Shown here: piece by piece, positions 1-59,648 of the stretch
Layout of the letters: each line of letters starts with the position of its first letter
Numbering within the stretch: position 1 is the first letter of the stretch
DNA from: Bacteroidota bacterium
GTDB lineage: Bacteria; Bacteroidota; Rhodothermia; Rhodothermales; JAHQVL01
Length of the DNA: 59,648 nucleotides
Direction of reading: 5' to 3'
Assembly: GCA_039111535.1 (NCBI GenBank)
Contig: JBCCIM010000015.1
Location: forward strand, 1 to 59,648
Notes under the pieces: generated by a model
Databases searched by the model: none
Seen by the model: the letters and a program-made list of their open reading frames with translations, nothing else
What the model was told of the DNA's origin: nothing
Program-made: the position numbers and the translations under genes

Positions 1-88
1 AAGCCCTTTCTGTTTTGTTTTAATTTTAGGTTTAAAAATAAAAAGCCCTTTCTGTATTAAGTTATTGTTACGGAAGCCCTTCTTTTTT
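1..88. repeat. Three short AAGCCCTTTCT-like repeats
   Basis: AAGCCCTTTCTGT occurs at 1-13 and 43-55, and a shorter version (AAGCCCTTCT) at 74-83, in an AT-rich stretch upstream of the first gene. The window edge cuts the region, so these may be the tail of a longer repeat or the T-rich end of an upstream terminator. The same 13-mer also appears by chance inside smc at about 46213, so identity alone proves little. Confidence 0.4.
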
Positions 89-232
89 AAACAATTCTGA
101 ATTTGTGCGTATCTAGAACCGCAACCTGAAAAGTGTCAGATGTCTGGTACATGGGTGCTTCTTGGTAAGCCGGCTGCTGCAGTACAGCGGTAGTTGGGTA
201 TCAAAAATTCAACCTTAGAAGAGGTTTTAGCT

Positions 233-706
233 ATGAAAAATCAAATTGCAAAATATACAGTTCTTGGTCTTTTTATCCTGATGATTGCGCCGGCAGGTGC
301 CGCTGCACAGGTGGCTACAGTTTCGCAGCAGCCGCTAATCAGTCAGTATGTCGAAAATGACGCCGTGACAGAGAAGAAGTCATGGTGGAACCTGCTGGGT
401 CGTCAACTCACCCACTCAATCGACAAGCCTTACACAGAAGTTTCTGTTGCTGAGATGCAAAACATCATTTTTTTTGCATCGAACTACAAAAACAAAGTGA
501 AGCTGAACGATGCAAATGCACCCTTGCTTGACGTACTCAACAACCATCCTGATCCGCAGTACCGTTTGATGGCTGTATCAGCAATCAATGCCATTGGCCA
601 GCGCAGCGCCATGATTGCAATGAAGCGTGCAGCTGACAACGAAGCATCGCCGCTGGTAAAGCGTGTTGCGATGGTTGCGGTCAACAAATACTTCGCTATT
701 AAGTAA
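233..706 (+). CDS. Secreted HEAT-like repeat protein, 157 aa
   Basis: Small exported protein of unknown role. The ATG at 233 is preferred over the in-frame upstream start at 194 because it opens a signal peptide directly (MKNQIAKYTVLGLFILMIAP, cleavage near AAAQ) and has AGAAGAGG about 10 nt upstream. The second half looks like HEAT/armadillo helices: a stretch reading DVLNNHPDPQYRLMAVSAIN is followed by a second similar helix pair ending VKRVAMVAVNKYF. Such repeats usually serve as protein-binding scaffolds. A strong terminator follows, so it is probably monocistronic. No enzymatic motif is visible. Confidence 0.75.
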   Translation: MKNQIAKYTVLGLFILMIAPAGAAAQVATVSQQPLISQYVENDAVTEKKSWWNLLGRQLTHSIDKPYTEVSVAEMQNIIFFASNYKNKVKLNDANAPLLDVLNNHPDPQYRLMAVSAINAIGQRSAMIAMKRAADNEASPLVKRVAMVAVNKYFAIK

Positions 707-764
707 TCCTGGCGGCGTTCATCTGGCGCCATGGTTATGTAGCGTAGTTACTAGAGGTAAATAC

Positions 765-800
765 AAAGGCATCCGGTCGCCTAGCCGGATGCCTTTTTTA
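765..800 (+). terminator. Rho-independent terminator after the HEAT-like gene
   Basis: Perfect 12-bp stem AAAGGCATCCGG / CCGGATGCCTTT with an 8-nt loop, followed by a T-run. Confidence 0.9.
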
Positions 801-873
801 TTGCTTTCTTTTTTGTGATGGATTTCTGAGCTTGGCATATACGCTATTGCTATCCAACAGAAAAGTAATCCCT

Positions 874-1842
874 ATGCAACGCCCTGTGCTGCTTCTGCTT
901 GTTCTTTGTTTGTTAACTGGCTGTGCATCCGACAAGTCCGCGGATGATACTGTTCAGATTGCCGTGATCCCGAAAGGGACAACCCATCAGTTTTGGAAAA
1001 GCATTCACGCCGGCGCCAACAAAGCCGGTGAAGAAAAGGGCGTAGAAATAATTTGGCAGGGCCCGCAGAAAGAAGATGATCGACAATTGCAAATCCAGGT
1101 AGTCCAGAATTTCATTAGCAGGGGCATCGATGCCATTGTGCTGGCCCCTCTGGATGCGCGGAGCCTTGCACAGCCTGTTGAGGCTGCTGTAAAACGAGGC
1201 ATTCCGGTTATTATTATCGACTCGGGGTTGGAGTCGGAGGCCCACACCAGCTTTGTGGCGACGGATAATTATCAGGGCGGTGTGCTTGCAGCCGAAAGGC
1301 TCAATGATGTGCTGGGTGGCGAAGGGAATATCCTGATGATGCGCTATCAGGAGGGCTCTGCAAGCACCGCCAACCGGGAGGCCGGTTTCCTTGAGCGGAT
1401 CAAAGAAGTTGCGCCCGGGCTGAATATTTTGTCAGACAACCAGTATGCGGGCGCCACCATCGAAAAAGCATTGCAAACTGCGCAAAATTTGCTCAACCGG
1501 TATCCGGAAGTTGACGGCATTTTCTGTCCCAACGAGTCATCACTGCAGGGTATGCTGCGTGCACTGCAAACGGCTGGCCGCGCTGGCGAGGTCAAGCTGG
1601 TTGGCTTTGATGCCAACGAAACGCTCATTGCCGGCATGCGCGAGGGTCATATCGATGGCCTTGCCGTACAGGACCCGTTTATCATGGCTTACACCGGTGT
1701 AAATACGGCGGTTGCTGTTGTGCAGGGGGAAACGGTTGAAGCGCGGATCAATACACGGGTCATGATGATCACGCCTGAGAATATGGATACCGCTGAAGCA
1801 CAGGATTTGCTGAAGCCCGACCTTGCGCGTTGGCTCGACTAG
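874..1842 (+). CDS. Sugar-type ABC transporter substrate-binding lipoprotein, 322 aa
   Basis: Periplasmic binding protein of the type 1 (ribose/LacI-like, Peripla_BP_4) fold. The ATG at 874 is chosen over the upstream in-frame start at 832 because it gives a short lipoprotein signal with lipobox L14-T-G-C17. Family marks include an N-terminal strand with IAVIPKGTTHQFWKS, a DAIVLAPLDA turn, IPVIIIDSGL, and a C-terminal VKLVGFDANETLIAGMREG segment. Proteins of this type bind a sugar or related small ligand outside the cytoplasmic membrane. No permease or ATPase gene lies next to it, so either the partners are elsewhere or it acts as a sensor input. The ligand cannot be read from the sequence. 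Confidence 0.88.
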   Translation: MQRPVLLLLVLCLLTGCASDKSADDTVQIAVIPKGTTHQFWKSIHAGANKAGEEKGVEIIWQGPQKEDDRQLQIQVVQNFISRGIDAIVLAPLDARSLAQPVEAAVKRGIPVIIIDSGLESEAHTSFVATDNYQGGVLAAERLNDVLGGEGNILMMRYQEGSASTANREAGFLERIKEVAPGLNILSDNQYAGATIEKALQTAQNLLNRYPEVDGIFCPNESSLQGMLRALQTAGRAGEVKLVGFDANETLIAGMREGHIDGLAVQDPFIMAYTGVNTAVAVVQGETVEARINTRVMMITPENMDTAEAQDLLKPDLARWLD

Positions 1843-1890
1843 GCAACTGAAACCAAACGGAAAAACTGTAGGCAGTTGTTTCAGGTACGG

Positions 1891-2406
1891 CTAATTGGTT
1901 ATCCGGATGCTGTGTTCAACGGGAATGGTTTTAGGCGGAAAGCAGGTTGTGTCATCGCACGTTTGATAGCGGAAGCTGCCCGAGACGGTATAGTCACCTG
2001 CCGGCGTAGCGGCATCGGTTTGCAGGGGCACGGCAATATGGAAGGTCCCGTCGTAAACCGATAACGTATCGGTGCTGCCGGCAAGGGTGTAGGCATGGCC
2101 AGGTGGGTATAACGGCGTGCCTGGTGTCAGGTAGTTGGAGCTGTCGGGTTTAATGGTCGCCGGGATCAAGTATGCGTGGGGTACTGGATTTGCCTGTGCG
2201 TGAAAGCGCGGGCCAACGGTGAACGTAAAGGCCAGCGTATCTGCTGCGCCGGCTTGTATGGTGCGTGTTTCAGCTGGCTCATGTACCAACCGGGTTATGG
2301 TTGCAGGTTTGACCAGAGGCTGCGGCGTTTCTGGTGAGTGCGGTGCATTGCAGCCTACCCAAAGCGCGCCGGCAAATAGCATCCAGACAGGGCGTACGTT
2401 TTTCAT
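1891..2406 (-). CDS. Lipoprotein with a DsbD N-terminal-like (thiol interchange) domain, 171 aa
   Basis: Exported lipoprotein: the signal peptide ends at a WVGC box with Cys19. The C-terminal part reads FRYQTCDDTTCFPPKTIPVE, with Cys150 and Cys155, which resembles the nDsbD domain, where a cysteine pair followed by a (Y/F)PP turn passes electrons to periplasmic partners. It is encoded just downstream of a TlpA-like thioredoxin on the same strand (34-nt gap), which supports a shared redox role in the periplasm. The DsbD transmembrane and C-terminal thioredoxin domains are absent. The domain assignment rests on the motif and context only. Confidence 0.65.
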   Translation of the reverse strand: MKNVRPVWMLFAGALWVGCNAPHSPETPQPLVKPATITRLVHEPAETRTIQAGAADTLAFTFTVGPRFHAQANPVPHAYLIPATIKPDSSNYLTPGTPLYPPGHAYTLAGSTDTLSVYDGTFHIAVPLQTDAATPAGDYTVSGSFRYQTCDDTTCFPPKTIPVEHSIRITN

Positions 2407-2440
2407 TAGCTAATGTCAGTTTGTGCCGGTGCAAGAGCGT

Positions 2441-2979
2441 TCACGACCCAGCAAGAATCCGGTCGAGTTCAGAACGTAAGGCAACCAGACGGGCATCAAA
2501 ATTATTGGTGTCGAGCAACGACATAAACCTGACATTGCCTTGTCGGTCGATGATGAGGTTTGAAGCAATCATTACTTCGTGCCGGGGCAAGTCGGGGTGC
2601 ACATCTGCAGGCGCATAGCGCGCAGTTACATTACCTTCTCGGTCCATCAACATAGGGAAGCTGAAGCCGGCTTCTTTTTTCCATGCAGACGCAATGGCGT
2701 CGTCCTCTCCTACATTCACAACCAGGGTTTGGACGCCGCGGTCTTTATACTGTTCGTGCAGCGCTTGCAGGTGTGGATCTTCTGCCCGGCAAAAGGGGCA
2801 CCAACTTGTCCCAAAGTGCACCACTACCACGTCCCCTGTAGTTGTTCTAAAGAGACTTCGAGGTCTGTCAGGCTTGTTAGTGTAAAGTCTGGCGCTTCAA
2901 AATGGGTGAGCGAGGTGTCTTTTGTGCCGCAACTCCAAAAGAAGAGGCTGATGAAAAGAAGAATGCAATACGTACGCAT
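2441..2979 (-). pseudogene. TlpA/AhpC-type thioredoxin lipoprotein, frameshifted
   Basis: The gene reads in two frames. The N-terminal part (start ATG at 2979, stop TAG at 2824-2826) gives a lipoprotein signal MRTYCILLFISLFFWSCG followed by a typical pre-TlpA segment (EAPDFTLTSL). The second frame, from about 2830 to 2441, has the thioredoxin core VVVVHFGTSWCPFC with the WCxxC active site, then MLMDREGNV and LIIDRQGNV strands. The frames meet at a run of four C on the + strand (2833-2836). One extra base there would restore a single protein of about 179 aa. Either the gene is broken, or the assembly has a homopolymer error. A GTG start at 2830 would remove the export signal and is unlikely to be native. 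Confidence 0.75.
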
Positions 2980-3015
2980 GATGTTCTGGAATTGAAACGT
3001 GAAACAAGCAAAAAG

Positions 3016-3053
3016 AAAGAGGCCGGCAGCCTTTCAGGGTTGCCGGCCTCTTT
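3016..3053 (-). terminator. Terminator after the DUF5060-type gene
   Basis: 13-bp perfect stem AAAGAGGCCGGCA / TGCCGGCCTCTTT at 3016-3028 and 3041-3053. It lies between the end of the 3097-4977 gene and the start of the TlpA-like gene, and has an A-run on the + strand (T-run in the minus transcript). Confidence 0.8.
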
Positions 3054-3096
3054 AATTAAGACGCAGTTTCTTTTCAAATCACCCAATGCACATGCT

Positions 3097-4977
3097 TTAA
3101 GACGATTTGCTGACCAATACAGCCCAGTCCATATTTGCATCAGCCGGCGCACTGCCGAGGCTTACTTCGCCGCCGCCGGTTACACTGGTGACAGAGCCAG
3201 CCTGGAAATCGCCGCCGGCACGTGGATTGTACCATTGGACACTGTAGTTGCCCACGGCCAGGTCGAGCGATGCTGCGCCACCTGCAGGCAGGTAAACCAG
3301 ATACACTTCGCCCGGGTTGGCAAGCACGTGTGCATTGCCCGACGTAGCAAGCGCGTCATCGGGTTGCATGGTCCAGAAAGGTACGTGATCCTGGAAGAGG
3401 GTCAGCGCATGCCGTGCATCATCCCAAACGGTCTGGCGCTGCCGCCAGTCTTCTGAATTCAGGTCGGTGTGTGGGAATTCGTAGCCGAAATAATATTCTA
3501 CGCCGGCGCCACCTGCCATCAGGTTGCCCCAAAGGGTAAGCTTACGAATGTCATCGCGGTTACTGCCCGGCCCGTCAGGTTTGACGCCCACGGTATGGCG
3601 TCCTTGCTCATCGTTCGAGACGACCCAGATTTTTGACGTTTCGCCGGATGCCTTGACCCACTTCAGGGTCGCATTGTGCACATTGTCAAACATGGTTTGG
3701 ACAGACAATCCATCAAGGTCCGATGCATCACCCAACAGCGGCCGGTATACCTCTTCATGTTGCTCAGGATATGTATGGATTACAACCGGATGATCATAGG
3801 GGTCGAGTGCATGAATGTATTCGATGTATGATTTGACGCGTGTTTGTGTCGGATCTTCCCGTTCTTCCCAAATATCATTCTCTTCCCCGAGGTTCCAGTT
3901 CGAGGCGTGATGATGTCCAAACCGCGCGATCAGCTCGCGATAGTAGAGTTTGCGTTCAGGTCCCAGGTCGCCATTGTTTAGCAGGAGATCGTTTTCCGTT
4001 TCCTGGGTTTTGAAATGCAAAAACATGCCCAGCGAATCGCCATGTGAAAGCACAATTTCCCATTGGTCTAGTTTGGATACATCATATCTGTCGTGCACAT
4101 CGGGCGAGATCCAGGGCCATACGTCTTGTCCATCACCAATCACATTCATGGTGAGGAAAGAGAATACGTTGGGCCCCTGTGCCGCCAGGTAGTTAATGGC
4201 GCCGATCAATGCTTTGCCTTTGCCGCCTTTCCAGGAAGGATCGCCTTCGTTCCAGTCGGCCAGATGTGGCTCGTAGTGGTGCAGCGGTGCCGTGGGTACT
4301 TCGCCTTCGCGTTCCTGGCCCTGCGCCAGTTGCGAGTAGGTGTCATCAAAGTCGACGTAGCCGAAGAGGTTTTCCGGGCTGTCTGCACCGGCTTTAACGA
4401 AGTAGGTACCGTCGTCGAATCGGAGATACCGTTCGCCAACGTACCGCAGCATGCCTTTGCCGCGGTGGTCGCGTCCGGTTTTGTCGGTTTCAGCGATGTC
4501 AAAACTACCAGCTGCGCCGTCGAATCCTGTTGCTGTTCCAGCGTTTTCGTCGAGGCTGATGGCTACATCGCTGCCGGAACGGAAAGAGGCGCTGTATTGC
4601 CAGGTGCCAGTTTCGTGTGGCGTGAAATGCACGCGCCACTTGTTACCTGAGATAGCACCTGTTTCGCCGGCGTTGCCATCTGCGGCAAAGAACCCGGGCA
4701 CAACCATGGATGCACCGGAGCCGGCATGGGTAAAGGTGACCGAAAGGCGGTAGTCTCGAAAGGGATTTGGCGTACCAGATTCGGCCGCTTCAGGTCCATC
4801 GAACGTAAGTGTGATGGGGTGCCACTTTTTCAACTCGCCGGTGAGGCTGGTTTCACCTGACAAAGTCCCGGTGCTTGTATTGTTGCAGGCTACCAGAACC
4901 AGGGCGATCAAAAGTGGGAAAAGAAAGCGGGTTGTAGTCAAAAAGTGATTTCTGCGGCAATTATGGGCGTGCAGCAT
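3097..4977 (-). CDS. DUF5060 / collagen-binding-domain lipoprotein, likely glycoside-hydrolase-like, 626 aa
   Basis: Exported lipoprotein: with the ATG at 4977 the signal ends LVAC with Cys31. The longer in-frame start at 5070 would bury this signal behind 31 extra residues. Residues from about 45 to 150 match the DUF5060 beta-sandwich style (WHPITLTFDGP, RDYRLSVTFTH, WRVHFTPHETGTWQYSASF). The centre looks like a TIM barrel of the apiosidase-like/DUF4038 group, with NVFSFLTMNVIGDGQDVWP and WNLGEENDIWEE, where the paired glutamates are candidate catalytic residues. The C-terminus (VYLVYLPAGGAASLDLAVGN, VQWYNPRAGG) resembles the putative collagen-binding domain that often ends these enzymes. 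The likely role is binding or cleaving an extracellular glycan. The substrate is unknown. Confidence 0.8.
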   Translation of the reverse strand: MLHAHNCRRNHFLTTTRFLFPLLIALVLVACNNTSTGTLSGETSLTGELKKWHPITLTFDGPEAAESGTPNPFRDYRLSVTFTHAGSGASMVVPGFFAADGNAGETGAISGNKWRVHFTPHETGTWQYSASFRSGSDVAISLDENAGTATGFDGAAGSFDIAETDKTGRDHRGKGMLRYVGERYLRFDDGTYFVKAGADSPENLFGYVDFDDTYSQLAQGQEREGEVPTAPLHHYEPHLADWNEGDPSWKGGKGKALIGAINYLAAQGPNVFSFLTMNVIGDGQDVWPWISPDVHDRYDVSKLDQWEIVLSHGDSLGMFLHFKTQETENDLLLNNGDLGPERKLYYRELIARFGHHHASNWNLGEENDIWEEREDPTQTRVKSYIEYIHALDPYDHPVVIHTYPEQHEEVYRPLLGDASDLDGLSVQTMFDNVHNATLKWVKASGETSKIWVVSNDEQGRHTVGVKPDGPGSNRDDIRKLTLWGNLMAGGAGVEYYFGYEFPHTDLNSEDWRQRQTVWDDARHALTLFQDHVPFWTMQPDDALATSGNAHVLANPGEVYLVYLPAGGAASLDLAVGNYSVQWYNPRAGGDFQAGSVTSVTGGGEVSLGSAPADANMDWAVLVSKSS

Positions 4978-5081
4978 GGTATTAAACTTTAGGGTGATAG
5001 AACGGTGGAGGCTGATGTTAATCAATTTCGCAACCACCCACAAAAGGCGTGGGTAAATGGCTGCTGGCATTTTGAATGGGG

Positions 5082-5993
5082 CTATTCAACGTGGTATGCG
5101 ATCAATTGGCCTTCCTGCATGACGGGTACGTAAAGCATGCGATCTGCTGCGATGTAGTCAACATCAGCAGCGCCTTGTCCCAGTTGTTGCAGCAGGGTGG
5201 ATCCTGAGCCTTCGTGGAAATACATGAGCCGGCCACTTGCCCAGTCTGTTGTGAATACCCCGCCTTTTTCGTCCGGCTCAACAGCATCAAGTGCGCCGTC
5301 TGGTGCACTGGCATCGAGGGTGCGTATCGCTTGATCTGCAAAGGATATTGCCTGGAAGTAGCGGGCCGTTCCTGGGTTGTCGGTTGTGCCATCGCCCGCA
5401 GCCACCACAAGTTCTTCCCCAATGACATGGGCGCCATTGGGCATCTGAATCTGGTCGTTTTCGAGCCAGACGGATAGTGTGCCATTTGCAAAACGATAAA
5501 TTTTGCTGAACCGTGAGTCAGTTACAAAAATAGACCCGTCCGGGTGTACGGTCACATCGTTCAGGTAGGCATCGCCGGACACTTCGTGGCGCTGGACTAT
5601 TTCGCCAGCATTGAGGTCAATTTCAACAAGCGCATTGATGTCTGAGGCCCACAGGCGATCCTCGCCGAGGGCAATGCCTTTGGGGGCGTTGAGCCCTGTG
5701 ATCCAATCCTGCACAAGCATTTCCCCTGTAGGTGATACTTTGGCGATATAGCCAATGCCATCCATTGCATCGCCGGCGCCTACGAGGTTGGTCACATAGA
5801 TGACGGCTCTTTCAGCATCGTATATGGCCGATTCCGGGCGGTCGAGCCCTGTTTCGAGCCGCCACGCTTCCTGTAGGGTTGGGGCGACTACCTCTGCGGT
5901 GGCCTCGGCGGATTCGGGTTGTTGCGGTGTGGTGCATCCGAACAACAGGATGACACTACCCGCGAGTAGGGAGATTTTGGAGCGTATCTGCAT
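5082..5993 (-). CDS. SMP-30/gluconolactonase-like beta-propeller lipoprotein, 303 aa
   Basis: The start ATG at 5993 gives a lipoprotein signal ending LLFGC with Cys20. The upstream in-frame start at 6050 adds a non-signal-like N-terminus. The mature part shows repeated propeller strands: AIYDAERAVIYVTNLVG, PKGIALGEDRLWASDI, LNDVTVHPDGSIFVTDSRFS, GAHVIGEELVVAAGDGTTDN. This pattern fits the SMP-30/LRE-like six-bladed family, whose members hydrolyse lactones or bind small ligands. Metal-binding residues cannot be assigned reliably. It lies about 100 nt upstream of the DUF5060 lipoprotein on the same strand, so the two may be cotranscribed. Confidence 0.75.
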   Translation of the reverse strand: MQIRSKISLLAGSVILLFGCTTPQQPESAEATAEVVAPTLQEAWRLETGLDRPESAIYDAERAVIYVTNLVGAGDAMDGIGYIAKVSPTGEMLVQDWITGLNAPKGIALGEDRLWASDINALVEIDLNAGEIVQRHEVSGDAYLNDVTVHPDGSIFVTDSRFSKIYRFANGTLSVWLENDQIQMPNGAHVIGEELVVAAGDGTTDNPGTARYFQAISFADQAIRTLDASAPDGALDAVEPDEKGGVFTTDWASGRLMYFHEGSGSTLLQQLGQGAADVDYIAADRMLYVPVMQEGQLIAYHVE

Positions 5994-6166
5994 GGTAGTA
6001 AGGTGAGATAGAGGACTGGTGGGATTGCACGCAACAGCAAACTTAGCCAAAAGTCTGGAAAGGTGCCGCGTCTTCTAAAATTAGGAATCCATTAAATAAT
6101 GCTCCACTGCGCCGATAATGGTTGAGAAGGGTCACGTCCTCTTGTCCAATCATCCTCTGATGCTAC

Positions 6167-6433
6167 ATGAAATCCAGCATTTACTACGGCCTGTTTTTGT
6201 TTAGCCTTTTTCTTGTGGTAAGCACACTGCAGTTGGGTAAATCGCACCTCACATACAATAAAGTGCAGCAGCAAGTGCAAGCTGCAAAACAAAATACCCC
6301 CCAGATACGCCGTGGTGAAGTGCCAATTGTCGCGCAAATACAACGCCCCATGCTGCTACCTGACGATCTGACGACAGCAGAGCCGGCTACAGATTCTATC
6401 GCCGTAGCCCTACCAGGCCTTACCAACCCGTAG
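6167..6433 (+). CDS. Small single-pass membrane or secreted protein, 88 aa
   Basis: Unrecognised. An N-terminal hydrophobic segment (residues 4-22, IYYGLFLFSLFLVVST) is followed by a Gln-rich stretch and an acidic tail ending LPGLTNP. It may be an anchored periplasmic peptide. It sits just upstream of the TetR/RND operon, with about 80 nt between them that contain a promoter-like site, so it is probably transcribed separately. An antisense reading frame at 6092-6343 has no coding signs. Confidence 0.5.
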   Translation: MKSSIYYGLFLFSLFLVVSTLQLGKSHLTYNKVQQQVQAAKQNTPQIRRGEVPIVAQIQRPMLLPDDLTTAEPATDSIAVALPGLTNP

Positions 6434-6466
6434 CATTTAGTTAACATCCATTTAACATTCGCGAGG

Positions 6467-6510
6467 TAACTTTGTAAATCTTTGTGCCGTTATATCAACC
6501 AAATGGTTGA
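6467..6510 (+). promoter_or_regulatory. Promoter -7 element and palindromic operator of the TetR/RND operon
   Basis: TAACTTTG at 6467-6474 matches the Bacteroidota -7 consensus TAnnTTTG; no convincing -33 TTG is seen. Downstream, TCAACCAAATGGTTGA (6495-6510) is an inverted repeat with perfect 7-bp arms and a 2-nt centre, and an AAATGGTT half-site recurs at 6514-6521 across the ATG. Its position between the expected transcription start and the regulator's start codon fits autorepression by the TetR protein. Confidence 0.6.
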
Positions 6511-6515
6511 ATCAA

Positions 6516-7208
6516 ATGGTTAAACGTCCAGATTTACCCCAGATGCGGGAGCAAATAGAAAAAGAAGAAACAGAAGAGCGGATTTTCCAGGCTGCATTGC
6601 AAGTATTTGCAGCCAAAGGGAAAAGTGGCGCCCGCATGCAGGAAATTGCTGATACGGCTGGCATCAATAAATCTATGCTTCACTATTATTTCAGAAGCAA
6701 AGAGAAGCTGTATGAGGCAGTGTTCGATTACGTCTTTAAGCGTTTCGAATTGCTGCAGTCGACGTTAGAACACGCAAAAACCTATAAAGACACACTTCGT
6801 GCTTTTATAAATGGATTTGTGGATGCGCATCACCAGGACCAGGCTGTTATTCGTTTAATGACAAACGAGAACCTTGCTGGTGGGACAACGATGGGCAAAA
6901 TACTCGCACGTAAAGACGACTATGCTTCCCCGCCATCCATTCTGATTCGTGAAACCATCAAGGCGATAGAGCGGGGCGAAATTCGTCCCGTTGATCCCCA
7001 TCACATGTTGCTCACCGTCATTTCCAGTTGTGTGTTTTTTATGATTTGGACGCCAACCATCCAAATAAAAATGCCCGGTGCTTCGGAAAACTGGGATGCT
7101 TTTGTAGAAGCGCGCAAGAAACACATTTTTGAGATGATTTATTACGGACTCTCAACGGGTGACGGTGTGCTTGATCGACAAGAAAACAATATCAAAACCC
7201 CTGCTTGA
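6516..7208 (+). CDS. TetR-family transcriptional regulator, 230 aa
   Basis: The N-terminal HTH spans about residues 20-65: ERIFQAALQVFAAKGKSGA, then MQEIADTAGINKSMLHYYF, which is the TetR recognition helix, then RSKEKLYEAVFDYVF. The helical ligand-binding domain fills the rest. The ATG at 6516 is preferred; an in-frame TTG lies at 6507 inside the palindrome. The stop codon overlaps the next start (TGATG at 7206-7210), so it is translationally coupled to the efflux channel gene and almost certainly controls the RND operon. The ligand is unknown. Confidence 0.92.
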   Translation: MVKRPDLPQMREQIEKEETEERIFQAALQVFAAKGKSGARMQEIADTAGINKSMLHYYFRSKEKLYEAVFDYVFKRFELLQSTLEHAKTYKDTLRAFINGFVDAHHQDQAVIRLMTNENLAGGTTMGKILARKDDYASPPSILIRETIKAIERGEIRPVDPHHMLLTVISSCVFFMIWTPTIQIKMPGASENWDAFVEARKKHIFEMIYYGLSTGDGVLDRQENNIKTPA

Positions 7209-8767
7209 TGAACAGTTTAGTCAAACAGCCCGTCAGTCGGATATTGCACCTGGTTGTGCTTACTGGTTTGCTGGGCCTAAGTGCATGCTCTTTTGCGCCG
7301 CGTATACAGACGCCCGAGCCTGTGACAGCAATGCCGGCAGATTTTGTGCACATGGATACCACAGCTGAGGCATCTTCGTATGCGCCGGCAAGTTGGTGGT
7401 TGTCGTTTGATGATCCCGTGCTGAACCGCGTGATTGATTCAACACTTCACGCGAACCTGGACTTGGTGGAGGCGGTAGCCCGCGTTGCAGAAATCCGTGC
7501 GCAATACCGTATTGAGCAGTCGGCTCTTTTTCCCAGCATTCAGGCCACAGCAAGCGGCTCTTTTAATGACCAGCCGTCTAATTCGGGCTTTGGTGCCCAA
7601 TTTGCTGCGTTAGGTGGCGAGGGTACTGAAGGAGAAGGCGGCGAAGAAATTACCCAACAGCCAGCCGGCCCGGATCGGATCTCTTTTGAGAATTACTCCG
7701 CAGGGGCCACGCTGTCTTATGAGCTCGATTTCTGGGGGCGCATTCGCAACTCAAGCCGCGCTGCCCTGAGCGAATATTTTGCATCTGAAGCTGATTTGCA
7801 AGCGGCCTATCTCGCGGTAGTCAACCAGGCCATCCTGACGTATTTCGAGGTGGTAGACTTACGCCAGCGCATCGCATTCAGTGTCGAAACCATCGACATC
7901 CTCACCGAGCGCGTGTCTCGCACACAGGAGCGGTATGACCGCGGGCTGGTTTCTTCGTTTGAGCTGTATGCCACATTGCAGGATTACAGAAATACGCAGG
8001 CCAACCTGCCCGTGCTTGAGCGCCAGTTGGTAGACGCGCAGGGCCGGCTGGCAGTCGTGATGGGGAAATATGCCGGCCAGATTGATGCAGTGCTCGGAGA
8101 TACCCTGGCACCACGGCTGGATACATCGGCCATTCCCGTTGGTCTGCCTGCAGACTTGCTTACCCAGCGCCCGGATGTACGTGCCGCTGCTGAGCGCCTC
8201 GAGGCAGCGCGCTACCGCATTGGCGCCCGCAAAGCAGAACTGTACCCCACTATTGCGCCATCGGGTACGATCGGATTGCAAAGCAGCAACTTCGACAAGT
8301 TGTTTGACCTCAACCAATGGTATGTGAACCTCGTCGGCAACATAACCGCACCCCTGTTTCAGGGCGGTCGGCTCCGGGCCAATGTGGATGCCGCGGAGGC
8401 ACGCTATATCCAATTGGCAGCCGGCTACACCCGCACCGTGATTACGGCCTTGCAGGAAGCTGAGAGTGCCCTTGCGGGCATGGAAGAAGAACGGCAACGG
8501 TTTGCGTTCTTGCGTGGCCAGCGCGAAGAAGCGCAAGCAGCAGTTGATCTCCAGGCAAGTCGGTTTGAAAGTGGTGTAGGTGAATACCTGGATTACCTGG
8601 ACGCTTTACGGACCTACTACAACGTAGAAACCAACCTTTCCGCCGCTGCCCGCGACCTTGCCCTTGCAAGGCTGGGTGTACATCGTGCATTGGGAGGTGG
8701 ATGGATTGAAACTGACATTAACCCTGCCCTGCAAATGGTGGATGCCCCACTCACAGGCATTGAGTGA
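7208..8767 (+). CDS. Outer-membrane efflux channel lipoprotein (TolC/OprM, NodT type), 519 aa
   Basis: Outer-membrane factor of a tripartite pump. The lipoprotein signal ends LSAC with Cys27. Then come two copies of the OEP domain, with family marks WWLSFDDPVLNRVID, SYELDFWGRIRNSSRAALSE, LPADLLTQRPDVRAAAERLE and APLFQGGRLRANVDAAEARY, which is the standard OprM/NodT pattern. An unusual Gly/Glu-rich loop (GGEGTEGEGGEE) lies in the first half. It overlaps the TetR stop by one base. It forms the exit duct from periplasm to outside for the pump encoded downstream. Confidence 0.93.
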   Translation: MNSLVKQPVSRILHLVVLTGLLGLSACSFAPRIQTPEPVTAMPADFVHMDTTAEASSYAPASWWLSFDDPVLNRVIDSTLHANLDLVEAVARVAEIRAQYRIEQSALFPSIQATASGSFNDQPSNSGFGAQFAALGGEGTEGEGGEEITQQPAGPDRISFENYSAGATLSYELDFWGRIRNSSRAALSEYFASEADLQAAYLAVVNQAILTYFEVVDLRQRIAFSVETIDILTERVSRTQERYDRGLVSSFELYATLQDYRNTQANLPVLERQLVDAQGRLAVVMGKYAGQIDAVLGDTLAPRLDTSAIPVGLPADLLTQRPDVRAAAERLEAARYRIGARKAELYPTIAPSGTIGLQSSNFDKLFDLNQWYVNLVGNITAPLFQGGRLRANVDAAEARYIQLAAGYTRTVITALQEAESALAGMEEERQRFAFLRGQREEAQAAVDLQASRFESGVGEYLDYLDALRTYYNVETNLSAAARDLALARLGVHRALGGGWIETDINPALQMVDAPLTGIE

Positions 8768-8844
8768 TCCATTATGAGGTGCCCAACCAGTCACCTTGCA
8801 GTTCCGACCAAAAAGATTAAGACGCTAAAAAATAAAGAACTCCC

Positions 8845-10149
8845 ATGCTCAGAAATACGCTAATTGCTGCGGGCATTCTATTAATCGCCTTTGCTGCCTT
8901 CTTTCTTATGATTGCGCTGAAGCCCGAACCTCCGCGCCGTGCGCCTGATGTACAAGCGCCACTGGTGCAAACGGTTTTGGCTGAGGTTAGAACCGGCGCC
9001 TTGCAAGTTGCGGGTAACGGAACAGTACGTCCGCGGGCACAGGTTAATCTGGCGCCGCAGGTTGCCGGCAAAGTTGTCTACGTGAGTCCGGCCATGGTAA
9101 GTGGCGGGCGCGTACGGAAAGGGCAGGTGCTTGCCCGTATCGAGCAGGCTGACTTTCAAAACAGATTGCGTCAGGCCCAGGCTGATGTTGCGCAGCAGGA
9201 AGTCGGGTTGTTGCAGGCAGAAGAAGAGTCGCAGATTGCGAAAGAAGAGTACGATCGGTTTCAGCTCCGCGAAAATACGCGGCAAATCATCAGCCCTTAT
9301 GCCAGTGTGGATGCCAATGATTATGCAGCGCGGTTGATTGGTAGCGAGGGGAAACCTGCTACTGCCGGCGGTGATGATGGTGCTGAAGGTCCGAGCAGCC
9401 TTGTGTTGCGTGAGCCCCAGCGCCTGGCAGCAGAAGCTGCGTTGGCCCGGGCGGAAGCCATTCTCGAAGATGCACAACTGTCGCTGTCCAGAACCAATAT
9501 TGTTGCCCCTTTTGATGGGTACATCCGCTCTGAGTCTATCGATTTAGGGCAGTTTGTAGCGATGGGACAAACCGTTGGCGAAATTCACGCTGCTGACGAA
9601 GTTGAAGTGGTTGTGCCGCTTTCGACAGATGAAGCTTCGCTGATTCCTGACTTATGGGTGAAGCGGGCGGATCGAAATGATCTGACAATTCCTGCCAGTG
9701 TTTTTATGGAGTATGGCGGACAGGAATATCGATGGGATGGCTATGTGCACCGGGCAGAAGCTGCGCTGGATGCTGCCACAAGAACAGTAGACGTTGTGCT
9801 GCGCGTTCCCAAACCATATGACGGAGGAGAACTGGTTGAACTGCCGGGCGAAGTGAACCTGCTTTCAAGCCATGCCCCGCCGTTGCTTGTCGGACAGTAC
9901 ACCTCTGTTGAAATCAAAGGTGTTGCACTGCAAGACTATTTTGTAATTCCCCGCCGGGCCTTGCGTGTCGACAACGAAATTTGGACGATCAAAAATGACT
10001 CGCTGATTCACATCGCTCCGGTACAGGTGATTCAGAAGATTGACGAAGAAGTGTACGTCCTTGGAGACATGGATGAAAACACGGATGTAGTCATTAGCGA
10101 CATGGTAGCTGTAACAGAAGGGATGCGGGTCCGCCCGAACAGAAACTGA
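8845..10149 (+). CDS. RND efflux periplasmic adaptor (membrane fusion protein), 434 aa
   Basis: An N-terminal membrane anchor (residues 5-26) is followed by the first half of a lipoyl domain (VNLAPQVAGKVVYVSPAMVS, GGRVRKGQVLARIE). An alpha-hairpin follows, rich in Gln/Ala/Glu, then the second lipoyl half (IVAPFDGYIRSESIDLGQFV) and the beta-barrel and membrane-proximal domains (GMRVRPNRN end). The hairpin contains an extra Asp/Gly-rich insert around residues 165-185. It links the inner-membrane pump to the channel. It is third in the operon, 77 nt after the channel gene. Confidence 0.92.
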   Translation: MLRNTLIAAGILLIAFAAFFLMIALKPEPPRRAPDVQAPLVQTVLAEVRTGALQVAGNGTVRPRAQVNLAPQVAGKVVYVSPAMVSGGRVRKGQVLARIEQADFQNRLRQAQADVAQQEVGLLQAEEESQIAKEEYDRFQLRENTRQIISPYASVDANDYAARLIGSEGKPATAGGDDGAEGPSSLVLREPQRLAAEAALARAEAILEDAQLSLSRTNIVAPFDGYIRSESIDLGQFVAMGQTVGEIHAADEVEVVVPLSTDEASLIPDLWVKRADRNDLTIPASVFMEYGGQEYRWDGYVHRAEAALDAATRTVDVVLRVPKPYDGGELVELPGEVNLLSSHAPPLLVGQYTSVEIKGVALQDYFVIPRRALRVDNEIWTIKNDSLIHIAPVQVIQKIDEEVYVLGDMDENTDVVISDMVAVTEGMRVRPNRN

Positions 10150-10183
10150 GACAGGCTAAAAACCGAATTGAATCAAGAGAAAG

Positions 10184-13100
10184 ATGAGTGATATAAAACC
10201 ACAAGGACCCGTTGCCTGGATGGCGCAAAATGGTGTCGCAGCAAACTTGCTGATGATCTTTTTGCTGGTGGGTGGCCTGTTCTCGCTGAGCACCATTGTG
10301 CAGGAAGTTTTTCCTGAATTCAGCCTGGATACGATCCAGATTAGCGTACAGTATCCGGGCGCTACACCAGTAGAAATAGAAGAATCGATTGTCCAGCGTA
10401 TCGAAGAGCGCATTAAGTCGGTTGAGGGCGTGAAAGAGATCACGGCTGTTGCTTCCGAAAGCGTCGGCTCTGTTTCTGCAGAAGTTACCATTGATGCTGA
10501 TGTTAGCCGTGTGCTGGATGATATCAAGGCAGAAGTGGACCGCATCATTACGTTCCCCGATGAAACGGAACGCCCGGAAGTACGCGAAGTCACAAACCGG
10601 CAGAGTGCACTGCGTATTGCGCTTTATGGTTCAGTCAGTGAACGCGCGTTGAAAGAAGTTGCCTACCAGGTTGAAGAAGAGCTCGCTGCATTACCTGAAA
10701 TCACCTACGTAGAAACAAGTGGGGTACGGAATTACGAGATTTCTATCAATGTACCCAACGAAGTATTGCAGGCGTACGGGTTGACGCTGCGTGACATCGC
10801 CCAGGCGGTGCGCCAGGGCAGCCTCGATTTACCGGCCGGCAACATCCGGACAAGCGCGCAGGAAGTACGCGTCCGTACCCTCGGCCAAAACTACAGCCAG
10901 CAAGACTTCGAAGACATTGTCGTGCTGAGCGCACTGGATGGCACAAAGGTTAAGTTGAGCCAGATTGCCAAGGTGTCCGACGGGTTTGAGGAAACACAGC
11001 TTGTGACGCGCTACAACGGACAACGCGCCGCTTTTGTGGAGGTCTTCCGGACTTCCGATGAACGCGTGCTTGAAGTTGTTGCGGCAGCTTCGGAGCACAT
11101 CGACAACAAAATCCGGGCAAATTTACCCGAAGGCGTCTCGATCGAAATTTGGGAAGACAATGCCCAGAATTTGCGCGACCGCATGTCGTTGCTCGCAAAA
11201 AATGCCATGATCGGGTTGCTGCTTGTAATTATTGCACTGGCCTTTTTCCTGAATATCAGACTGGCATTCTGGACGGCGGTCGGGATTGGGATTTCCTTTA
11301 TAGCTGCCTTTTCTGTGATGCAGTTCTTTGGTGTTACCCTGAACCTGATGTCCCTGTTTGCCTTCATTCTTGCAATTGGAATTGTGGTGGATGATGCCAT
11401 CGTGGTTGGCGAAAATATCTACGCTGCCCGTGAGAAAGGTGCATCGGCGAGTGAGGCAGCGATACTTGGGGCAAAGCGCATTACACGCCCGGTCATTTTT
11501 GCGGTATGTACCACGGTGGTTGCGTTTATCCCGCTACTGTTTGTGCCGGGCATGATGGGTAAAATCTTTACTGCCATTCCTATTGTCGTGATCGCAGTGC
11601 TTGGGTTATCGCTGATTGAGTCGTTGTTGATTCTGCCCTATCACCTGTCGCATTTGCCGGCCCCTGGCGAAAAAACGAAAAACCCGGTTATGCGCGCGTT
11701 CGAGACAATTCAGGGTTACGTAGATCGTGGCCTCAAGCGGTTCAGCAATGGTCCGCTCAGGCGCGCGCTGCGGTTCTCTACAACGAACCCGGGCGTAGTG
11801 GTGGCCGGTGCTTTCGCGATGGTCATTTTGTCGGTTGGCCTTATTGCCGGCGGGTATTTACGCATCACGTTTTTCCCTGCCATTGAGGCGGATGTGGTAA
11901 CAGCTACGCTGGAAATGCCAGAAGGCACTTCGATCACAGAAACGCGCCGCATTGCCGACCGCATTGAAGAAGGCGGACGTGCAACCAGTTTGGCAATTCA
12001 GAATACGTTAACAGACGATGCTCCAGAATTGATGACGGCAGTTTATACCGTTGTGGGACAACGCGCCCAGCAAGGGGGACCGGATGGCGGCGGATCCAGC
12101 GGGCTGCAGGCAAACGTTGCGAATGTTCAGATTCGGCTACTCCCGGGCGAACAACGGACGATTGCAGCTGAGCGGTTTGCAAATGAATGGCGAGACCGTG
12201 TGGGCCAGGTGACGGAAGCAAAGGTACTCAACTTTAAATCGGAGTTGATGAATTTTGGTGCGCCTGTGGCGGTTGAAGTATCACATCCTAATCCGACTAC
12301 ATTGAAGGTGATCACGAACCGCATTATGGATGAACTCGCATTGTATGAAGGGGTCTACGACATCGAAAGTGATCAGTCGGAAGGGACGCGCGAGGTGCAA
12401 CTGGAGCTGAAGCCGGCGGCCCGCAGTCTCGGCCTGACCCTCGATGGACTTGCCCGAGAAGTGCGTGCAGGTTTCTTTGGGGAAGAAGCCTTGCGTGTAC
12501 AGCGTGGCCGGGAAGATGTAAGGGTGTATGTTCGCTTGCCTCAGGATGAGCGAAATGCCATTGCTGATCTTGAGGCCTTCCGCGTGCCACTTGCAAATGG
12601 TAGTGAAGTGCCTTTGGGAAGCGTTGCTGCCGTTTCTTTTGGTTCTGCGCCAGCTTCCATCAACAGAAAAGAAGGAAAACGGGTTGTGACCCTCAGCGCA
12701 GAGGTGAACGAGTCCATTGTGACGGGACAGGAAATTACGGCCCAGTTGCAGGAGGTTAACTTGCCGGCACTCCAGCAAGATTATCCGCAAATGCAATATT
12801 CGTTTGGTGGAGAGCAGGAAGAACAGGCTGAATCAATGGGTGCGCTTGGACGTGGTTTCTTGTTGGCGTTGCTTGCTATTTATGCGCTGCTTGCCATTCC
12901 TTTCCGGTCGTATACACAGCCTTTGATTATCATGTCAGCCATCCCGTTTGGGATCATTGGTGCTTTTCTGGGGCATTTCTTCCTCGGTATTCCCGTTGGG
13001 CTACTCAGCATGTTTGGCATCATCGGCCTGAGCGGCGTGGTTGTGAATGACGGCCTGGTGATGATTGACTTTGTGAACGAATTGCACAAAAAAGGAATGC

Positions 13101-13393
13101 CGATGAAAGAGGCCATCATCGAAGGAGCGATGACGCGTTTCCGGCCGATATTACTGACCTCAATAACTACATTCCTGGGTATCGCGCCGATTATTTTCGA
13201 GAAAAGTCTGCAGGCGCAGTTCCTGATTCCGATGGCCGTTAGTCTCGGGTTTGGTATTCTGTTCGCAACCGTGATTCTCATGCTGCTCGTGCCGGCGATG
13301 GCCATGATTCAGTATAAAGTGACCACGTGGTTCGCTCGTAAGTTCGGCAGCGATGCCGCGCAGATGCAGGTAAGCCCTGAGCCGGCGGCCTAA
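10184..13393 (+). CDS. RND-family multidrug efflux permease (AcrB-like), 1069 aa
   Basis: Proton-driven inner-membrane pump, last gene of the operon. Two homologous halves each have a large periplasmic loop and six membrane segments. Motifs: VQEVFPEFSLDTIQISVQYP near the N-terminus; GIVVDDAIVVGENIY in TM4 with the paired aspartates used for proton transfer; FIPLLFVPGMMGKIF; and in the second half LSGVVVNDGLVMIDFVNEL and RFRPILLTSITTFLGIAPI. Length is typical (about 1020-1070). The substrate cannot be deduced. Proline/glutamine-rich subclass marks are absent, so it could move dyes, bile-like compounds or lipophilic metabolites. Confidence 0.95.
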   Translation: MSDIKPQGPVAWMAQNGVAANLLMIFLLVGGLFSLSTIVQEVFPEFSLDTIQISVQYPGATPVEIEESIVQRIEERIKSVEGVKEITAVASESVGSVSAEVTIDADVSRVLDDIKAEVDRIITFPDETERPEVREVTNRQSALRIALYGSVSERALKEVAYQVEEELAALPEITYVETSGVRNYEISINVPNEVLQAYGLTLRDIAQAVRQGSLDLPAGNIRTSAQEVRVRTLGQNYSQQDFEDIVVLSALDGTKVKLSQIAKVSDGFEETQLVTRYNGQRAAFVEVFRTSDERVLEVVAAASEHIDNKIRANLPEGVSIEIWEDNAQNLRDRMSLLAKNAMIGLLLVIIALAFFLNIRLAFWTAVGIGISFIAAFSVMQFFGVTLNLMSLFAFILAIGIVVDDAIVVGENIYAAREKGASASEAAILGAKRITRPVIFAVCTTVVAFIPLLFVPGMMGKIFTAIPIVVIAVLGLSLIESLLILPYHLSHLPAPGEKTKNPVMRAFETIQGYVDRGLKRFSNGPLRRALRFSTTNPGVVVAGAFAMVILSVGLIAGGYLRITFFPAIEADVVTATLEMPEGTSITETRRIADRIEEGGRATSLAIQNTLTDDAPELMTAVYTVVGQRAQQGGPDGGGSSGLQANVANVQIRLLPGEQRTIAAERFANEWRDRVGQVTEAKVLNFKSELMNFGAPVAVEVSHPNPTTLKVITNRIMDELALYEGVYDIESDQSEGTREVQLELKPAARSLGLTLDGLAREVRAGFFGEEALRVQRGREDVRVYVRLPQDERNAIADLEAFRVPLANGSEVPLGSVAAVSFGSAPASINRKEGKRVVTLSAEVNESIVTGQEITAQLQEVNLPALQQDYPQMQYSFGGEQEEQAESMGALGRGFLLALLAIYALLAIPFRSYTQPLIIMSAIPFGIIGAFLGHFFLGIPVGLLSMFGIIGLSGVVVNDGLVMIDFVNELHKKGMPMKEAIIEGAMTRFRPILLTSITTFLGIAPIIFEKSLQAQFLIPMAVSLGFGILFATVILMLLVPAMAMIQYKVTTWFARKFGSDAAQMQVSPEPAA

Positions 13394-13413
13394 GGCAACT
13401 CGTATTCTCAATA

Positions 13414-13452
13414 AAAAAGCCCCAACCTGTACATTGCACGTTGGGGCTTTTT
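13414..13452. terminator. Bidirectional terminator between RND pump and ferritin
   Basis: Stem AAAAAGCCCCAAC / GTTGGGGCTTTTT around a 13-nt loop, with A-run and T-run on either side. It serves both convergent genes. Confidence 0.92.
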
Positions 13453-13467
13453 AATGATGTATAAAAC

Positions 13468-13998
13468 CTACTCTTCTTCTTCAGGCTGGCGCGCACCGAG
13501 TTCGCGGTCTAGCAGGAAAAGGTTGGAGCCAGAATCACCAATCAGGCGCAGGGTGTCGATAACTGCCCGAACAGAGTCCTCTTCTTCGACCTGTTCATCA
13601 ACAAACCAGTTGAGCAAGGTTTGCAGCGGGTAGTCTTTGTTTTTTGTTGCAAGGTCGTACAGTTCATGGATACGACCGGTAATGTACTGCTCATGGCCCA
13701 GCACTTGTTCAAAGGCTTCGAGTGGTGTTTCGAACTGGATAACGGGTTTATCCAGTCCCCCGAGTTCAATGGTACCATCGCGCGAGAGCAGAAACTCGTA
13801 GAATTTGAGGGCGTGCTCTGTTTCTTCTTCCCATTGCAGGCGGAGCCAGTGGGCAAAGCCACTGAATCCCATTTCGTTGAACCGGGCAGACATCGCGAGG
13901 TACAGATACGCTGATTGAAATTCAGCTTGAATCTGCGAATTAATTGCGGCTTCAACAGTTTTGTTTACACTTTTGCCGGAGGCGGGAGAGCTACTCAT
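13468..13998 (-). CDS. ftnA: Non-haem bacterial ferritin, 176 aa
   Basis: Iron-storage protein forming a 24-subunit shell. The four-helix bundle carries the ferroxidase residues: Glu26 in the first helix, Glu59-x-x-His62 (WEEETEHA) in the second, Glu103 in the third, and a fourth-helix motif WFVDEQVEEED (Glu135). A Ser-rich N-terminal tail (MSSSPASGKS) and a C-terminal tail ending EEEE extend it slightly past the usual 165-170 aa. An inverted repeat lies about 50 bp upstream of the start. Confidence 0.93.
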   Translation of the reverse strand: MSSSPASGKSVNKTVEAAINSQIQAEFQSAYLYLAMSARFNEMGFSGFAHWLRLQWEEETEHALKFYEFLLSRDGTIELGGLDKPVIQFETPLEAFEQVLGHEQYITGRIHELYDLATKNKDYPLQTLLNWFVDEQVEEEDSVRAVIDTLRLIGDSGSNLFLLDRELGARQPEEEE

Positions 13999-14044
13999 AT
14001 ATCTTTTATGGCTGGTAAGTTCAGGGTTTGTAGGGCTATAATCA

Positions 14045-14073
14045 GATGAAGGGAATTCTAGTTCCTTTTCATC
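14045..14073. promoter_or_regulatory. Inverted repeat upstream of ferritin and porX
   Basis: GATGAAGGGAA (14045-14055) faces TTCCTTTTCATC (14062-14073); the arms pair over 11 bp with one base offset. It lies between the divergent ferritin and PorX-type genes, nearer the ferritin start, and is a candidate operator for a metal- or stress-responsive regulator. The regulator is not known. Confidence 0.35.
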
Positions 14074-14266
14074 CGTAGGAACAAACAGATCGTTCGACTT
14101 CTACTACAGCATATCTTATCTATAGAAAAAGGTGAATATGAGGTATTGATACAACGTACAGACCCCGCGTGTCGCAGCATCCGCCTGGAAAGCGTGCTTA
14201 CCCCTTGATGCGGCATTGGCGTGTGTAATTCCGTTATTATCTTTCACCTTTCATATTCCAGTTTAT

Positions 14267-15829
14267 ATGGCAGTACCTCAGATTTTGTGGGCGGACGACG
14301 AGATTGATTTATTAAAGCCGCATATTCTTTTTCTAGAAAGCAAGGGCTACACAGTAACAAGCGTTTCAAACGGTTCTGATGCCGTGGAGCGTGTGCGGCA
14401 AACCCGGTTTGATATGGTATTGCTCGATGAGCAGATGCCGGGAATGGGTGGATTGGAAACACTGGCCGGCATCAAGGAGATCGACCCTGACATGCCCGTT
14501 GTGATTGTGACCAAAAGTGAAGAAGAATACCTGATGGAAGAGGCGCTGGGGCAGCAAATCAGTGACTACCTGACCAAACCCGTCAATCCCAGCCAAATTC
14601 TCCTGACGTGCAAGCGTATCCTGGAGCGCACGCGGCTGCGTAGCGAAAAGGCATCCCAAACCTACCTCCAATCGTTCAATCAGATCAGTGCGTCGCTGAT
14701 GAATCCGCTCTCGCACCAGGAGTGGGTTGAGCTTTACTTAAAGCTGGTTAACTACGACCTTTCGCTGGAAGGTGATGATGGTGCGCGGCAAGTGCTGGAT
14801 GATCAGTATCGGGAGGCCAACAGAGAATTTGGTCGCTTTGTAGAGAAAAGTTATCGCGACTGGATCGCCAGCGTATCCGAGCCGGCAGGTGAGCATCGTC
14901 CGGTGTTGTCCCATGAGGTGGTTAACAAATTTGTGTTGCCCCACCTGGGCCGGAAAAAGCCGGTTATCTTTATGGTAATCGACTGTATGCGGCATGACCA
15001 ATGGCTGCAGTTTGAAAAACTGTTATATCCATTGTTCAACTTCAGCAAGGCGTATCATTATTCGATTTTGCCGACGGCGACACCATACTCCCGAAATGCT
15101 ATTTTTAGCGGTTTGCTGCCGCACGACCTGGAGCGGCAATTTCCTTCGCTCTGGTCAAAGGGGGAAGAAGATGAGCACAGCCGCAACAGGAATGAAGAAG
15201 CGTTTCTGTCGAAGCTGCTTGAGCGTAAAGCACCCAGCACCCGTATGCGGTACGAAAAGCTGGTTACAACGCAGCATGGCCGGGAATTCGCACAGAACAT
15301 CAATGAGTTTTTTCAGAGCGACCTGAGCGCCATTGTGGTGAACTTTGTGGATATCCTCGCCCACACCCGGTCGGACTCTGCCGTACTCAAAGAAATTGCG
15401 CCCGACGAAAAAGCATACCGCGCCCTTACGCGCACCTGGTTTGAGCATTCCTGGCTGTTCCAGGCCTTTCAGAGCCTCGCTGAGCAAGACTGCACGGTTG
15501 TGATCACCAGTGACCATGGCGCTGTGAGAAGCTTGCATCCTACCAAGGTGATAGGAGACAGGGAAACGTCTACAGCTTTGCGGTATAAGTACGGCCGGAA
15601 TCTGAAATGCGACGAAAAGCACGCGATTTTTGTAAAGGACCCGCTTGATTTTGGCTTGCCAAGCCGTGGCATCAACACCAACTATATTATCGCGAAAGAA
15701 GATTACTATTTTGTCTACCCGACAAATTATAATCATTACGTCAACATGTATCGTGATACCATGCAGCATGGGGGTGTTACCATGGAAGAAGTTATCCTGC
15801 CTGTTATAACGATGAACCCGAAGCGGTAG
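14267..15829 (+). CDS. porX: PorX-type response regulator with PglZ domain, 520 aa
   Basis: T9SS regulatory protein. An N-terminal receiver (residues 1-120) has the acidic pair DDE at 10-12, phospho-acceptor Asp54 (VLLDEQMPG), Thr82 and Lys104 (LTKPV). A helical linker follows, then a PglZ/alkaline-phosphatase-fold domain with VIFMVIDCMRHDQW, ILPTATPYSRNAIFSG (nucleophile Thr region), FVDILAHTR and VITSDHGAVR, all metal-site segments of the family. Choosing the ATG at 14267 gives the usual PorX length of about 518-520 aa; the start at 14216 would add 17 residues before the receiver. Two T9SS cargo proteins in this window match this role. In characterised species PorX works with the kinase PorY, which is not in the window. 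Confidence 0.93.
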   Translation: MAVPQILWADDEIDLLKPHILFLESKGYTVTSVSNGSDAVERVRQTRFDMVLLDEQMPGMGGLETLAGIKEIDPDMPVVIVTKSEEEYLMEEALGQQISDYLTKPVNPSQILLTCKRILERTRLRSEKASQTYLQSFNQISASLMNPLSHQEWVELYLKLVNYDLSLEGDDGARQVLDDQYREANREFGRFVEKSYRDWIASVSEPAGEHRPVLSHEVVNKFVLPHLGRKKPVIFMVIDCMRHDQWLQFEKLLYPLFNFSKAYHYSILPTATPYSRNAIFSGLLPHDLERQFPSLWSKGEEDEHSRNRNEEAFLSKLLERKAPSTRMRYEKLVTTQHGREFAQNINEFFQSDLSAIVVNFVDILAHTRSDSAVLKEIAPDEKAYRALTRTWFEHSWLFQAFQSLAEQDCTVVITSDHGAVRSLHPTKVIGDRETSTALRYKYGRNLKCDEKHAIFVKDPLDFGLPSRGINTNYIIAKEDYYFVYPTNYNHYVNMYRDTMQHGGVTMEEVILPVITMNPKR

Positions 15830-15851
15830 AAAGGACGCTGCTTGCCCCGCC

Positions 15852-16280
15852 ATGAATCTGATAGATGGTCCCGTTATATCAACATCTGCTGACCAGACCC
15901 ATGCATTGGGGAAGGCGTTTGCTGAAACCCTGGCGCCTGGTCAGGTGGTTGCGTTGTATGGCACGCTTGGCGCCGGCAAAACCCGGTTTACCAAAGGTGT
16001 ATGCGCGTACTGGGAGATTCCGGATTCGCTGGTGAGCAGTCCGACGTTTACCCTGGTTAACGAGTATGCGTCATCGGTTGGCCCCATTTACCACTTTGAT
16101 GCATACCGCATTGAGCAGGTGAGCGAGTTTTTTGAGCTGGGGTATGAAGACTATTTTTATGGAGATGGTATTTGTCTGGTTGAATGGCCCGATCGGGTTG
16201 AGGCCCTGTTGCCAGATGATACGATCCGCCTGCGTTTTACCCATATGGGTGACGATCGGCGTGAAATAGTGCTGCTCTGA
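15852..16280 (+). CDS. tsaE: tRNA threonylcarbamoyladenosine biosynthesis ATPase TsaE, 142 aa
   Basis: Small P-loop protein of the TsaB-D-E complex that makes t6A at position 37 of ANN-decoding tRNAs. P-loop GTLGAGKT at residues 37-44, then the family block SSPTFTLVNEYAS, YHFDAYRIE, FELGYEDYFYGDGICLVEWP. Length is typical. It starts 22 nt after porX and is followed closely by folC, so the three are likely one transcript. Confidence 0.95.
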   Translation: MNLIDGPVISTSADQTHALGKAFAETLAPGQVVALYGTLGAGKTRFTKGVCAYWEIPDSLVSSPTFTLVNEYASSVGPIYHFDAYRIEQVSEFFELGYEDYFYGDGICLVEWPDRVEALLPDDTIRLRFTHMGDDRREIVLL

Positions 16281-16316
16281 AATCTTTGTGCCCCGCGCTA
16301 TTTCGCCCATTGAGCC

Positions 16317-17606
16317 ATGACCTATCCTGAAGCAGCTAACTACCTGTTGGAACGCCCGCGCTTCGCGGTGGAAGGCAGTGCGGCGTATGCGCCTGGCTTG
16401 CAGCGAATCGAAGGCGTACTGGAAGCGATGGGGCGCCCGCAAGCCGCCTGTCCGCTGGTTCATATTGCCGGCACAAATGGCAAAGGTTCAACGGCCTCTT
16501 TTTTGGCGGCGATCTTTACAGCGTATGGAAAACGGACAGGATTGCACACATCGCCCCACCTGCATCACCTTGCGGAACGCTTACGCATCGATGGGCAGCC
16601 GGCGCCTGAAACATGGATTGCCTCCCGCATAGCAAAGTACAATGCTGTGTTTAGTCTGTACCATGTCAGCTTTTTTGAGGCGATGGTAGCGCTGAGTTTG
16701 CTGTATTTTGCAGAAGAAGGGGCGGAGGTGGCAGTTGTGGAAGTGGGCCTGGGCGGGCGGCTTGATGCAACCAACATTGTTTCCCCCGAACTGGCGATAA
16801 TTACCTCGATTGGTTTGGATCATACACAGATTTTGGGAAACTCAATTCGAGACATTGCAAGGGAGAAGGCCGGCATAATTAAAGATGGGATTCCCGTGTT
16901 TACCGGTGTAACGCAGCCGGATGCAAGCGCAGAGATTCAGCAAATTGCAGCACAGCGCGCTGCTCCAGTTTATGCCATAGAGGATGTTGTGACCTGGGCG
17001 CCGGTTCAGGATTCATTGGATGGGACGCGCATCAATGCTATTACGAATGAAGACCAGTACAGCGACCTGCAGCTTGGTCTGCGCGGTGAGCATCAGGCCA
17101 GAAACGCGCTTTTAGCGCTTATGGCTACAGAATATATGTTGCCGGCTGGATCCCGACGGCATGCCGCCATCACGCGTGGATTGGCAGAAACGGCGCTTTT
17201 GTCCGGTTTGCGTGGACGCATGGAGGTAGTGAACAAGGAACCCCTTGTGGTTCTCGACGTAGGCCATAATGCAGAAGGTCTCGCTGCGGCGCTAAAACAC
17301 ATGTCAAACGCCGTAATTGAGAATGAAGGACAGCTATTTGTGATGTTTGGCACGATGCGTGATAAGGATACTGTGCAGATGGCCAAGCAACTTGCAGCTA
17401 TCGGGGCATTTGTTTTTACACCTCCGATACACTCCGACAGGGCATTGCCCCCAACTGAATTGGCTCAAATTCTCCGTTCCCATGATATCGCATGCACATG
17501 CGTTGAGAGCGTTGAAAAAGGGCTTTCACGGTTCTATGAAGTAGCTACCAGCAAGGACGGTCTGTTGATCGTGGGCTCACACTTTCTTGTTGCTCAGTAT
17601 AATTGA
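16317..17606 (+). CDS. folC: Folylpolyglutamate synthase / dihydrofolate synthase, 429 aa
   Basis: Mur-ligase-family enzyme that adds glutamate to dihydropteroate or folates using ATP. P-loop GTNGKGST at residues 52-59, then FFEAMVALSLLYFAEEGAEV, EVGLGGRLDATNIV, ITSIGLDHTQILGNSIRDIA, and a C-terminal domain with VLDVGHNAEGLAAALK and MFGTMRDKD, all standard FolC blocks. The gene follows tsaE by 36 nt. Confidence 0.95.
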   Translation: MTYPEAANYLLERPRFAVEGSAAYAPGLQRIEGVLEAMGRPQAACPLVHIAGTNGKGSTASFLAAIFTAYGKRTGLHTSPHLHHLAERLRIDGQPAPETWIASRIAKYNAVFSLYHVSFFEAMVALSLLYFAEEGAEVAVVEVGLGGRLDATNIVSPELAIITSIGLDHTQILGNSIRDIAREKAGIIKDGIPVFTGVTQPDASAEIQQIAAQRAAPVYAIEDVVTWAPVQDSLDGTRINAITNEDQYSDLQLGLRGEHQARNALLALMATEYMLPAGSRRHAAITRGLAETALLSGLRGRMEVVNKEPLVVLDVGHNAEGLAAALKHMSNAVIENEGQLFVMFGTMRDKDTVQMAKQLAAIGAFVFTPPIHSDRALPPTELAQILRSHDIACTCVESVEKGLSRFYEVATSKDGLLIVGSHFLVAQYN

Positions 17607-18260
17607 GTAAATAGGTGATTCCTTAAAAATCCTTGTTGTATATTTAGATAAATCCGATTGATAGTAGTAAACTATCTCCTTTGAAGGCGGCGGCAACAGG
17701 CAATCCATTTTTTGCGCTGTTGCAGAGGAAGAAGAAAACCTGGATTCACTTAAACGATAGTAGCAAACCGTTCAATTTGTAGGTTTTGGATAAATTCTAG
17801 AACTCTTGAAAAATGCTACGCAGTTCACATAGAAACCAGTGAATCGTTAAAATTAACAGATATAGCCCTCTTTGCTGAGGATACTTTGCGTATGAGATTT
17901 TCCTGATGCTGTTAAAAAAAGCAGAAGTAATGCATGATACGTTGATATTAAGGCGATAAGCCCTATCTTAATTGACACAGCATTTCGAAAGAAAGCTTTG
18001 GGGTGAATGTGTCCCCTCCTGATCGACACCTGAGGATACCACCCAATTCAACGAAAATCCTGCCTACCTCCTTTTTTAAAGCATTCCTTCGTTCCGTTAC
18101 TTGGAATCTATCCCATGTTAGGCCTCTCTCTGGCATTCAGTAGAGCCGTCTGGTGTAGCAGATGACAACGAGCAGTTGGTAAGGAAAAAGAGGCAATCAT
18201 CAAATTAACCCACTTGACAAAGCAACAATCGTTGCGTGAGAGAAAGACAAATCACGCGTT
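17607..18260 (+). other. Long leader region of rho (654 nt), no coding signs
   Basis: No reading frame of note. Visible structure: a promoter-like TATATTTAGATAA at 17639-17651; a perfect inverted repeat GATAGT-AGTAA-ACTATC at 17660-17676, whose sequence recurs with one mismatch at 17756-17768 (GATAGTAGCAAAC) inside an AACG...CGTT pair; a paired element around 18001-18044 (GGGTG/CACCC outside, GTGTC/GACAC inside); and a pyrimidine-rich, G-poor stretch at about 18050-18115 that looks like a rut site. Autoregulation of rho through its own leader is known in other bacteria, and this layout would allow it. Confidence 0.5.
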
Positions 18261-20345
18261 ATGAATATTTCTGATTTAAAAAGCAAAAAACTTGCTGACC
18301 TTAGAGACATTGCCCGCGGCCTCGGCCTGACGGGTTACTCTGGATTGAGGAAGCAGGACCTGATTTACCTAATTCTGGAAACGGAAGCTGAAGTAGCAGC
18401 AACACACACAACCGCAGCAGCTCCACAGAGCGCTGCCGTCGCTTCACCACCTAAAAGAGCACGTCGCACGGCTACTGGCAAAGGCCAGGCCTCATCTCAG
18501 CGACCTGCCCCGGGCGATGACAACGGCTCAAGCGCTAGCGGTCCTGTTCGAAAAGAACAGGAAGCACGTCATGAAACCAAGGACCACAAGGAGGGTGGTG
18601 ACGACATGTACGATTATACAGACGACGATCAATACGACCGCAGAGACGATCGTAGAGATGACCGACGAGACGATCGCCGGGATGATCGACGAGACGACTA
18701 TCGCGATTCCCGCAACGACGATCGATCTGACTATAGAAACGACCGCCAGGGCGGCCGCGACGACAGACGGCGCGACAGCAGATCCGACGACCGCCGAGGC
18801 CGAGGCCGAGGCGATGATCGCCGTGATAGTCGCGATAACCGCGACCGCGGTCGCGGACGTTCTGATCGCAATGATTCAAAAGCGGGCCGTTCAAACCGGA
18901 AATCGAACGACCGGATGGATTCCCGCAAAGCCAACGATCGTGGCCAGCAGTCAAGAGGTTCTGACGCTCGCTACGACCGCAAAAACAACGGACGCAATGA
19001 CCGCCGCGACGCTCGTGGTGATTCTCGCGGCCGTTCCGACAGAGATAACCGCAGGTCTTCTGGATCTTCGCGCGACCGTGATCGCGACAACCGTCGCAAT
19101 GATTCCGGAAGAGGCGGACAGGATAATCGCCGGCGCCGTAACAGCGGTATGAACCGCGAAGAGCACCGCAGAAGAGTTTACGAAGGACGCCCTGAGTACA
19201 TGTCTGCCTACGATCCGAACAAAACGGAACTCGAAGGCATGATCAACAAAGTTGGCGTACTCGAAGTACTGCCAGACGGGTACGGATTCCTTCGTTCAAG
19301 CGAATACAATTACCTGCCGAGCCCGGACGATATTTATGTATCTCCATCCCAGATCAAGCGTTTTAGCTTGCGTTTGGGCGATACGGTTGACGGCGAAGTT
19401 CGTCCGCCTAAAGAAGGAGAACGCTTCTTCGCACTCATCCAGGTAAACAGCATCAATGGCCGCAAGCCGGCTGAACTGGAAGAGCGGGCAAGTTTTGATT
19501 ACCTCACGCCACTGTATCCTGAAGAACAGCTGGTGCTTGAGCATCATCCTACCGATTACAGCATGCGCAACATGGACATGTTTGCGCCAATCGGTAAAGG
19601 ACAGCGTGGCCTGATTGTGGCGCAGCCTAAAACCGGTAAAACGGTATTGCTGCAGAAAATTGCCAATGCAATCACCACCAACCATCCTGAAGTTTATCTG
19701 ATCATCCTGCTGGTGGACGAACGCCCTGAAGAGGTTACGGACACCCAGCGGAATGTGCAGGCTGAAGTTATTTCTTCAACCTTCGATCAGGAGCCCGAGC
19801 GACACGTTGAAGTTGCTGATATTGTGCTTGAAAAAGCGAAGCGTCTTGTAGAAGCCGGCCAGGATGTTGTAATCCTGCTCGACTCTATTACCCGCCTTGC
19901 CCGCGCGCACAACTCGGTAACACCAAACACTGGTAAAACACTTTCCGGTGGTATGGAAGCCGGCGCACTCCGTGGACCCAAGCGGTTCTTCGGTGCTGCC
20001 CGTAACGTTGAAGAAGGCGGATCACTTACCATCATTGGTACCGCGTTGATCGACACTGGTAGCCGCATGGACGAAGTGATCTTTGAGGAATTCAAAGGCA
20101 CGGGTAACATGGAGCTTGTCCTTTCCCGCGAAATGGCTGACCGCCGTATCTTCCCGGCAATGGATACCATTAAGTCCGGTACCCGTCGTGAAGAATTGCT
20201 TCTTAGCGAAGCGAAGTTGAGTCGTGTCTGGATTTTACGTAAACTGTTGGCCGACATGGATTCCACACAGGCCATGACGTTCCTGCTCGACAAGATGCGC
20301 GGCACCCGCGACAACGACGAATTCCTCATCGTGATGAATTCATAG
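18261..20345 (+). CDS. rho: Transcription termination factor Rho with long RD/RG-rich linker, 694 aa
   Basis: Hexameric RNA helicase that ends transcription. A Rho_N/SAP-like domain covers residues 1-45 ([18 protein letters not shown]). A very charged linker follows from about 55 to 305, dominated by Arg and Asp (repeats such as [12 protein letters not shown]). The RNA-binding cold-shock-like domain ([30 protein letters not shown]) starts near 330. The ATPase has Walker A PKTGKT at 456-461 and Walker B with [17 protein letters not shown]. coli Rho is 419 aa, so the extra length is the linker, a feature of Bacteroidota and some other phyla that probably adds RNA binding or phase separation. 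A hairpin follows the stop codon. Confidence 0.96.
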
Positions 20346-20367
20346 TTGATAACTTGAGTTGTTGTTT

Positions 20368-20405
20368 AACAGGAGCCGGTTGAAGTAATTTAACCGGCTC
20401 TCTGT
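20368..20405 (+). terminator. Hairpin after rho
   Basis: Stem GAGCCGGTT / AACCGGCTC at 20373-20381 and 20392-20400, extended outward by ACAG/CTGT with one bulge. The T-run is poor, so termination may be partial and allow read-through to the HAD gene. Confidence 0.6.
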
Positions 20406-20456
20406 TCATCCGGCTGCCCCGGCAACCGGCAACCCTCAGAACCCCGATTCGGTATA

Positions 20457-21215
20457 GTGGAGATAAAGGCTTTACTCTTTGATATGGATGGCGTAATGGT
20501 GGACGTTTCACGCTCCTACCGTCGCGCTATTGAAGAAACGGTTTCCCATTTCACCGGACGCGAGATTGAATCGGGTACGATTCAGCGGTATAAAAACCTT
20601 GGTGGATTTAACGACGACTGGAAACTCACCCATGCCATCGTTTCCGACGCCGGCATCCAGGTTTCTTTCAGCCGCGTTGTAGATGAATTCCAGAAAAGGT
20701 ACCGCGGGGAAAACTGGGACGGCTTTATTGCCGAAGAAGAACCCCTGATTCGTCTTCGCACGCTTGAAGAACTCAATACCGAGTCTCGTATTCTCGGCAT
20801 TGTCACAGGCCGGCCCGGCGCCGAAGCAAACTGGACCATCGATCGGCTCGGTTGGAAGCAATACTTCCCACTCGTCATCCCGAAAGAAAAACAGGAAGGC
20901 CGTGAAAAGCCTGATGCCTTTCCGTTACTGCACGCATTGGCCATTCTTGATGCTGCAGGCCGCAGGGTTGAGCCCGAAGCTGCCCTCTATGTAGGCGATA
21001 CGGTGGATGACATTAAAGCTGCCCGTGCTGCCGGCTTATGGGCAATTGGCACGGTACCGCCTTACCTCGATAAAGAAACCCATGGCGAACTGCTTCGCTC
21101 CGTTGGCGCGCACTACGTGATTACAGATCCGAATACCCTGCCACATCTCGTGGACAATTTCGAAGAGCTGGTTGTGGTGCCTAATCAGGAAGAAGAGGAA
21201 GAAGGGGAAGCGTAG
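20457..21215 (+). CDS. HAD-superfamily hydrolase (subfamily IA), 252 aa
   Basis: Phosphatase-like protein with a GTG start at 20457. Motif I is LFDMDGVMVD with Asp9 and Asp11; motif II is GIVTGRPGAEA; the motif III lysine lies in IPKEKQEGREKPDAF; motif IV is LYVGDTVDDIKAARAAG. The MDGVMVDVSRSYRRAIEET opening is typical of a HAD-IA group found in cyanobacteria, plants and Bacteroidota, whose substrate is not settled. An acidic tail (EEEEEGEA) ends the protein. It converges on the MFS gene with only 4 nt between stop codons. Confidence 0.85.
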   Translation: MEIKALLFDMDGVMVDVSRSYRRAIEETVSHFTGREIESGTIQRYKNLGGFNDDWKLTHAIVSDAGIQVSFSRVVDEFQKRYRGENWDGFIAEEEPLIRLRTLEELNTESRILGIVTGRPGAEANWTIDRLGWKQYFPLVIPKEKQEGREKPDAFPLLHALAILDAAGRRVEPEAALYVGDTVDDIKAARAAGLWAIGTVPPYLDKETHGELLRSVGAHYVITDPNTLPHLVDNFEELVVVPNQEEEEEGEA

Positions 21216-21219
21216 CCCT

Positions 21220-22437
21220 TTATGCATCACCGGATGGTGCTGCCTTCGGTTGTCCGGTTGGTTCTGGAATAAAAAGGCCAACTACTGCGGCCATGATCAA
21301 CATCGAAATGGCTCCCATGATTGTATTGCTCAGGTAGCCATATTGCGTATAGGCCAGTCCGGCCACCGCACTGCCCAATGCCATCCCCGTTTGTCCAATT
21401 GATATAGAAAGACTCATCAGACTGCCGCGCCGATCGGCTTCCACGAGTGCAGTGATCAGGGCCTGAAACGGACTGATGCGCATGGAAATCAGCAGCATTG
21501 CCAATCCAAAGAAAATAAAGGCAAGCAATCGCCCGTTGACAAAATAGGTCGTAGCTGCCATTACGATAGCCAGCCCGATGCACGAATAAATGATAATCGG
21601 TTTGCGCCCTGTTTTGTCGGATATGCGGCCGGCCATGGGGCCCATGATTACGTTCAGAACGCCCCCCATCAAAAACAGCAGTACAATGTCGTTGTTGGCA
21701 AGACCAACCTCCCGCTCCAGCCATGTGGGCAGGAATACCAGGTAAAGCCCAATACTGGCAAACATCAAGGTGTAAGCTGCTGCTGAGGCTACAATTTTGG
21801 TTTCTTTGAGCAGCGTAAAATAGTTTGTGATCGCACGCTTGATGGTGAGGCGGTCGGTGTTGCGCACCACATTGGGTTGCGGCACAAATCGCCAGATAAA
21901 CACAACGGCAAAAGCCATCGTTACCCCAAACATGATAAAGGGCAGGCGGAAGCCAAAGAGGCCGGCGAGAAATTTACCCATCGGGATGCCCAGAATTTGT
22001 CCGGCTGCCACGCCACTCATAACCCATCCATTGGCCCAGCCCCTGCGTTCATAAGGGAAATAATCGCCCACATACGACACGGCTGCACCACTCAGCATTC
22101 CTGCAGCTGCGCCAGACAGGCTACGCACCACCAGCAACGACCAAAAAGAATCTGCCAGGCCGTGCAGAAATAAAGTAACACCAAGCGAACTGCATCCAAT
22201 CATCAGGACGAGTCGCCGGCCAATTTTGTCGGATATCGGCCCAATGATGAGCGCAAAAATACCGAGCAGGATCGCATACGAGGTGACAAGCCAACTGAGT
22301 CGGGCTTCCGCAATACCAAGTTCAGCGCTGATGTTCGGCAGGATGGGGGAAATGATGATTACCTGGCTACTGGCCGAAAACATCATGAGCCAGAGGGCAA
22401 ATATGATCAGGTAAGGATTGGAATTATCCGATTTCAA
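21220..22437 (-). CDS. MFS transporter (drug/metabolite antiporter-like), 405 aa
   Basis: Twelve predicted membrane helices in two six-helix halves. Loop 2-3 carries the MFS signature GPISDKIGRRLVLMIG and the second half repeats it as GPMAGRISDKTGRKPIIIYS. The YLIIFALWLMMFSASSQVII start resembles DHA1-type exporters. The first codon is TTG at 22437; no upstream ATG is available and the next internal ATG would remove part of helix 1. Substrate unknown. Confidence 0.88.
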   Translation of the reverse strand: MKSDNSNPYLIIFALWLMMFSASSQVIIISPILPNISAELGIAEARLSWLVTSYAILLGIFALIIGPISDKIGRRLVLMIGCSSLGVTLFLHGLADSFWSLLVVRSLSGAAAGMLSGAAVSYVGDYFPYERRGWANGWVMSGVAAGQILGIPMGKFLAGLFGFRLPFIMFGVTMAFAVVFIWRFVPQPNVVRNTDRLTIKRAITNYFTLLKETKIVASAAAYTLMFASIGLYLVFLPTWLEREVGLANNDIVLLFLMGGVLNVIMGPMAGRISDKTGRKPIIIYSCIGLAIVMAATTYFVNGRLLAFIFFGLAMLLISMRISPFQALITALVEADRRGSLMSLSISIGQTGMALGSAVAGLAYTQYGYLSNTIMGAISMLIMAAVVGLFIPEPTGQPKAAPSGDA

Positions 22438-22582
22438 AAGCCAGGTACGTACTACAGGATGGGGATAGATAGCGAGACAACTGTGACCAAACTGGTGGTA
22501 CGCTGTTCCTCTTGCTGGAAGATAGATATTCTCGTGAAGAAATGCGTCTGTTTGCCCCCTGGATGCATGGCGGCGGAATTCC

Positions 22583-22621
22583 TTAATGATTGCGTAACAT
22601 TAGCTTAATCTACGCTTAACC
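22583..22621 (+). promoter_or_regulatory. Four 11-bp direct repeats (TTAAC/TTAAT type) upstream of the TonB-dependent receptor
   Basis: TAAT/TAAC cores start at 22584, 22595, 22606 and 22617, spaced exactly 11 bp. Two units read CTTAATCT and CTTAACCT separated by 3 bp, the form of a cyanobacterial-type Pho box (8-bp repeats, 3-bp spacers). This is the layout bound by PhoB/OmpR-family regulators. The array ends 90 bp before the receptor's ATG. Confidence 0.6.
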
Positions 22622-22710
22622 TCTTTGCGGTAAAATCCCACTGTATAACCAGCAGCAGGTGGGAAGCGACTTGCCCCCCACCCATTCTACCAACTTGAAT
22701 AAAGAAAAAA

Positions 22711-25599
22711 ATGAACCTCAAAGGGTTGTTGTCGGCGCTTTTACTCGTCGTTTTAGTGCCGCTCACCGCATCCACCGCATTGGCCCAAAAAGGATCTGTA
22801 TTTGGCGTAATTGTAGATAATGAAAGTGGAGAAACCTTAATTGGCGCCAACGTACGCGTGGATGGCACCATGCAAGGCGCTACAACAGATCTTGATGGAC
22901 GATTCGAAATAGCAAATCTCGATCCCGGTACCTACGCACTCGTAATTTCCTACATCGGCTACAACACCATGACGGTGACTGACGTTGTTATAGGAGACGA
23001 GCCGGTACGGTTGGATCTTACGATGACCTCCGAAGCCATCGGTCTGGATGAGGTAATTGTAGAGGCCCGTGCAATCAGAAACTCTGAAGCTGTTTTGCTG
23101 CGGGACCGGCAGAAAGCCATTGCAGTAAGCGACGCGATCAGCGCTGAAGCCATCAGCCGCTCCGGTGGATCTGATGCTGCAGACGCCATGGAGAAAGTGA
23201 CGGGCGCATCTGTAGTCGGCGGGAAATATGTTTATGTACGCGGTCTTGGAGAGCGCTACTCAAACACGCAGCTGAATGGTGCTGAACTCCCCAGCTCTGA
23301 TCCGGACAAAAAAGCAATCCAGTTTGACCTGTTTCCTGCAAACCTGCTCGACAACATTGTTACCCTCAAGACATTCACGCCCGATAAGCCGGGTAACTTT
23401 AGTGGCGGTCTTGTTGATATTGGTACCAAATCTTTCCCGGAAGAATTCAGTTTCCAGTTTTCAACGTCCACCTCGTTTAACAGCGAAACCAACTTTGGCG
23501 CTGACTACCTCTTTTATAATGGCAGCGATACTGATTGGTTGGGGTACGACGATGGCGCGCGCGATATTCCTTCGCAGCTTTTAGATGCTGACCTGCAAAT
23601 CCCGACGGAATCATCCGCCGGCATCGATGCGCGGATTCGCGGCAACAACGAGCCTGCACTGATGCTCGATGAATTGTCCAAGTCGTTCAACAACATCATG
23701 GCACCCGGCGTGAAAACTGCGCCGGTGAACCAGGGGTACTCGCTTTCTTTGGGTAACAAAAGCATGTTGTTTGGCAAACCGCTGGGTTATGTGCTGAGCG
23801 CTACCTACGACAGAAAGACCTCGCAGTATGAAGGCGGACAGACGGGACGGTATTCGTTTGCCGGCAGCGGTGCCAACGAACTGGCGCCCGATATGCTGCT
23901 CGACGACAATGAAGGGTCTACCGAATCTTCTCTTGGCGGTCTGGCGAACTTTACGTATCAGTTTGCTAAAAACCACGAAGTTGGATTTAATACGCTGTAC
24001 ACCCGCACGGGTGAAAGCTCTGCCCGCTTCCAGGAAGGTCTCTGGCAAAAAGAGTTTGGTGCAAACGACACAACGTCCAAGTTTATCAACAGGACCCTGG
24101 AGTATAGCGAACGCGAACTGCTTTCTCTGCAACTCCGTGGCAAGCATTACCTGCCAGGCTTCCTGGGTTCAACCGTTGAATGGTCTGCTACTTCGGCAGA
24201 TACCCGCCAGGACCAGCCCGACCTTCGCTTTTTTGCCCACACTTCGCGTGTGATCGGGTCCGGTGATCCCATACTGACAACCAAAGCGTCCGGCTTTCGC
24301 GACCCTTCCCGTCTCTTCCGCCAACTGGATGAAACAAGCCAGAGCGCAAAAATGGATATTTCTGTGCCCTTCAAGTTTGCAAATGGCCAGAGCGGTAAAG
24401 TGAAGGTGGGTGGCTTGATTCAGCGCGCAGAGCGTGACTTCGGCGAACGCTCGTTTAGTATCACGCCAAATCAGCCATTTGATGGCGACGAAGCTTCCTA
24501 TTTTTCGCCTGAAAATATGGGCATCGTGGGCGTAGATACGCTTTCCAGTGGCAACCTGCGCTACACGTTCGGCAACTTGCTTGTTGATCGCTCCAAGTTG
24601 CGCAACAGTTACCGTGGTGAACGGGACATTGCTGCTGCTTACGGAATGATTGAGTTGCCGATCTCAGCAAGGCTCAAATTTATCGGTGGTGCGCGTATTG
24701 AGTCTACCGTGATCGACGTGGTGAGCCTCGATTCTACGCAGGGTATTGGTGATCTTGATGAGATTGACTTGTTGCCTTCTGCCAACGTTGTCTACCAGCT
24801 GACAGACAACATGAACCTGCGTGCTGCAGCAACGCGCACGCTGGCTCGCCCAACCTTCCGTGAAATTGCACCGTTTGAAAGCTTTGAGTTCATCAACGGC
24901 AACTTCTTTATTGGCAACCCGGATCTGGATCGCACGCTGATCACCAACTATGACTTACGCTGGGAATGGTTTACACGCCCGGGTGAGATTGTGGCTGTCA
25001 GCCTGTTTTACAAGAAATTGCTTGATCCAATTGAGCGGACCATCATTGGTGGCACAAACGGACAGATTCAGTTCCAAAATGTGGACGAAGCCACAGTGAC
25101 TGGCCTGGAAATCGAAGCGCGTACGCGGTTGGATTTTATTACGCCGGTCTTGAAGAACATCGCCTTTGGCACCAACATCTCCTTTGTTAACTCAACCATC
25201 GATATTCCCGAGACTGAGTTGGCAACGCGTAGAGGGGTTAACCCGGATGCGCCGTCGACACGCGAATTGCAGGGGCAGTCACCATTTATTGTCAATGCTG
25301 ACCTAAGCTACGAGAACTACGATGCGGGAACGGTTGCCGGCTTCTACTATAACGTGTTTGGCCGGCGCCTCGTCAATGTATCGCTCGGCGGTACACCTGA
25401 TGTGTTCGAACGCCCTAGCCCACAGCTTGACTTCACGTTCTCCCAGCGTCTCCCAATGAACTGGCGGATCAAGCTGGCTGTGAAGAACATCCTCGGATCT
25501 GAGTACAAAGAAACCTACCGCTTCAATGGTCAGGACTTTATCTACCAGCTCTACGATCCGGGCCGCACTGTTTCACTCGGATTCAGCTTCTCTCCGTGA
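22711..25599 (+). CDS. TonB-dependent outer-membrane receptor, 962 aa
   Basis: The signal peptide is residues 1-26. A carboxypeptidase-regulatory-like domain covers about 27-115 (GVIVDNESGETLIGANVRVD, ATTDLDGRFEIANLDPGTYA). A plug domain follows (AISAEAISRSGGSDAADAME, YVYVRGLGERYSNTQLNGAE), then a 22-strand barrel with SANVVYQLTDNMNLRAAATR, ARPTFREIAPFE and the C-terminal strand PGRTVSLGFSFSP. It imports an unknown ligand with energy from TonB. No SusD-like partner follows, so it is not a classical glycan locus. Instead the next gene is a secreted beta-helix protein with a related upstream repeat, which suggests joint control, possibly by phosphate. Confidence 0.93.
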   Translation: MNLKGLLSALLLVVLVPLTASTALAQKGSVFGVIVDNESGETLIGANVRVDGTMQGATTDLDGRFEIANLDPGTYALVISYIGYNTMTVTDVVIGDEPVRLDLTMTSEAIGLDEVIVEARAIRNSEAVLLRDRQKAIAVSDAISAEAISRSGGSDAADAMEKVTGASVVGGKYVYVRGLGERYSNTQLNGAELPSSDPDKKAIQFDLFPANLLDNIVTLKTFTPDKPGNFSGGLVDIGTKSFPEEFSFQFSTSTSFNSETNFGADYLFYNGSDTDWLGYDDGARDIPSQLLDADLQIPTESSAGIDARIRGNNEPALMLDELSKSFNNIMAPGVKTAPVNQGYSLSLGNKSMLFGKPLGYVLSATYDRKTSQYEGGQTGRYSFAGSGANELAPDMLLDDNEGSTESSLGGLANFTYQFAKNHEVGFNTLYTRTGESSARFQEGLWQKEFGANDTTSKFINRTLEYSERELLSLQLRGKHYLPGFLGSTVEWSATSADTRQDQPDLRFFAHTSRVIGSGDPILTTKASGFRDPSRLFRQLDETSQSAKMDISVPFKFANGQSGKVKVGGLIQRAERDFGERSFSITPNQPFDGDEASYFSPENMGIVGVDTLSSGNLRYTFGNLLVDRSKLRNSYRGERDIAAAYGMIELPISARLKFIGGARIESTVIDVVSLDSTQGIGDLDEIDLLPSANVVYQLTDNMNLRAAATRTLARPTFREIAPFESFEFINGNFFIGNPDLDRTLITNYDLRWEWFTRPGEIVAVSLFYKKLLDPIERTIIGGTNGQIQFQNVDEATVTGLEIEARTRLDFITPVLKNIAFGTNISFVNSTIDIPETELATRRGVNPDAPSTRELQGQSPFIVNADLSYENYDAGTVAGFYYNVFGRRLVNVSLGGTPDVFERPSPQLDFTFSQRLPMNWRIKLAVKNILGSEYKETYRFNGQDFIYQLYDPGRTVSLGFSFSP

Positions 25600-25632
25600 T
25601 TCTTAAGGGTCAGGAAAACTGAGATTGATCGG

Positions 25633-25680
25633 AGCGACCAAAACAAAGCCTGTTTCTAAGGTCTTGTTTTGGTCGCTTTT
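25633..25680 (+). terminator. Terminator after the TonB-dependent receptor
   Basis: 14-bp perfect stem AGCGACCAAAACAA / TTGTTTTGGTCGCT at 25633-25646 and 25664-25677, followed by TTTT. Confidence 0.9.
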
Positions 25681-25700
25681 AGTGTGGATATGGAGGAAGC

Positions 25701-25748
25701 TTAACGGCTTAACATTGCGGTAATAAAACCTTAACACAGCGATTAAGG
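25701..25748 (+). promoter_or_regulatory. TTAAC-type repeats upstream of the beta-helix gene
   Basis: TAAC/TAAT cores at 25710, 25721 and 25732 are exactly 11 bp apart. A further TAAC lies at 25702 (8 bp off phase) and a TTAAG at 25743 (about one base off). The rest of the 25600-25931 gap holds the terminator just before and no gene. The array lies 184 bp before the ATG and matches the one upstream of the neighbouring receptor. Confidence 0.5.
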
Positions 25749-25931
25749 GTGTTATCTAAATCTCCGCTAGTTTCACAGCGATGTTGTCTCACGGTGCCGG
25801 CATGCCGGCAAGCTGACTTCGACCCAAAGTCAATTTTCTGAACCTGACTGCATTAATCCCTGCGACCCTGCATAGGTTGCTTTTTAGATATCCACTTTAT
25901 AACCCAACCCTTGCCTTACGAGGTTCAATCC

Positions 25932-27614
25932 ATGAATCCATCTGGTACCAAATTTCTAGCAGCGTTGATGCTGTTTGTATTCGCTTTCTCCTCGGCGAAT
26001 GCACAGGTCAACGTTACAGATGATATTTCTGCCAATACCACCTGGACAGCAGGTAATGAATACACGCTCGACGGCCTGATTTTCGTCGAATCGGGTGTTA
26101 CGCTGACCATTGAGCCAGGAACAGTCATCAAAGGTCTCGAGCAGGCCAATATTTCAACAGGCGATGGCGCCTCTGCTTTGATTGTTCGCCGTGGCGCGAA
26201 AATCATGGCCATGGGTAACGCCGATGCGCCCATCATTTTCACAAGTGAACTCGACGATGTAAACGTTCCTGACGACCTGGACCAGCGTAATCGCGGTCTC
26301 TGGGGCGGCGTGATCATCCTCGGAAACGCTACAACCAACCAGCCAACAACCGACAACCAGATTGAAGGTATTCCTGAAACGGAAAATGCCCTCTACGGTG
26401 GTACGGACGACGACGACAACTCAGGTACGCTGAAGTTCGTATCGATCCGCCACGGTGGTTTCTCCATCTCAGGTGTTGAAGGTGACGAAATCAACGGTCT
26501 TACCCTCGGTGGTGTAGGCCGCGGTACCACCATCGAAAACGTGGAAGTGTATGCTAACTTCGATGATTGCTTCGAGTGGTTTGGTGGTACGGTTAACACA
26601 AAATGGCTCGTAGGCGCCTTCTGTGGTGACGACACGTACGATTACGATCAGGGCTTCCGCGGTCGCGGTCAGTTCTGGTTCTCAATCCATGACGACGACG
26701 TTGCTGGCCGTGGTGGTGAGCATGATGGTGGTGACGCCGGTGGCGACGACGCTACACCATTCTCTACTCCGATCATCACCAACGTAACCTATATCGGTTC
26801 AGGTGCTGACGCGACGGTAACGGGTGGCGACAACAACGACCGCACCTTTGCCATCCGCGACAACGCAGGTGGTCAGTACTGGTACTCGGTCTTCACCGAC
26901 TACCCGGGCGTTGCCATGGACATTGAAGATCTTGATGATGCAGCAGCTGAAGATAGTCGCAAGCGTTTGGAAGATGGCTCACTGGCCTTCGCTGACAACG
27001 CCTGGTGGAACTACGGTGCTGGCAGCATGCTTTCTGATCTCGTGCCTGACTTTGCTGTGACGATTCTCGGTGACGCCGGCAATGTGCTGGCTGATCCGCT
27101 GCTTGCCAGCATCAGTCGCACGGCAGATGGCAATCTTGATCCGCGTCCCAATCCAGGTTCTCCGGTACTCGTTCCTGGAGGTGCCTTCCAGGTAACCGAT
27201 CCAGATGGCCACTTCACATTCGAAGCAACCGATTACTGGGGTGCTTTCGACGGAGATAACAACTGGCTCGAAGACTGGACCGCACTGAGCGACAACGGAT
27301 TCCTTGGCGACCATGTACTGGTTAGCAACGAAGATGAAGATGCAGTGCCTGGTACGTTCCAGCTCTCGCAGAACTTCCCGAACCCGTTCAATCCTGTCAC
27401 AACGATTGAATTTGCGCTCGACCAGTCTCAGGAAATCCGCCTGAGCGTGTACGACGTACTGGGTCGTGAAGTGAAAGTCCTTGAACAAGGATTGAAAGCT
27501 GCCGGCGTTTACAGCGTACAGTTTGACGCACAGGATCTGGCTTCTGGTATGTACTTCTACCAGCTGCATGGCGAAGCAACAACGGTTACAAAAACCATGT
27601 TGCTCCTCAAATAA
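25932..27614 (+). CDS. Secreted beta-helix-like protein with T9SS sorting domain, 560 aa
   Basis: The ATG at 25932 (ACGAGG about 10 nt upstream) opens a signal peptide ending SSANAQ; an in-frame upstream start at 25911 is less likely. The body has right-handed parallel beta-helix features: TLDGLIFVESGVTLTIEPGT, ALIVRRGAKIMAMGNADAPI, LWGGVIILGNA, TIENVEVYANFDDCFEWFGG. It is rich in Asp/Gly (DDDVAGRGGEHDGGDAGGDD), suggesting metal or phosphate-ligand contact. Residues 477-560 form a type A T9SS C-terminal domain beginning LSQNFPNPFNPVTTIEF and ending KTMLLLK, so it is exported through T9SS and anchored or released at the cell surface. Its function is unknown; pairing with a TonB-dependent receptor suggests ligand capture. 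Confidence 0.88.
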   Translation: MNPSGTKFLAALMLFVFAFSSANAQVNVTDDISANTTWTAGNEYTLDGLIFVESGVTLTIEPGTVIKGLEQANISTGDGASALIVRRGAKIMAMGNADAPIIFTSELDDVNVPDDLDQRNRGLWGGVIILGNATTNQPTTDNQIEGIPETENALYGGTDDDDNSGTLKFVSIRHGGFSISGVEGDEINGLTLGGVGRGTTIENVEVYANFDDCFEWFGGTVNTKWLVGAFCGDDTYDYDQGFRGRGQFWFSIHDDDVAGRGGEHDGGDAGGDDATPFSTPIITNVTYIGSGADATVTGGDNNDRTFAIRDNAGGQYWYSVFTDYPGVAMDIEDLDDAAAEDSRKRLEDGSLAFADNAWWNYGAGSMLSDLVPDFAVTILGDAGNVLADPLLASISRTADGNLDPRPNPGSPVLVPGGAFQVTDPDGHFTFEATDYWGAFDGDNNWLEDWTALSDNGFLGDHVLVSNEDEDAVPGTFQLSQNFPNPFNPVTTIEFALDQSQEIRLSVYDVLGREVKVLEQGLKAAGVYSVQFDAQDLASGMYFYQLHGEATTVTKTMLLLK

Positions 27615-27673
27615 GCTGTCTGTTACGCAAGTAGTTAAAAGGTCATCCTGACCTGGCAATTGCCTGACTTTTC

Positions 27674-27710
27674 AAAACGTGCTGATGCCTCCGGGTGTCA
27701 GCACGTTTTT
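27674..27710 (+). terminator. Terminator after the beta-helix gene
   Basis: 12-bp perfect stem AAAACGTGCTGA / TCAGCACGTTTT around a 12-nt loop, followed by T residues. Confidence 0.92.
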
Positions 27711-27879
27711 GGTTTAAGTTATTTATAAACAAGCATTTGCTAACGTTTTGATTATCCGCATTTTCTCCGTTTGACGTATATATCATTGTTGCAATATTGC
27801 ATCAATAGAGATTTGCAGAGCGGGTGAAACGTGCAATGGCGTCTGTGTTGCTCTGTATCGATCTGGCAGTATTAGAAGT

Positions 27880-28767
27880 ATGAACGGACCGAATAAACAC
27901 CGCGCAATCTGGATCTCGGATTTCCATCTGGGTACCCGAAATACAAAGGCAGATTTTCTGCTCGATTTCCTGAAAGCCAACGACTCGGAGTATCTGTATC
28001 TCGTTGGTGATGTGATCGACGGCTGGGCGCTGGGCAAGTCATGGTACTGGCCACAGCAGCACAACGATGTCATCCAGAAAATCTTGAGGAAAGCCAGAAA
28101 AGGTACCCGGGTTACTTACATCCCGGGCAATCACGATAACTTTGCACGGGGTTTTATAGATCTTCAGTTTGGCGGTATTCACACGAAGCTGAGAAGCATT
28201 CATACCACGCTTGATGGCCGGCAATTACTGGTTTTACATGGCGACGAATTTGATGGCGTCATCAAGTATGCCCAGTGGCTCTCCGTGTTGGGGGCAAAGG
28301 CTTATCAGTTGACGCTGTCGATGAACAGGTGGTATAATGTAGTCAGAGGATGGTTTGATTTGCCTTACTGGTCGCTGTCCGCTTACCTCAAGCAAAAAGC
28401 AAAACGTGCCGTTCAGCATGTAGCCAATTTTGAAGAAGCTGTGGCGACAGAAGCGCTGAAGTACGAAGTAGAAGGGGTTGTCTGCGGTCATATCCACCAC
28501 GCAGAAATTCGCAACATCGATGGGGTGTTGTACTGCAATGCAGGCGACTGGGTTGAAAGCTGCACTGCGCTGGTTGAGCACGTGGATGGGAAGTTGGAAA
28601 TCATCAACTGGTCAGGTAACAAACCTGAATCCCGGGTAACCAAACCGACAAACCGGGAGGTTGTCCCACTGCATGGCGCATCAATGCTGCCAAACAGCAA
28701 TATAGCAGAACCTGTGTTGTCATTGAACAGCACGGCCGGCAAAGTGGCCGGTGTTAAATTATCCTAA
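27880..28767 (+). CDS. LpxH-like UDP-2,3-diacylglucosamine diphosphatase family phosphoesterase, 295 aa
   Basis: Calcineurin-fold metallophosphoesterase of the COG2908 type. All five metal-binding blocks are seen: SDFHLG, GDVIDGW, GNHDN, HGDEFDG and GHIHHAEI. Members cleave UDP-diacylglucosamine to lipid X in lipid A synthesis, or act on related nucleotides or lipids. At 295 aa it is longer than E. coli LpxH (240 aa), with a C-terminal tail after the core. It lies 26 nt upstream of a glycosyltransferase, which supports an envelope-lipid or glycolipid role. Confidence 0.85.
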   Translation: MNGPNKHRAIWISDFHLGTRNTKADFLLDFLKANDSEYLYLVGDVIDGWALGKSWYWPQQHNDVIQKILRKARKGTRVTYIPGNHDNFARGFIDLQFGGIHTKLRSIHTTLDGRQLLVLHGDEFDGVIKYAQWLSVLGAKAYQLTLSMNRWYNVVRGWFDLPYWSLSAYLKQKAKRAVQHVANFEEAVATEALKYEVEGVVCGHIHHAEIRNIDGVLYCNAGDWVESCTALVEHVDGKLEIINWSGNKPESRVTKPTNREVVPLHGASMLPNSNIAEPVLSLNSTAGKVAGVKLS

Positions 28768-28793
28768 ATCATAAAGCTACGCATAGCACGCTT

Positions 28794-29912
28794 ATGTCAC
28801 GGTTAAATTGCTTGTTTATTATCCAGGGAGAAGGTCGTGGACACATGACCCAGGCCCTTGCTTTACAAACCATGCTGGTTGATGCAGGGCATAGCGTATC
28901 AGCCGTACTGGTTGGCCATAATGAGCACCGGCGCGTACCGGCGTTTTTTCTGAACAAAATTGGTGCGCCGGTTGAATATTTCGATAGCCCCAATTTTGCT
29001 GTCGATGCAAGCGAGAAGTCTGTTAAGGTGTGGCCTACTGTAACACAAAATCTGCGTAGAAGCCCGGAGTTCAAAGAAAGTCTCGACGTGATTCGGGGGG
29101 CGATTGACACGTATCAGCCAGATGTAATTATCAATTTTTTTGAACCACTGGCCGGCATCTACAACCTGTTCAATGTATCTCCCGTCCCGATGGTCTGCAT
29201 TGGGCATCAATACATGTATCACCACCCGGTCTATCCTTTCTCGCCCGGGAAATGGGCGCAGCGCATGGGAGCCAAGTATTTCACCCGCCTCTCAGCATTT
29301 GGCGCCAGGCGCAAACTTGCGCTCTCTTTTTATAATACCTGGGATCGGCCCAGGCTTTCTGTCATGCCGCCCCTGCTACGCAAAGAGTTGTTTGAACTGC
29401 CACTTGACCAGGAGGAGGACTTCTTTTTGATCTATCTCCTCAACCAGGGATATGCAACTGCTGTGACCGAATGGCACAAGAAGTACCCGGACGTCAAGCT
29501 GCATTGTTTCTGGGACAGCCCGAAGCACGATGAAGTGTATGCGTACGACGATACGCTTACGTTTCATCAGCTACACGATACCAAATTTCTCGATATGATG
29601 GCCCGATGCAAAGGCCTGATTTGTACCGCCGGCTTTGAATCTGTTTGTGAGGCCATGTACCTCGGTAAGTCAATTCTCGCAGTGCCCGTGAAAGGACATG
29701 TGGAGCAGTATTGGAACGCGCTCGATTTAATGCAGTACGGCGGTGGGATGCACGACGCGGAGTTCAACATCGAGCGGCTGCTTGAAGTCAAACCGGTCAA
29801 CCGGGAGCTTACCAAAGAATTCCGGCAATGGGTAGATCGTGCGCCCCACATGTTTGTGAGCACCATCGAAAAAGCGGCAAACAAAAAGGTACAGCGCTGG
29901 GCGAGTGTTTAG
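28794..29912 (+). CDS. Glycosyltransferase, GT-B / family 28-like, 372 aa
   Basis: The N-terminal half opens with LFIIQGEGRGHMTQALALQT, the glycine-rich loop followed by a GH pair seen in MurG/MGDG-synthase-type enzymes, and later has YQPDVIINFFEPLAGIY. The C-terminal half carries the donor-binding region CKGLICTAGFESVCEAMYLG, then ILAVPVKGHVEQYWNALDL. It probably transfers a sugar to a lipid acceptor at the inner membrane. It pairs with the LpxH-like gene just upstream. Confidence 0.82.
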   Translation: MSRLNCLFIIQGEGRGHMTQALALQTMLVDAGHSVSAVLVGHNEHRRVPAFFLNKIGAPVEYFDSPNFAVDASEKSVKVWPTVTQNLRRSPEFKESLDVIRGAIDTYQPDVIINFFEPLAGIYNLFNVSPVPMVCIGHQYMYHHPVYPFSPGKWAQRMGAKYFTRLSAFGARRKLALSFYNTWDRPRLSVMPPLLRKELFELPLDQEEDFFLIYLLNQGYATAVTEWHKKYPDVKLHCFWDSPKHDEVYAYDDTLTFHQLHDTKFLDMMARCKGLICTAGFESVCEAMYLGKSILAVPVKGHVEQYWNALDLMQYGGGMHDAEFNIERLLEVKPVNRELTKEFRQWVDRAPHMFVSTIEKAANKKVQRWASV

Positions 29913-29965
29913 GGATTTGCGCAAATAGTAACGTATCCTGCGCTTCGGCGTTCGGATATAGCGCC

Positions 29966-30556
29966 TTATGATTTCGCGAAAGCGAGCAGCGGGTTGTATG
30001 CCCCATTGTCAGCTTCTTTAAGGGCACTGATGTATGCTTTTCGGGTTTCTCCCTCTGTCATCAGTTTTGCTCTGCCGCCCCAGGTTAAAGCCTCACCTTT
30101 GTATTTATTACATATGGCGTCAGCACAAAGGCGCGCGTGCCGGCCATTGCCGTTGGGGAACAGGTGGATTTGCACCAGACGATGGTGGAAAATGATGGCG
30201 AGGTCGGTGGCATCATACGTTTGATGCTCTAGCCAGTACAGACTGTCGCCAAGTAGCTTGTACAGCTCTGTCGGGATTCGGAAGTGATCTACACCGATAT
30301 TCTTGTTGGTCTTGCGGTACGCGCCGGCCCATTTCCAGACCTGGCCGAACATACGTTTGTGGAGATGTAAGAGGAATCCCTCCGTGAATATACCCTGCCT
30401 TGCCAGTACGGACTGTTGCATAACCCATTTTCTGGCCTCAATAATATTCTCCTGCTCGAAGCGATCCAGATCGGCCCGGGTTAGAATTGTAGGAATGAGC
30501 TCGATTTTCTCTTCCTCATCAAGCGGCGTCTGGCCATCCAGGTATTCATTTTCCAT
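29966..30556 (-). CDS. Fic/DOC protein of the 'mobile mystery protein B' type, 196 aa
   Basis: Fic-fold enzyme expected to transfer AMP or another nucleotide moiety to a target protein. The catalytic motif is HLFPNGNGR at residues 131-139, a variant of HPFxxGNGR with Leu replacing Pro. Upstream are VWKWAGAYRKTNKNIGVDH and FRIPTELYKLL, the usual Fic core entry. The N-terminal helix region contains RFEQEN at 32-37: the E-N part of the inhibitory (S/T)xxxE(G/N) motif is kept but Arg replaces Ser/Thr. It starts 3 nt after the HTH partner, so the two are translated together. This pair matches the known mobile mystery A/B set, a likely toxin-antitoxin or regulated Fic unit. Confidence 0.9.
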   Translation of the reverse strand: MENEYLDGQTPLDEEEKIELIPTILTRADLDRFEQENIIEARKWVMQQSVLARQGIFTEGFLLHLHKRMFGQVWKWAGAYRKTNKNIGVDHFRIPTELYKLLGDSLYWLEHQTYDATDLAIIFHHRLVQIHLFPNGNGRHARLCADAICNKYKGEALTWGGRAKLMTEGETRKAYISALKEADNGAYNPLLAFAKS

Positions 30557-30559
30557 GGG

Positions 30560-31009
30560 CTAATCCCATAAATCCGTATTCAGATTCAAAACCAACTCTT
30601 CGGCCACCTGGCGCGTTTTCTCTTCTACATCACCAACACCTTGTGCTTCAAGCTTCATGGTGTGATCGACGGCGGTAACAAGCGATGTTGCTTTTTGGTA
30701 CGCCTGCGCGGTGATAATATCCTGAAGACTCCCTTCTGCCGGTACCAGTACATATGCCACTTTGCAATGCATCGCCTCTGCTGCCCGACGCAATAGCTTC
30801 AAAGTGACTGCGTCGTTCACTTCTTTGTTTTCCAGTTGCGATAAAGCTTGTTGGCTGACACCCATCCGGCTAGCGAGCTGGCGACCACTCATGCACAAAG
30901 CATCTCTGATCGCCCGCACCCAACCATTGGCCGGCCGCGCCGGGGTCTGTACTTTAGCCAGTTGTTTGTCGAGCGTTTCTAATTGAAGCTTTCTAAACTT
31001 ATTGTTCAT
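30560..31009 (-). CDS. HTH protein of the 'mobile mystery protein A' type, 149 aa
   Basis: An XRE-family helix-turn-helix spans about residues 38-80, with SGRQLASRMGVSQQALSQLE as the core, preceded by a basic N-terminus (NNKFRKLQLETLDKQLA). It is the first gene of the pair with the Fic protein and probably represses its own promoter through the two palindromes upstream. The acidic C-terminal part could contact the Fic partner, but no inhibitory motif is evident. Confidence 0.88.
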   Translation of the reverse strand: MNNKFRKLQLETLDKQLAKVQTPARPANGWVRAIRDALCMSGRQLASRMGVSQQALSQLENKEVNDAVTLKLLRRAAEAMHCKVAYVLVPAEGSLQDIITAQAYQKATSLVTAVDHTMKLEAQGVGDVEEKTRQVAEELVLNLNTDLWD

Positions 31010-31011
31010 TT

Positions 31012-31065
31012 TAACAATCTATATGTTGTTATGTGAATGCATAATAACAATTTATAAATTGTTAT
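31012..31065 (-). promoter_or_regulatory. Two palindromic operators of the mobile mystery A/B pair
   Basis: A perfect 22-bp palindrome lies at 31044-31065 (half ATAACAATTTA). A second, imperfect one lies at 31012-31031 with the same TAACAA/TTGTTA ends, just before the start codon of the HTH gene. Centres are 33 bp apart, about three helical turns, so two dimers would bind on the same DNA face. Confidence 0.7.
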
Positions 31066-31375
31066 GAAAGAATTATTTCACAATGCATAGATTGTGCGTA
31101 TTTGTTTTTTTGGCTTATTGGGTGGTACGGCTTGTTGTAGATAGTACCTGGTAGCCTCGCCGGTGTTGCTTGTGGATGGTCCCGTCATTTTTTCAAAGGA
31201 TCGAGAATACGTGAATCCAGTTGATTGGCCGCTGTTTTCTGTACAGTGCGTGAGCCCCTGCGCTACAAAAATCCTGTTATCAAATTAATAACACTGTATC
31301 TCTCAGCCGTGTGCACCGTATAGGCTGCTTTATCCTGCGTTGTTACAACCTGGATTATTAGAGGAAATAAATAGC
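31066..31375. other. Intergenic region before tonB, 310 nt
   Basis: It separates the divergent mobile mystery pair and the TonB gene. Apart from a purine-rich GAGGA at 31361-31365 serving as ribosome-binding site for tonB, nothing distinct is seen: no reading frame, terminator or clear promoter. Confidence 0.4.
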
Positions 31376-32161
31376 ATGAAAAATACATTTATAACAGGCT
31401 CATTTTTACGCGGATATAACTCCGTATTCAGATATAGACAACCCGAAAACACCAGCCGTACGCCTTCGTTTTCGATGGAAGATTTGTCCAAGCGATTTAG
31501 CGAACGTGCAGCGCGTGTGCACCGTAAAGGTGCCGGCTACATTACTGGGCTACAGACCGGTATGGCTGCTGGACTGGTGCTTTTGTTGGTGGCGTTCACC
31601 GTTCCTTTTTCGCCAGACAGCAAGTTTGAAGTCGTTCAGGTTGAGCAGGAACTGGTGACGATGGAAGAGATCCAGCAGACCAAGCAGCAGATTCAGCCTC
31701 CTCCGCCGCCTCGGCCTATCATCCCGGTTATGGTGCCAGATGATGAGTTGATCGTAGACGAGGACCTGGAGCTAGACGCAGCGCTGGAGTTGGATGAAAT
31801 GCTGGTAGACCTTGGACCACCGCCCGCAGAAGAAGAGGAGGAAGAGGACACAGATGAAGTATTTGTGGTGGTGGAAAGCATGCCCAAAATGATTGGCGGT
31901 ATGGCGAAGTTGTCGCAGGCTGTAAAATACCCCGTGATTGCAAGAAAGCAGGGTATCGAAGGCAACGTGATTGTCAAGATCGTAGTTGACACAGATGGAA
32001 AGCCGGGTAGTCCGGTAATCCTTCGTTCACCTAGCCCATTGCTCGAAGAAGCTGCCGTAAAAGCCGTGATGGCGCAGCGATTTGAGCCCGGCAAACAGCG
32101 GGGCCGTGCGGTGAAAGTAGAAGTTGTGATTCCGGTCAAGTTTCGGTTGACCGCTTCCTGA
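31376..32161 (+). CDS. tonB: TonB-family energy transducer, 261 aa
   Basis: A cytoplasmic N-terminal tail of about 57 residues precedes the single membrane helix (58-78, GLQTGMAAGLVLLLVAFTVP). Then comes a periplasmic spacer with the PPPPPRPIIP run and an acidic stretch (EEEEEEDTDE). The C-terminal TonB domain has SQAVKYPVIARKQGIEGNVI and AVKAVMAQRFEPGKQRGRAV. Family TonB_C proteins of this type pull on TonB-dependent receptors, two of which are encoded in this window. ExbB and ExbD are not nearby. The tail before the helix is longer than in E. coli TonB. The ATG at 31376 is chosen because GAGGA lies 10 nt upstream; an in-frame start at 31340 has none. Confidence 0.9.
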   Translation: MKNTFITGSFLRGYNSVFRYRQPENTSRTPSFSMEDLSKRFSERAARVHRKGAGYITGLQTGMAAGLVLLLVAFTVPFSPDSKFEVVQVEQELVTMEEIQQTKQQIQPPPPPRPIIPVMVPDDELIVDEDLELDAALELDEMLVDLGPPPAEEEEEEDTDEVFVVVESMPKMIGGMAKLSQAVKYPVIARKQGIEGNVIVKIVVDTDGKPGSPVILRSPSPLLEEAAVKAVMAQRFEPGKQRGRAVKVEVVIPVKFRLTAS

Positions 32162-32210
32162 TCACGCCAGCCAGCTGGTTTATTGCCGGCAACAAAAATT
32201 GGTGTAAATA

Positions 32211-32245
32211 AAAAGCCCGGTGTCTGTCATCACCGGGCTTTTTTT
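32211..32245 (+). terminator. Terminator after tonB
   Basis: Stem AAAAGCCCGGTG / CACCGGGCTTTT with an 8-nt loop, followed by a run of seven T. Confidence 0.95.
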
Positions 32246-32399
32246 GACCATAAGTAAGGGAAGTATTGAAATGAGGATATTGGAAATGAACATTTGGAAT
32301 TGCACGTATCAAAATACGTGCTGTGTAGCCTGGGCAAACTACCGTATCGTTTTTAAAATGTTACCATAGAATTACTAGAAGGCGCAATTCCTGCATACG

Positions 32400-32449
32400 T
32401 TAACAATCCTCTAACATTGAGCTAATAAACGCATAACATGCTGGTAATA
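32400..32449 (+). promoter_or_regulatory. Five-unit 11-bp direct-repeat array (TAAC/TAAT)
   Basis: TAAC or TAAT begins at 32401, 32412, 32423, 32434 and 32445, exactly 11 bp apart with no interruption. It lies in the 367-nt gap between tonB and the 100-aa gene; the remainder of that gap holds the tonB terminator and nothing else recognised. It is the longest of three such arrays in the window, consistent with tandem binding of a PhoB/OmpR-type response regulator. Confidence 0.6.
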
Positions 32450-32479
32450 AATTAGCCACGCACAGCCGCATAGGTTGCC

Positions 32480-32602
32480 ATGAAGTTACCCCAAGTGAAG
32501 TTACCCAAAGTGCCACCCATTCTGAAGTATGAAGTCCACCTGGCATCGTATTCGTTTCTTTCCCGGAGAGATCTCTCAGGGCAAACACCGTCAACTTCGT
32601 AA
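32480..32602 (+). CDS. Possible 40-aa leader peptide overlapping the next gene
   Basis: An ATG at 32480 opens a 40-codon frame in a different phase from the 100-aa gene and overlaps its start. It begins with a duplicated pentapeptide KLPQV-KLPKV, encoded by a tandem 15-bp repeat (32482-32496 and 32497-32511, one mismatch). No Shine-Dalgarno is visible. It may be a leader peptide or an accident of the repeat. Confidence 0.25.
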   Translation: MKLPQVKLPKVPPILKYEVHLASYSFLSRRDLSGQTPSTS

Positions 32603-32831
32603 TACCATTCTTCGCCTGTACAACCAAAGGGGAAAACCGTCGGAAGTTGCGCTATTTAGTTCGCCATTGATGTCAAACGGCGACATCTACATGTACCTGT
32701 CACCAGCTGCGTGCGAAGCCTTCTCCCGCATATTCAAAGCGTACCGCGTAAGGCCTTGCTCTCCACCCGGTGTTGAAGAGGTTAAGCTCATCCTGGGTAA
32801 GCGACAAATGCTTGCTCTACTGGAAGACTGA
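32529..32831 (+). CDS. Small protein of unknown function, 100 aa
   Basis: Not recognised. Basic protein (HRIRFFPGEI, KHRQLRNTILRLYNQRGK) with a hydrophobic core (ALFSSPLMSNGDIYMYLSPA) and a mixed end (VEEVKLILGKRQMLALLED). No signal peptide or membrane segment, so it is probably cytoplasmic. Its single notable trait is position: it is the first gene after the five-unit 11-bp repeat array, and is therefore a candidate member of whatever regulon that array marks. Confidence 0.6.
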   Translation: MKSTWHRIRFFPGEISQGKHRQLRNTILRLYNQRGKPSEVALFSSPLMSNGDIYMYLSPAACEAFSRIFKAYRVRPCSPPGVEEVKLILGKRQMLALLED

Positions 32832-32985
32832 TCTGTTTGTTCTTAGTGCCCTGGTTATCAATTCATTCACAAGGTTTTTGCTTCGTTCTTCTCTGCCTGC
32901 GTCGTATTTTGCGTGCAGCGTAATTTAATGCGCGCCGCAAATCAGTCGGTCTCTTTTAATCTGTACGATTTCTTGCAGGGGAAAT

Positions 32986-34731
32986 ATGGAATATCGCTGG
33001 ATCTTAAACCCGGACCCCGATCCAGAGCAAACCAATCAACTGGCCCGTGTACTCAACAATTTGCCCGAAGCACTTGCCCGTGCATTGGTTGCCCGTGGTG
33101 TAGCTTCATTTGATAAAGCACGTCTTTTTTTTCGGCCCGACATGTCCCACCTGCATGACCCCTTTTTGATGCAGGATATGGATGCCGCGGTTGCGCGTAT
33201 CCTTCGCGCCGCTGAAGAAAATGAGCAAGTGCTTGTTTATGGTGATTACGATGTAGATGGCACCACGTCGACGGCGTTGATGACCCTGTTTCTGCGTTCA
33301 CTGGGCATTGATGTCTCCTATTGGATTCCTGACCGTATTGTGGATGGCTATGGCTTATGCAACGCCGGCCTGGATGTGGCGCGTGAGCGGGGTGCATCGC
33401 TTGTTATTGCACTCGATTGCGGGGTAACGGCTGTTGAAGAGGCTGCCTATGCCCGGGAAATTGGGCTGGACCTGATCATTTGTGACCACCATAAACCAGC
33501 TGAAACCCTGCCGGATGCGGTGGCTGTGCTGGATCCCAAGCGTGATACCTGTCCCTATCCGTTCAAAGAATTGTCGGGTTGTGGTATTGGCTTTAAAGTA
33601 ATCCAGGCTGTTCTGGAAAAAATGCAAAAACCTGCATCCGATGCCTATGATTACCTTGACCTGGTAGCCATTTCGACTGCCAGTGATATTGTACCCCTGG
33701 AAGGCGAAAACCGGGTGCTGATGGTCGAAGGGCTGAATCGTATCCGGGAAGCGCCGCGGGTGGGTATCAAAGCACTTGCTGCACTGACAAGACAAGATTT
33801 GGCACATTGTACTACCAGTCAGATTGTCTTTAGTATTGGCCCGCGAATAAATGCGGCCGGCCGTCTCGGTGACGCTGAGCGCGCGGTTACGCTCATGGTT
33901 GCTGAAGATGCCGCGGAGTCAAGGCAACTGGCCCTTGAATTGGAGCAGGCCAACACAAAGCGAAGGGACCTCGACAAAGAGACCAAGCGCGCTGCCATCG
34001 TCAAGGCAGAACGGCAACTCAGTGGTTCGTTGCAACACGGCATTGTGGTACATGATGCAGACTGGCATCCGGGTGTGATCGGGATTGTTGCAAGCCGGTT
34101 GGTCGAGCAGTTTTATCGGCCGGCAATTGTGCTGTCAACCGTCAACGGCGTTGTGAAAGGATCCGCCCGATCCATACACGGCATTTCGGTTTATAATGCC
34201 ATTAAGCAGTGCAGCGATCTGCTAACAACATTTGGCGGGCACGATTACGCAGCCGGCCTTGCCATGCCTGAAGAAAATGTCACTGCGTTTCGGGAAAAGT
34301 TCAATGCCGCTGTAGGTGAAATGATAACACCCGAGTTGCTGAAACCCGTCATAAAAGTGGACGCTCCGGTTGATCTGAATGACGTTGGTGATCGGTTCTG
34401 GGCCGTATTGCGCCAATTTGCGCCGTTCGGGCCGGCAAACAGCAAGCCGGTTTTCCTTGCAAAAGACCTCGAACTTGCAAAACCGCCGCGTCGCATGGGT
34501 AAAGATGGAACACACCTCAAGTTTTGGGTGCGCCAAAAATCCGGCGGTATCAACACAATGGAAGTGGTTGGGTTTGGGATGCATACCCACCTCGATACCC
34601 TCCAGGAAAGTGAAAATGCCGGTATTCCTATCGAGTTGCTGTTCTCTGTTGAAGAAAACACGTGGAATGGGCGTACGAGCTTGCAGTTAAAGGCACGAGA
34701 TTTGCGTCTCCAAAAACTTACAACTGCTTAA
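32986..34731 (+). CDS. recJ: Single-stranded-DNA-specific exonuclease RecJ, 581 aa
   Basis: DHH-family 5'-3' exonuclease for recombination and mismatch or base-excision repair. Motif GDYDVDGTTSTA at residues 86-97, ALDCGVTAVEEA at 143-154, DHH at 167-169 within LIICDHHKPAETLPDA, the SGCGIGFKVIQA block, and the DHHA1 region with GVIGIVASRLVEQF and HGISVYNAIKQCSDLLTTFG. The C-terminal OB-like domain ends near DLRLQKL. Length fits the family. Confidence 0.95.
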   Translation: MEYRWILNPDPDPEQTNQLARVLNNLPEALARALVARGVASFDKARLFFRPDMSHLHDPFLMQDMDAAVARILRAAEENEQVLVYGDYDVDGTTSTALMTLFLRSLGIDVSYWIPDRIVDGYGLCNAGLDVARERGASLVIALDCGVTAVEEAAYAREIGLDLIICDHHKPAETLPDAVAVLDPKRDTCPYPFKELSGCGIGFKVIQAVLEKMQKPASDAYDYLDLVAISTASDIVPLEGENRVLMVEGLNRIREAPRVGIKALAALTRQDLAHCTTSQIVFSIGPRINAAGRLGDAERAVTLMVAEDAAESRQLALELEQANTKRRDLDKETKRAAIVKAERQLSGSLQHGIVVHDADWHPGVIGIVASRLVEQFYRPAIVLSTVNGVVKGSARSIHGISVYNAIKQCSDLLTTFGGHDYAAGLAMPEENVTAFREKFNAAVGEMITPELLKPVIKVDAPVDLNDVGDRFWAVLRQFAPFGPANSKPVFLAKDLELAKPPRRMGKDGTHLKFWVRQKSGGINTMEVVGFGMHTHLDTLQESENAGIPIELLFSVEENTWNGRTSLQLKARDLRLQKLTTA

Positions 34732-35145
34732 AGAATTGCGATAAAGGATTACGGTATTTAACCCGATTCTTTATAATCTTGGGTACGCTGTTGCCCAAAA
34801 AAAGACGCTGTTCTGAGTCTCATTACGAGCCCCCCACTCGCTCAATACATTTTCCCCCGAAAATTATCTCTGCTTTTTTAAGAACATCATTTTTAAGCGT
34901 GATGTTTTTAAGTGTGGTTGATAATGCCCCCCTCTTGCAGCTTGTATACAGTCTCATCGCGCCAGGTACGTAACGCTATCCAAACCGTCGTTATCTATCT
35001 GATGGTTCTGGCCGATCCGATAGTATAGGGCTGACAGCAAGTACATTCGCCCCCCTTTGATTCATGTAGGTCCAATCTGACTTATATGCGCCTCCAATCG
35101 TCGTTATTTGCTATTTAACCCCTTCAACACAAGGGAGATATCGCC
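34732..35145. other. Intergenic region between recJ and the FG-GAP gene, 414 nt
   Basis: No credible gene. Four C-tracts of five or six bases occur on the + strand (near 34830, 34853, 34925 and 35049). The only clear signal is AAGGGAGA at 35132-35139, just before the next start codon. Confidence 0.4.
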
Positions 35146-36978
35146 ATGGTATTTACGTTGGCTCGACGCCCTAATCGGGCGCCGGTACGTGCATGGAACA
35201 CCACCTGTATCTTTTTACGTGTTTTTTTGAATGTAGAGCGCTCGCATACTGTCCCTTACCGGCAGTCCTTGCGTATGGCAACTGCCATCGCTGTACTCAG
35301 CCTGCTTCCGCCGGCCAAAATGCACGCGCAAGAGACCTTCTTGCGACACGACATCGACATCGGGTTTGCCGGGGCGCACGCCTTGCAGTCTCATGACCTC
35401 GATAACGACGGCGACCTCGATATCATCGGCGCCGGCCTGACGGTCGACGCCATTTCCTGGTGGGAAAACGACCCGATCAACGGGCTCACCTGGACGCCGC
35501 ATACCGTCTCTGATACCTTCAACGGCGCCCGCTTTGTAGATGCGGCCGACCTGGATGGTGACGGCGATCTCGACCTCTTTGGCGCTGCCGCCAGCGATGA
35601 CCTTGTCAGCTGGTGGGAGAATACCTCCGGCGATGCCAGCGCATGGACGCAGCATCCGGTCGACATTGACTTCGATTTTGCCATGCATCTCCATGCGGCC
35701 GACCTGGATGCTGACGGCGACCTGGATCTCATGGGCGCCGCACTCAAAGGTGATGCAATTCACTGGTGGGAAAATACTGATGGCGATGGATCTGTATGGA
35801 CTGAACATATCATCGACGAGGCATTTGATGGCGCCCGACACGTTTGTTCTGTTGATCTGGACGGCGATGGCGACCTCGACCTGCTCGGCTCAGCTTACAT
35901 TGCTGATGACGTGAAGTGGTGGGAGAACACAGCCGGCGACGCAACCACCTGGGAATTACATACGGTAGACGAAGACTTTGATGGCGTAAATGTCGTTATG
36001 CCTGTTGATATCGACGGTGACAATGACGTGGACCTGTTGGGGGCTGCGGATGTTGCTGACGACATTGTGGTCTGGTTTAATGAAGAAGGGGATGGCTTGA
36101 CCTGGGAGCGGGTCTCTATTGCTGAAAACTTTGATGGCGCCTTCTCCATTATGCCGGCTGATATGGATGGGGATGGAGATACAGACGTACTCGGTGCGGC
36201 CACAGAAGCCAATCAGATGGTCTGGTGGGAAAATAAAAACGGGTTGGGTAATTCCTGGGACGATCATATCATCGATGAAGAATTTGATTCACCCATGGTT
36301 ATCAATGTTGCTGACCTCGACGCTGACGGTGACCTCGACGTGATCGGCGGCAGCTTCGGCGGTGAAATTGTCTGGTGGGAAACAGACCCGCCAGCACTCC
36401 CTGTTGAGCTGGTTTCTTTTGATGCCGTTGTTAATCGCGGCGAAGTGGTACTGCGCTGGGAAACAGCCTCCGAGCTAAACAACGCCGGCTTCGAGTTGCA
36501 GCACAAACCCGGGCCTCGCGGGCAACAGGCAGAAGCGCAATGGGGTATTATGGGTTTCGTGAAAGGTGCCGGCACAGACAATACGCGGCGTAAATACCAG
36601 CGCGTTTTGTCGGACTTACAACCGGGAAACCATCGGTTTCGGTTGAAGCAAATCGACTTTGACGGTGCGTTCGACTACAGTCCGGTTGTTGAAGTGGTCC
36701 TTGCGGCATCTGGCAAACAAACGATGTCTTCGCTTTATCCCAATCCCTTCAATCCGGCAGCAAAATTCTACCTGACGCTGGCGAGCCAGCAAGAGGTAAA
36801 CATAGAGGTCTACAATGCGCTCGGGCAACGGGTGACACAGCTCTTTCGAGGCGTATTGGAGGCAAATCAGGTACACACGTTCGACTTTGAAGCTTCCGGT
36901 TTGCCGGGCGGACTCTACCTGATCAATGCAACCGGGCAGAACTTCTCAACAACCCAGCGTGCGATGTATTTGAAGTGA
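35146..36978 (+). CDS. Secreted seven-bladed FG-GAP/VCBS propeller protein with T9SS sorting domain, 610 aa
   Basis: From about residue 84 to 400 there are seven repeats of about 50 residues. Each has a calcium-loop-like DLDxDGDLDxxGAA segment and, except in the fifth and seventh, a WWEN turn, so a seven-bladed beta-propeller is likely. A fibronectin-like region follows (VELVSFDAVVNRGEVVLRWE), then a T9SS sorting domain from about 525 (LYPNPFNPAAKFYLTL to YLK). The start at 35146 has a strong AAGGGAGA upstream, giving a 43-residue pre-region before the hydrophobic signal core (MATAIAVLSLL). An alternative start is the Met at residue 44 (35275). Likely surface-exposed calcium-binding adhesion or recognition protein. 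Confidence 0.88.
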   Translation: MVFTLARRPNRAPVRAWNTTCIFLRVFLNVERSHTVPYRQSLRMATAIAVLSLLPPAKMHAQETFLRHDIDIGFAGAHALQSHDLDNDGDLDIIGAGLTVDAISWWENDPINGLTWTPHTVSDTFNGARFVDAADLDGDGDLDLFGAAASDDLVSWWENTSGDASAWTQHPVDIDFDFAMHLHAADLDADGDLDLMGAALKGDAIHWWENTDGDGSVWTEHIIDEAFDGARHVCSVDLDGDGDLDLLGSAYIADDVKWWENTAGDATTWELHTVDEDFDGVNVVMPVDIDGDNDVDLLGAADVADDIVVWFNEEGDGLTWERVSIAENFDGAFSIMPADMDGDGDTDVLGAATEANQMVWWENKNGLGNSWDDHIIDEEFDSPMVINVADLDADGDLDVIGGSFGGEIVWWETDPPALPVELVSFDAVVNRGEVVLRWETASELNNAGFELQHKPGPRGQQAEAQWGIMGFVKGAGTDNTRRKYQRVLSDLQPGNHRFRLKQIDFDGAFDYSPVVEVVLAASGKQTMSSLYPNPFNPAAKFYLTLASQQEVNIEVYNALGQRVTQLFRGVLEANQVHTFDFEASGLPGGLYLINATGQNFSTTQRAMYLK

Positions 36979-37154
36979 TTGGGCTCATTAGGGTGAGTAG
37001 ATGTCGCACACCAATTAGGGAATAAAAAGTTTAATACATAACAGAAATAGGTGTTTGGTTGTGAATTAGTTTTTCATTATTTAAACTGCATTGACTTACA
37101 GTAAAGAGCTTGCCAATATTTGCTCCTTATTGTTGGAGGTGAGTTAGTCTTTCG

Positions 37155-37685
37155 TTGATAGTTGAGTTGATGACTAAATTGCAGTTTAAGTGCGGGGAAG
37201 TATTACCTCGTTGGGAGCGTTATAAATCGAATCCTCAGCTAAACCTGGAATGGTTTATAGAGGACTTGTGGGTCGAGGTTAGAGACCTTGAAGACTGGAT
37301 TGAATCTACATTCAACAATCCATCCGTCAGGGCACCTGCGGAGTACAGTGAAGCGTTACTTGGTCAAGTGCTTGAGAATTGGGATTCTGCGCTTGCTAAT
37401 CAGGCGCTTTTAGCAAGTATTCAAACCCTGATAGCTGCATACAAAACAGGGGCTGCCCATCGTATTTTGAAGCTACGCGATGTAATAGTTTCTTTGCAAA
37501 TAGACGAAGAATCTCCACAATACATACACCACAAAATAGCACGTGAACACTACCGAGCCGCTCTAGAATTAGCTAGTGATATAGGAGGGGTATTAGGGGA
37601 GGAGTCCATCAGGGCCGTTGATGATTGTATTATTCAATTCTGTCGTGCGCTTGGAGCTGCGAGCAGAGGCATTAATCCTGAATAA
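37155..37685 (+). CDS. Helical protein of unknown family, 176 aa (paralogue A of the island)
   Basis: No known domain recognised. Predicted all-helical and cytoplasmic. It shares a spaced pattern with the 228-aa protein at 38814-39500: LED (45-47), NPSV (55-58), LIAAY (92-96), AAHRI (100-104) and IHHKIAR (124-130) correspond to LED, NPAV, LIAAY, AAHKI and IHGEAR there. The start is uncertain: GGAGGTGAG at 37135-37143 is strong, the first in-frame codon after it is TTG at 37155, and an ATG lies at 37170. The stop codon overlaps an ATG (TAATG at 37683-37687), as if a second gene once followed. The region is AT-rich and lacks GCCGGC, unlike its surroundings. Confidence 0.65.
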   Translation: MIVELMTKLQFKCGEVLPRWERYKSNPQLNLEWFIEDLWVEVRDLEDWIESTFNNPSVRAPAEYSEALLGQVLENWDSALANQALLASIQTLIAAYKTGAAHRILKLRDVIVSLQIDEESPQYIHHKIAREHYRAALELASDIGGVLGEESIRAVDDCIIQFCRALGAASRGINPE

Positions 37686-37920
37686 TGCCATTAGAGGTTG
37701 TAATAGTATCGTGTACGGCGTCACGTCATATCTAACGAAGTTGAGCATGACCTGTGAACGGAAGTGAGGTCCAACGGGAATACGAAAAAACGTGCAAATA
37801 GTATATTCAACCCATAATCTCGAGGATAGGGATAGTGTAGGATCCTTTATATCGATTTCTGGTATAAGTCACCGTTTTTGCATTTCATTGTATTCGTCTC
37901 TTCGAAGTAGTTGTGAGTAA
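37685..37920 (+). pseudogene. Possible decayed gene downstream of paralogue A
   Basis: An ATG overlapping the previous stop opens MPLEVVIVSCTASRHI, then a stop. The next pieces continue in shifted frames: SNEVEHDL, then VNGSEVQREYEKTCK, then a 40-codon open piece with VYSTHNLEDRDSVGSFISIS. The pieces join into a plausible protein if two or three single-base shifts are undone. The product is not recognised. This could also be chance in AT-rich DNA. Confidence 0.3.
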
Positions 37921-37973
37921 GGTTATTGTAGCGGAATAGCTTACCTTAAATGCACATTCTGAGCTGAAAGTTG

Positions 37974-38256
37974 ATGTCCAATTTTCTAAAAACTGAATAG
38001 ACTTGGTGCTATAGCACTAATAATATTTAGCGCATTTTCAATAAATTGCAATTCTGAAGATGCCTGGAAGCTATAGATGCTCCAGGTTTTGTCGATGTTC
38101 TCCTAAGTGCTGGTATTCATTCCGCATCGGAAGCCAAGAGCTTGGATATTTAGAGTGCTGCATCAGTTGACGAATAGACACATTTCTTAACTAGAGATCT
38201 GTTAGAAGAGACTCAACTTTTAATTACATCTCCCCGAGAATTCTTTTCTATATAAC
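37974..38256 (+). pseudogene. Probable decayed small lipoprotein gene
   Basis: ATG at 37974 gives MSNFLK and stops. One frame over, LNRLGAIALIIFSAFSINC (37993-38049) looks like a lipoprotein signal, then NSEDAWK. One more frame over, LEAIDAPGFVDVLLSAGIHS and SEAKSLDI read to 38150, and after two in-frame stops THFLTRDLLEETQLL and ITSPREFFSI continue to 38256. Two frameshifts and two nonsense codons would explain it. The coding-like content is clear to the eye, but there is no homologue to test against here. Confidence 0.42.
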
Positions 38257-38281
38257 AGATTTCCCTAAACGTTGAATTTTC

Positions 38282-38359
38282 ATGGCTAAAGACGATATTA
38301 TAGATACAGACTACGATGACGATGATGTAATGTCTGATCCTGGTAAACAGCAGGTTTAG
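38282..38359 (+). CDS. Acidic micropeptide, 25 aa, with DYDDDDVM motif
   Basis: Twenty-five codons: a short start (MAKDDIIDT), the acidic core DYDDDDVM at residues 10-17, and a SDPGKQQV end. The core matches DYDDDIVM near the end of the 85-aa protein at 38573-38830. At the DNA level GACTACGATGACGAT is identical in both (38309-38323 and 38777-38791). A Rho-independent terminator 40 nt after the stop suggests a real, short transcript. No strong ribosome-binding site, which is usual in Bacteroidota. It could be a peptide signal, a peptide to be modified, or a remnant of the longer gene's 3' end. Confidence 0.5.
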   Translation: MAKDDIIDTDYDDDDVMSDPGKQQV

Positions 38360-38398
38360 ACTCCAAGTTGGAAATAAAGTAGTTTGTGAGCAGTATTT

Positions 38399-38434
38399 AA
38401 AACCCGTCAGGCATTAATGCAGGCGGGTTTTTTT
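38399..38434 (+). terminator. Terminator after the 25-aa peptide gene
   Basis: Stem AAAACCCGTC / GGCGGGTTTT with one T-G wobble, an inner GCATTAATGC palindrome, and a seven-T run. Confidence 0.85.
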
Positions 38435-38478
38435 ATTCTTGAACCAGAACCATGAATTATACGAAAGGCTTATATATT

Positions 38479-38494
38479 AGTACTATTAAGTACT
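38479..38494. promoter_or_regulatory. AGTACT-ATTA-AGTACT repeat upstream of the 85-aa gene
   Basis: Two copies of the palindrome AGTACT separated by 4 nt, about 80 bp upstream of the ATG at 38573 in very AT-rich DNA. Candidate operator; no known regulator is implied. Confidence 0.3.
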
Positions 38495-38572
38495 TTTATT
38501 ATAGAACAAATTTTCTTATATAACCGTATTAACGATCTATGTCACTTTTTTTCTAATCACAATTGCTTAGGT

Positions 38573-38830
38573 ATGGACGCAAGGCAGCCGGGTGTACAGG
38601 TACGAAAAGCGGGAAAACGTCTTCCAGCATATACAGCATCTCAGTCATATCTTCTCAGCGCTAATCAGCCTGCATTGAGTCTGATCGACGAAGTTTCCCA
38701 CCGTGATCAAAGTGCGCTATCACATGATGTGCAGGATGGAGAACGGGATGAGCGTGGCTATGCTTTGATCTCTTTCGACTACGATGACGATATAGTGATG
38801 AAAGAACCCGTTGTCACGTTGGTTGGTTAG
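38573..38830 (+). CDS. Small protein with C-terminal DYDDDIVM motif, 85 aa
   Basis: Unrecognised. A basic N-terminal part (VQVRKAGKRLPAYTASQSYL) is followed by a Ser/Asp-rich middle and an acidic end: FDYDDDIVMKEPVVTLVG, with DYDDDIVM at residues 69-76. The motif is shared with the 25-aa peptide gene about 300 bp upstream. No signal peptide. A leader-like N-terminus and an acidic short C-terminus would suit a modified-peptide precursor or a degron-like tag, but no modifying enzyme is present nearby. Its 3' end overlaps that of the convergent 228-aa gene by 17 nt. Confidence 0.55.
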   Translation: MDARQPGVQVRKAGKRLPAYTASQSYLLSANQPALSLIDEVSHRDQSALSHDVQDGERDERGYALISFDYDDDIVMKEPVVTLVG

Positions 38831-39500
38831 GATTCATATCCATTAAGTGGTTCGAGCTTTCTGCTTCAAGGTAAAACTGCCCCACCAGCAGTATGGCCGT
38901 TTTGAAGTCTTTTCTTGATTGATCGTGATTTTGCCGTCTCTGAGCACTTCGCCCTAGATCATAGAATGACCGCGCTTCTCCATGTATAGAGATCAATGTT
39001 TTAGGTGAGACCAGCCACTCTATATCTTCGATATACTTTCTGGCCCGCACAATTTTATGTGCTGCCGTATGTTGATAAGCTGCAATCAGGCTATCGAGAC
39101 TATGATTAATCGCTCGTTGAGCAGCGTTGTCGCCGGCGTAATTGCGATTTCTTTTCCAAAGCTCTCTTGCTCTGTTCCATTGAATTCTCGCTTTTTCTCC
39201 TGACTCTGTAACCGCGGGATTGCGGAGAGCGACCTCGTAATGGTCTTCCAATTCAATTAATTCCGAAGCTATGGCGTCGAGAGCGGCGTATAGTTTTGAT
39301 TGGAAATCCTGTTGACAGTCCTTGAGCAGATTTACGAAGTTGGGTATGAAGTTAGGCGGCAGTATAAGTTCATCCTTTAAAGACACATTATCTGACGTTA
39401 GTGTACTGCTTACAGATACCTCTTCACTAGGAGCTGGATTGCGGATATCCACTCCATGTTTGTCCCAGATGTATTCTCTTAGTGTTTTTACTTCTTCCAT
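38814..39500 (-). CDS. Helical protein of unknown family, 228 aa (paralogue B of the island)
   Basis: No domain recognised. An N-terminal extension of about 50 residues (Ser/Glu-rich, SEEVSVSSTLTSDNVS) precedes a helical core homologous to the 176-aa protein at 37155-37685. Matching positions: LED at 84-86, NPAV 94-97, LIAAY 138-142, AAHKI 146-150, IHGEAR 172-177. The C-terminal helix (FKTAILLVGQFYLEAESSNH) resembles a TPR-like repeat end. It faces the small 85-aa gene tail to tail. Together these genes look like a compact accessory module rather than housekeeping functions. Confidence 0.7.
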   Translation of the reverse strand: MEEVKTLREYIWDKHGVDIRNPAPSEEVSVSSTLTSDNVSLKDELILPPNFIPNFVNLLKDCQQDFQSKLYAALDAIASELIELEDHYEVALRNPAVTESGEKARIQWNRARELWKRNRNYAGDNAAQRAINHSLDSLIAAYQHTAAHKIVRARKYIEDIEWLVSPKTLISIHGEARSFYDLGRSAQRRQNHDQSRKDFKTAILLVGQFYLEAESSNHLMDMNPNQPT

Positions 39501-39837
39501 AACCCGGGAGGTGCTCAGGCGTATTTGATGAAATTCTGTTGAATTGAGTCATGATTAAGTACGATCTCTACTGTTTTTGGTTGCCACTGAATTGCCACGA
39601 ATGGGCCTAAAAAGAGACGTTTCACCAATTAAGACGTACTGCTTGATATAATTGACGTTTAATGGGTTGTTGATGACAGGTATGGGGGGGGAGAGGTGAC
39701 AGAATTGCTTGTCTTAAAACGACGCCAATGTCTCATAACATGTCATCCTGTCATCCCGTCCTTTGTGGTACACTTTTCGTACAATGGAGAAGCGCAACCG
39801 AAATTAATTTTCCCCTGCCAAAAATTCAGTTAGATAA
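39501..39837. other. Intergenic region before clpB, 337 nt
   Basis: It holds the clpB promoter region. The only feature seen is a tandem duplicate TGTCATCC-TGTCATCC at 39741-39756. No HrcA CIRCE palindrome or other heat-shock operator is evident, and no gene. Confidence 0.4.
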
Positions 39838-42471
39838 ATGAATCTCCAAAAATTTACTGTCAAAGCGCAAGAAGCTGTTCGTAAAGCTACGGAGATTGCG
39901 GCTTCGAAAAATCATCAGGGGGTCGAATCTGTTCACGTATTGAAAGCATTCCTGAGCGATTCTTCCGGGATTGTTGTGACGATGCTACAGAAGCTTGGTG
40001 TCAAGAGTAGTTTCCTCGATACGAAGCTCGACCAGTTAATGGGCAAGCTGCCGGTTGTGACCGGGGCAAGCGTTTCCGGGCAGTATGTTGGCCAGGGATT
40101 GAAAAAAGTATTTGACAGGGCGCTCGCTGAAGCAGAGTTGTTAAAAGACGAATATGTAGCGAGTGAACACCTGCTTATGGCGTTTGCCGAGGACAAGTCC
40201 GAGTTGGGCAAATTCCTCCGCGAGCAGGGCGTGACGAAAGACAACATTCTTGCCATATTGAAGGACATTCGTGGTGGGCAGCGGGCGAGTGATCCGCATG
40301 CTGAAGAACGGTATGACGCACTCAAACGGTATACCCGCGACCTGAATGCGCTGGCAAGGAAAGGGAAAATTGATCCGGTTATTGGACGCGACGAGGAGAT
40401 CCGTCGTGTGTTGCAGATTTTGTCTCGCCGAACCAAAAACAACCCGGTGTTAATCGGTGAGCCAGGTGTAGGCAAGACCGCCATTGCAGAGGGACTCGCT
40501 ATCCGCATTGTATCCGGGGATGTGCCGGAGAATCTTAAATCCAAACGTATTCTTGCGCTCGATATCGGTGCGTTGATTGCCGGCGCAAAGTACAGGGGAG
40601 AGTTTGAGGACCGCCTGAAGGCTGTTGTCAAAGAGGTAACGGATTCAGATGGTGAGCTTGTCTTGTTTATCGATGAGATTCATACGCTGGTAGGTGCCGG
40701 CGCGGCAGAAGGAGCGGTTGATGCAGCCAATATTCTCAAGCCGGCGCTTGCCCGCGGAGAGCTGCGTGCCATCGGTGCAACAACCCTTGATGAGTATCGC
40801 AAATATCTCGAAAAAGACAAAGCCCTCGAAAGACGGTTTCAGACCGTCGTTGTAGATGAGCCGTCTGTGGAAGATACCATTTCCATTCTGCGCGGGATCA
40901 AGGACAAATACGAGGTCCATCATGGTGTACGCATTATGGACGGAGCCCTTGTAGCAGCAGCTGAACTAAGTCAGCGCTATATCACAGACCGCTTTCTACC
41001 CGACAAAGCCATTGACCTTATTGATGAATCAGCGGCCAAGCTGCGCATCGAAATTGACTCGATGCCAGAGGAGCTTGATGCGCTGGAGCGTCAGATCCGC
41101 CAGCTTGATATTGAGCGCGAAGCAGTAAAACGTGATGGCGATAAAGGAAAACTCACGCTGATTGCTGAGCAGCGGGCAAACCTCGATGAAGACCGGAAAG
41201 AACTGCAGGCACGCTGGCAGAATGAAAAAGAACTCATTCAGCAAATTCAGCAGGCCAAAGAAGAAATTGAACACCTGCGTGTAGAAGCAGAGAACCTGGA
41301 ACGCCAGGGGAATTACGGCAAAGTGGCTGAAATTCGCTACGGGCAGATTCCCCAGCTTGAGCAGGGTGTTGAATCTGCAAAAGGCAAGCTCGACGATATC
41401 CAACAGATGGGAGCTTTGCTGAAAGAAGAAATTGATGCAGAGGACATTGCCGCCATTGTGTCGAGATGGACTGGCGTGCCTGTTTCCCGAATGCTTGAAA
41501 GTGAAAGGGAGAAGCTGCTTAAAATGGAAGATGAGCTTGGCCGGCGCGTTATCGGTCAGCGGGATGCGTTGGAAGCTGTTTCTCACGCCGTGCGCCGGGG
41601 CCGTGCCGGATTGCAGGAAGCATCCCGGCCCATTGGCTCCTTTATTTTCCTCGGTAGCACCGGTGTTGGTAAAACCGAATTGGGCAAAGCCCTCGCAGAA
41701 TTCCTGTTTAATGATGAGCAGGCGATGGTACGCATCGACATGAGTGAGTTCCAGGAACGCCATGCCGTAAGCCGGCTGATTGGTGCGCCTCCAGGATATG
41801 TGGGCCACGACGAAGGCGGACAGCTTACCGAAGCAGTGCGCCGCCGGCCGTATGCTGTGATCCTGCTCGATGAAATTGAAAAGGCACATCCGGAAGTATT
41901 TAATATCCTCTTGCAGGTACTCGATGATGGCCGGCTCACCGACAACAAGGGCCGAACCGCTGATTTCAAGAATACCATCATCATCATGACCAGTAACCTG
42001 GGCTCTGAGTTAATTCAGGAAAGGATGGACGCCATGAACGGTCTGCTCTCTGATGAAGCTGAACAGAAACTCAATGATGACCTTATGGGCATGCTCAAGA
42101 AAAAGCTGCGCCCCGAGTTTCTGAATCGTATCGATGAAGTGGTCATGTTCAAGCCGCTGGGCCGGAGCGAAATTCGCAGTATCGTGGAAGTGCAGTTTAT
42201 GCGTGTTTCCAGAATTGCCCAGAAAAGCCACAATATCACGCTAGAGTTGACGGATCCGGCAAAAGACTGGATAGCGAACAAAGGGTTCGATCCCGTGTTT
42301 GGTGCACGTCCGCTGAAGCGCGTTATCCAGCGTGAAGTTGAGAACAAACTGGCAGAACAGGTGCTATCAAACTGGATTCAGGATGGAGATACGGTGCAGA
42401 TTGATCTCAGTGAAGATGGCACAGGCCTGACATTTGAGCAAATCAAGCAGCAAAAACTGGTTGAAGCATAG
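39838..42471 (+). CDS. clpB: ATP-dependent disaggregase ClpB, 877 aa
   Basis: Hsp100 chaperone that, with DnaK, pulls proteins from aggregates. The N-domain covers about residues 1-145 ([20 protein letters not shown]). NBD1 has Walker A GEPGVGKT at 207-214 and the [20 protein letters not shown] Walker B. The coiled-coil middle domain (about 400-525) contains [19 protein letters not shown]-like heptads. NBD2 has Walker A GSTGVGKT at 606-613 and [20 protein letters not shown]. The conserved ends [12 protein letters not shown] and [20 protein letters not shown] close it. Length is typical. Confidence 0.97.
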
Positions 42472-42841
42472 CCGCTGGTAGCGCAAATCGACATATTATA
42501 GTGCCCGTCTGGACTTGTCCACAACCTGTGGAAAACTTGCGTTGATAGGTGTGGATTAATTGTGGTGAACTAGCTACTGGTACGGCGTTAAATTGTGCGG
42601 CTGCAATTTTGTGGTGCCATGCATCCGATTGCTACTAATTAGCACACTCCGGAGCTGACTCGGTTCGGGGCGAACGTTAGGTAAATAAATCTGTGAAAAG
42701 CACTTATTTATACTAACCAGGCATCCCGCGCCAATGCTTCCGTATCGCAGCAGACTGGCTATTAACAAATTGCTGCTACGCTTTGATCACAAAATCACAT
42801 CCTTTGAAGGCGCCGCGTCCTGACAGAGATCCCTCGTATTT
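42472..42841. other. Intergenic region between clpB and smc, 370 nt
   Basis: No gene. Three DnaA-box-like 9-mers lie close together: TTGTCCACA (42515-42523), TGTGGAAAA (42527-42535) and TGTGGATTA (42550-42558), each one mismatch from TTATCCACA or its complement. No AT-rich unwinding element or dnaA/dnaN gene accompanies them. Confidence 0.35.
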
Positions 42842-45800
42842 ATGTATCTGAGTAAACTCGCACTGCACGGTTTTAAAAGCTTCGCCCAGCAAACCTCCCT
42901 CAATTTTGATCCAGGGGTGACGGCTGTTGTGGGGCCGAACGGGTGTGGCAAATCAAATATTGTGGATGCCGTCCGTTGGGTAACCGGTGAGCAGCGCGCG
43001 CGCGTGTTGCGGTCCGACAAAATGGATAGCGTGATTTTCAACGGCACGGCGAAGCGGAAGGCGCTGGGGATGTCTGAGGTTACCCTCACCATCCAGAATA
43101 CAAAAGGTATCCTGCCCACGGAGTATACTGAAGTAACGATTGGCCGCCGGCTGTACCGATCAGGGGAGTCTGAATATCTGCTCAATGGTACCCAGTGCCG
43201 GCTCAAGGATATCCTGAATCTGTTTATGGATACCGGGATGGGCCCGGGCGCCTATTCTGTCATCGAGCTAAAGATGATCGATGAGATCTTGTCGGAAAAC
43301 ACGGCAGATCGTCGCCGGCTTTTTGAAGAGGCAGCCGGCATTACCAAATACAAACTGCGCCGCACGCAAGCCCTGAGGAAACTGGACAATACCCAGGCCA
43401 ACCTGACCCGAATCCGCGACCTTACAGAAGAAATTGGGAAACGTGTTGTTTCGCTCAAGCGCCAGGCTGAGAAAGCTGCCCGGGCGAAAGAGCTGAATAC
43501 ACGGTTGCATACGCTCGAAATGGCCCTTGCCCAGTGTGAGCTTAATCACCTTCAGGCAATCGAAAAAAACCTGAATGATGAAGCCAAGTCGTTGAAGGAC
43601 CAACTGGAGGTCCATACGGCACAGCAGGGCAAAGAGGAGGCTGAAATTGAATCGCTGCGTGTTGACCTGGTTGGGTATGAGAAAGAACTGCGCGCAAAAC
43701 AACTGGTGCTGAACGAGCATCTGGAGCAGGTGCGTACGCTTGAGACGGAAAAGCGGCTTACCCTTGAGCGATATGAATCTGCCAACCGGAGCATTGAGCG
43801 CTCAATGCAGGAGCAGCAGGAAGCGGTTGTGCGTATTGAGCAATTGAAGTCGCACCTCTCTACGCTTGAAAAAGAGCTTGAAGCGGCCACACCGTTGCTG
43901 GATAAAGCCCGTAAAGTAGCGGATCATGCAAAAGCAGAGAGCGAGAAAATGAGCGGGCTTTCGAAAGAAGCCTGGGAGAACTTGCAAAGCATTCGTGCAG
44001 ATGAGGAGCGTGTAGAGAAAGAACGCGGCGAACGCCGGCGTACAATGGACCGCCTGGCAAACCGGCTTGAGTTGATCCAATCAGAATCTGAAAAGTCGCA
44101 ACAGTTGGTTGCCGGCTTTGATTCACGCATCGCTGAAACGGCGCTGCGCATGAAAGATGCCGGCGCAAACCTCGAAAGCGCCCGCGTCACCGTAGGCAAA
44201 GCGCGCGCGGCGATGGAGAATGCAGAGACCGAGCGCGAAACGCTGCGGCAGAAGTGGGAGAAATCCTCTGAAGCCCTGCGGCAAATTGAGCGTCAGCATG
44301 ATGCCATTGCGGCGGAAGTATCGCTGTTGGAAAGCCTCATCAGCTCTTATGAAGACGTATCGGAAGCTTTCCATTACCTGGCTGAAAGTGATGGCTGGAC
44401 GCCTGGCCCAATGGAAACCGTTGCGGACATTTTGGGGTGTGAGCCAGAATACCAGCTTGCGCTCGACGCTGCACTTGGCGTATATGGCACATGTATAGTT
44501 GTTCAGACCGAAGCAGAAGCACGCAGTGCTGTTTCTTTGCTGCGAACCGAGGACAAAGGTCAAACTGAGATCATTGTTCTCGACCGATTGCGTCCGCCAA
44601 CGCGTTATGCAGAATTTATCGAAGAAGCTGCTGACCGGGGAGCTTCTCCGTTACTCGACAAAATTCGTGTGAGCAAAGCCGGCTACCAGAAGCTTGCTGA
44701 TGCATTGCTGCACAACAGTTTCCTGGTGAAGTCCCTTGAGCACGGGCAGGACCTTATCGACACGCTCGATGAAATGGCCAACATGCTGTACGGCTCCAGT
44801 GTACCGATGCGCTATGTCGCACCAACAGGTGAGTGGCTCGATGCGCGGGGTATTTTGCGTGGTGGAAGCAAGAAGCAGAATGACTTCAACCAAACTGGCC
44901 GGCTCCAACGCCGCGAGCAGTACGAGACAGCTATCCAGAACCTGCGCAAACTCGAAGCTGCCTTGCAGCAGAAGCAAGAGACCACCGCGCAGCTAAAACA
45001 AGCGCTCGGCAACGTACCGTTTGATGACATAAAGCGGACCCTGGCTGAAGCTGAGCGCCTCTTTTCTGCTGCTGAAAGCGAAAACATGCGCGTATCTCAC
45101 GAGCACAATGCTATCGAGCAACGGCACGTGGAAGCGATGCAGCGGATTACAGAGCACAAAGACCTGATTACAACGATTCACGCAGACATCTCCCAGCTTC
45201 AGGCGCCTGTCGAAGCCTCAGAAGAGCTGCTGAAAGATTTGCGCAATTCGCGCATTGCAGCTGAGGAAGCGTTCCGTGCAGCAGAAGCGGACAATACCCG
45301 TGCGCTCAACCAGTTTAATGAAGCAAGCATTGCGGTGCTGCAGGCGAAAAACCATTTTGAAAACCTGACCCGCGATCTTGATCGTAATAAGTTGGACACA
45401 GCAACGCTGGCCGGCCAACGCGAAACGCGGGAACAGCATATCCAGACGCTCAAGAAGAGCATTTCTGCGCACGAAGCTACGCGTGCTGATCTCGAAAAAC
45501 AGATCTATGACCTGTATGCAGATCGGCCGGGATTTGAAGAGGCCGTAGACAAAGCTGAGCAGGCACGGCAGGAAGCCATCTCACGTGTTTCCGAATTGGA
45601 AGCAAAACTGAGAACCATCCGGCAGACGCGGGAAAAAGGTATGCGGGCTGAAAATGAACGCGCCGTTCAACTGGCTGAAGTCCAGACGCGTATTTCTGAG
45701 TTGCTCCGGAACGTCGAAGAAAACTTTGAGATTGCGCTGCTCGAGAATCCTGTAGAAGTGCCTGAAGCCTTTGATGAGCGGGAGTCCAAGCGGGAAGTGA

Positions 45801-46444
45801 AAGAGCTTCGCCGCAAAGTACGTACCCTCGGCTCAATCAACGAACTGGCACTCGAAAGCTACGAAGAGGAGAAAGAGCGCTTTGAGTTCATGAGCACCCA
45901 GCAGAAAGACCTCGAAGACGCTGAGCAAAGCCTGCTGGATACGATTACCGAAATTAATACAACTGCCGCTGAACGGTTCGATAAAACCTTCCAGGAAGTA
46001 CGCACCAACTTTGCGCGGCTATTCTCGACGCTGTTTGGTAAAGATGATACAGCCGACTTGCTGCTTTCCAATCCGGAAGATCCGCTCGAGTCTCCCATCG
46101 AAATCATTGCCAAACCCAAAGGCAAACGCCCAAGCGCCATCACCCAGTTGTCGGGTGGAGAAAAAACGCTGACATCAACGGCTTTGCTGTTTGCAATTTA
46201 CCTCGTTAAACCAAGCCCTTTCTGTATCTTGGATGAGGTAGACGCACCGCTCGATGAAGCCAATGTTGAGCGGTTCATGCAACTGATCCGCGAGTTCTCC
46301 AACAATACGCAGTTTATTATGGTTACCCACAACCGCCGGACCATGGAGCTGGCGGACCGCCTTTACGGCGTAACCATGCAAGAAGAAGGCGTTTCGAAGC
46401 TCCTCGGCGTTAAGTTCGACGAAGCAGCTGATCTGGTATCGTAA
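42842..46444 (+). CDS. smc: Chromosome segregation ATPase SMC, 1200 aa
   Basis: Condensin core subunit. The N-terminal ATPase half has Walker A GPNGCGKS at 31-38 and RVLRSDKMDSVIFNGTAKRK. Two long coiled-coil arms flank a hinge at about residues 515-670 (GPMETVADILGCEPEYQLAL, DARGILRGGSKKQ). The C-terminal half has the signature LSGGEKT from residue 1103 and Walker B with FCILDEVDAPLDEANV. ScpA and ScpB are not adjacent. Length and order are standard. Confidence 0.97.
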   Translation: MYLSKLALHGFKSFAQQTSLNFDPGVTAVVGPNGCGKSNIVDAVRWVTGEQRARVLRSDKMDSVIFNGTAKRKALGMSEVTLTIQNTKGILPTEYTEVTIGRRLYRSGESEYLLNGTQCRLKDILNLFMDTGMGPGAYSVIELKMIDEILSENTADRRRLFEEAAGITKYKLRRTQALRKLDNTQANLTRIRDLTEEIGKRVVSLKRQAEKAARAKELNTRLHTLEMALAQCELNHLQAIEKNLNDEAKSLKDQLEVHTAQQGKEEAEIESLRVDLVGYEKELRAKQLVLNEHLEQVRTLETEKRLTLERYESANRSIERSMQEQQEAVVRIEQLKSHLSTLEKELEAATPLLDKARKVADHAKAESEKMSGLSKEAWENLQSIRADEERVEKERGERRRTMDRLANRLELIQSESEKSQQLVAGFDSRIAETALRMKDAGANLESARVTVGKARAAMENAETERETLRQKWEKSSEALRQIERQHDAIAAEVSLLESLISSYEDVSEAFHYLAESDGWTPGPMETVADILGCEPEYQLALDAALGVYGTCIVVQTEAEARSAVSLLRTEDKGQTEIIVLDRLRPPTRYAEFIEEAADRGASPLLDKIRVSKAGYQKLADALLHNSFLVKSLEHGQDLIDTLDEMANMLYGSSVPMRYVAPTGEWLDARGILRGGSKKQNDFNQTGRLQRREQYETAIQNLRKLEAALQQKQETTAQLKQALGNVPFDDIKRTLAEAERLFSAAESENMRVSHEHNAIEQRHVEAMQRITEHKDLITTIHADISQLQAPVEASEELLKDLRNSRIAAEEAFRAAEADNTRALNQFNEASIAVLQAKNHFENLTRDLDRNKLDTATLAGQRETREQHIQTLKKSISAHEATRADLEKQIYDLYADRPGFEEAVDKAEQARQEAISRVSELEAKLRTIRQTREKGMRAENERAVQLAEVQTRISELLRNVEENFEIALLENPVEVPEAFDERESKREVKELRRKVRTLGSINELALESYEEEKERFEFMSTQQKDLEDAEQSLLDTITEINTTAAERFDKTFQEVRTNFARLFSTLFGKDDTADLLLSNPEDPLESPIEIIAKPKGKRPSAITQLSGGEKTLTSTALLFAIYLVKPSPFCILDEVDAPLDEANVERFMQLIREFSNNTQFIMVTHNRRTMELADRLYGVTMQEEGVSKLLGVKFDEAADLVS

Positions 46445-46570
46445 ACAAATACCGGGCGCTGTATAGCTTTTTAGGATTTTTTCGAGCGCCGGCGCAGCGT
46501 GACCGTCATTCATCGATTGCTCCCGTCACTCGTCGAAACAAGCACATCTATCCTGATCATATCACCGTAC

Positions 46571-46602
46571 GGGTTCTTAAAATTGATCTTGTCAATTAAC
46601 CC
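46571..46602 (+). promoter_or_regulatory. Hairpin just upstream of the second TonB-dependent receptor
   Basis: GGGTT...AATTGA (46571-46585) faces TCAATT...AACCC (46592-46602). The arms pair over 11 bp with a 5-nt bulge on the left. It ends 9 nt before the ATG at 46612, so it would lie at the ribosome-binding site of the mRNA, or could act as a DNA operator. Confidence 0.4.
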
Positions 46603-46611
46603 GCACCTGTT

Positions 46612-48861
46612 ATGTTTAGCTTTCTACGGTATCGAATTACATACTGGCTTTTTGCGCTATTGGGGCTATTGGGACCATTAGATGCGTTTGCGCAACAGCC
46701 TGCGATTGTAGAAGGGCGTGTGGTTTCAGCTTCGGGTGAGGCCATGGCTTATGTGAACGTGCAGTTGCAAGGCACAATCGACGGTGCTGCCAGCAACCTC
46801 GATGGCAGGTTTTCCTTCTCTACACAAAAAACAGGCGCGCAGACGGTTCGAGCCTCCATGATAGGATTTGAGCCGGCCCTTGCAGTAATCACGCTTGCGC
46901 CTGGTGATACCGTATCGCTTGACCTGGTCCTCAAAGAAACGCTGATTTCTTTGGAAGAAGCCGTTGTGACGGCCAGCGCATTTTCCACGGGGGATGCTGA
47001 AGCCGTTACCTTGCAATCGCTAGAAGTTGTAACCACACCCGGTGCCGCGGCAGATATCTTCCTTGCAATCAAGACGTTTCCTGGCGTAGCCATGGTTGAT
47101 GAAGGCGCCGGCCTCTTTGTACGGGGCGGTGATGTTAGTGAAACGGTGTTGCTGCTGGATCAAGCGACGGTCGCCCATCCCTATAAACACGAAACGCCAA
47201 CCGGTGGAGTATTTGGGACAATCCCGCCGTTCCTGGTTGGCGGTACTTTCTTTTCTTCAGGCGGTTTTTCTGCCAAATACGGCAATGCCCTTTCTGGTGT
47301 GTTGTCCATGGAAAGCCTGGACTTGCCACAGCAGGCATCGTATACAGCCAATCTGGGGTTGGCAGCAGCATCCATTGGGGCCGATGTACCACTTATCCCC
47401 GGCAAGCTTGGCGTACGGGTGAGCGGTAATCAGAGTTTTACAAAAATGATGATGGAGGTCAACGGGTTTGCGGATGAATTCTCCCTTACTCCGAGGGGCA
47501 CAGATGTAAACCTTAGCGTGATCTATAACTACTCCACTACAGGCCGGCTCAAGTTTTTTAACTATACCAACCACGACCGCGTTGGCGTCTTTGTAGATGA
47601 ACCATCTTTTGATGGGGTATTCGAAGGCAACACGGCCAATTGGCTCCACAACGTACAATGGTCAGACATTTTTTCGGATTGGCTGGTTTCTTCCAGTTTC
47701 TCCGTCAATCGATACAATACGCACCAGCAACTGGGCGTGCTCGATCTCAAGCCAAGCGATGTCTCTGCTAAACTGCGTACCGATCTGGAAAAAGAAATAA
47801 GCGACGACTACCGGATATTTCTCGGCGCTGAGTATGAGCAGGTGAATAATAACATCGAGGGCAGCGTGCCACAGTACACCGATATTCTGGATCCCGAAGC
47901 TGCCGTTTCGCAACTGGATGAATCATACCGAGGTAGCCGGGCTGGTACGTACGCTGAGATGGAGTTTAAAGCGACCCGGCACATTGCGGCGCGCGTTGGG
48001 CTACGGGCCGACTATTTTGGATTACCGAATGCCTTTACCCTCGACCCACGGATCTCTTTGCGGTATGCATTCAACAAAGCCACAGATTTTCGCCTGGCGT
48101 GGGGGCTTTATCACCAGATATCATCTGCCTATAGCTTCAACGAAACAACCGGCAGTCCATCTCTTATGCCCCAACGCGCGCAGCATTTTATTGCCGGCCT
48201 CAACCACGAGCAAGGACAACTCATGATGCGTTTGGAAGGGTATTACAAACCATACGACAATCTCGTCATTGAGCACGGTACACAAAATTTCACCAATGAA
48301 GGCAATGGCGATGCGTTTGGCCTGGATGCCTTTATCAAGTACGGAGGATTCCTGCAGACCCGCGCCAATGGCTGGATTTCATACAGCTACCTGGAATCAA
48401 CACGCAAACAGGCCCGGCAAGTCGGACGTGAAGTTGTCCATCAAACGGGCCCTTCCGGTTTTGACATCACCCACAACCTTACTGTTGTCGGCAAAATGCG
48501 CCTGATAGGTTTTCTGAGTGGTGGGGTAACGTATCGCTACGCAACAGGCCGGCCCATTACGCCGGTAATCGACGCCGTGCCGGATGAAAGCGGCGCATTT
48601 TACTGGCCCATTGAAGGGGACATAGGTTCTGAGCGACTCCCCTCCTTTCAGCGATTGGATGCAACGGTGAGTTACTATCTACCTTTTGGTACCGGGCACA
48701 ATGCCACCTTTTACCTTGCCGTGAGCAACCTGCTAAATCGCACAAATGTGCTCGACTATGAATATGCTCCGGACTACAGTACGCGTACACCACGGCGGTC
48801 CAATTACCGCAGGTTTCTTTACTTCGGCGTGTCTATCAATTTTAACCGGATCGTCGGGTAA
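46612..48861 (+). CDS. TonB-dependent outer-membrane receptor, 749 aa
   Basis: The signal peptide ends DAFAQ. A carboxypeptidase-regulatory-like domain covers about 30-115 (VEGRVVSASGEAMAYVNVQL, SNLDGRFSFSTQ). The plug has VVTTPGAAADIFLAIKTFPG, FVRGGDVSETVLLLDQATVA and FSAKYGNALSGVLSMES. The barrel ends with SNYRRFLYFGVSINFNRIVG. It is shorter than the 962-aa receptor and belongs to the group with a TonB/DUF4198-like start and no SusD partner. Import cargo is unknown. A broken amidohydrolase gene follows 77 nt downstream. Confidence 0.92.
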   Translation: MFSFLRYRITYWLFALLGLLGPLDAFAQQPAIVEGRVVSASGEAMAYVNVQLQGTIDGAASNLDGRFSFSTQKTGAQTVRASMIGFEPALAVITLAPGDTVSLDLVLKETLISLEEAVVTASAFSTGDAEAVTLQSLEVVTTPGAAADIFLAIKTFPGVAMVDEGAGLFVRGGDVSETVLLLDQATVAHPYKHETPTGGVFGTIPPFLVGGTFFSSGGFSAKYGNALSGVLSMESLDLPQQASYTANLGLAAASIGADVPLIPGKLGVRVSGNQSFTKMMMEVNGFADEFSLTPRGTDVNLSVIYNYSTTGRLKFFNYTNHDRVGVFVDEPSFDGVFEGNTANWLHNVQWSDIFSDWLVSSSFSVNRYNTHQQLGVLDLKPSDVSAKLRTDLEKEISDDYRIFLGAEYEQVNNNIEGSVPQYTDILDPEAAVSQLDESYRGSRAGTYAEMEFKATRHIAARVGLRADYFGLPNAFTLDPRISLRYAFNKATDFRLAWGLYHQISSAYSFNETTGSPSLMPQRAQHFIAGLNHEQGQLMMRLEGYYKPYDNLVIEHGTQNFTNEGNGDAFGLDAFIKYGGFLQTRANGWISYSYLESTRKQARQVGREVVHQTGPSGFDITHNLTVVGKMRLIGFLSGGVTYRYATGRPITPVIDAVPDESGAFYWPIEGDIGSERLPSFQRLDATVSYYLPFGTGHNATFYLAVSNLLNRTNVLDYEYAPDYSTRTPRRSNYRRFLYFGVSINFNRIVG

Positions 48862-48938
48862 AGAATATGGGGGCAATGATGCCATTGAATTGCTTAATGC
48901 GCAGGTACATAAACCAGCTTTGTAAACCGTATAACACC

Positions 48939-49450
48939 ATGAACACTATAAATCGCATGAACACAACGATTCGATCGATGCAAGCAGGATTGCTGGGGCT
49001 ATTTACCCTGTTTATACTGCCAGGCACGTGTTGGGCGCAAGAGCTGCTTATTGAAAACGCCAAAATACTCGACCCTGCCACCCAGACCGTTACCGAGGGC
49101 GTTGTGACCATTGTGGCCGGCAAAATCTACAGCATTGAGGAAGTACATTCATCGCCATTTAATGGACCCGCTATTGACCTGGAGGGCAAGTGGTTGATGC
49201 CGGGGTGCAACTGATGATCCCTTCGATTACAAATTTCGACTATCACGCAACGCTGATCATGCCAACCGAAGGCAAGCAGACGCTGCAGTTACCGTTTTCC
49301 AGTTTTCGCCAGATGTGGTCGGCACCGGTGCCATGGACGGGCACGGATGTCGTAGCCATCGCGCTCATGGTGAGCAATTTCCAACCGCTCGATTTTGCCT
49401 ACAACATTGACCACATCGGGTTTTACAAAGCAGAAGACGCACAGGAATAA
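48939..49450 (+). pseudogene. Amidohydrolase remnant with internal deletion and frameshift
   Basis: The ATG at 48939 opens a signal peptide (SMQAGLLGLFTLFILPGTCW) and the start of a metal-dependent amidohydrolase: ELLIENAKILDPATQTVTEG, GKIYSIEEV, then IDLEGKWLMPG, where a family member would continue into the metal-binding HxH motif. Instead the frame ends at 49212. A second frame (to 49450) carries a carbohydrate-binding CIA30-like C-terminus: SFRQMWSAPVPWTGTDVVAI and FAYNIDHIGFYKAEDAQE. The whole catalytic domain is missing between them, so the gene is a deletion derivative. Confidence 0.75.
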
Positions 49451-49503
49451 AGAAGTGGCTGATACGAGGCCATACACGCATCGAAATCTAAAATAGAACG
49501 ATC

Positions 49504-50274
49504 ATGAAAAAACATTATACCGTATCCGTTTTTACGCTATTGCTGCTGGGCCTCTTTACGCTGCCCGTGCTGGCACAGGATGTCGATGCCTTGCTGCTCG
49601 AGGCAAAAGAAAAGCTTGTTGCCGGCGAAAATAGCAATGATCAGAACCAGATCATGGAAGCACGCGCCATGTTTGAGCGGGCAACTGCGGATGAAGGGCG
49701 CCGGGCATTGGCGCACTACTACATGGGGCTGGCCGGGTATCGGCTTGCCGGCATGAACCCTGAGAAAGATGCACAACTCAAGCACCTCAACGCCAGCATC
49801 AAGCAGCTTGAGAAAGCCATAAAAATAGACGAAGATTTTGTTGAAGGCATTGCCCTGCTCGGGAGTGTTATTGGGTGGAAGTCTGGCCTCAAACCCATGC
49901 AGGCCATGTTCCTTGGGCCAAAGGCGACAAAATTGGTTGCCCGGGCGAATGCATTGGCGCCAGACAATCCGCGGGTCAGGCTAGTCTCTGCTATCAGCGA
50001 CTACAACACACCCAAAATGTTTGGGGGCGATCCAGCGCAAGGAATGCTTGGATTTCAGCAGGCAGCAGACCTGTTTGCCAAAGAAGAAGTTGCGGATCCG
50101 GTAATGCCCGATTGGGGGCACGCGGAAGCGTATGCCTGGCTTGGGCAGGGGCATATGGCAAATGGCGCCAGCGAGCAGGCCCGGGCCGCTTTTGAAAAAG
50201 CGCTCGAACTGAATCCTGATTATGGATGGGTGAAGCATGTATTGTTGCCCAAAGTTGCTGATGCTTCGCAATAG
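49504..50274 (+). CDS. Secreted TPR-repeat protein, 256 aa
   Basis: The signal peptide ends PVLAQD. The body has TPR-like helices: IMEARAMFERATADEGRRAL, LNASIKQLEKAIKIDEDFVE, and a C-terminal repeat EQARAAFEKALELNPDYGWV. TPR proteins bind partner proteins in the periplasm. The gene follows the amidohydrolase remnant by 53 nt and may once have belonged to its operon. Confidence 0.8.
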   Translation: MKKHYTVSVFTLLLLGLFTLPVLAQDVDALLLEAKEKLVAGENSNDQNQIMEARAMFERATADEGRRALAHYYMGLAGYRLAGMNPEKDAQLKHLNASIKQLEKAIKIDEDFVEGIALLGSVIGWKSGLKPMQAMFLGPKATKLVARANALAPDNPRVRLVSAISDYNTPKMFGGDPAQGMLGFQQAADLFAKEEVADPVMPDWGHAEAYAWLGQGHMANGASEQARAAFEKALELNPDYGWVKHVLLPKVADASQ

Positions 50275-50412
50275 CAAGTTTTTGACGGGCAGTTGTATAG
50301 ACGGTGCGTCTGGTTGCCGGCATTGCTGCTGCGGCCAGGCGTACGTCTTTGGTCGTATAATATCAATCTTGGAAATACCTACTTTGACCCGAGACCTCGT
50401 ATTTGAAACAGT

Positions 50413-51504
50413 ATGCTTAACACGTCGGATATGACCGAATCTGTTGCAATCCCCAAACCGCGTATGACAACCCGCGCGGTTGTGCTTAGTGCTTGTGGAT
50501 GGATTTTATATGCGCTCTTCTACAGCTTTATGGTGACAGCCAGTGGGCAGCAAACAGAATTTGTTGGTGTATTTATCGGGCAGATGTTTGCTGCAGGCAT
50601 TATGGGTGTGCTTACCATACCCCCCTGGCTGCTTGTTGTGCGTGAGATGGACGCTTTCCGTTGGCCGGCAAAAATTGCGGCCCATATCGTGATCGCGCCG
50701 GTGTTTGCGTGGTTAAGCCTGACGCTGTTTTTATGGCTGATTGGGTACACCACGGGCCCTGATGTGCAGGTCTCTATTCGCAGTGCTTATTCTTTTGTGT
50801 TTGGTAGCAACCTTACCGCTTACATGGTTGCGTTTGCATTATATCATGCATTGCGCATTTTGCAGCGCTTACGATTAAAAGAAAAGCAGGCCGCTGAATT
50901 GCAGGCCCTCGCGAAAGAAAGTGAGTTGGCAGCACTAAAGGCGCAGATCAATCCACATTTTCTGTTTAATACCCTTAATTCAATGAATGCAATGGTCATG
51001 CGCGACCCGGAAGAAACGCGCAACATGATCATTCAACTAGGCGACTTGCTCCGCTATGCGCTCGATAGCTCGCGCAAAGATTTAGTGATGCTCGAAGAAG
51101 AGCTGGCTTTTTCGAAAGCGTACCTGGACCTGGAATCGCACCGGTTTGCTGACCGTCTGGCAGTTGCGTTTGAAGTAGCCCCGGGCCTGGAGCGTGTATT
51201 GATTCCGCCGATGGTATTGCAGCCGCTGGTGGAAAATGCAATCAAACATAATATAGCTCGCCGCGAAGAAGGCGGTGAAATCACCATTCGCGTTACAGCG
51301 ACCGCTGAGGAGGTGCAGATTGTTGTGGAAGATGAAGGACGGGGAGAAATGCTCCACCAGGTGGGGAGCAAAAGCGGCATCGGACTTTCAAATACAACAA
51401 GCCGGCTCGAAAAACGCCTGGGCCCAGCTGCTGCTCTGCAAACTGAACACCTTGGTCCAATGGGATTTCGCGTATCTTTTTCCGTTCCGCTACAAGTGGC
51501 TTGA
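50413..51504 (+). CDS. LytS/YehU-type sensor histidine kinase, 363 aa
   Basis: Four or five N-terminal membrane helices (residues about 20-150: AVVLSACGWILYALFYSFMV, GIMGVLTIPPWLLVV) carry no recognisable ligand domain. The His_kinase domain follows, with KAQINPHFLFNTLNSMNAM (phosphorylated His182), LGDLLRYALDS and PPMVLQPLVENAIKHNIA. The HATPase part includes VVEDEGRGEML and GIGLSNTTSRLEKRLG. It signals to the response regulator encoded 4 nt later. An alternative start is the Met at residue 7. Confidence 0.92.
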   Translation: MLNTSDMTESVAIPKPRMTTRAVVLSACGWILYALFYSFMVTASGQQTEFVGVFIGQMFAAGIMGVLTIPPWLLVVREMDAFRWPAKIAAHIVIAPVFAWLSLTLFLWLIGYTTGPDVQVSIRSAYSFVFGSNLTAYMVAFALYHALRILQRLRLKEKQAAELQALAKESELAALKAQINPHFLFNTLNSMNAMVMRDPEETRNMIIQLGDLLRYALDSSRKDLVMLEEELAFSKAYLDLESHRFADRLAVAFEVAPGLERVLIPPMVLQPLVENAIKHNIARREEGGEITIRVTATAEEVQIVVEDEGRGEMLHQVGSKSGIGLSNTTSRLEKRLGPAAALQTEHLGPMGFRVSFSVPLQVA

Positions 51505-51508
51505 GTAG

Positions 51509-52249
51509 ATGATAAAAGCAATTATTGTAGATGACGAACCCCTGGCCAGGTCTATCATCCAGGAGTTCATTGACGACTACGAAGACATCGAAGTTATAGC
51601 AGAGTGTGCAAATGGCCGCGAGGCACTCAAGTGTATTGATGCCGAAAAACCAGATCTACTTTTTCTTGATATTCAGATGCCCGGCCTGACAGGCTTTGAT
51701 GTCATCGAGCAACTCACCTACTTGCCCCAGATCATCTTTTCTACCGCCAATGATGCGTTTGCCATAGACGCTTTCGAAACGGGTGCAATAGATTACCTGC
51801 TAAAGCCTTATAATAAGGCACGATTTGACAGAGCTGTACAACGGGTGCTCAAGCATCAGCATGTAGAGCTTGAGCAGGAGACGATGCGTCATTTTCTTGC
51901 CTCCATCAAAGCGCCTGCTTCTTTTGCCAGCCACCTGTTTGTGCGTGTTGCAGAGAAGATTTTTCCTGTTGCCACCAATGACGTGTTGTGGATCGAGGCT
52001 GCCGGCGATTATTCAAACCTGCATACCTCGAAAAAAACGTTTGTAAGCGGTCAGGGCATTGGCGCCCTCGAAAAGCGCCTTGATCCGGCATTGTTTGTCA
52101 GGGTACATCGTTCTGCCATTGTTGCCTTGTCTGCAATTGCCCATATTGTCAGCGATGGCGAAGGTGGATACCATGTGACCCTGAGAAACAGGGAACGGGT
52201 GCGGGTGAGCCGATCGTATGCAGCCCGTGTCCGCGACCGCATTGTTTAG
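51509..52249 (+). CDS. LytR/AlgR-type response regulator, 246 aa
   Basis: The receiver domain is residues 1-120, with DDE at 8-10 and phospho-acceptor Asp54 (LLFLDIQMPGL) and K105 near YLLKPY. A LytTR DNA-binding domain covers 145-245: RVAEKIFPVATNDVLWIEAA, VRVHRSAIVALSAI and VTLRNRERVRVSRSYAARV. LytTR regulators bind direct repeats upstream of target genes. It is cotranscribed with the kinase just before. Confidence 0.95.
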   Translation: MIKAIIVDDEPLARSIIQEFIDDYEDIEVIAECANGREALKCIDAEKPDLLFLDIQMPGLTGFDVIEQLTYLPQIIFSTANDAFAIDAFETGAIDYLLKPYNKARFDRAVQRVLKHQHVELEQETMRHFLASIKAPASFASHLFVRVAEKIFPVATNDVLWIEAAGDYSNLHTSKKTFVSGQGIGALEKRLDPALFVRVHRSAIVALSAIAHIVSDGEGGYHVTLRNRERVRVSRSYAARVRDRIV

Positions 52250-52378
52250 GTTGTGGTTACAAATTGAGGGCTAAAACTACCTGAAATTTGTGTATAGCCG
52301 GCGATATGCGTTGTGCTCGGTAGGGTTTTTGTAATGGGAGTAACCACTTCATACAAATCGTGGTAAAATTGTGTAAAG

Positions 52379-52418
52379 TGCCCGGTAATTAAGTAGGGAA
52401 TTACCGTGAAGCCGGGCA
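52379..52418 (+). other. Structured leader of the antiporter gene
   Basis: A two-layer hairpin: inner GGTAATT / AATTACC (52384-52390, 52399-52405) and outer TGCCCGG / CCGGGCA (52379-52385, 52412-52418), sharing the GG at 52384-52385. It lies in the 288-nt gap before the antiporter, well clear of its start. It could be a terminator-like attenuator or a ligand-sensing RNA. It matches no riboswitch consensus I can confirm. Confidence 0.45.
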
Positions 52419-52537
52419 AAAAGGGAATCTGTCGGTTGAATTTCTTATTTCACAAGGAGAGATTTAAAGGACGCTTACGCAATTTTTTTGTTTTTTATTA
52501 ATCGATAGCATAGAAGATCATCACCCGGGGGTTCGTT

Positions 52538-54445
52538 TTGAACGAATATCTACTTCTAGGATTAGCAGCCATTGTTGTATTGGGCATTATTGCCCAGTGG
52601 CTATCCTGGCGGTTTAAAATACCTTCTATACTTTTGCTGCTCATTTTCGGCTTTCTTGCCGGCCCTGTAACCGGGCTGCTGAATCCGGATGAGTTGCTTG
52701 GCAGCCTGCTTTATCCATTCCTTTCGCTGTGCGTAGGCCTGATCCTGTTTGAAAGCGGACTCCGTTTCAATCTGGCGGATTTTAGGGCTTCTGAAAAAGC
52801 TGTGCGAAATCTGACCACCTACGGGGTGGTCATATCGCTGGGTTTGATATCCGCCGCCGCGTTTTACATTATTGGGCTCGACCTGAGCATGGCCGTGCTT
52901 TTGGGGGCTATTCTTGTTGTTACCGGGCCCTCTGTGCTTATTCCGCTGCTTCGTCATGTGCGTTCCTCAGGCCGCATTGGCGCAATAGCCAAGTGGGAAG
53001 GCACCATGATCGATCCGATTGGTGCAATTATCTCTGTACTTGTGCTCGAAACCGTGATTTTCTTCAATGCGCCTATTGTAGAAGGCCTTGAAGTAAGCAG
53101 TATGGGGGAAGCAGTCTTTCATGCGATCGAAGGACTTTGCCTGGTCATTTTTGTCAGCCTGGGCGTGAGTGTGCTGAGTGCGGGATTACTGGTGACGTTG
53201 TTCAAGCGCCGGCTCATCCCTGACCACCTTAAAAATGCCGTCGCCCTGATGGTTGTCGTTGGTGTCTTTGCGATCACCGAAATGCTCCGGCAGGAATCAG
53301 GATTGCTCGCAACGGGCTTGCTTGCTACACTATTCCTTGGCATCATCATCGCCAATCAACCTTATGTGCCGGCGCGGCGCGTCTTTCTGTTTAAAGAGGA
53401 GTTTCGGGTATTTTTGTACGCTGTTGTGTTTATCCTTTTCAGTGCCCGGCTTGAAATTACAGAGCTCGAGTTTATCAACCAGCAAACCCTCATTTTTCTG
53501 GTTGTACTGATGCTGGTTATCCGCCCGCTTGTTGTACTGTTTTCGTCGATTGGTGCCAAGCTCAACTGGCGTGAATACGTGTTTTTATCCTGGCTTGGGC
53601 CCCGTGGTATCGTGGCTGCTGCCCTTGTTGCTTTGTTCAGTTTCCGGCTCGAAGAAGTGTTTCCGGAGAACAGTGGTGGCCTGGTCCCGATAGTTTTTCT
53701 TGTCATTATCGGTACGGTAGCAATCAGCGGTCTTACTGCTACGCCGCTTGCGCAGTTGTTAAAGCTCGCTGAACGCAATCCGCAGGGCAACCTGTTTATT
53801 GGAGCCCAGTCGTGGGTGCGTCGCATGGCGAAGGTTATCCAGGAGCAAGGATACAAGGTCATGCTTGTGGATTCCGACCCGCGCAACATCGCGCACGCTG
53901 AACAGGCCGGTCTGGATGCAAAGCTTACCCATGTGTTGACCAAAGAAGTGGTTGATGATCTTGAGTTGGGCGAGTTCGGGCGCATGCTGGTGCTGACCCC
54001 CAATGAGGAAATCAACGCACTGGCTACCCTGAATTTCCACGAATATTTTGATGGTTCAGAAGTGTATCACCTGCCGGTTCGCGGGCATACCGAACCGCAG
54101 AATCCGGAAGAGGTATTGCAGCACGTACAGGGCCGGCATTTATTTGGGGAAGACGTTACCTACGCCTCGCTGAATACCCGTTTTATTAGCGGAGCATCCA
54201 TCAAAACCGGCAAACTAACGGAAGACTTTACGTTTGAAGACTTTCATATGCGGTATGGCAATAACGCAATTCCCCTTTTCCTCATCAGGAATAATGGTGA
54301 TTTGCACGTATTTACTGCTGATGATCCTGTAGAACCTGAACCAGGCGAAACCTTGATCGCGCTTATTAACCGCGTCGATAAAATTTCTGAAGAATCAGAT
54401 GGTTTGTTGGCACTGGGCGATGTGACAATCACGGAGCGGTCATAG
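52538..54445 (+). CDS. Cation/proton antiporter with C-terminal TrkA-N-like domain, 635 aa
   Basis: CPA-family exchanger. About 12-13 membrane helices span residues 1-400: PSILLLLIFGFLAGPVTGLL, LILFESGLRFNLADF, AKWEGTMIDPIGAIISVLVL with the ion-binding acidic pair, and WLGPRGIVAAALVALFS. A cytosolic region from about 412 has a Rossmann-like TrkA-N part (VIQEQGYKVMLVDSDPRNIA, VDDLELGEFGRMLVLTPNEE), but the usual GxGxxG reads GAQSWVRRMA, so nucleotide binding is doubtful. The start is TTG at 52538, inside the loop of a perfect hairpin (TTCGTT-TTG-AACGAA). No ATG is available nearby. Confidence 0.88.
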   Translation: MNEYLLLGLAAIVVLGIIAQWLSWRFKIPSILLLLIFGFLAGPVTGLLNPDELLGSLLYPFLSLCVGLILFESGLRFNLADFRASEKAVRNLTTYGVVISLGLISAAAFYIIGLDLSMAVLLGAILVVTGPSVLIPLLRHVRSSGRIGAIAKWEGTMIDPIGAIISVLVLETVIFFNAPIVEGLEVSSMGEAVFHAIEGLCLVIFVSLGVSVLSAGLLVTLFKRRLIPDHLKNAVALMVVVGVFAITEMLRQESGLLATGLLATLFLGIIIANQPYVPARRVFLFKEEFRVFLYAVVFILFSARLEITELEFINQQTLIFLVVLMLVIRPLVVLFSSIGAKLNWREYVFLSWLGPRGIVAAALVALFSFRLEEVFPENSGGLVPIVFLVIIGTVAISGLTATPLAQLLKLAERNPQGNLFIGAQSWVRRMAKVIQEQGYKVMLVDSDPRNIAHAEQAGLDAKLTHVLTKEVVDDLELGEFGRMLVLTPNEEINALATLNFHEYFDGSEVYHLPVRGHTEPQNPEEVLQHVQGRHLFGEDVTYASLNTRFISGASIKTGKLTEDFTFEDFHMRYGNNAIPLFLIRNNGDLHVFTADDPVEPEPGETLIALINRVDKISEESDGLLALGDVTITERS

Positions 54446-54509
54446 ACATAAACGTATTGCTGACACTGCGAAAGATGTACAACTGACCCGCTTTCGTTCG
54501 CCACATACC

Positions 54510-55388
54510 ATGAAAATAGACGCCCGCACCCGTCTGGTAACTTTGTTGGGTTATTCACTCGGCCATTCTCTGTCGCCGGAAATCCACAATACTGCCTTTC
54601 AGTTACAGCAGATCAACATGGCCTATCTGTGCATGGAAGTGCACCCGGACCAGTTGAAACAAGCGCTCGATGGCTTTCGGGCAGCGCGTTTTGTCGGCTC
54701 TAATGTTACCATTCCCCATAAGCAGGCAATTCATAAGCTTGTTGACACCCTTTCCGAACAGGCACGTGCTGTTGGTGCTGTGAATACCATTGTTAGCCAG
54801 TTTGATGAAAACGGGGAAATAGAAAGTTTGCACGGTGACAACACCGACGTGCGCGGATTCCTTGAACCCCTTGCTCCGTATGCTGGCAAATTGGAAGGCG
54901 GTGAAATGGTTGTGTTTGGGGCTGGAGGGGCAGCCCGCGCGGTTGCCTATGGCATTCTTCAGGCCTATCAGCCGGCGCAACTTACCATTGTTGCCCGAAA
55001 TACGGGTAAAGCAGAGCAACTGGCTAAAGACCTTGCTGCATATGACAATCAACGTGCATTGCAGGTGGTCTCCTTCTCGGAAGCAACAAATGCCGTGCGC
55101 AATGGCCGGCTTCTTGTTAATGCAACGCCGGTTGGCATGCATCATGATGCAGATCAGACGCCCTGGCCCGAAGCAAAAGACTTCTCTCGCCATCAGGTAG
55201 TCTATGACCTGGTCTACAATCCGGAAAAAACGCGGTTGTTAAATGATGCCGCGCAGCAGGGCGCGCAAACCCTCGGTGGACTCGAAATGCTCATCCAGCA
55301 GGCTGCTGCTTCGTACCAGCAGTGGACCCATAAATCAATGCCGCTCGATGCCGTACGCCATGCGGTACGCACAAAGCTCGGGTTATAA
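54510..55388 (+). CDS. aroE: Shikimate dehydrogenase, 292 aa
   Basis: NADPH-dependent step four of the shikimate pathway. The substrate-binding N-terminus has GYSLGHSLSPEIHNTAFQL and NVTIPHK with catalytic Lys71, then HGDNTDVRGF. The NADP domain has VVFGAGGAARAVAYGI and TIVARNTGKAEQLA. The C-terminus has LVNATPVGMH and GGLEMLIQQAAASYQQWT. Standard length. Confidence 0.95.
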   Translation: MKIDARTRLVTLLGYSLGHSLSPEIHNTAFQLQQINMAYLCMEVHPDQLKQALDGFRAARFVGSNVTIPHKQAIHKLVDTLSEQARAVGAVNTIVSQFDENGEIESLHGDNTDVRGFLEPLAPYAGKLEGGEMVVFGAGGAARAVAYGILQAYQPAQLTIVARNTGKAEQLAKDLAAYDNQRALQVVSFSEATNAVRNGRLLVNATPVGMHHDADQTPWPEAKDFSRHQVVYDLVYNPEKTRLLNDAAQQGAQTLGGLEMLIQQAAASYQQWTHKSMPLDAVRHAVRTKLGL

Positions 55389-55516
55389 TTTCGCTTAACC
55401 CTTTGCTTAAATAGCCGATACTTTCGGAGAGCCGCAAGTCTATGTGCAATGAGCCAGGGAATTCACCCGGTAGTTGCCTGTAACATCACTTCAATAACGC
55501 AAACTCGACCGATCGA

Positions 55517-56449
55517 ATGAAATTAGCCGCATCGGCCAAAGGTACGTCTCTGGGGAATTTTCAGCTTAACTTCCCAACGTTGCCGCATACCTTTTTGCGT
55601 GCGATGGAATTGTCGCGGGATGTAGAAAGCATCAACCTGGATGAGGTGGTAAAAGTGGTTCAGAACGACCTCGGTGCCGTTACCAGAATATTGCGTGTTG
55701 TAAACTCGGCTTATTATGGTGTACGATCTGAAATCAACAGCATCCGTCGTGCTGTGGTCGTATTGGGGCCGGAAGCAGTCCTGGGCATTGTGATGAGCAT
55801 GAGTCTTGTTGATTTGCGCTCCAATCTGAATGTGACAACAGCAGTGCCTTTCCTGAATCTCGTACGTCATAGTATTGCAACCGGGTTTATTGCGCGACAC
55901 TTGAGTTCCAAAGCCTCTTTACCTACAAGCAGTGCCCGCGACAAACAGGAATTGCTCAATGAAGCGTTCACCGCCGGCTTGCTGCATGATTTTGGCAAAA
56001 TAGTGCTGCTACACAACTTTCCCGATGAAGCAGCCGTGCTTTACGAGAGCCCAATGGATCCTTTGATCAGTGATGAGGAGATACTGGAAAAGGAACGTCA
56101 GGTATTTGGTTTTAGCCATGCTGAAACGGGTGGGTTCTTGATGAACCAGCTAAACTTCCCGCCAGCAATCTCTGCGATAGTTGAGCGTCATCACGATCTT
56201 GAAGATGTCTCGGAATTGCCAATGTCGATACGGGCCCTACTGTATATCATCGTAATGAGCAACAGGCTGGCCAACACCATGGGATACGATTTTAACCATA
56301 AAATTACCGAGCAGGTGTTTGCAGAAGAACCCGTGCTGGATCGTCTTATAGAAGAGGGCGTATTTGACATGGGCAGCAAGGTGATTCTTATTGAAGAAGC
56401 GCTGGCCCTGCAGCCGGTTGTCGATGAATATTTGAACGAAGTCACTTGA
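55517..56449 (+). CDS. HDOD-domain protein, 310 aa
   Basis: The HDOD domain fills most of the protein: FPTLPHTFLRAMELSRD, VVQNDLGAVTRILRVVNSAYYG, INSIRRAVVVLGPEAVLGIV, AGLLHDFGKIVLLHNF and ETGGFLMNQLNFPPAISAIV. The HD dipeptide is present in LLHDFGK, though many HDOD proteins lose catalysis and serve as signalling scaffolds. No output domain is fused. It sits alone between aroE and pgeF. Confidence 0.9.
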   Translation: MKLAASAKGTSLGNFQLNFPTLPHTFLRAMELSRDVESINLDEVVKVVQNDLGAVTRILRVVNSAYYGVRSEINSIRRAVVVLGPEAVLGIVMSMSLVDLRSNLNVTTAVPFLNLVRHSIATGFIARHLSSKASLPTSSARDKQELLNEAFTAGLLHDFGKIVLLHNFPDEAAVLYESPMDPLISDEEILEKERQVFGFSHAETGGFLMNQLNFPPAISAIVERHHDLEDVSELPMSIRALLYIIVMSNRLANTMGYDFNHKITEQVFAEEPVLDRLIEEGVFDMGSKVILIEEALALQPVVDEYLNEVT

Positions 56450-56513
56450 GAACCTGCAGGGCAGGGGTGAGTACCCACTTTTTGGATTCGACGTATATTT
56501 AACAGCCTGGCGC

Positions 56514-57254
56514 ATGCTGTATATCCAGCCAAACACTTTTGCAGAAGAGCCCCATGTGGTAGCCGGTTTTAGCACCCGGCAAGGGGGCGTAAGTGGTCCA
56601 CCTTTCCATAGCCTGAATCTGGGCCTTAGCACTGCTGATCATAGCGATGACGTACACGAGAACAGAAAACGCCTCTTCGAGCGCGCTGGGTTCTCTGTAG
56701 ATCAGTTGGCTATTACAGGACAGGTGCATGGAACAGAGGTACTGGATGTAGATGCGCCGGGATTATATGTTGGCTATGATGGCATGGTTACGCGCGCACC
56801 CAATTTGCTACTTTGTCTTAGTGCTGCTGATTGTGCTTCGGTCCTGATTGCAGATCCGGTGAATCGTGTGATTGGCGCCTGTCATGCCGGCTGGCGCGGC
56901 ACCGTTGGCCGCATCACCGTGAAAACTGTCGAGCGTATGCTGGCACATGGTGCTGCATTGGAAAATTTAAAGGCTTACGTAAGTCCGTGTATATCTGCGT
57001 CTCAGTTTGAGGTAGGGCCTGAAGTTGCCAGCCAATTTGCGCCGGCGTTTGTATGCAGCATACCCGGCAAAGAAAAACCGCATGTAGACCTGAAGAAAGC
57101 GCTGCAATTTCAACTGCTCGAGGTTGGGATTCAGGAAAATGCCATCGAGATTTCACCCCATTGTACCTTTACAGAAACCGACCGCTTCTTTTCTCATCGC
57201 GCAGAGCACGGTAAAACAGGGCGCCTTATGGGATTTATTGGTTTGAAAACCTGA
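56514..57254 (+). CDS. pgeF: PgeF/YfiH-type protein (multicopper-oxidase-like fold, laccase domain), 246 aa
   Basis: Family members edit peptidoglycan (L-Ser removal) or act as purine nucleoside phosphorylases. Key residues are His72 (QVHGTEVLDVD), Cys107 (SAADCASVLIADP) and His124 (GACHAGWRGTVGRI), which form the metal site. Also seen: TRQGGVSGPPFHSLNLGLST near the start and RAEHGKTGRLMGFIGLK at the end. Length is typical. Confidence 0.93.
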   Translation: MLYIQPNTFAEEPHVVAGFSTRQGGVSGPPFHSLNLGLSTADHSDDVHENRKRLFERAGFSVDQLAITGQVHGTEVLDVDAPGLYVGYDGMVTRAPNLLLCLSAADCASVLIADPVNRVIGACHAGWRGTVGRITVKTVERMLAHGAALENLKAYVSPCISASQFEVGPEVASQFAPAFVCSIPGKEKPHVDLKKALQFQLLEVGIQENAIEISPHCTFTETDRFFSHRAEHGKTGRLMGFIGLKT

Positions 57255-57449
57255 TCTGCGACCAATTCTGTGTGTTAAAAATCTTCTGCCGATCTATACG
57301 GAACGATTATATAAAGCAAGATGTCATGACCTGTAATGCGTTGTTGCAAGGAAAACGGAGCAAATACGCCTGGCATATCCGGGTATGTGCTAACCATTCC
57401 ACAGGAGACAGCACCTAATTGCATTTGTTGGCGTAGTCAAATCTAACCG

Positions 57450-58319
57450 TTGAGCGAATCTGGAGAACATATTGTTGTAAAGTTCTGGGGCGTGCGAGGC
57501 TCACTGCCTTCTCCTGGTCCTAATACAGTCCGATATGGTGGCAACACACCTTGTGTTAGTGTAGAGGGCGTGAACCAAAATGACCAGTGGTGGACTGTGA
57601 TGCTTGATGCCGGCACTGGCGCGAAACACCTTGGGCAAGCGTTGCTGGAAAACAACAACGATATCTATTTCTTCCTGACCCACACCCACTGGGATCATAT
57701 ACAGGGGTTTCCTTTCTTCTCGCCAATCTATCAGGCGGACCGCAAAATCTACCTTTCTTATCTTGAAGATCGCCGGGGATTGTTCAAGCTGTTGTTGGAG
57801 CAAATGGATGGCCGGCGCTTTCCGATTACGCAAGACCAGATCTTGTCGCTACTCATTAGCATGAATCCGGAAGATGTAGCTGAACGAAGCCGTGAAGGCT
57901 ATTTTGTCGATCGGCTGCGGGTCAATCACCCTGGTGAAACACATGGCTTCAGGCTCAATTTGCAGAATCGGAAAATTGTCTACATCCCAGACAACGAAAT
58001 TGACGCGGTAGACGACGTGCACGTGTCATTTGATCGGTTGGTTGCCTTCTGCCGGGAAGCTGATTTACTTATCCATGATGCCCAATATCTGCGAGAAGAT
58101 ATGCCGGCGAAGCGGGGATGGGGCCACAGTGTATCGGAGCGGGTTTGGGAGCTGGCGCATCAGGCGCGCGTCAAGCAGGTGGTGCTTTTTCATCACGACC
58201 CTGACCGGACAGACGACGAACTGGATGTTATGCAGGAGCGGGCAAGGGCATGGTTTGCATCAAAAGATGTGAACGTCGTTTGTCATGTGGCGTACGAAGG
58301 GCTTACGTTGCGCTTTTGA
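57450..58319 (+). CDS. Metallo-beta-lactamase-fold hydrolase, 289 aa
   Basis: Zinc hydrolase of the lactamase_B_2 type. Opens KFWGVRGSLPSPGPNTVRYG; metal motif THTHWDHIQGF (His78, His80, Asp82, His83), with LLIHDAQY and GWGHSVSERVWEL later as the remaining ligands, and VVLFHHDPDRTDDELD. This combination occurs in a subgroup related to RNase Z/phosphodiesterase and in proteins fused to signalling domains. The start is TTG at 57450. A neighbouring role cannot be read from context. Confidence 0.87.
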   Translation: MSESGEHIVVKFWGVRGSLPSPGPNTVRYGGNTPCVSVEGVNQNDQWWTVMLDAGTGAKHLGQALLENNNDIYFFLTHTHWDHIQGFPFFSPIYQADRKIYLSYLEDRRGLFKLLLEQMDGRRFPITQDQILSLLISMNPEDVAERSREGYFVDRLRVNHPGETHGFRLNLQNRKIVYIPDNEIDAVDDVHVSFDRLVAFCREADLLIHDAQYLREDMPAKRGWGHSVSERVWELAHQARVKQVVLFHHDPDRTDDELDVMQERARAWFASKDVNVVCHVAYEGLTLRF

Positions 58320-58352
58320 GCGTACCCCCGTTGTTTGAGCCTACCCCACTGT

Positions 58353-59345
58353 ATGCCTGTATTGCCCACGCCGCGTTATTTACCATCTTGGCCTTTCAGG
58401 AATGGCCACGTGCACACCATTTATCCCGCTATCTTTCGCCGAATTGATGACGTGCAGTACCAGCGCGAGCGGATTACACTACCTGATACAGATTTTCTAG
58501 ATCTGGATTGGTCTAAGCGCGAGGCAACCAACGACCATGATAAGCCGGCACGGGTAGGTATTGTATTGCATGGTTTAGAGGGAAGCGCTGCTGGTGGCTA
58601 CGTGAAAGGTATGGTTCGGGCAATCAACAAAGCCGGCTGGGATGCCGTTGCCTGTAATTTTCGAGGCTGCAGCGGTGAACCCAATCGATTGTTGCGCTCT
58701 TACCATGCCGGCGCAACCGAAGACCTGGCTGCTGTCCTTGAGCATATCATTGCATCGTATGATTATGAGGAAATTGTGCTGGTTGGGTTTAGCCTGGGGG
58801 GCAACCTGACCCTGAAGTATTTGGGGGATATGGGTGATGCTTTGCCACCGGCAGTGAAAGCGACGGCGGGGATCTCGGTCCCGTGTGACCTGGCTGCAAG
58901 CGTGGATGCCATGTCTACCCTTGCCAACAAAGTTTACATTGCACGATTCATGCGCAACCTGCGAGAGAAGATGCGCGAGAAAGCCGCAGCATTCCCTGGG
59001 CAAATTGCTATAGATCGACTCGATGATATCACCACGTTCCAGGAATTTGATGATTTGTATACGGCACCACTGCATGGGTATGCTGATGCAGACGCATACT
59101 GGCAGGCGTGTAGCTGCCGGCCTGGCCTCGTAAATATTCAGATTCCGACCCTTATTCTGAATGCTGCAGATGATCCTTTCCTGGGGCCGGCTTGTTTTCC
59201 GTTAGACGAGGCGGGACAAAGTGCCAATGTCCACCTTGAGATTCCAGATTATGGGGGGCATGTGGGCTTTATAGACCACCCCAAAGACAGGCGTTATTGG
59301 TCAGAACAGCGCGTTGTCTCCTTTTTTGAGCAACATCTAGGCTAA
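58353..59345 (+). CDS. YheT-type alpha/beta hydrolase, 330 aa
   Basis: The ATG at 58353 is chosen (an in-frame TTG lies at 58335); it gives the YheT-like opening FRNGHVHTIYPAIFRR. Core motifs: GIVLHGLEGSAAGGYVKGM (oxyanion region), CNFRGCSGEPNRLLRSYHAG, and nucleophile Ser147 in VGFSLGGNLTLKYLG. Later LILNAADDPFLGPACFP (acid) and YGGHVGFID (His) complete the triad. The substrate of YheT-like proteins is not settled. Confidence 0.9.
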   Translation: MPVLPTPRYLPSWPFRNGHVHTIYPAIFRRIDDVQYQRERITLPDTDFLDLDWSKREATNDHDKPARVGIVLHGLEGSAAGGYVKGMVRAINKAGWDAVACNFRGCSGEPNRLLRSYHAGATEDLAAVLEHIIASYDYEEIVLVGFSLGGNLTLKYLGDMGDALPPAVKATAGISVPCDLAASVDAMSTLANKVYIARFMRNLREKMREKAAAFPGQIAIDRLDDITTFQEFDDLYTAPLHGYADADAYWQACSCRPGLVNIQIPTLILNAADDPFLGPACFPLDEAGQSANVHLEIPDYGGHVGFIDHPKDRRYWSEQRVVSFFEQHLG

Positions 59346-59507
59346 ATCTGAAAAATATTAAGCGCAAATCACAATTTTTTTGTAGTTCGTGGGTCCTGAA
59401 AATCCCTCCCAATAAGCCAAATGTAAGCATCGGCTAACTATTGTAGGTAAATTGACTTACAGGACATTCGGTAAAGGTGCCTACATCGCTGACAGGGGTT
59501 TTTGCGA
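59346..59507. other. Region after the last gene
   Basis: No gene is seen. TAAG/TAAC at 59413, 59424 and 59435 fall at 11-bp spacing, but only one carries the C seen in the other arrays, so it is at most a weak member. A candidate RNA follows this stretch. Confidence 0.4.
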
Positions 59508-59647
59508 TATATTTAGATAACCTTGGTGTATTTCCACACCTTCCTATCTGTCTTATGCAAATCTACAAGACAGTGACAGAGCGATAGCGTCGCAGTTAGG
59601 TCAGGGCTTCCGGGTGGGGGAAGTCGGGCCTAGCTGCGAATTTTTTG
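59508..59647 (+). ncRNA. Candidate small RNA or 5' attenuator with three hairpins
   Basis: After a TATATTTAGATAA promoter-like element (59508-59520, the same 13-mer as in the rho leader) come three stems: GGTGT/ACACC (59525-59540), a 7-bp CTGTCTT/AAGACAG (59548-59573), and a long hairpin TCGCAG.../...CTGCGA (59590-59639) ending in six T. The last looks like an intrinsic terminator. There is no reading frame. It may be a free small RNA, or the leader of a gene beyond the window edge. Confidence 0.45.
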
Positions 59648-59648
59648 G

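Follow-up and report, generated by a model that had tools for sequence, protein, structure and literature searches.

Two old paralogues with a common core and two acidic small ORFs in an accessory island upstream of clpB

Background

Lineage-specific ORFan insertions, which form small AT-rich islands in the accessory part of bacterial genomes, are common. The locus described here resembles them in its short genes without homologues, in GC and GC3 values below those of its host, in its presence or absence relative to a related genome and in its unclear boundaries, but it differs in being structured rather than random, with two old paralogues, p1 and p2, and two small ORFs, pepA and pepB, that share a segment. 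As sequences, p1, p2, pepA and pepB are novel; as a kind of island, theirs is ordinary.

TPR proteins provide a second point of comparison. Helix pairs are forecast for p2, which also has a weak TPR-like hairpin at residues 176-205 (TPR_2, PF07719: E 0.007, 16.8 bits against a cut-off of 27; TPR_12, PF13424: 15.4 bits against 30.1). This resemblance, however, is below cut-off, is confined to one stretch, lies outside the core common to p1 and p2, and is absent from p1, which has no TPR match of any kind. Several tandem 34-residue repeats were not found, and comparison of one half against the other gave no internal similarity (scores 18 and 20).

Orphan immunity gene arrays are known to evolve fast (PMC12247911, PMC10470768, PMC9484751). 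These arrays, which belong to polymorphic or T6SS toxin systems, are like the present locus in being variable and in encoding diverged, paralogous, small soluble proteins (same sources), whereas p1 and p2 match no immunity family, have no recognised toxin or secretion gene nearby and are in opposed orientation.

Hereafter, the window is the whole stretch of DNA analysed (59,648 nucleotides), which makes up the whole of contig C15 in an assembly of 6.59 Mb and 355 contigs. Its relevant features are collected in Table 1.

Table 1. Positions of the island, its genes and its repeats in the window
Feature	Position	Strand	Basis and remarks
FG-GAP/T9SS-type protein gene	35146-36978		One flank of the island
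Insertion (island), ~2.6-2.8 kb (roughly 2.7 kb)	36979..39738	none	Between the FG-GAP/T9SS-type gene and clpB; ends approximate
p1, 176 aa	37155-37685	+	ORF; core homology to p2; GC3 0.39
pepA, 25 aa, MAKDDIIDTDYDDDDVMSDPGKQQV	38282..38359	+	Sequence; no clear ribosome-binding site; codon score z 2.5
24-nt repeat D1, copy 1, codes DYDDDDVM	38309..38332	+	Direct repeat, 83% identical to copy 2
Likely intrinsic terminator, 3' of pepA	38397..38437	+	~10-bp stem (ACCCGTC...GGCGGGT), then T run
pepB, 85 aa, ends ...SFDYDDDIVMKEPVVTLVG	38573..38830	+	ORF; codon score z 3.3
24-nt repeat D1, copy 2, codes DYDDDIVM	38777..38800	+	Direct repeat, partner of copy 1
p2, 228 aa	38814-39500	-	ORF, ATG start; core homology to p1; GC3 0.41
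clpB	39838-42471		Other flank of the island

Results and discussion

An island with a near-empty site in a relative

The order glycosyltransferase-RecJ-FG-GAP-ClpB-SMC is conserved in G002, the nearest syntenic relative and a member of the same family, with identities to the window of 61% for RecJ, 48% for FG-GAP, 85% for ClpB and 82% for SMC (covered part only). The spacing from FG-GAP to ClpB is 2859 bp in the window as against 223 bp in G002. Because intergenic likeness between the two is limited to approximately the last 100 bp ahead of clpB, the ends of the insertion, and hence its length, are not exact. The island has a GC content of 0.41, and the GC3 of its genes (0.39-0.42) falls below that of all 35 other window genes for which it was measured (0.45-0.60). 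A single relative with short spacing is insufficient on its own to fix the direction of change, and it is the low GC3 of the island that favours gain here over loss in G002. Together, the near-empty site with conserved flanks and the deviating composition support a horizontally acquired accessory island, in agreement with the accessory status proposed in the earlier note. The p1/p2 region occurs once in the host genome, with neither gene duplicated elsewhere there, and a search of Rfam gave no family at threshold, just marginal sub-threshold matches.

In another genome of the same family, G001, a different gene lies upstream of clpB (4704-5744 of locus L080), so the clpB side of the locus is variable within the family.

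The p1 and p2 proteins

As previously described, p1 and p2 are ORFs that face each other across the two small ORFs. The start codon of p1 is TTG, preceded by GGAGGTGA at 37135-37142, with an alternative ATG at 37170. An open frame of this length has a chance probability of ~3e-5, and the codon score is weak (z 1.9); that of p2 is modest (z 3.0). In both genes GC1 exceeds GC2, as is typical for coding sequence. Both products are predicted to be soluble, p1 being acidic (pI 4.9, net charge -10 at pH 7) and p2 somewhat less so (pI 5.9, net charge -5), and both are forecast to be all-helical. AlphaFold2 models built from the two-row alignment (pLDDT 36.5 and 46.4) are too poor to be read beyond that forecast, and so do not amount to the two unrelated folds that the earlier note had named as a refutation.

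The BLASTP alignment of p1 and p2 spans 83 columns with 33% identity, a bit score of 37 and an E of 5e-8 for this single pairwise comparison. By Smith-Waterman the pair scores 94, as against 31.9 +/- 5.4 in full shuffles (Gumbel P ~1.5e-7) and 33.7 +/- 6.0 when residues are shuffled within 12-residue blocks (Gumbel P ~8e-7). Since the score exceeds both full and block-wise shuffles, the two proteins share an ancestor, in the core only: the homologous stretch is p1 41-115 and p2 80-161, where the motifs LED...NPxV...LIAAY...AAHxI occur in the same order. Codons agree at 10 of 26 identical residues (9.7 expected), so that synonymous sites are saturated and the duplication is old. As judged from sequence comparison, p1 and p2 are thus old paralogues with a common 83-aa core. 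The earlier note had carried the motif series on to IHxxAR. The core part stands, at a shuffle P of ~1e-6 or lower, and the extension does not: the C-terminal segments, including IHxxAR (IHHKIAR in p1, IHGEAR in p2, with spacing off by one), score 23 against 21 +/- 4 for shuffles, which is chance level. The N-termini likewise have no match to each other.

Might the similarity be due to chance, or to convergent helix composition? Both proteins are forecast all-helical and are rich in Ala and Leu in the matched stretch, their ends do not match, and there is no third member to back a family. Shuffling within blocks, which keeps local composition, nevertheless peaks at 74 in 2000 trials against the observed 94, and in both proteins LED and then NPxV precede the contiguous LIAAYxxxAAHxI. 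We regard chance or convergence as very improbable.

Neither protein has an above-cut-off match in Pfam, NCBIfam, PHROGs or PADLOC, and PDB sequences gave nothing usable for either. The family is therefore unrecognised by these collections, as the earlier note had it, and no profile assigned p1 and p2 to different known families, the other outcome that it had named as a refutation. No third member was found in viral contigs (queried with both proteins, the two-row alignment and a LIAAYxxxAAH DNA pattern), in the genome contigs of one genome per GTDB 220 species (two-row alignment), in plasmids and phages (tblastn, blastn), or in 196 relatives, 245 class genomes and 394 phylum genomes; these negatives hold for the data searched, the collection scans requiring an exact short peptide match and the phylum being covered as a sample. 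The LIAAYxxxAAH DNA pattern matched the genome contigs ten times, about the chance expectation. Those matches that were in frame belonged to unrelated proteins or frames, such as hydrolases, and were dropped; the sole tblastn trace was a stretch of 20 residues in locus L078 (E 0.8). Several other weak matches were dropped on inspection, namely a glycosyltransferase-like frame aligned to the p2 N-terminus only (G172), an ABC ATPase (G257), a sensor-like frame (G408), a TPR-like protein (G218) and a Caballeronia match that overlies a peptidase-like gene.

The state of the two genes bears on whether the island is simply neutral, decaying foreign DNA, with p1 and p2 as leftovers of a larger, degraded mobile element and without present function. 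Consistent with such an origin, the ~0.9 kb that separates p1 from pepB contains almost no genes, the coding scores are modest, and G002, the sole relative bearing the flanks, lacks the island. The island itself has no integrase or transposase ORF, no tRNA and no terminal or notable flanking direct or inverted repeats. However, both ORFs are intact and have kept LIAAY...AAH despite synonymous saturation, GC1 is above GC2 in each, and a scan of the gap gave no additional decayed gene above shuffles. Decay is a possibility to be taken seriously, albeit one that we would bet against.

An orphan immunity island is a further reading, in which p1 and p2 would be diverged immunity proteins without a toxin of their own, giving protection from toxins that competitors inject or secrete, and the small ORFs would be incidental. 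Small, soluble, helical proteins that are old diverged paralogues, in DNA of foreign composition without mobility genes, would suit this role, as would the PorX-like and T9SS-type genes read from sequence in the window. Against it, there is no toxin remnant, no immunity family was matched in Pfam or NCBIfam at E values up to 10, the two genes do not form a same-strand array, and the segment shared by the small ORFs is left unexplained. On balance we think this unlikely. More broadly, an immunity, exclusion or signalling role, as suggested in the earlier note, is possible for p1 and p2, but no result supports such a module, and none of the adjoining genes was recognised as one of toxin, secretion, phage, plasmid or defence type.

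A segment common to pepA and pepB

The products of the two small ORFs are acidic (pI 4.1 and 4.7), and pepB is convergent with p2, with a 17-nt overlap. Both contain DYDDDxVMxxP (IIDTDYDDDDVMSDP in pepA, LISFDYDDDIVMKEP in pepB), with a score reached in ~2e-4 of shuffles of either peptide, a statistic to be taken with caution because acidic runs are low-complexity sequence. At the DNA level, the two ORFs have an exact 15-mer in common, and the length of the repeat is matched by 1% of island dinucleotide shuffles. A degenerate DNA pattern for DYDDDxVM has exactly two sites in the 394 phylum genomes, which are those in pepA and pepB. The same pattern found 23 stretches in viral contigs; these lie in large phage or other proteins that are otherwise dissimilar, and were dropped. 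From the segment common to pepA and pepB we infer that the island holds two diverged pairs, each of a helical protein and an acidic-tail peptide. This second pairing is a new observation and the most interesting result of the analysis.

Acidic peptides next to small proteins also call to mind a toxin-antitoxin or phage-defence module, with an effector or regulator role for p1 and p2 and an inhibitor role for the peptides, which might for instance be nucleic-acid-mimic antitoxins. The small, foreign, variably present island, the low pI of both peptides and the overlapping convergent arrangement of pepB and p2 would accord with it. The profile evidence points the other way: the sole defence or toxin-antitoxin match is that of p1 to PADLOC Cas11e, at chance level (E 0.02, 12.8 bits), and no cas gene could be recognised among the window ORFs by reading, while p2, pepA and pepB have no PADLOC match at all. 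No catalytic motif was recognised in p1 or p2, and reading of the window ORFs likewise revealed no other defence gene. To the eye, a frame at 38061-38252 that contains two TAG stops resembles the last part of a PIN-domain toxin (FLTRDLLE...ITSPREFF). This candidate remnant is unsupported, having no Pfam, NCBIfam or PDB match and a score against the host genome's own PIN protein that 22% of shuffles attain. We consider a module of this type decidedly unlikely.

A proposed helical protein and acidic peptide system

Our best explanation, offered tentatively and at low confidence, is a horizontally acquired island of orphan genes whose helical proteins would act by binding or neutralising a partner, which may be the acidic tail. 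An orphan immunity pair or decaying foreign DNA is about as likely. Under the explanation that we prefer, a foreign island of 2.6-2.8 kb, made up of lineage-specific genes, would have arrived upstream of clpB by horizontal transfer, carrying one small system in two diverged copies. In each copy, p1 or p2 would recognise, as a soluble helical adaptor or neutraliser, a short acidic segment borne by pepA and pepB themselves or by a target that these peptides mimic, and the divergence of the copies would serve specificity. A binding role (adaptor, receptor or neutraliser) is the most economical one because p1 and p2 are predicted to be soluble and have no recognised catalytic motif.

Counting for a paired system are the p1/p2 homology with its saturated synonymous sites, the pepA/pepB motif, the near-empty site and the low GC3, as well as the all-helical forecast and the absence of transmembrane-grade hydrophobicity from p1, p2 and pepB. 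Several observations count against it. Both p1 and p2 carry a net negative charge at pH 7, which disfavours binding of acidic peptides. The two putative pairs are arranged differently, p1 and pepA being co-oriented and 600 bp apart and pepB and p2 convergent and overlapping. Moreover, pepA has just 25 codons and lacks a clear ribosome-binding site, the codon scores of p1 and p2 are modest, and the searched data hold no third locus. The fully specified form of the proposal, a two-component system in two copies, with a helical receptor-like family (LED-NPxV-LIAAY-AAHxI core) and DYDDDxVMxxP address peptides that are specificity-paired as receptor or neutraliser, is a long shot. Should the pairing prove real, the presence in a single genome of two copies that differ in specificity would provide a self-contained test case, with four possible pairings, for an undescribed form of peptide recognition. 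If not, the locus is a clean example of a small foreign insertion bringing in paralogues without outside relatives.

An alternative reading of pepA and other features of the window

The pepA region could instead give rise to an untranslated RNA ahead of the terminator, or to a small RNA at 38282-38445, rather than a peptide. The RNA fold of this stretch has a z of -3.1, with none of 200 shuffles equally stable; the likely terminator hairpin within it was not picked up by the terminator scan.

Between the glycosyltransferase gene and recJ lies a Fic-family-like gene (29966-30556), which has no Fic tblastn match in the syntenic locus of G002 (L079) and is possibly another accessory gene. The ORF at 14216-15829 combines a response regulator with a PglZ-like domain and is PorX-like by reading, and C-terminal sorting-type domains are found at 25911-27614 and 35146-36978. 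The PorX-like gene and these domains together suggest a type IX secretion lineage.
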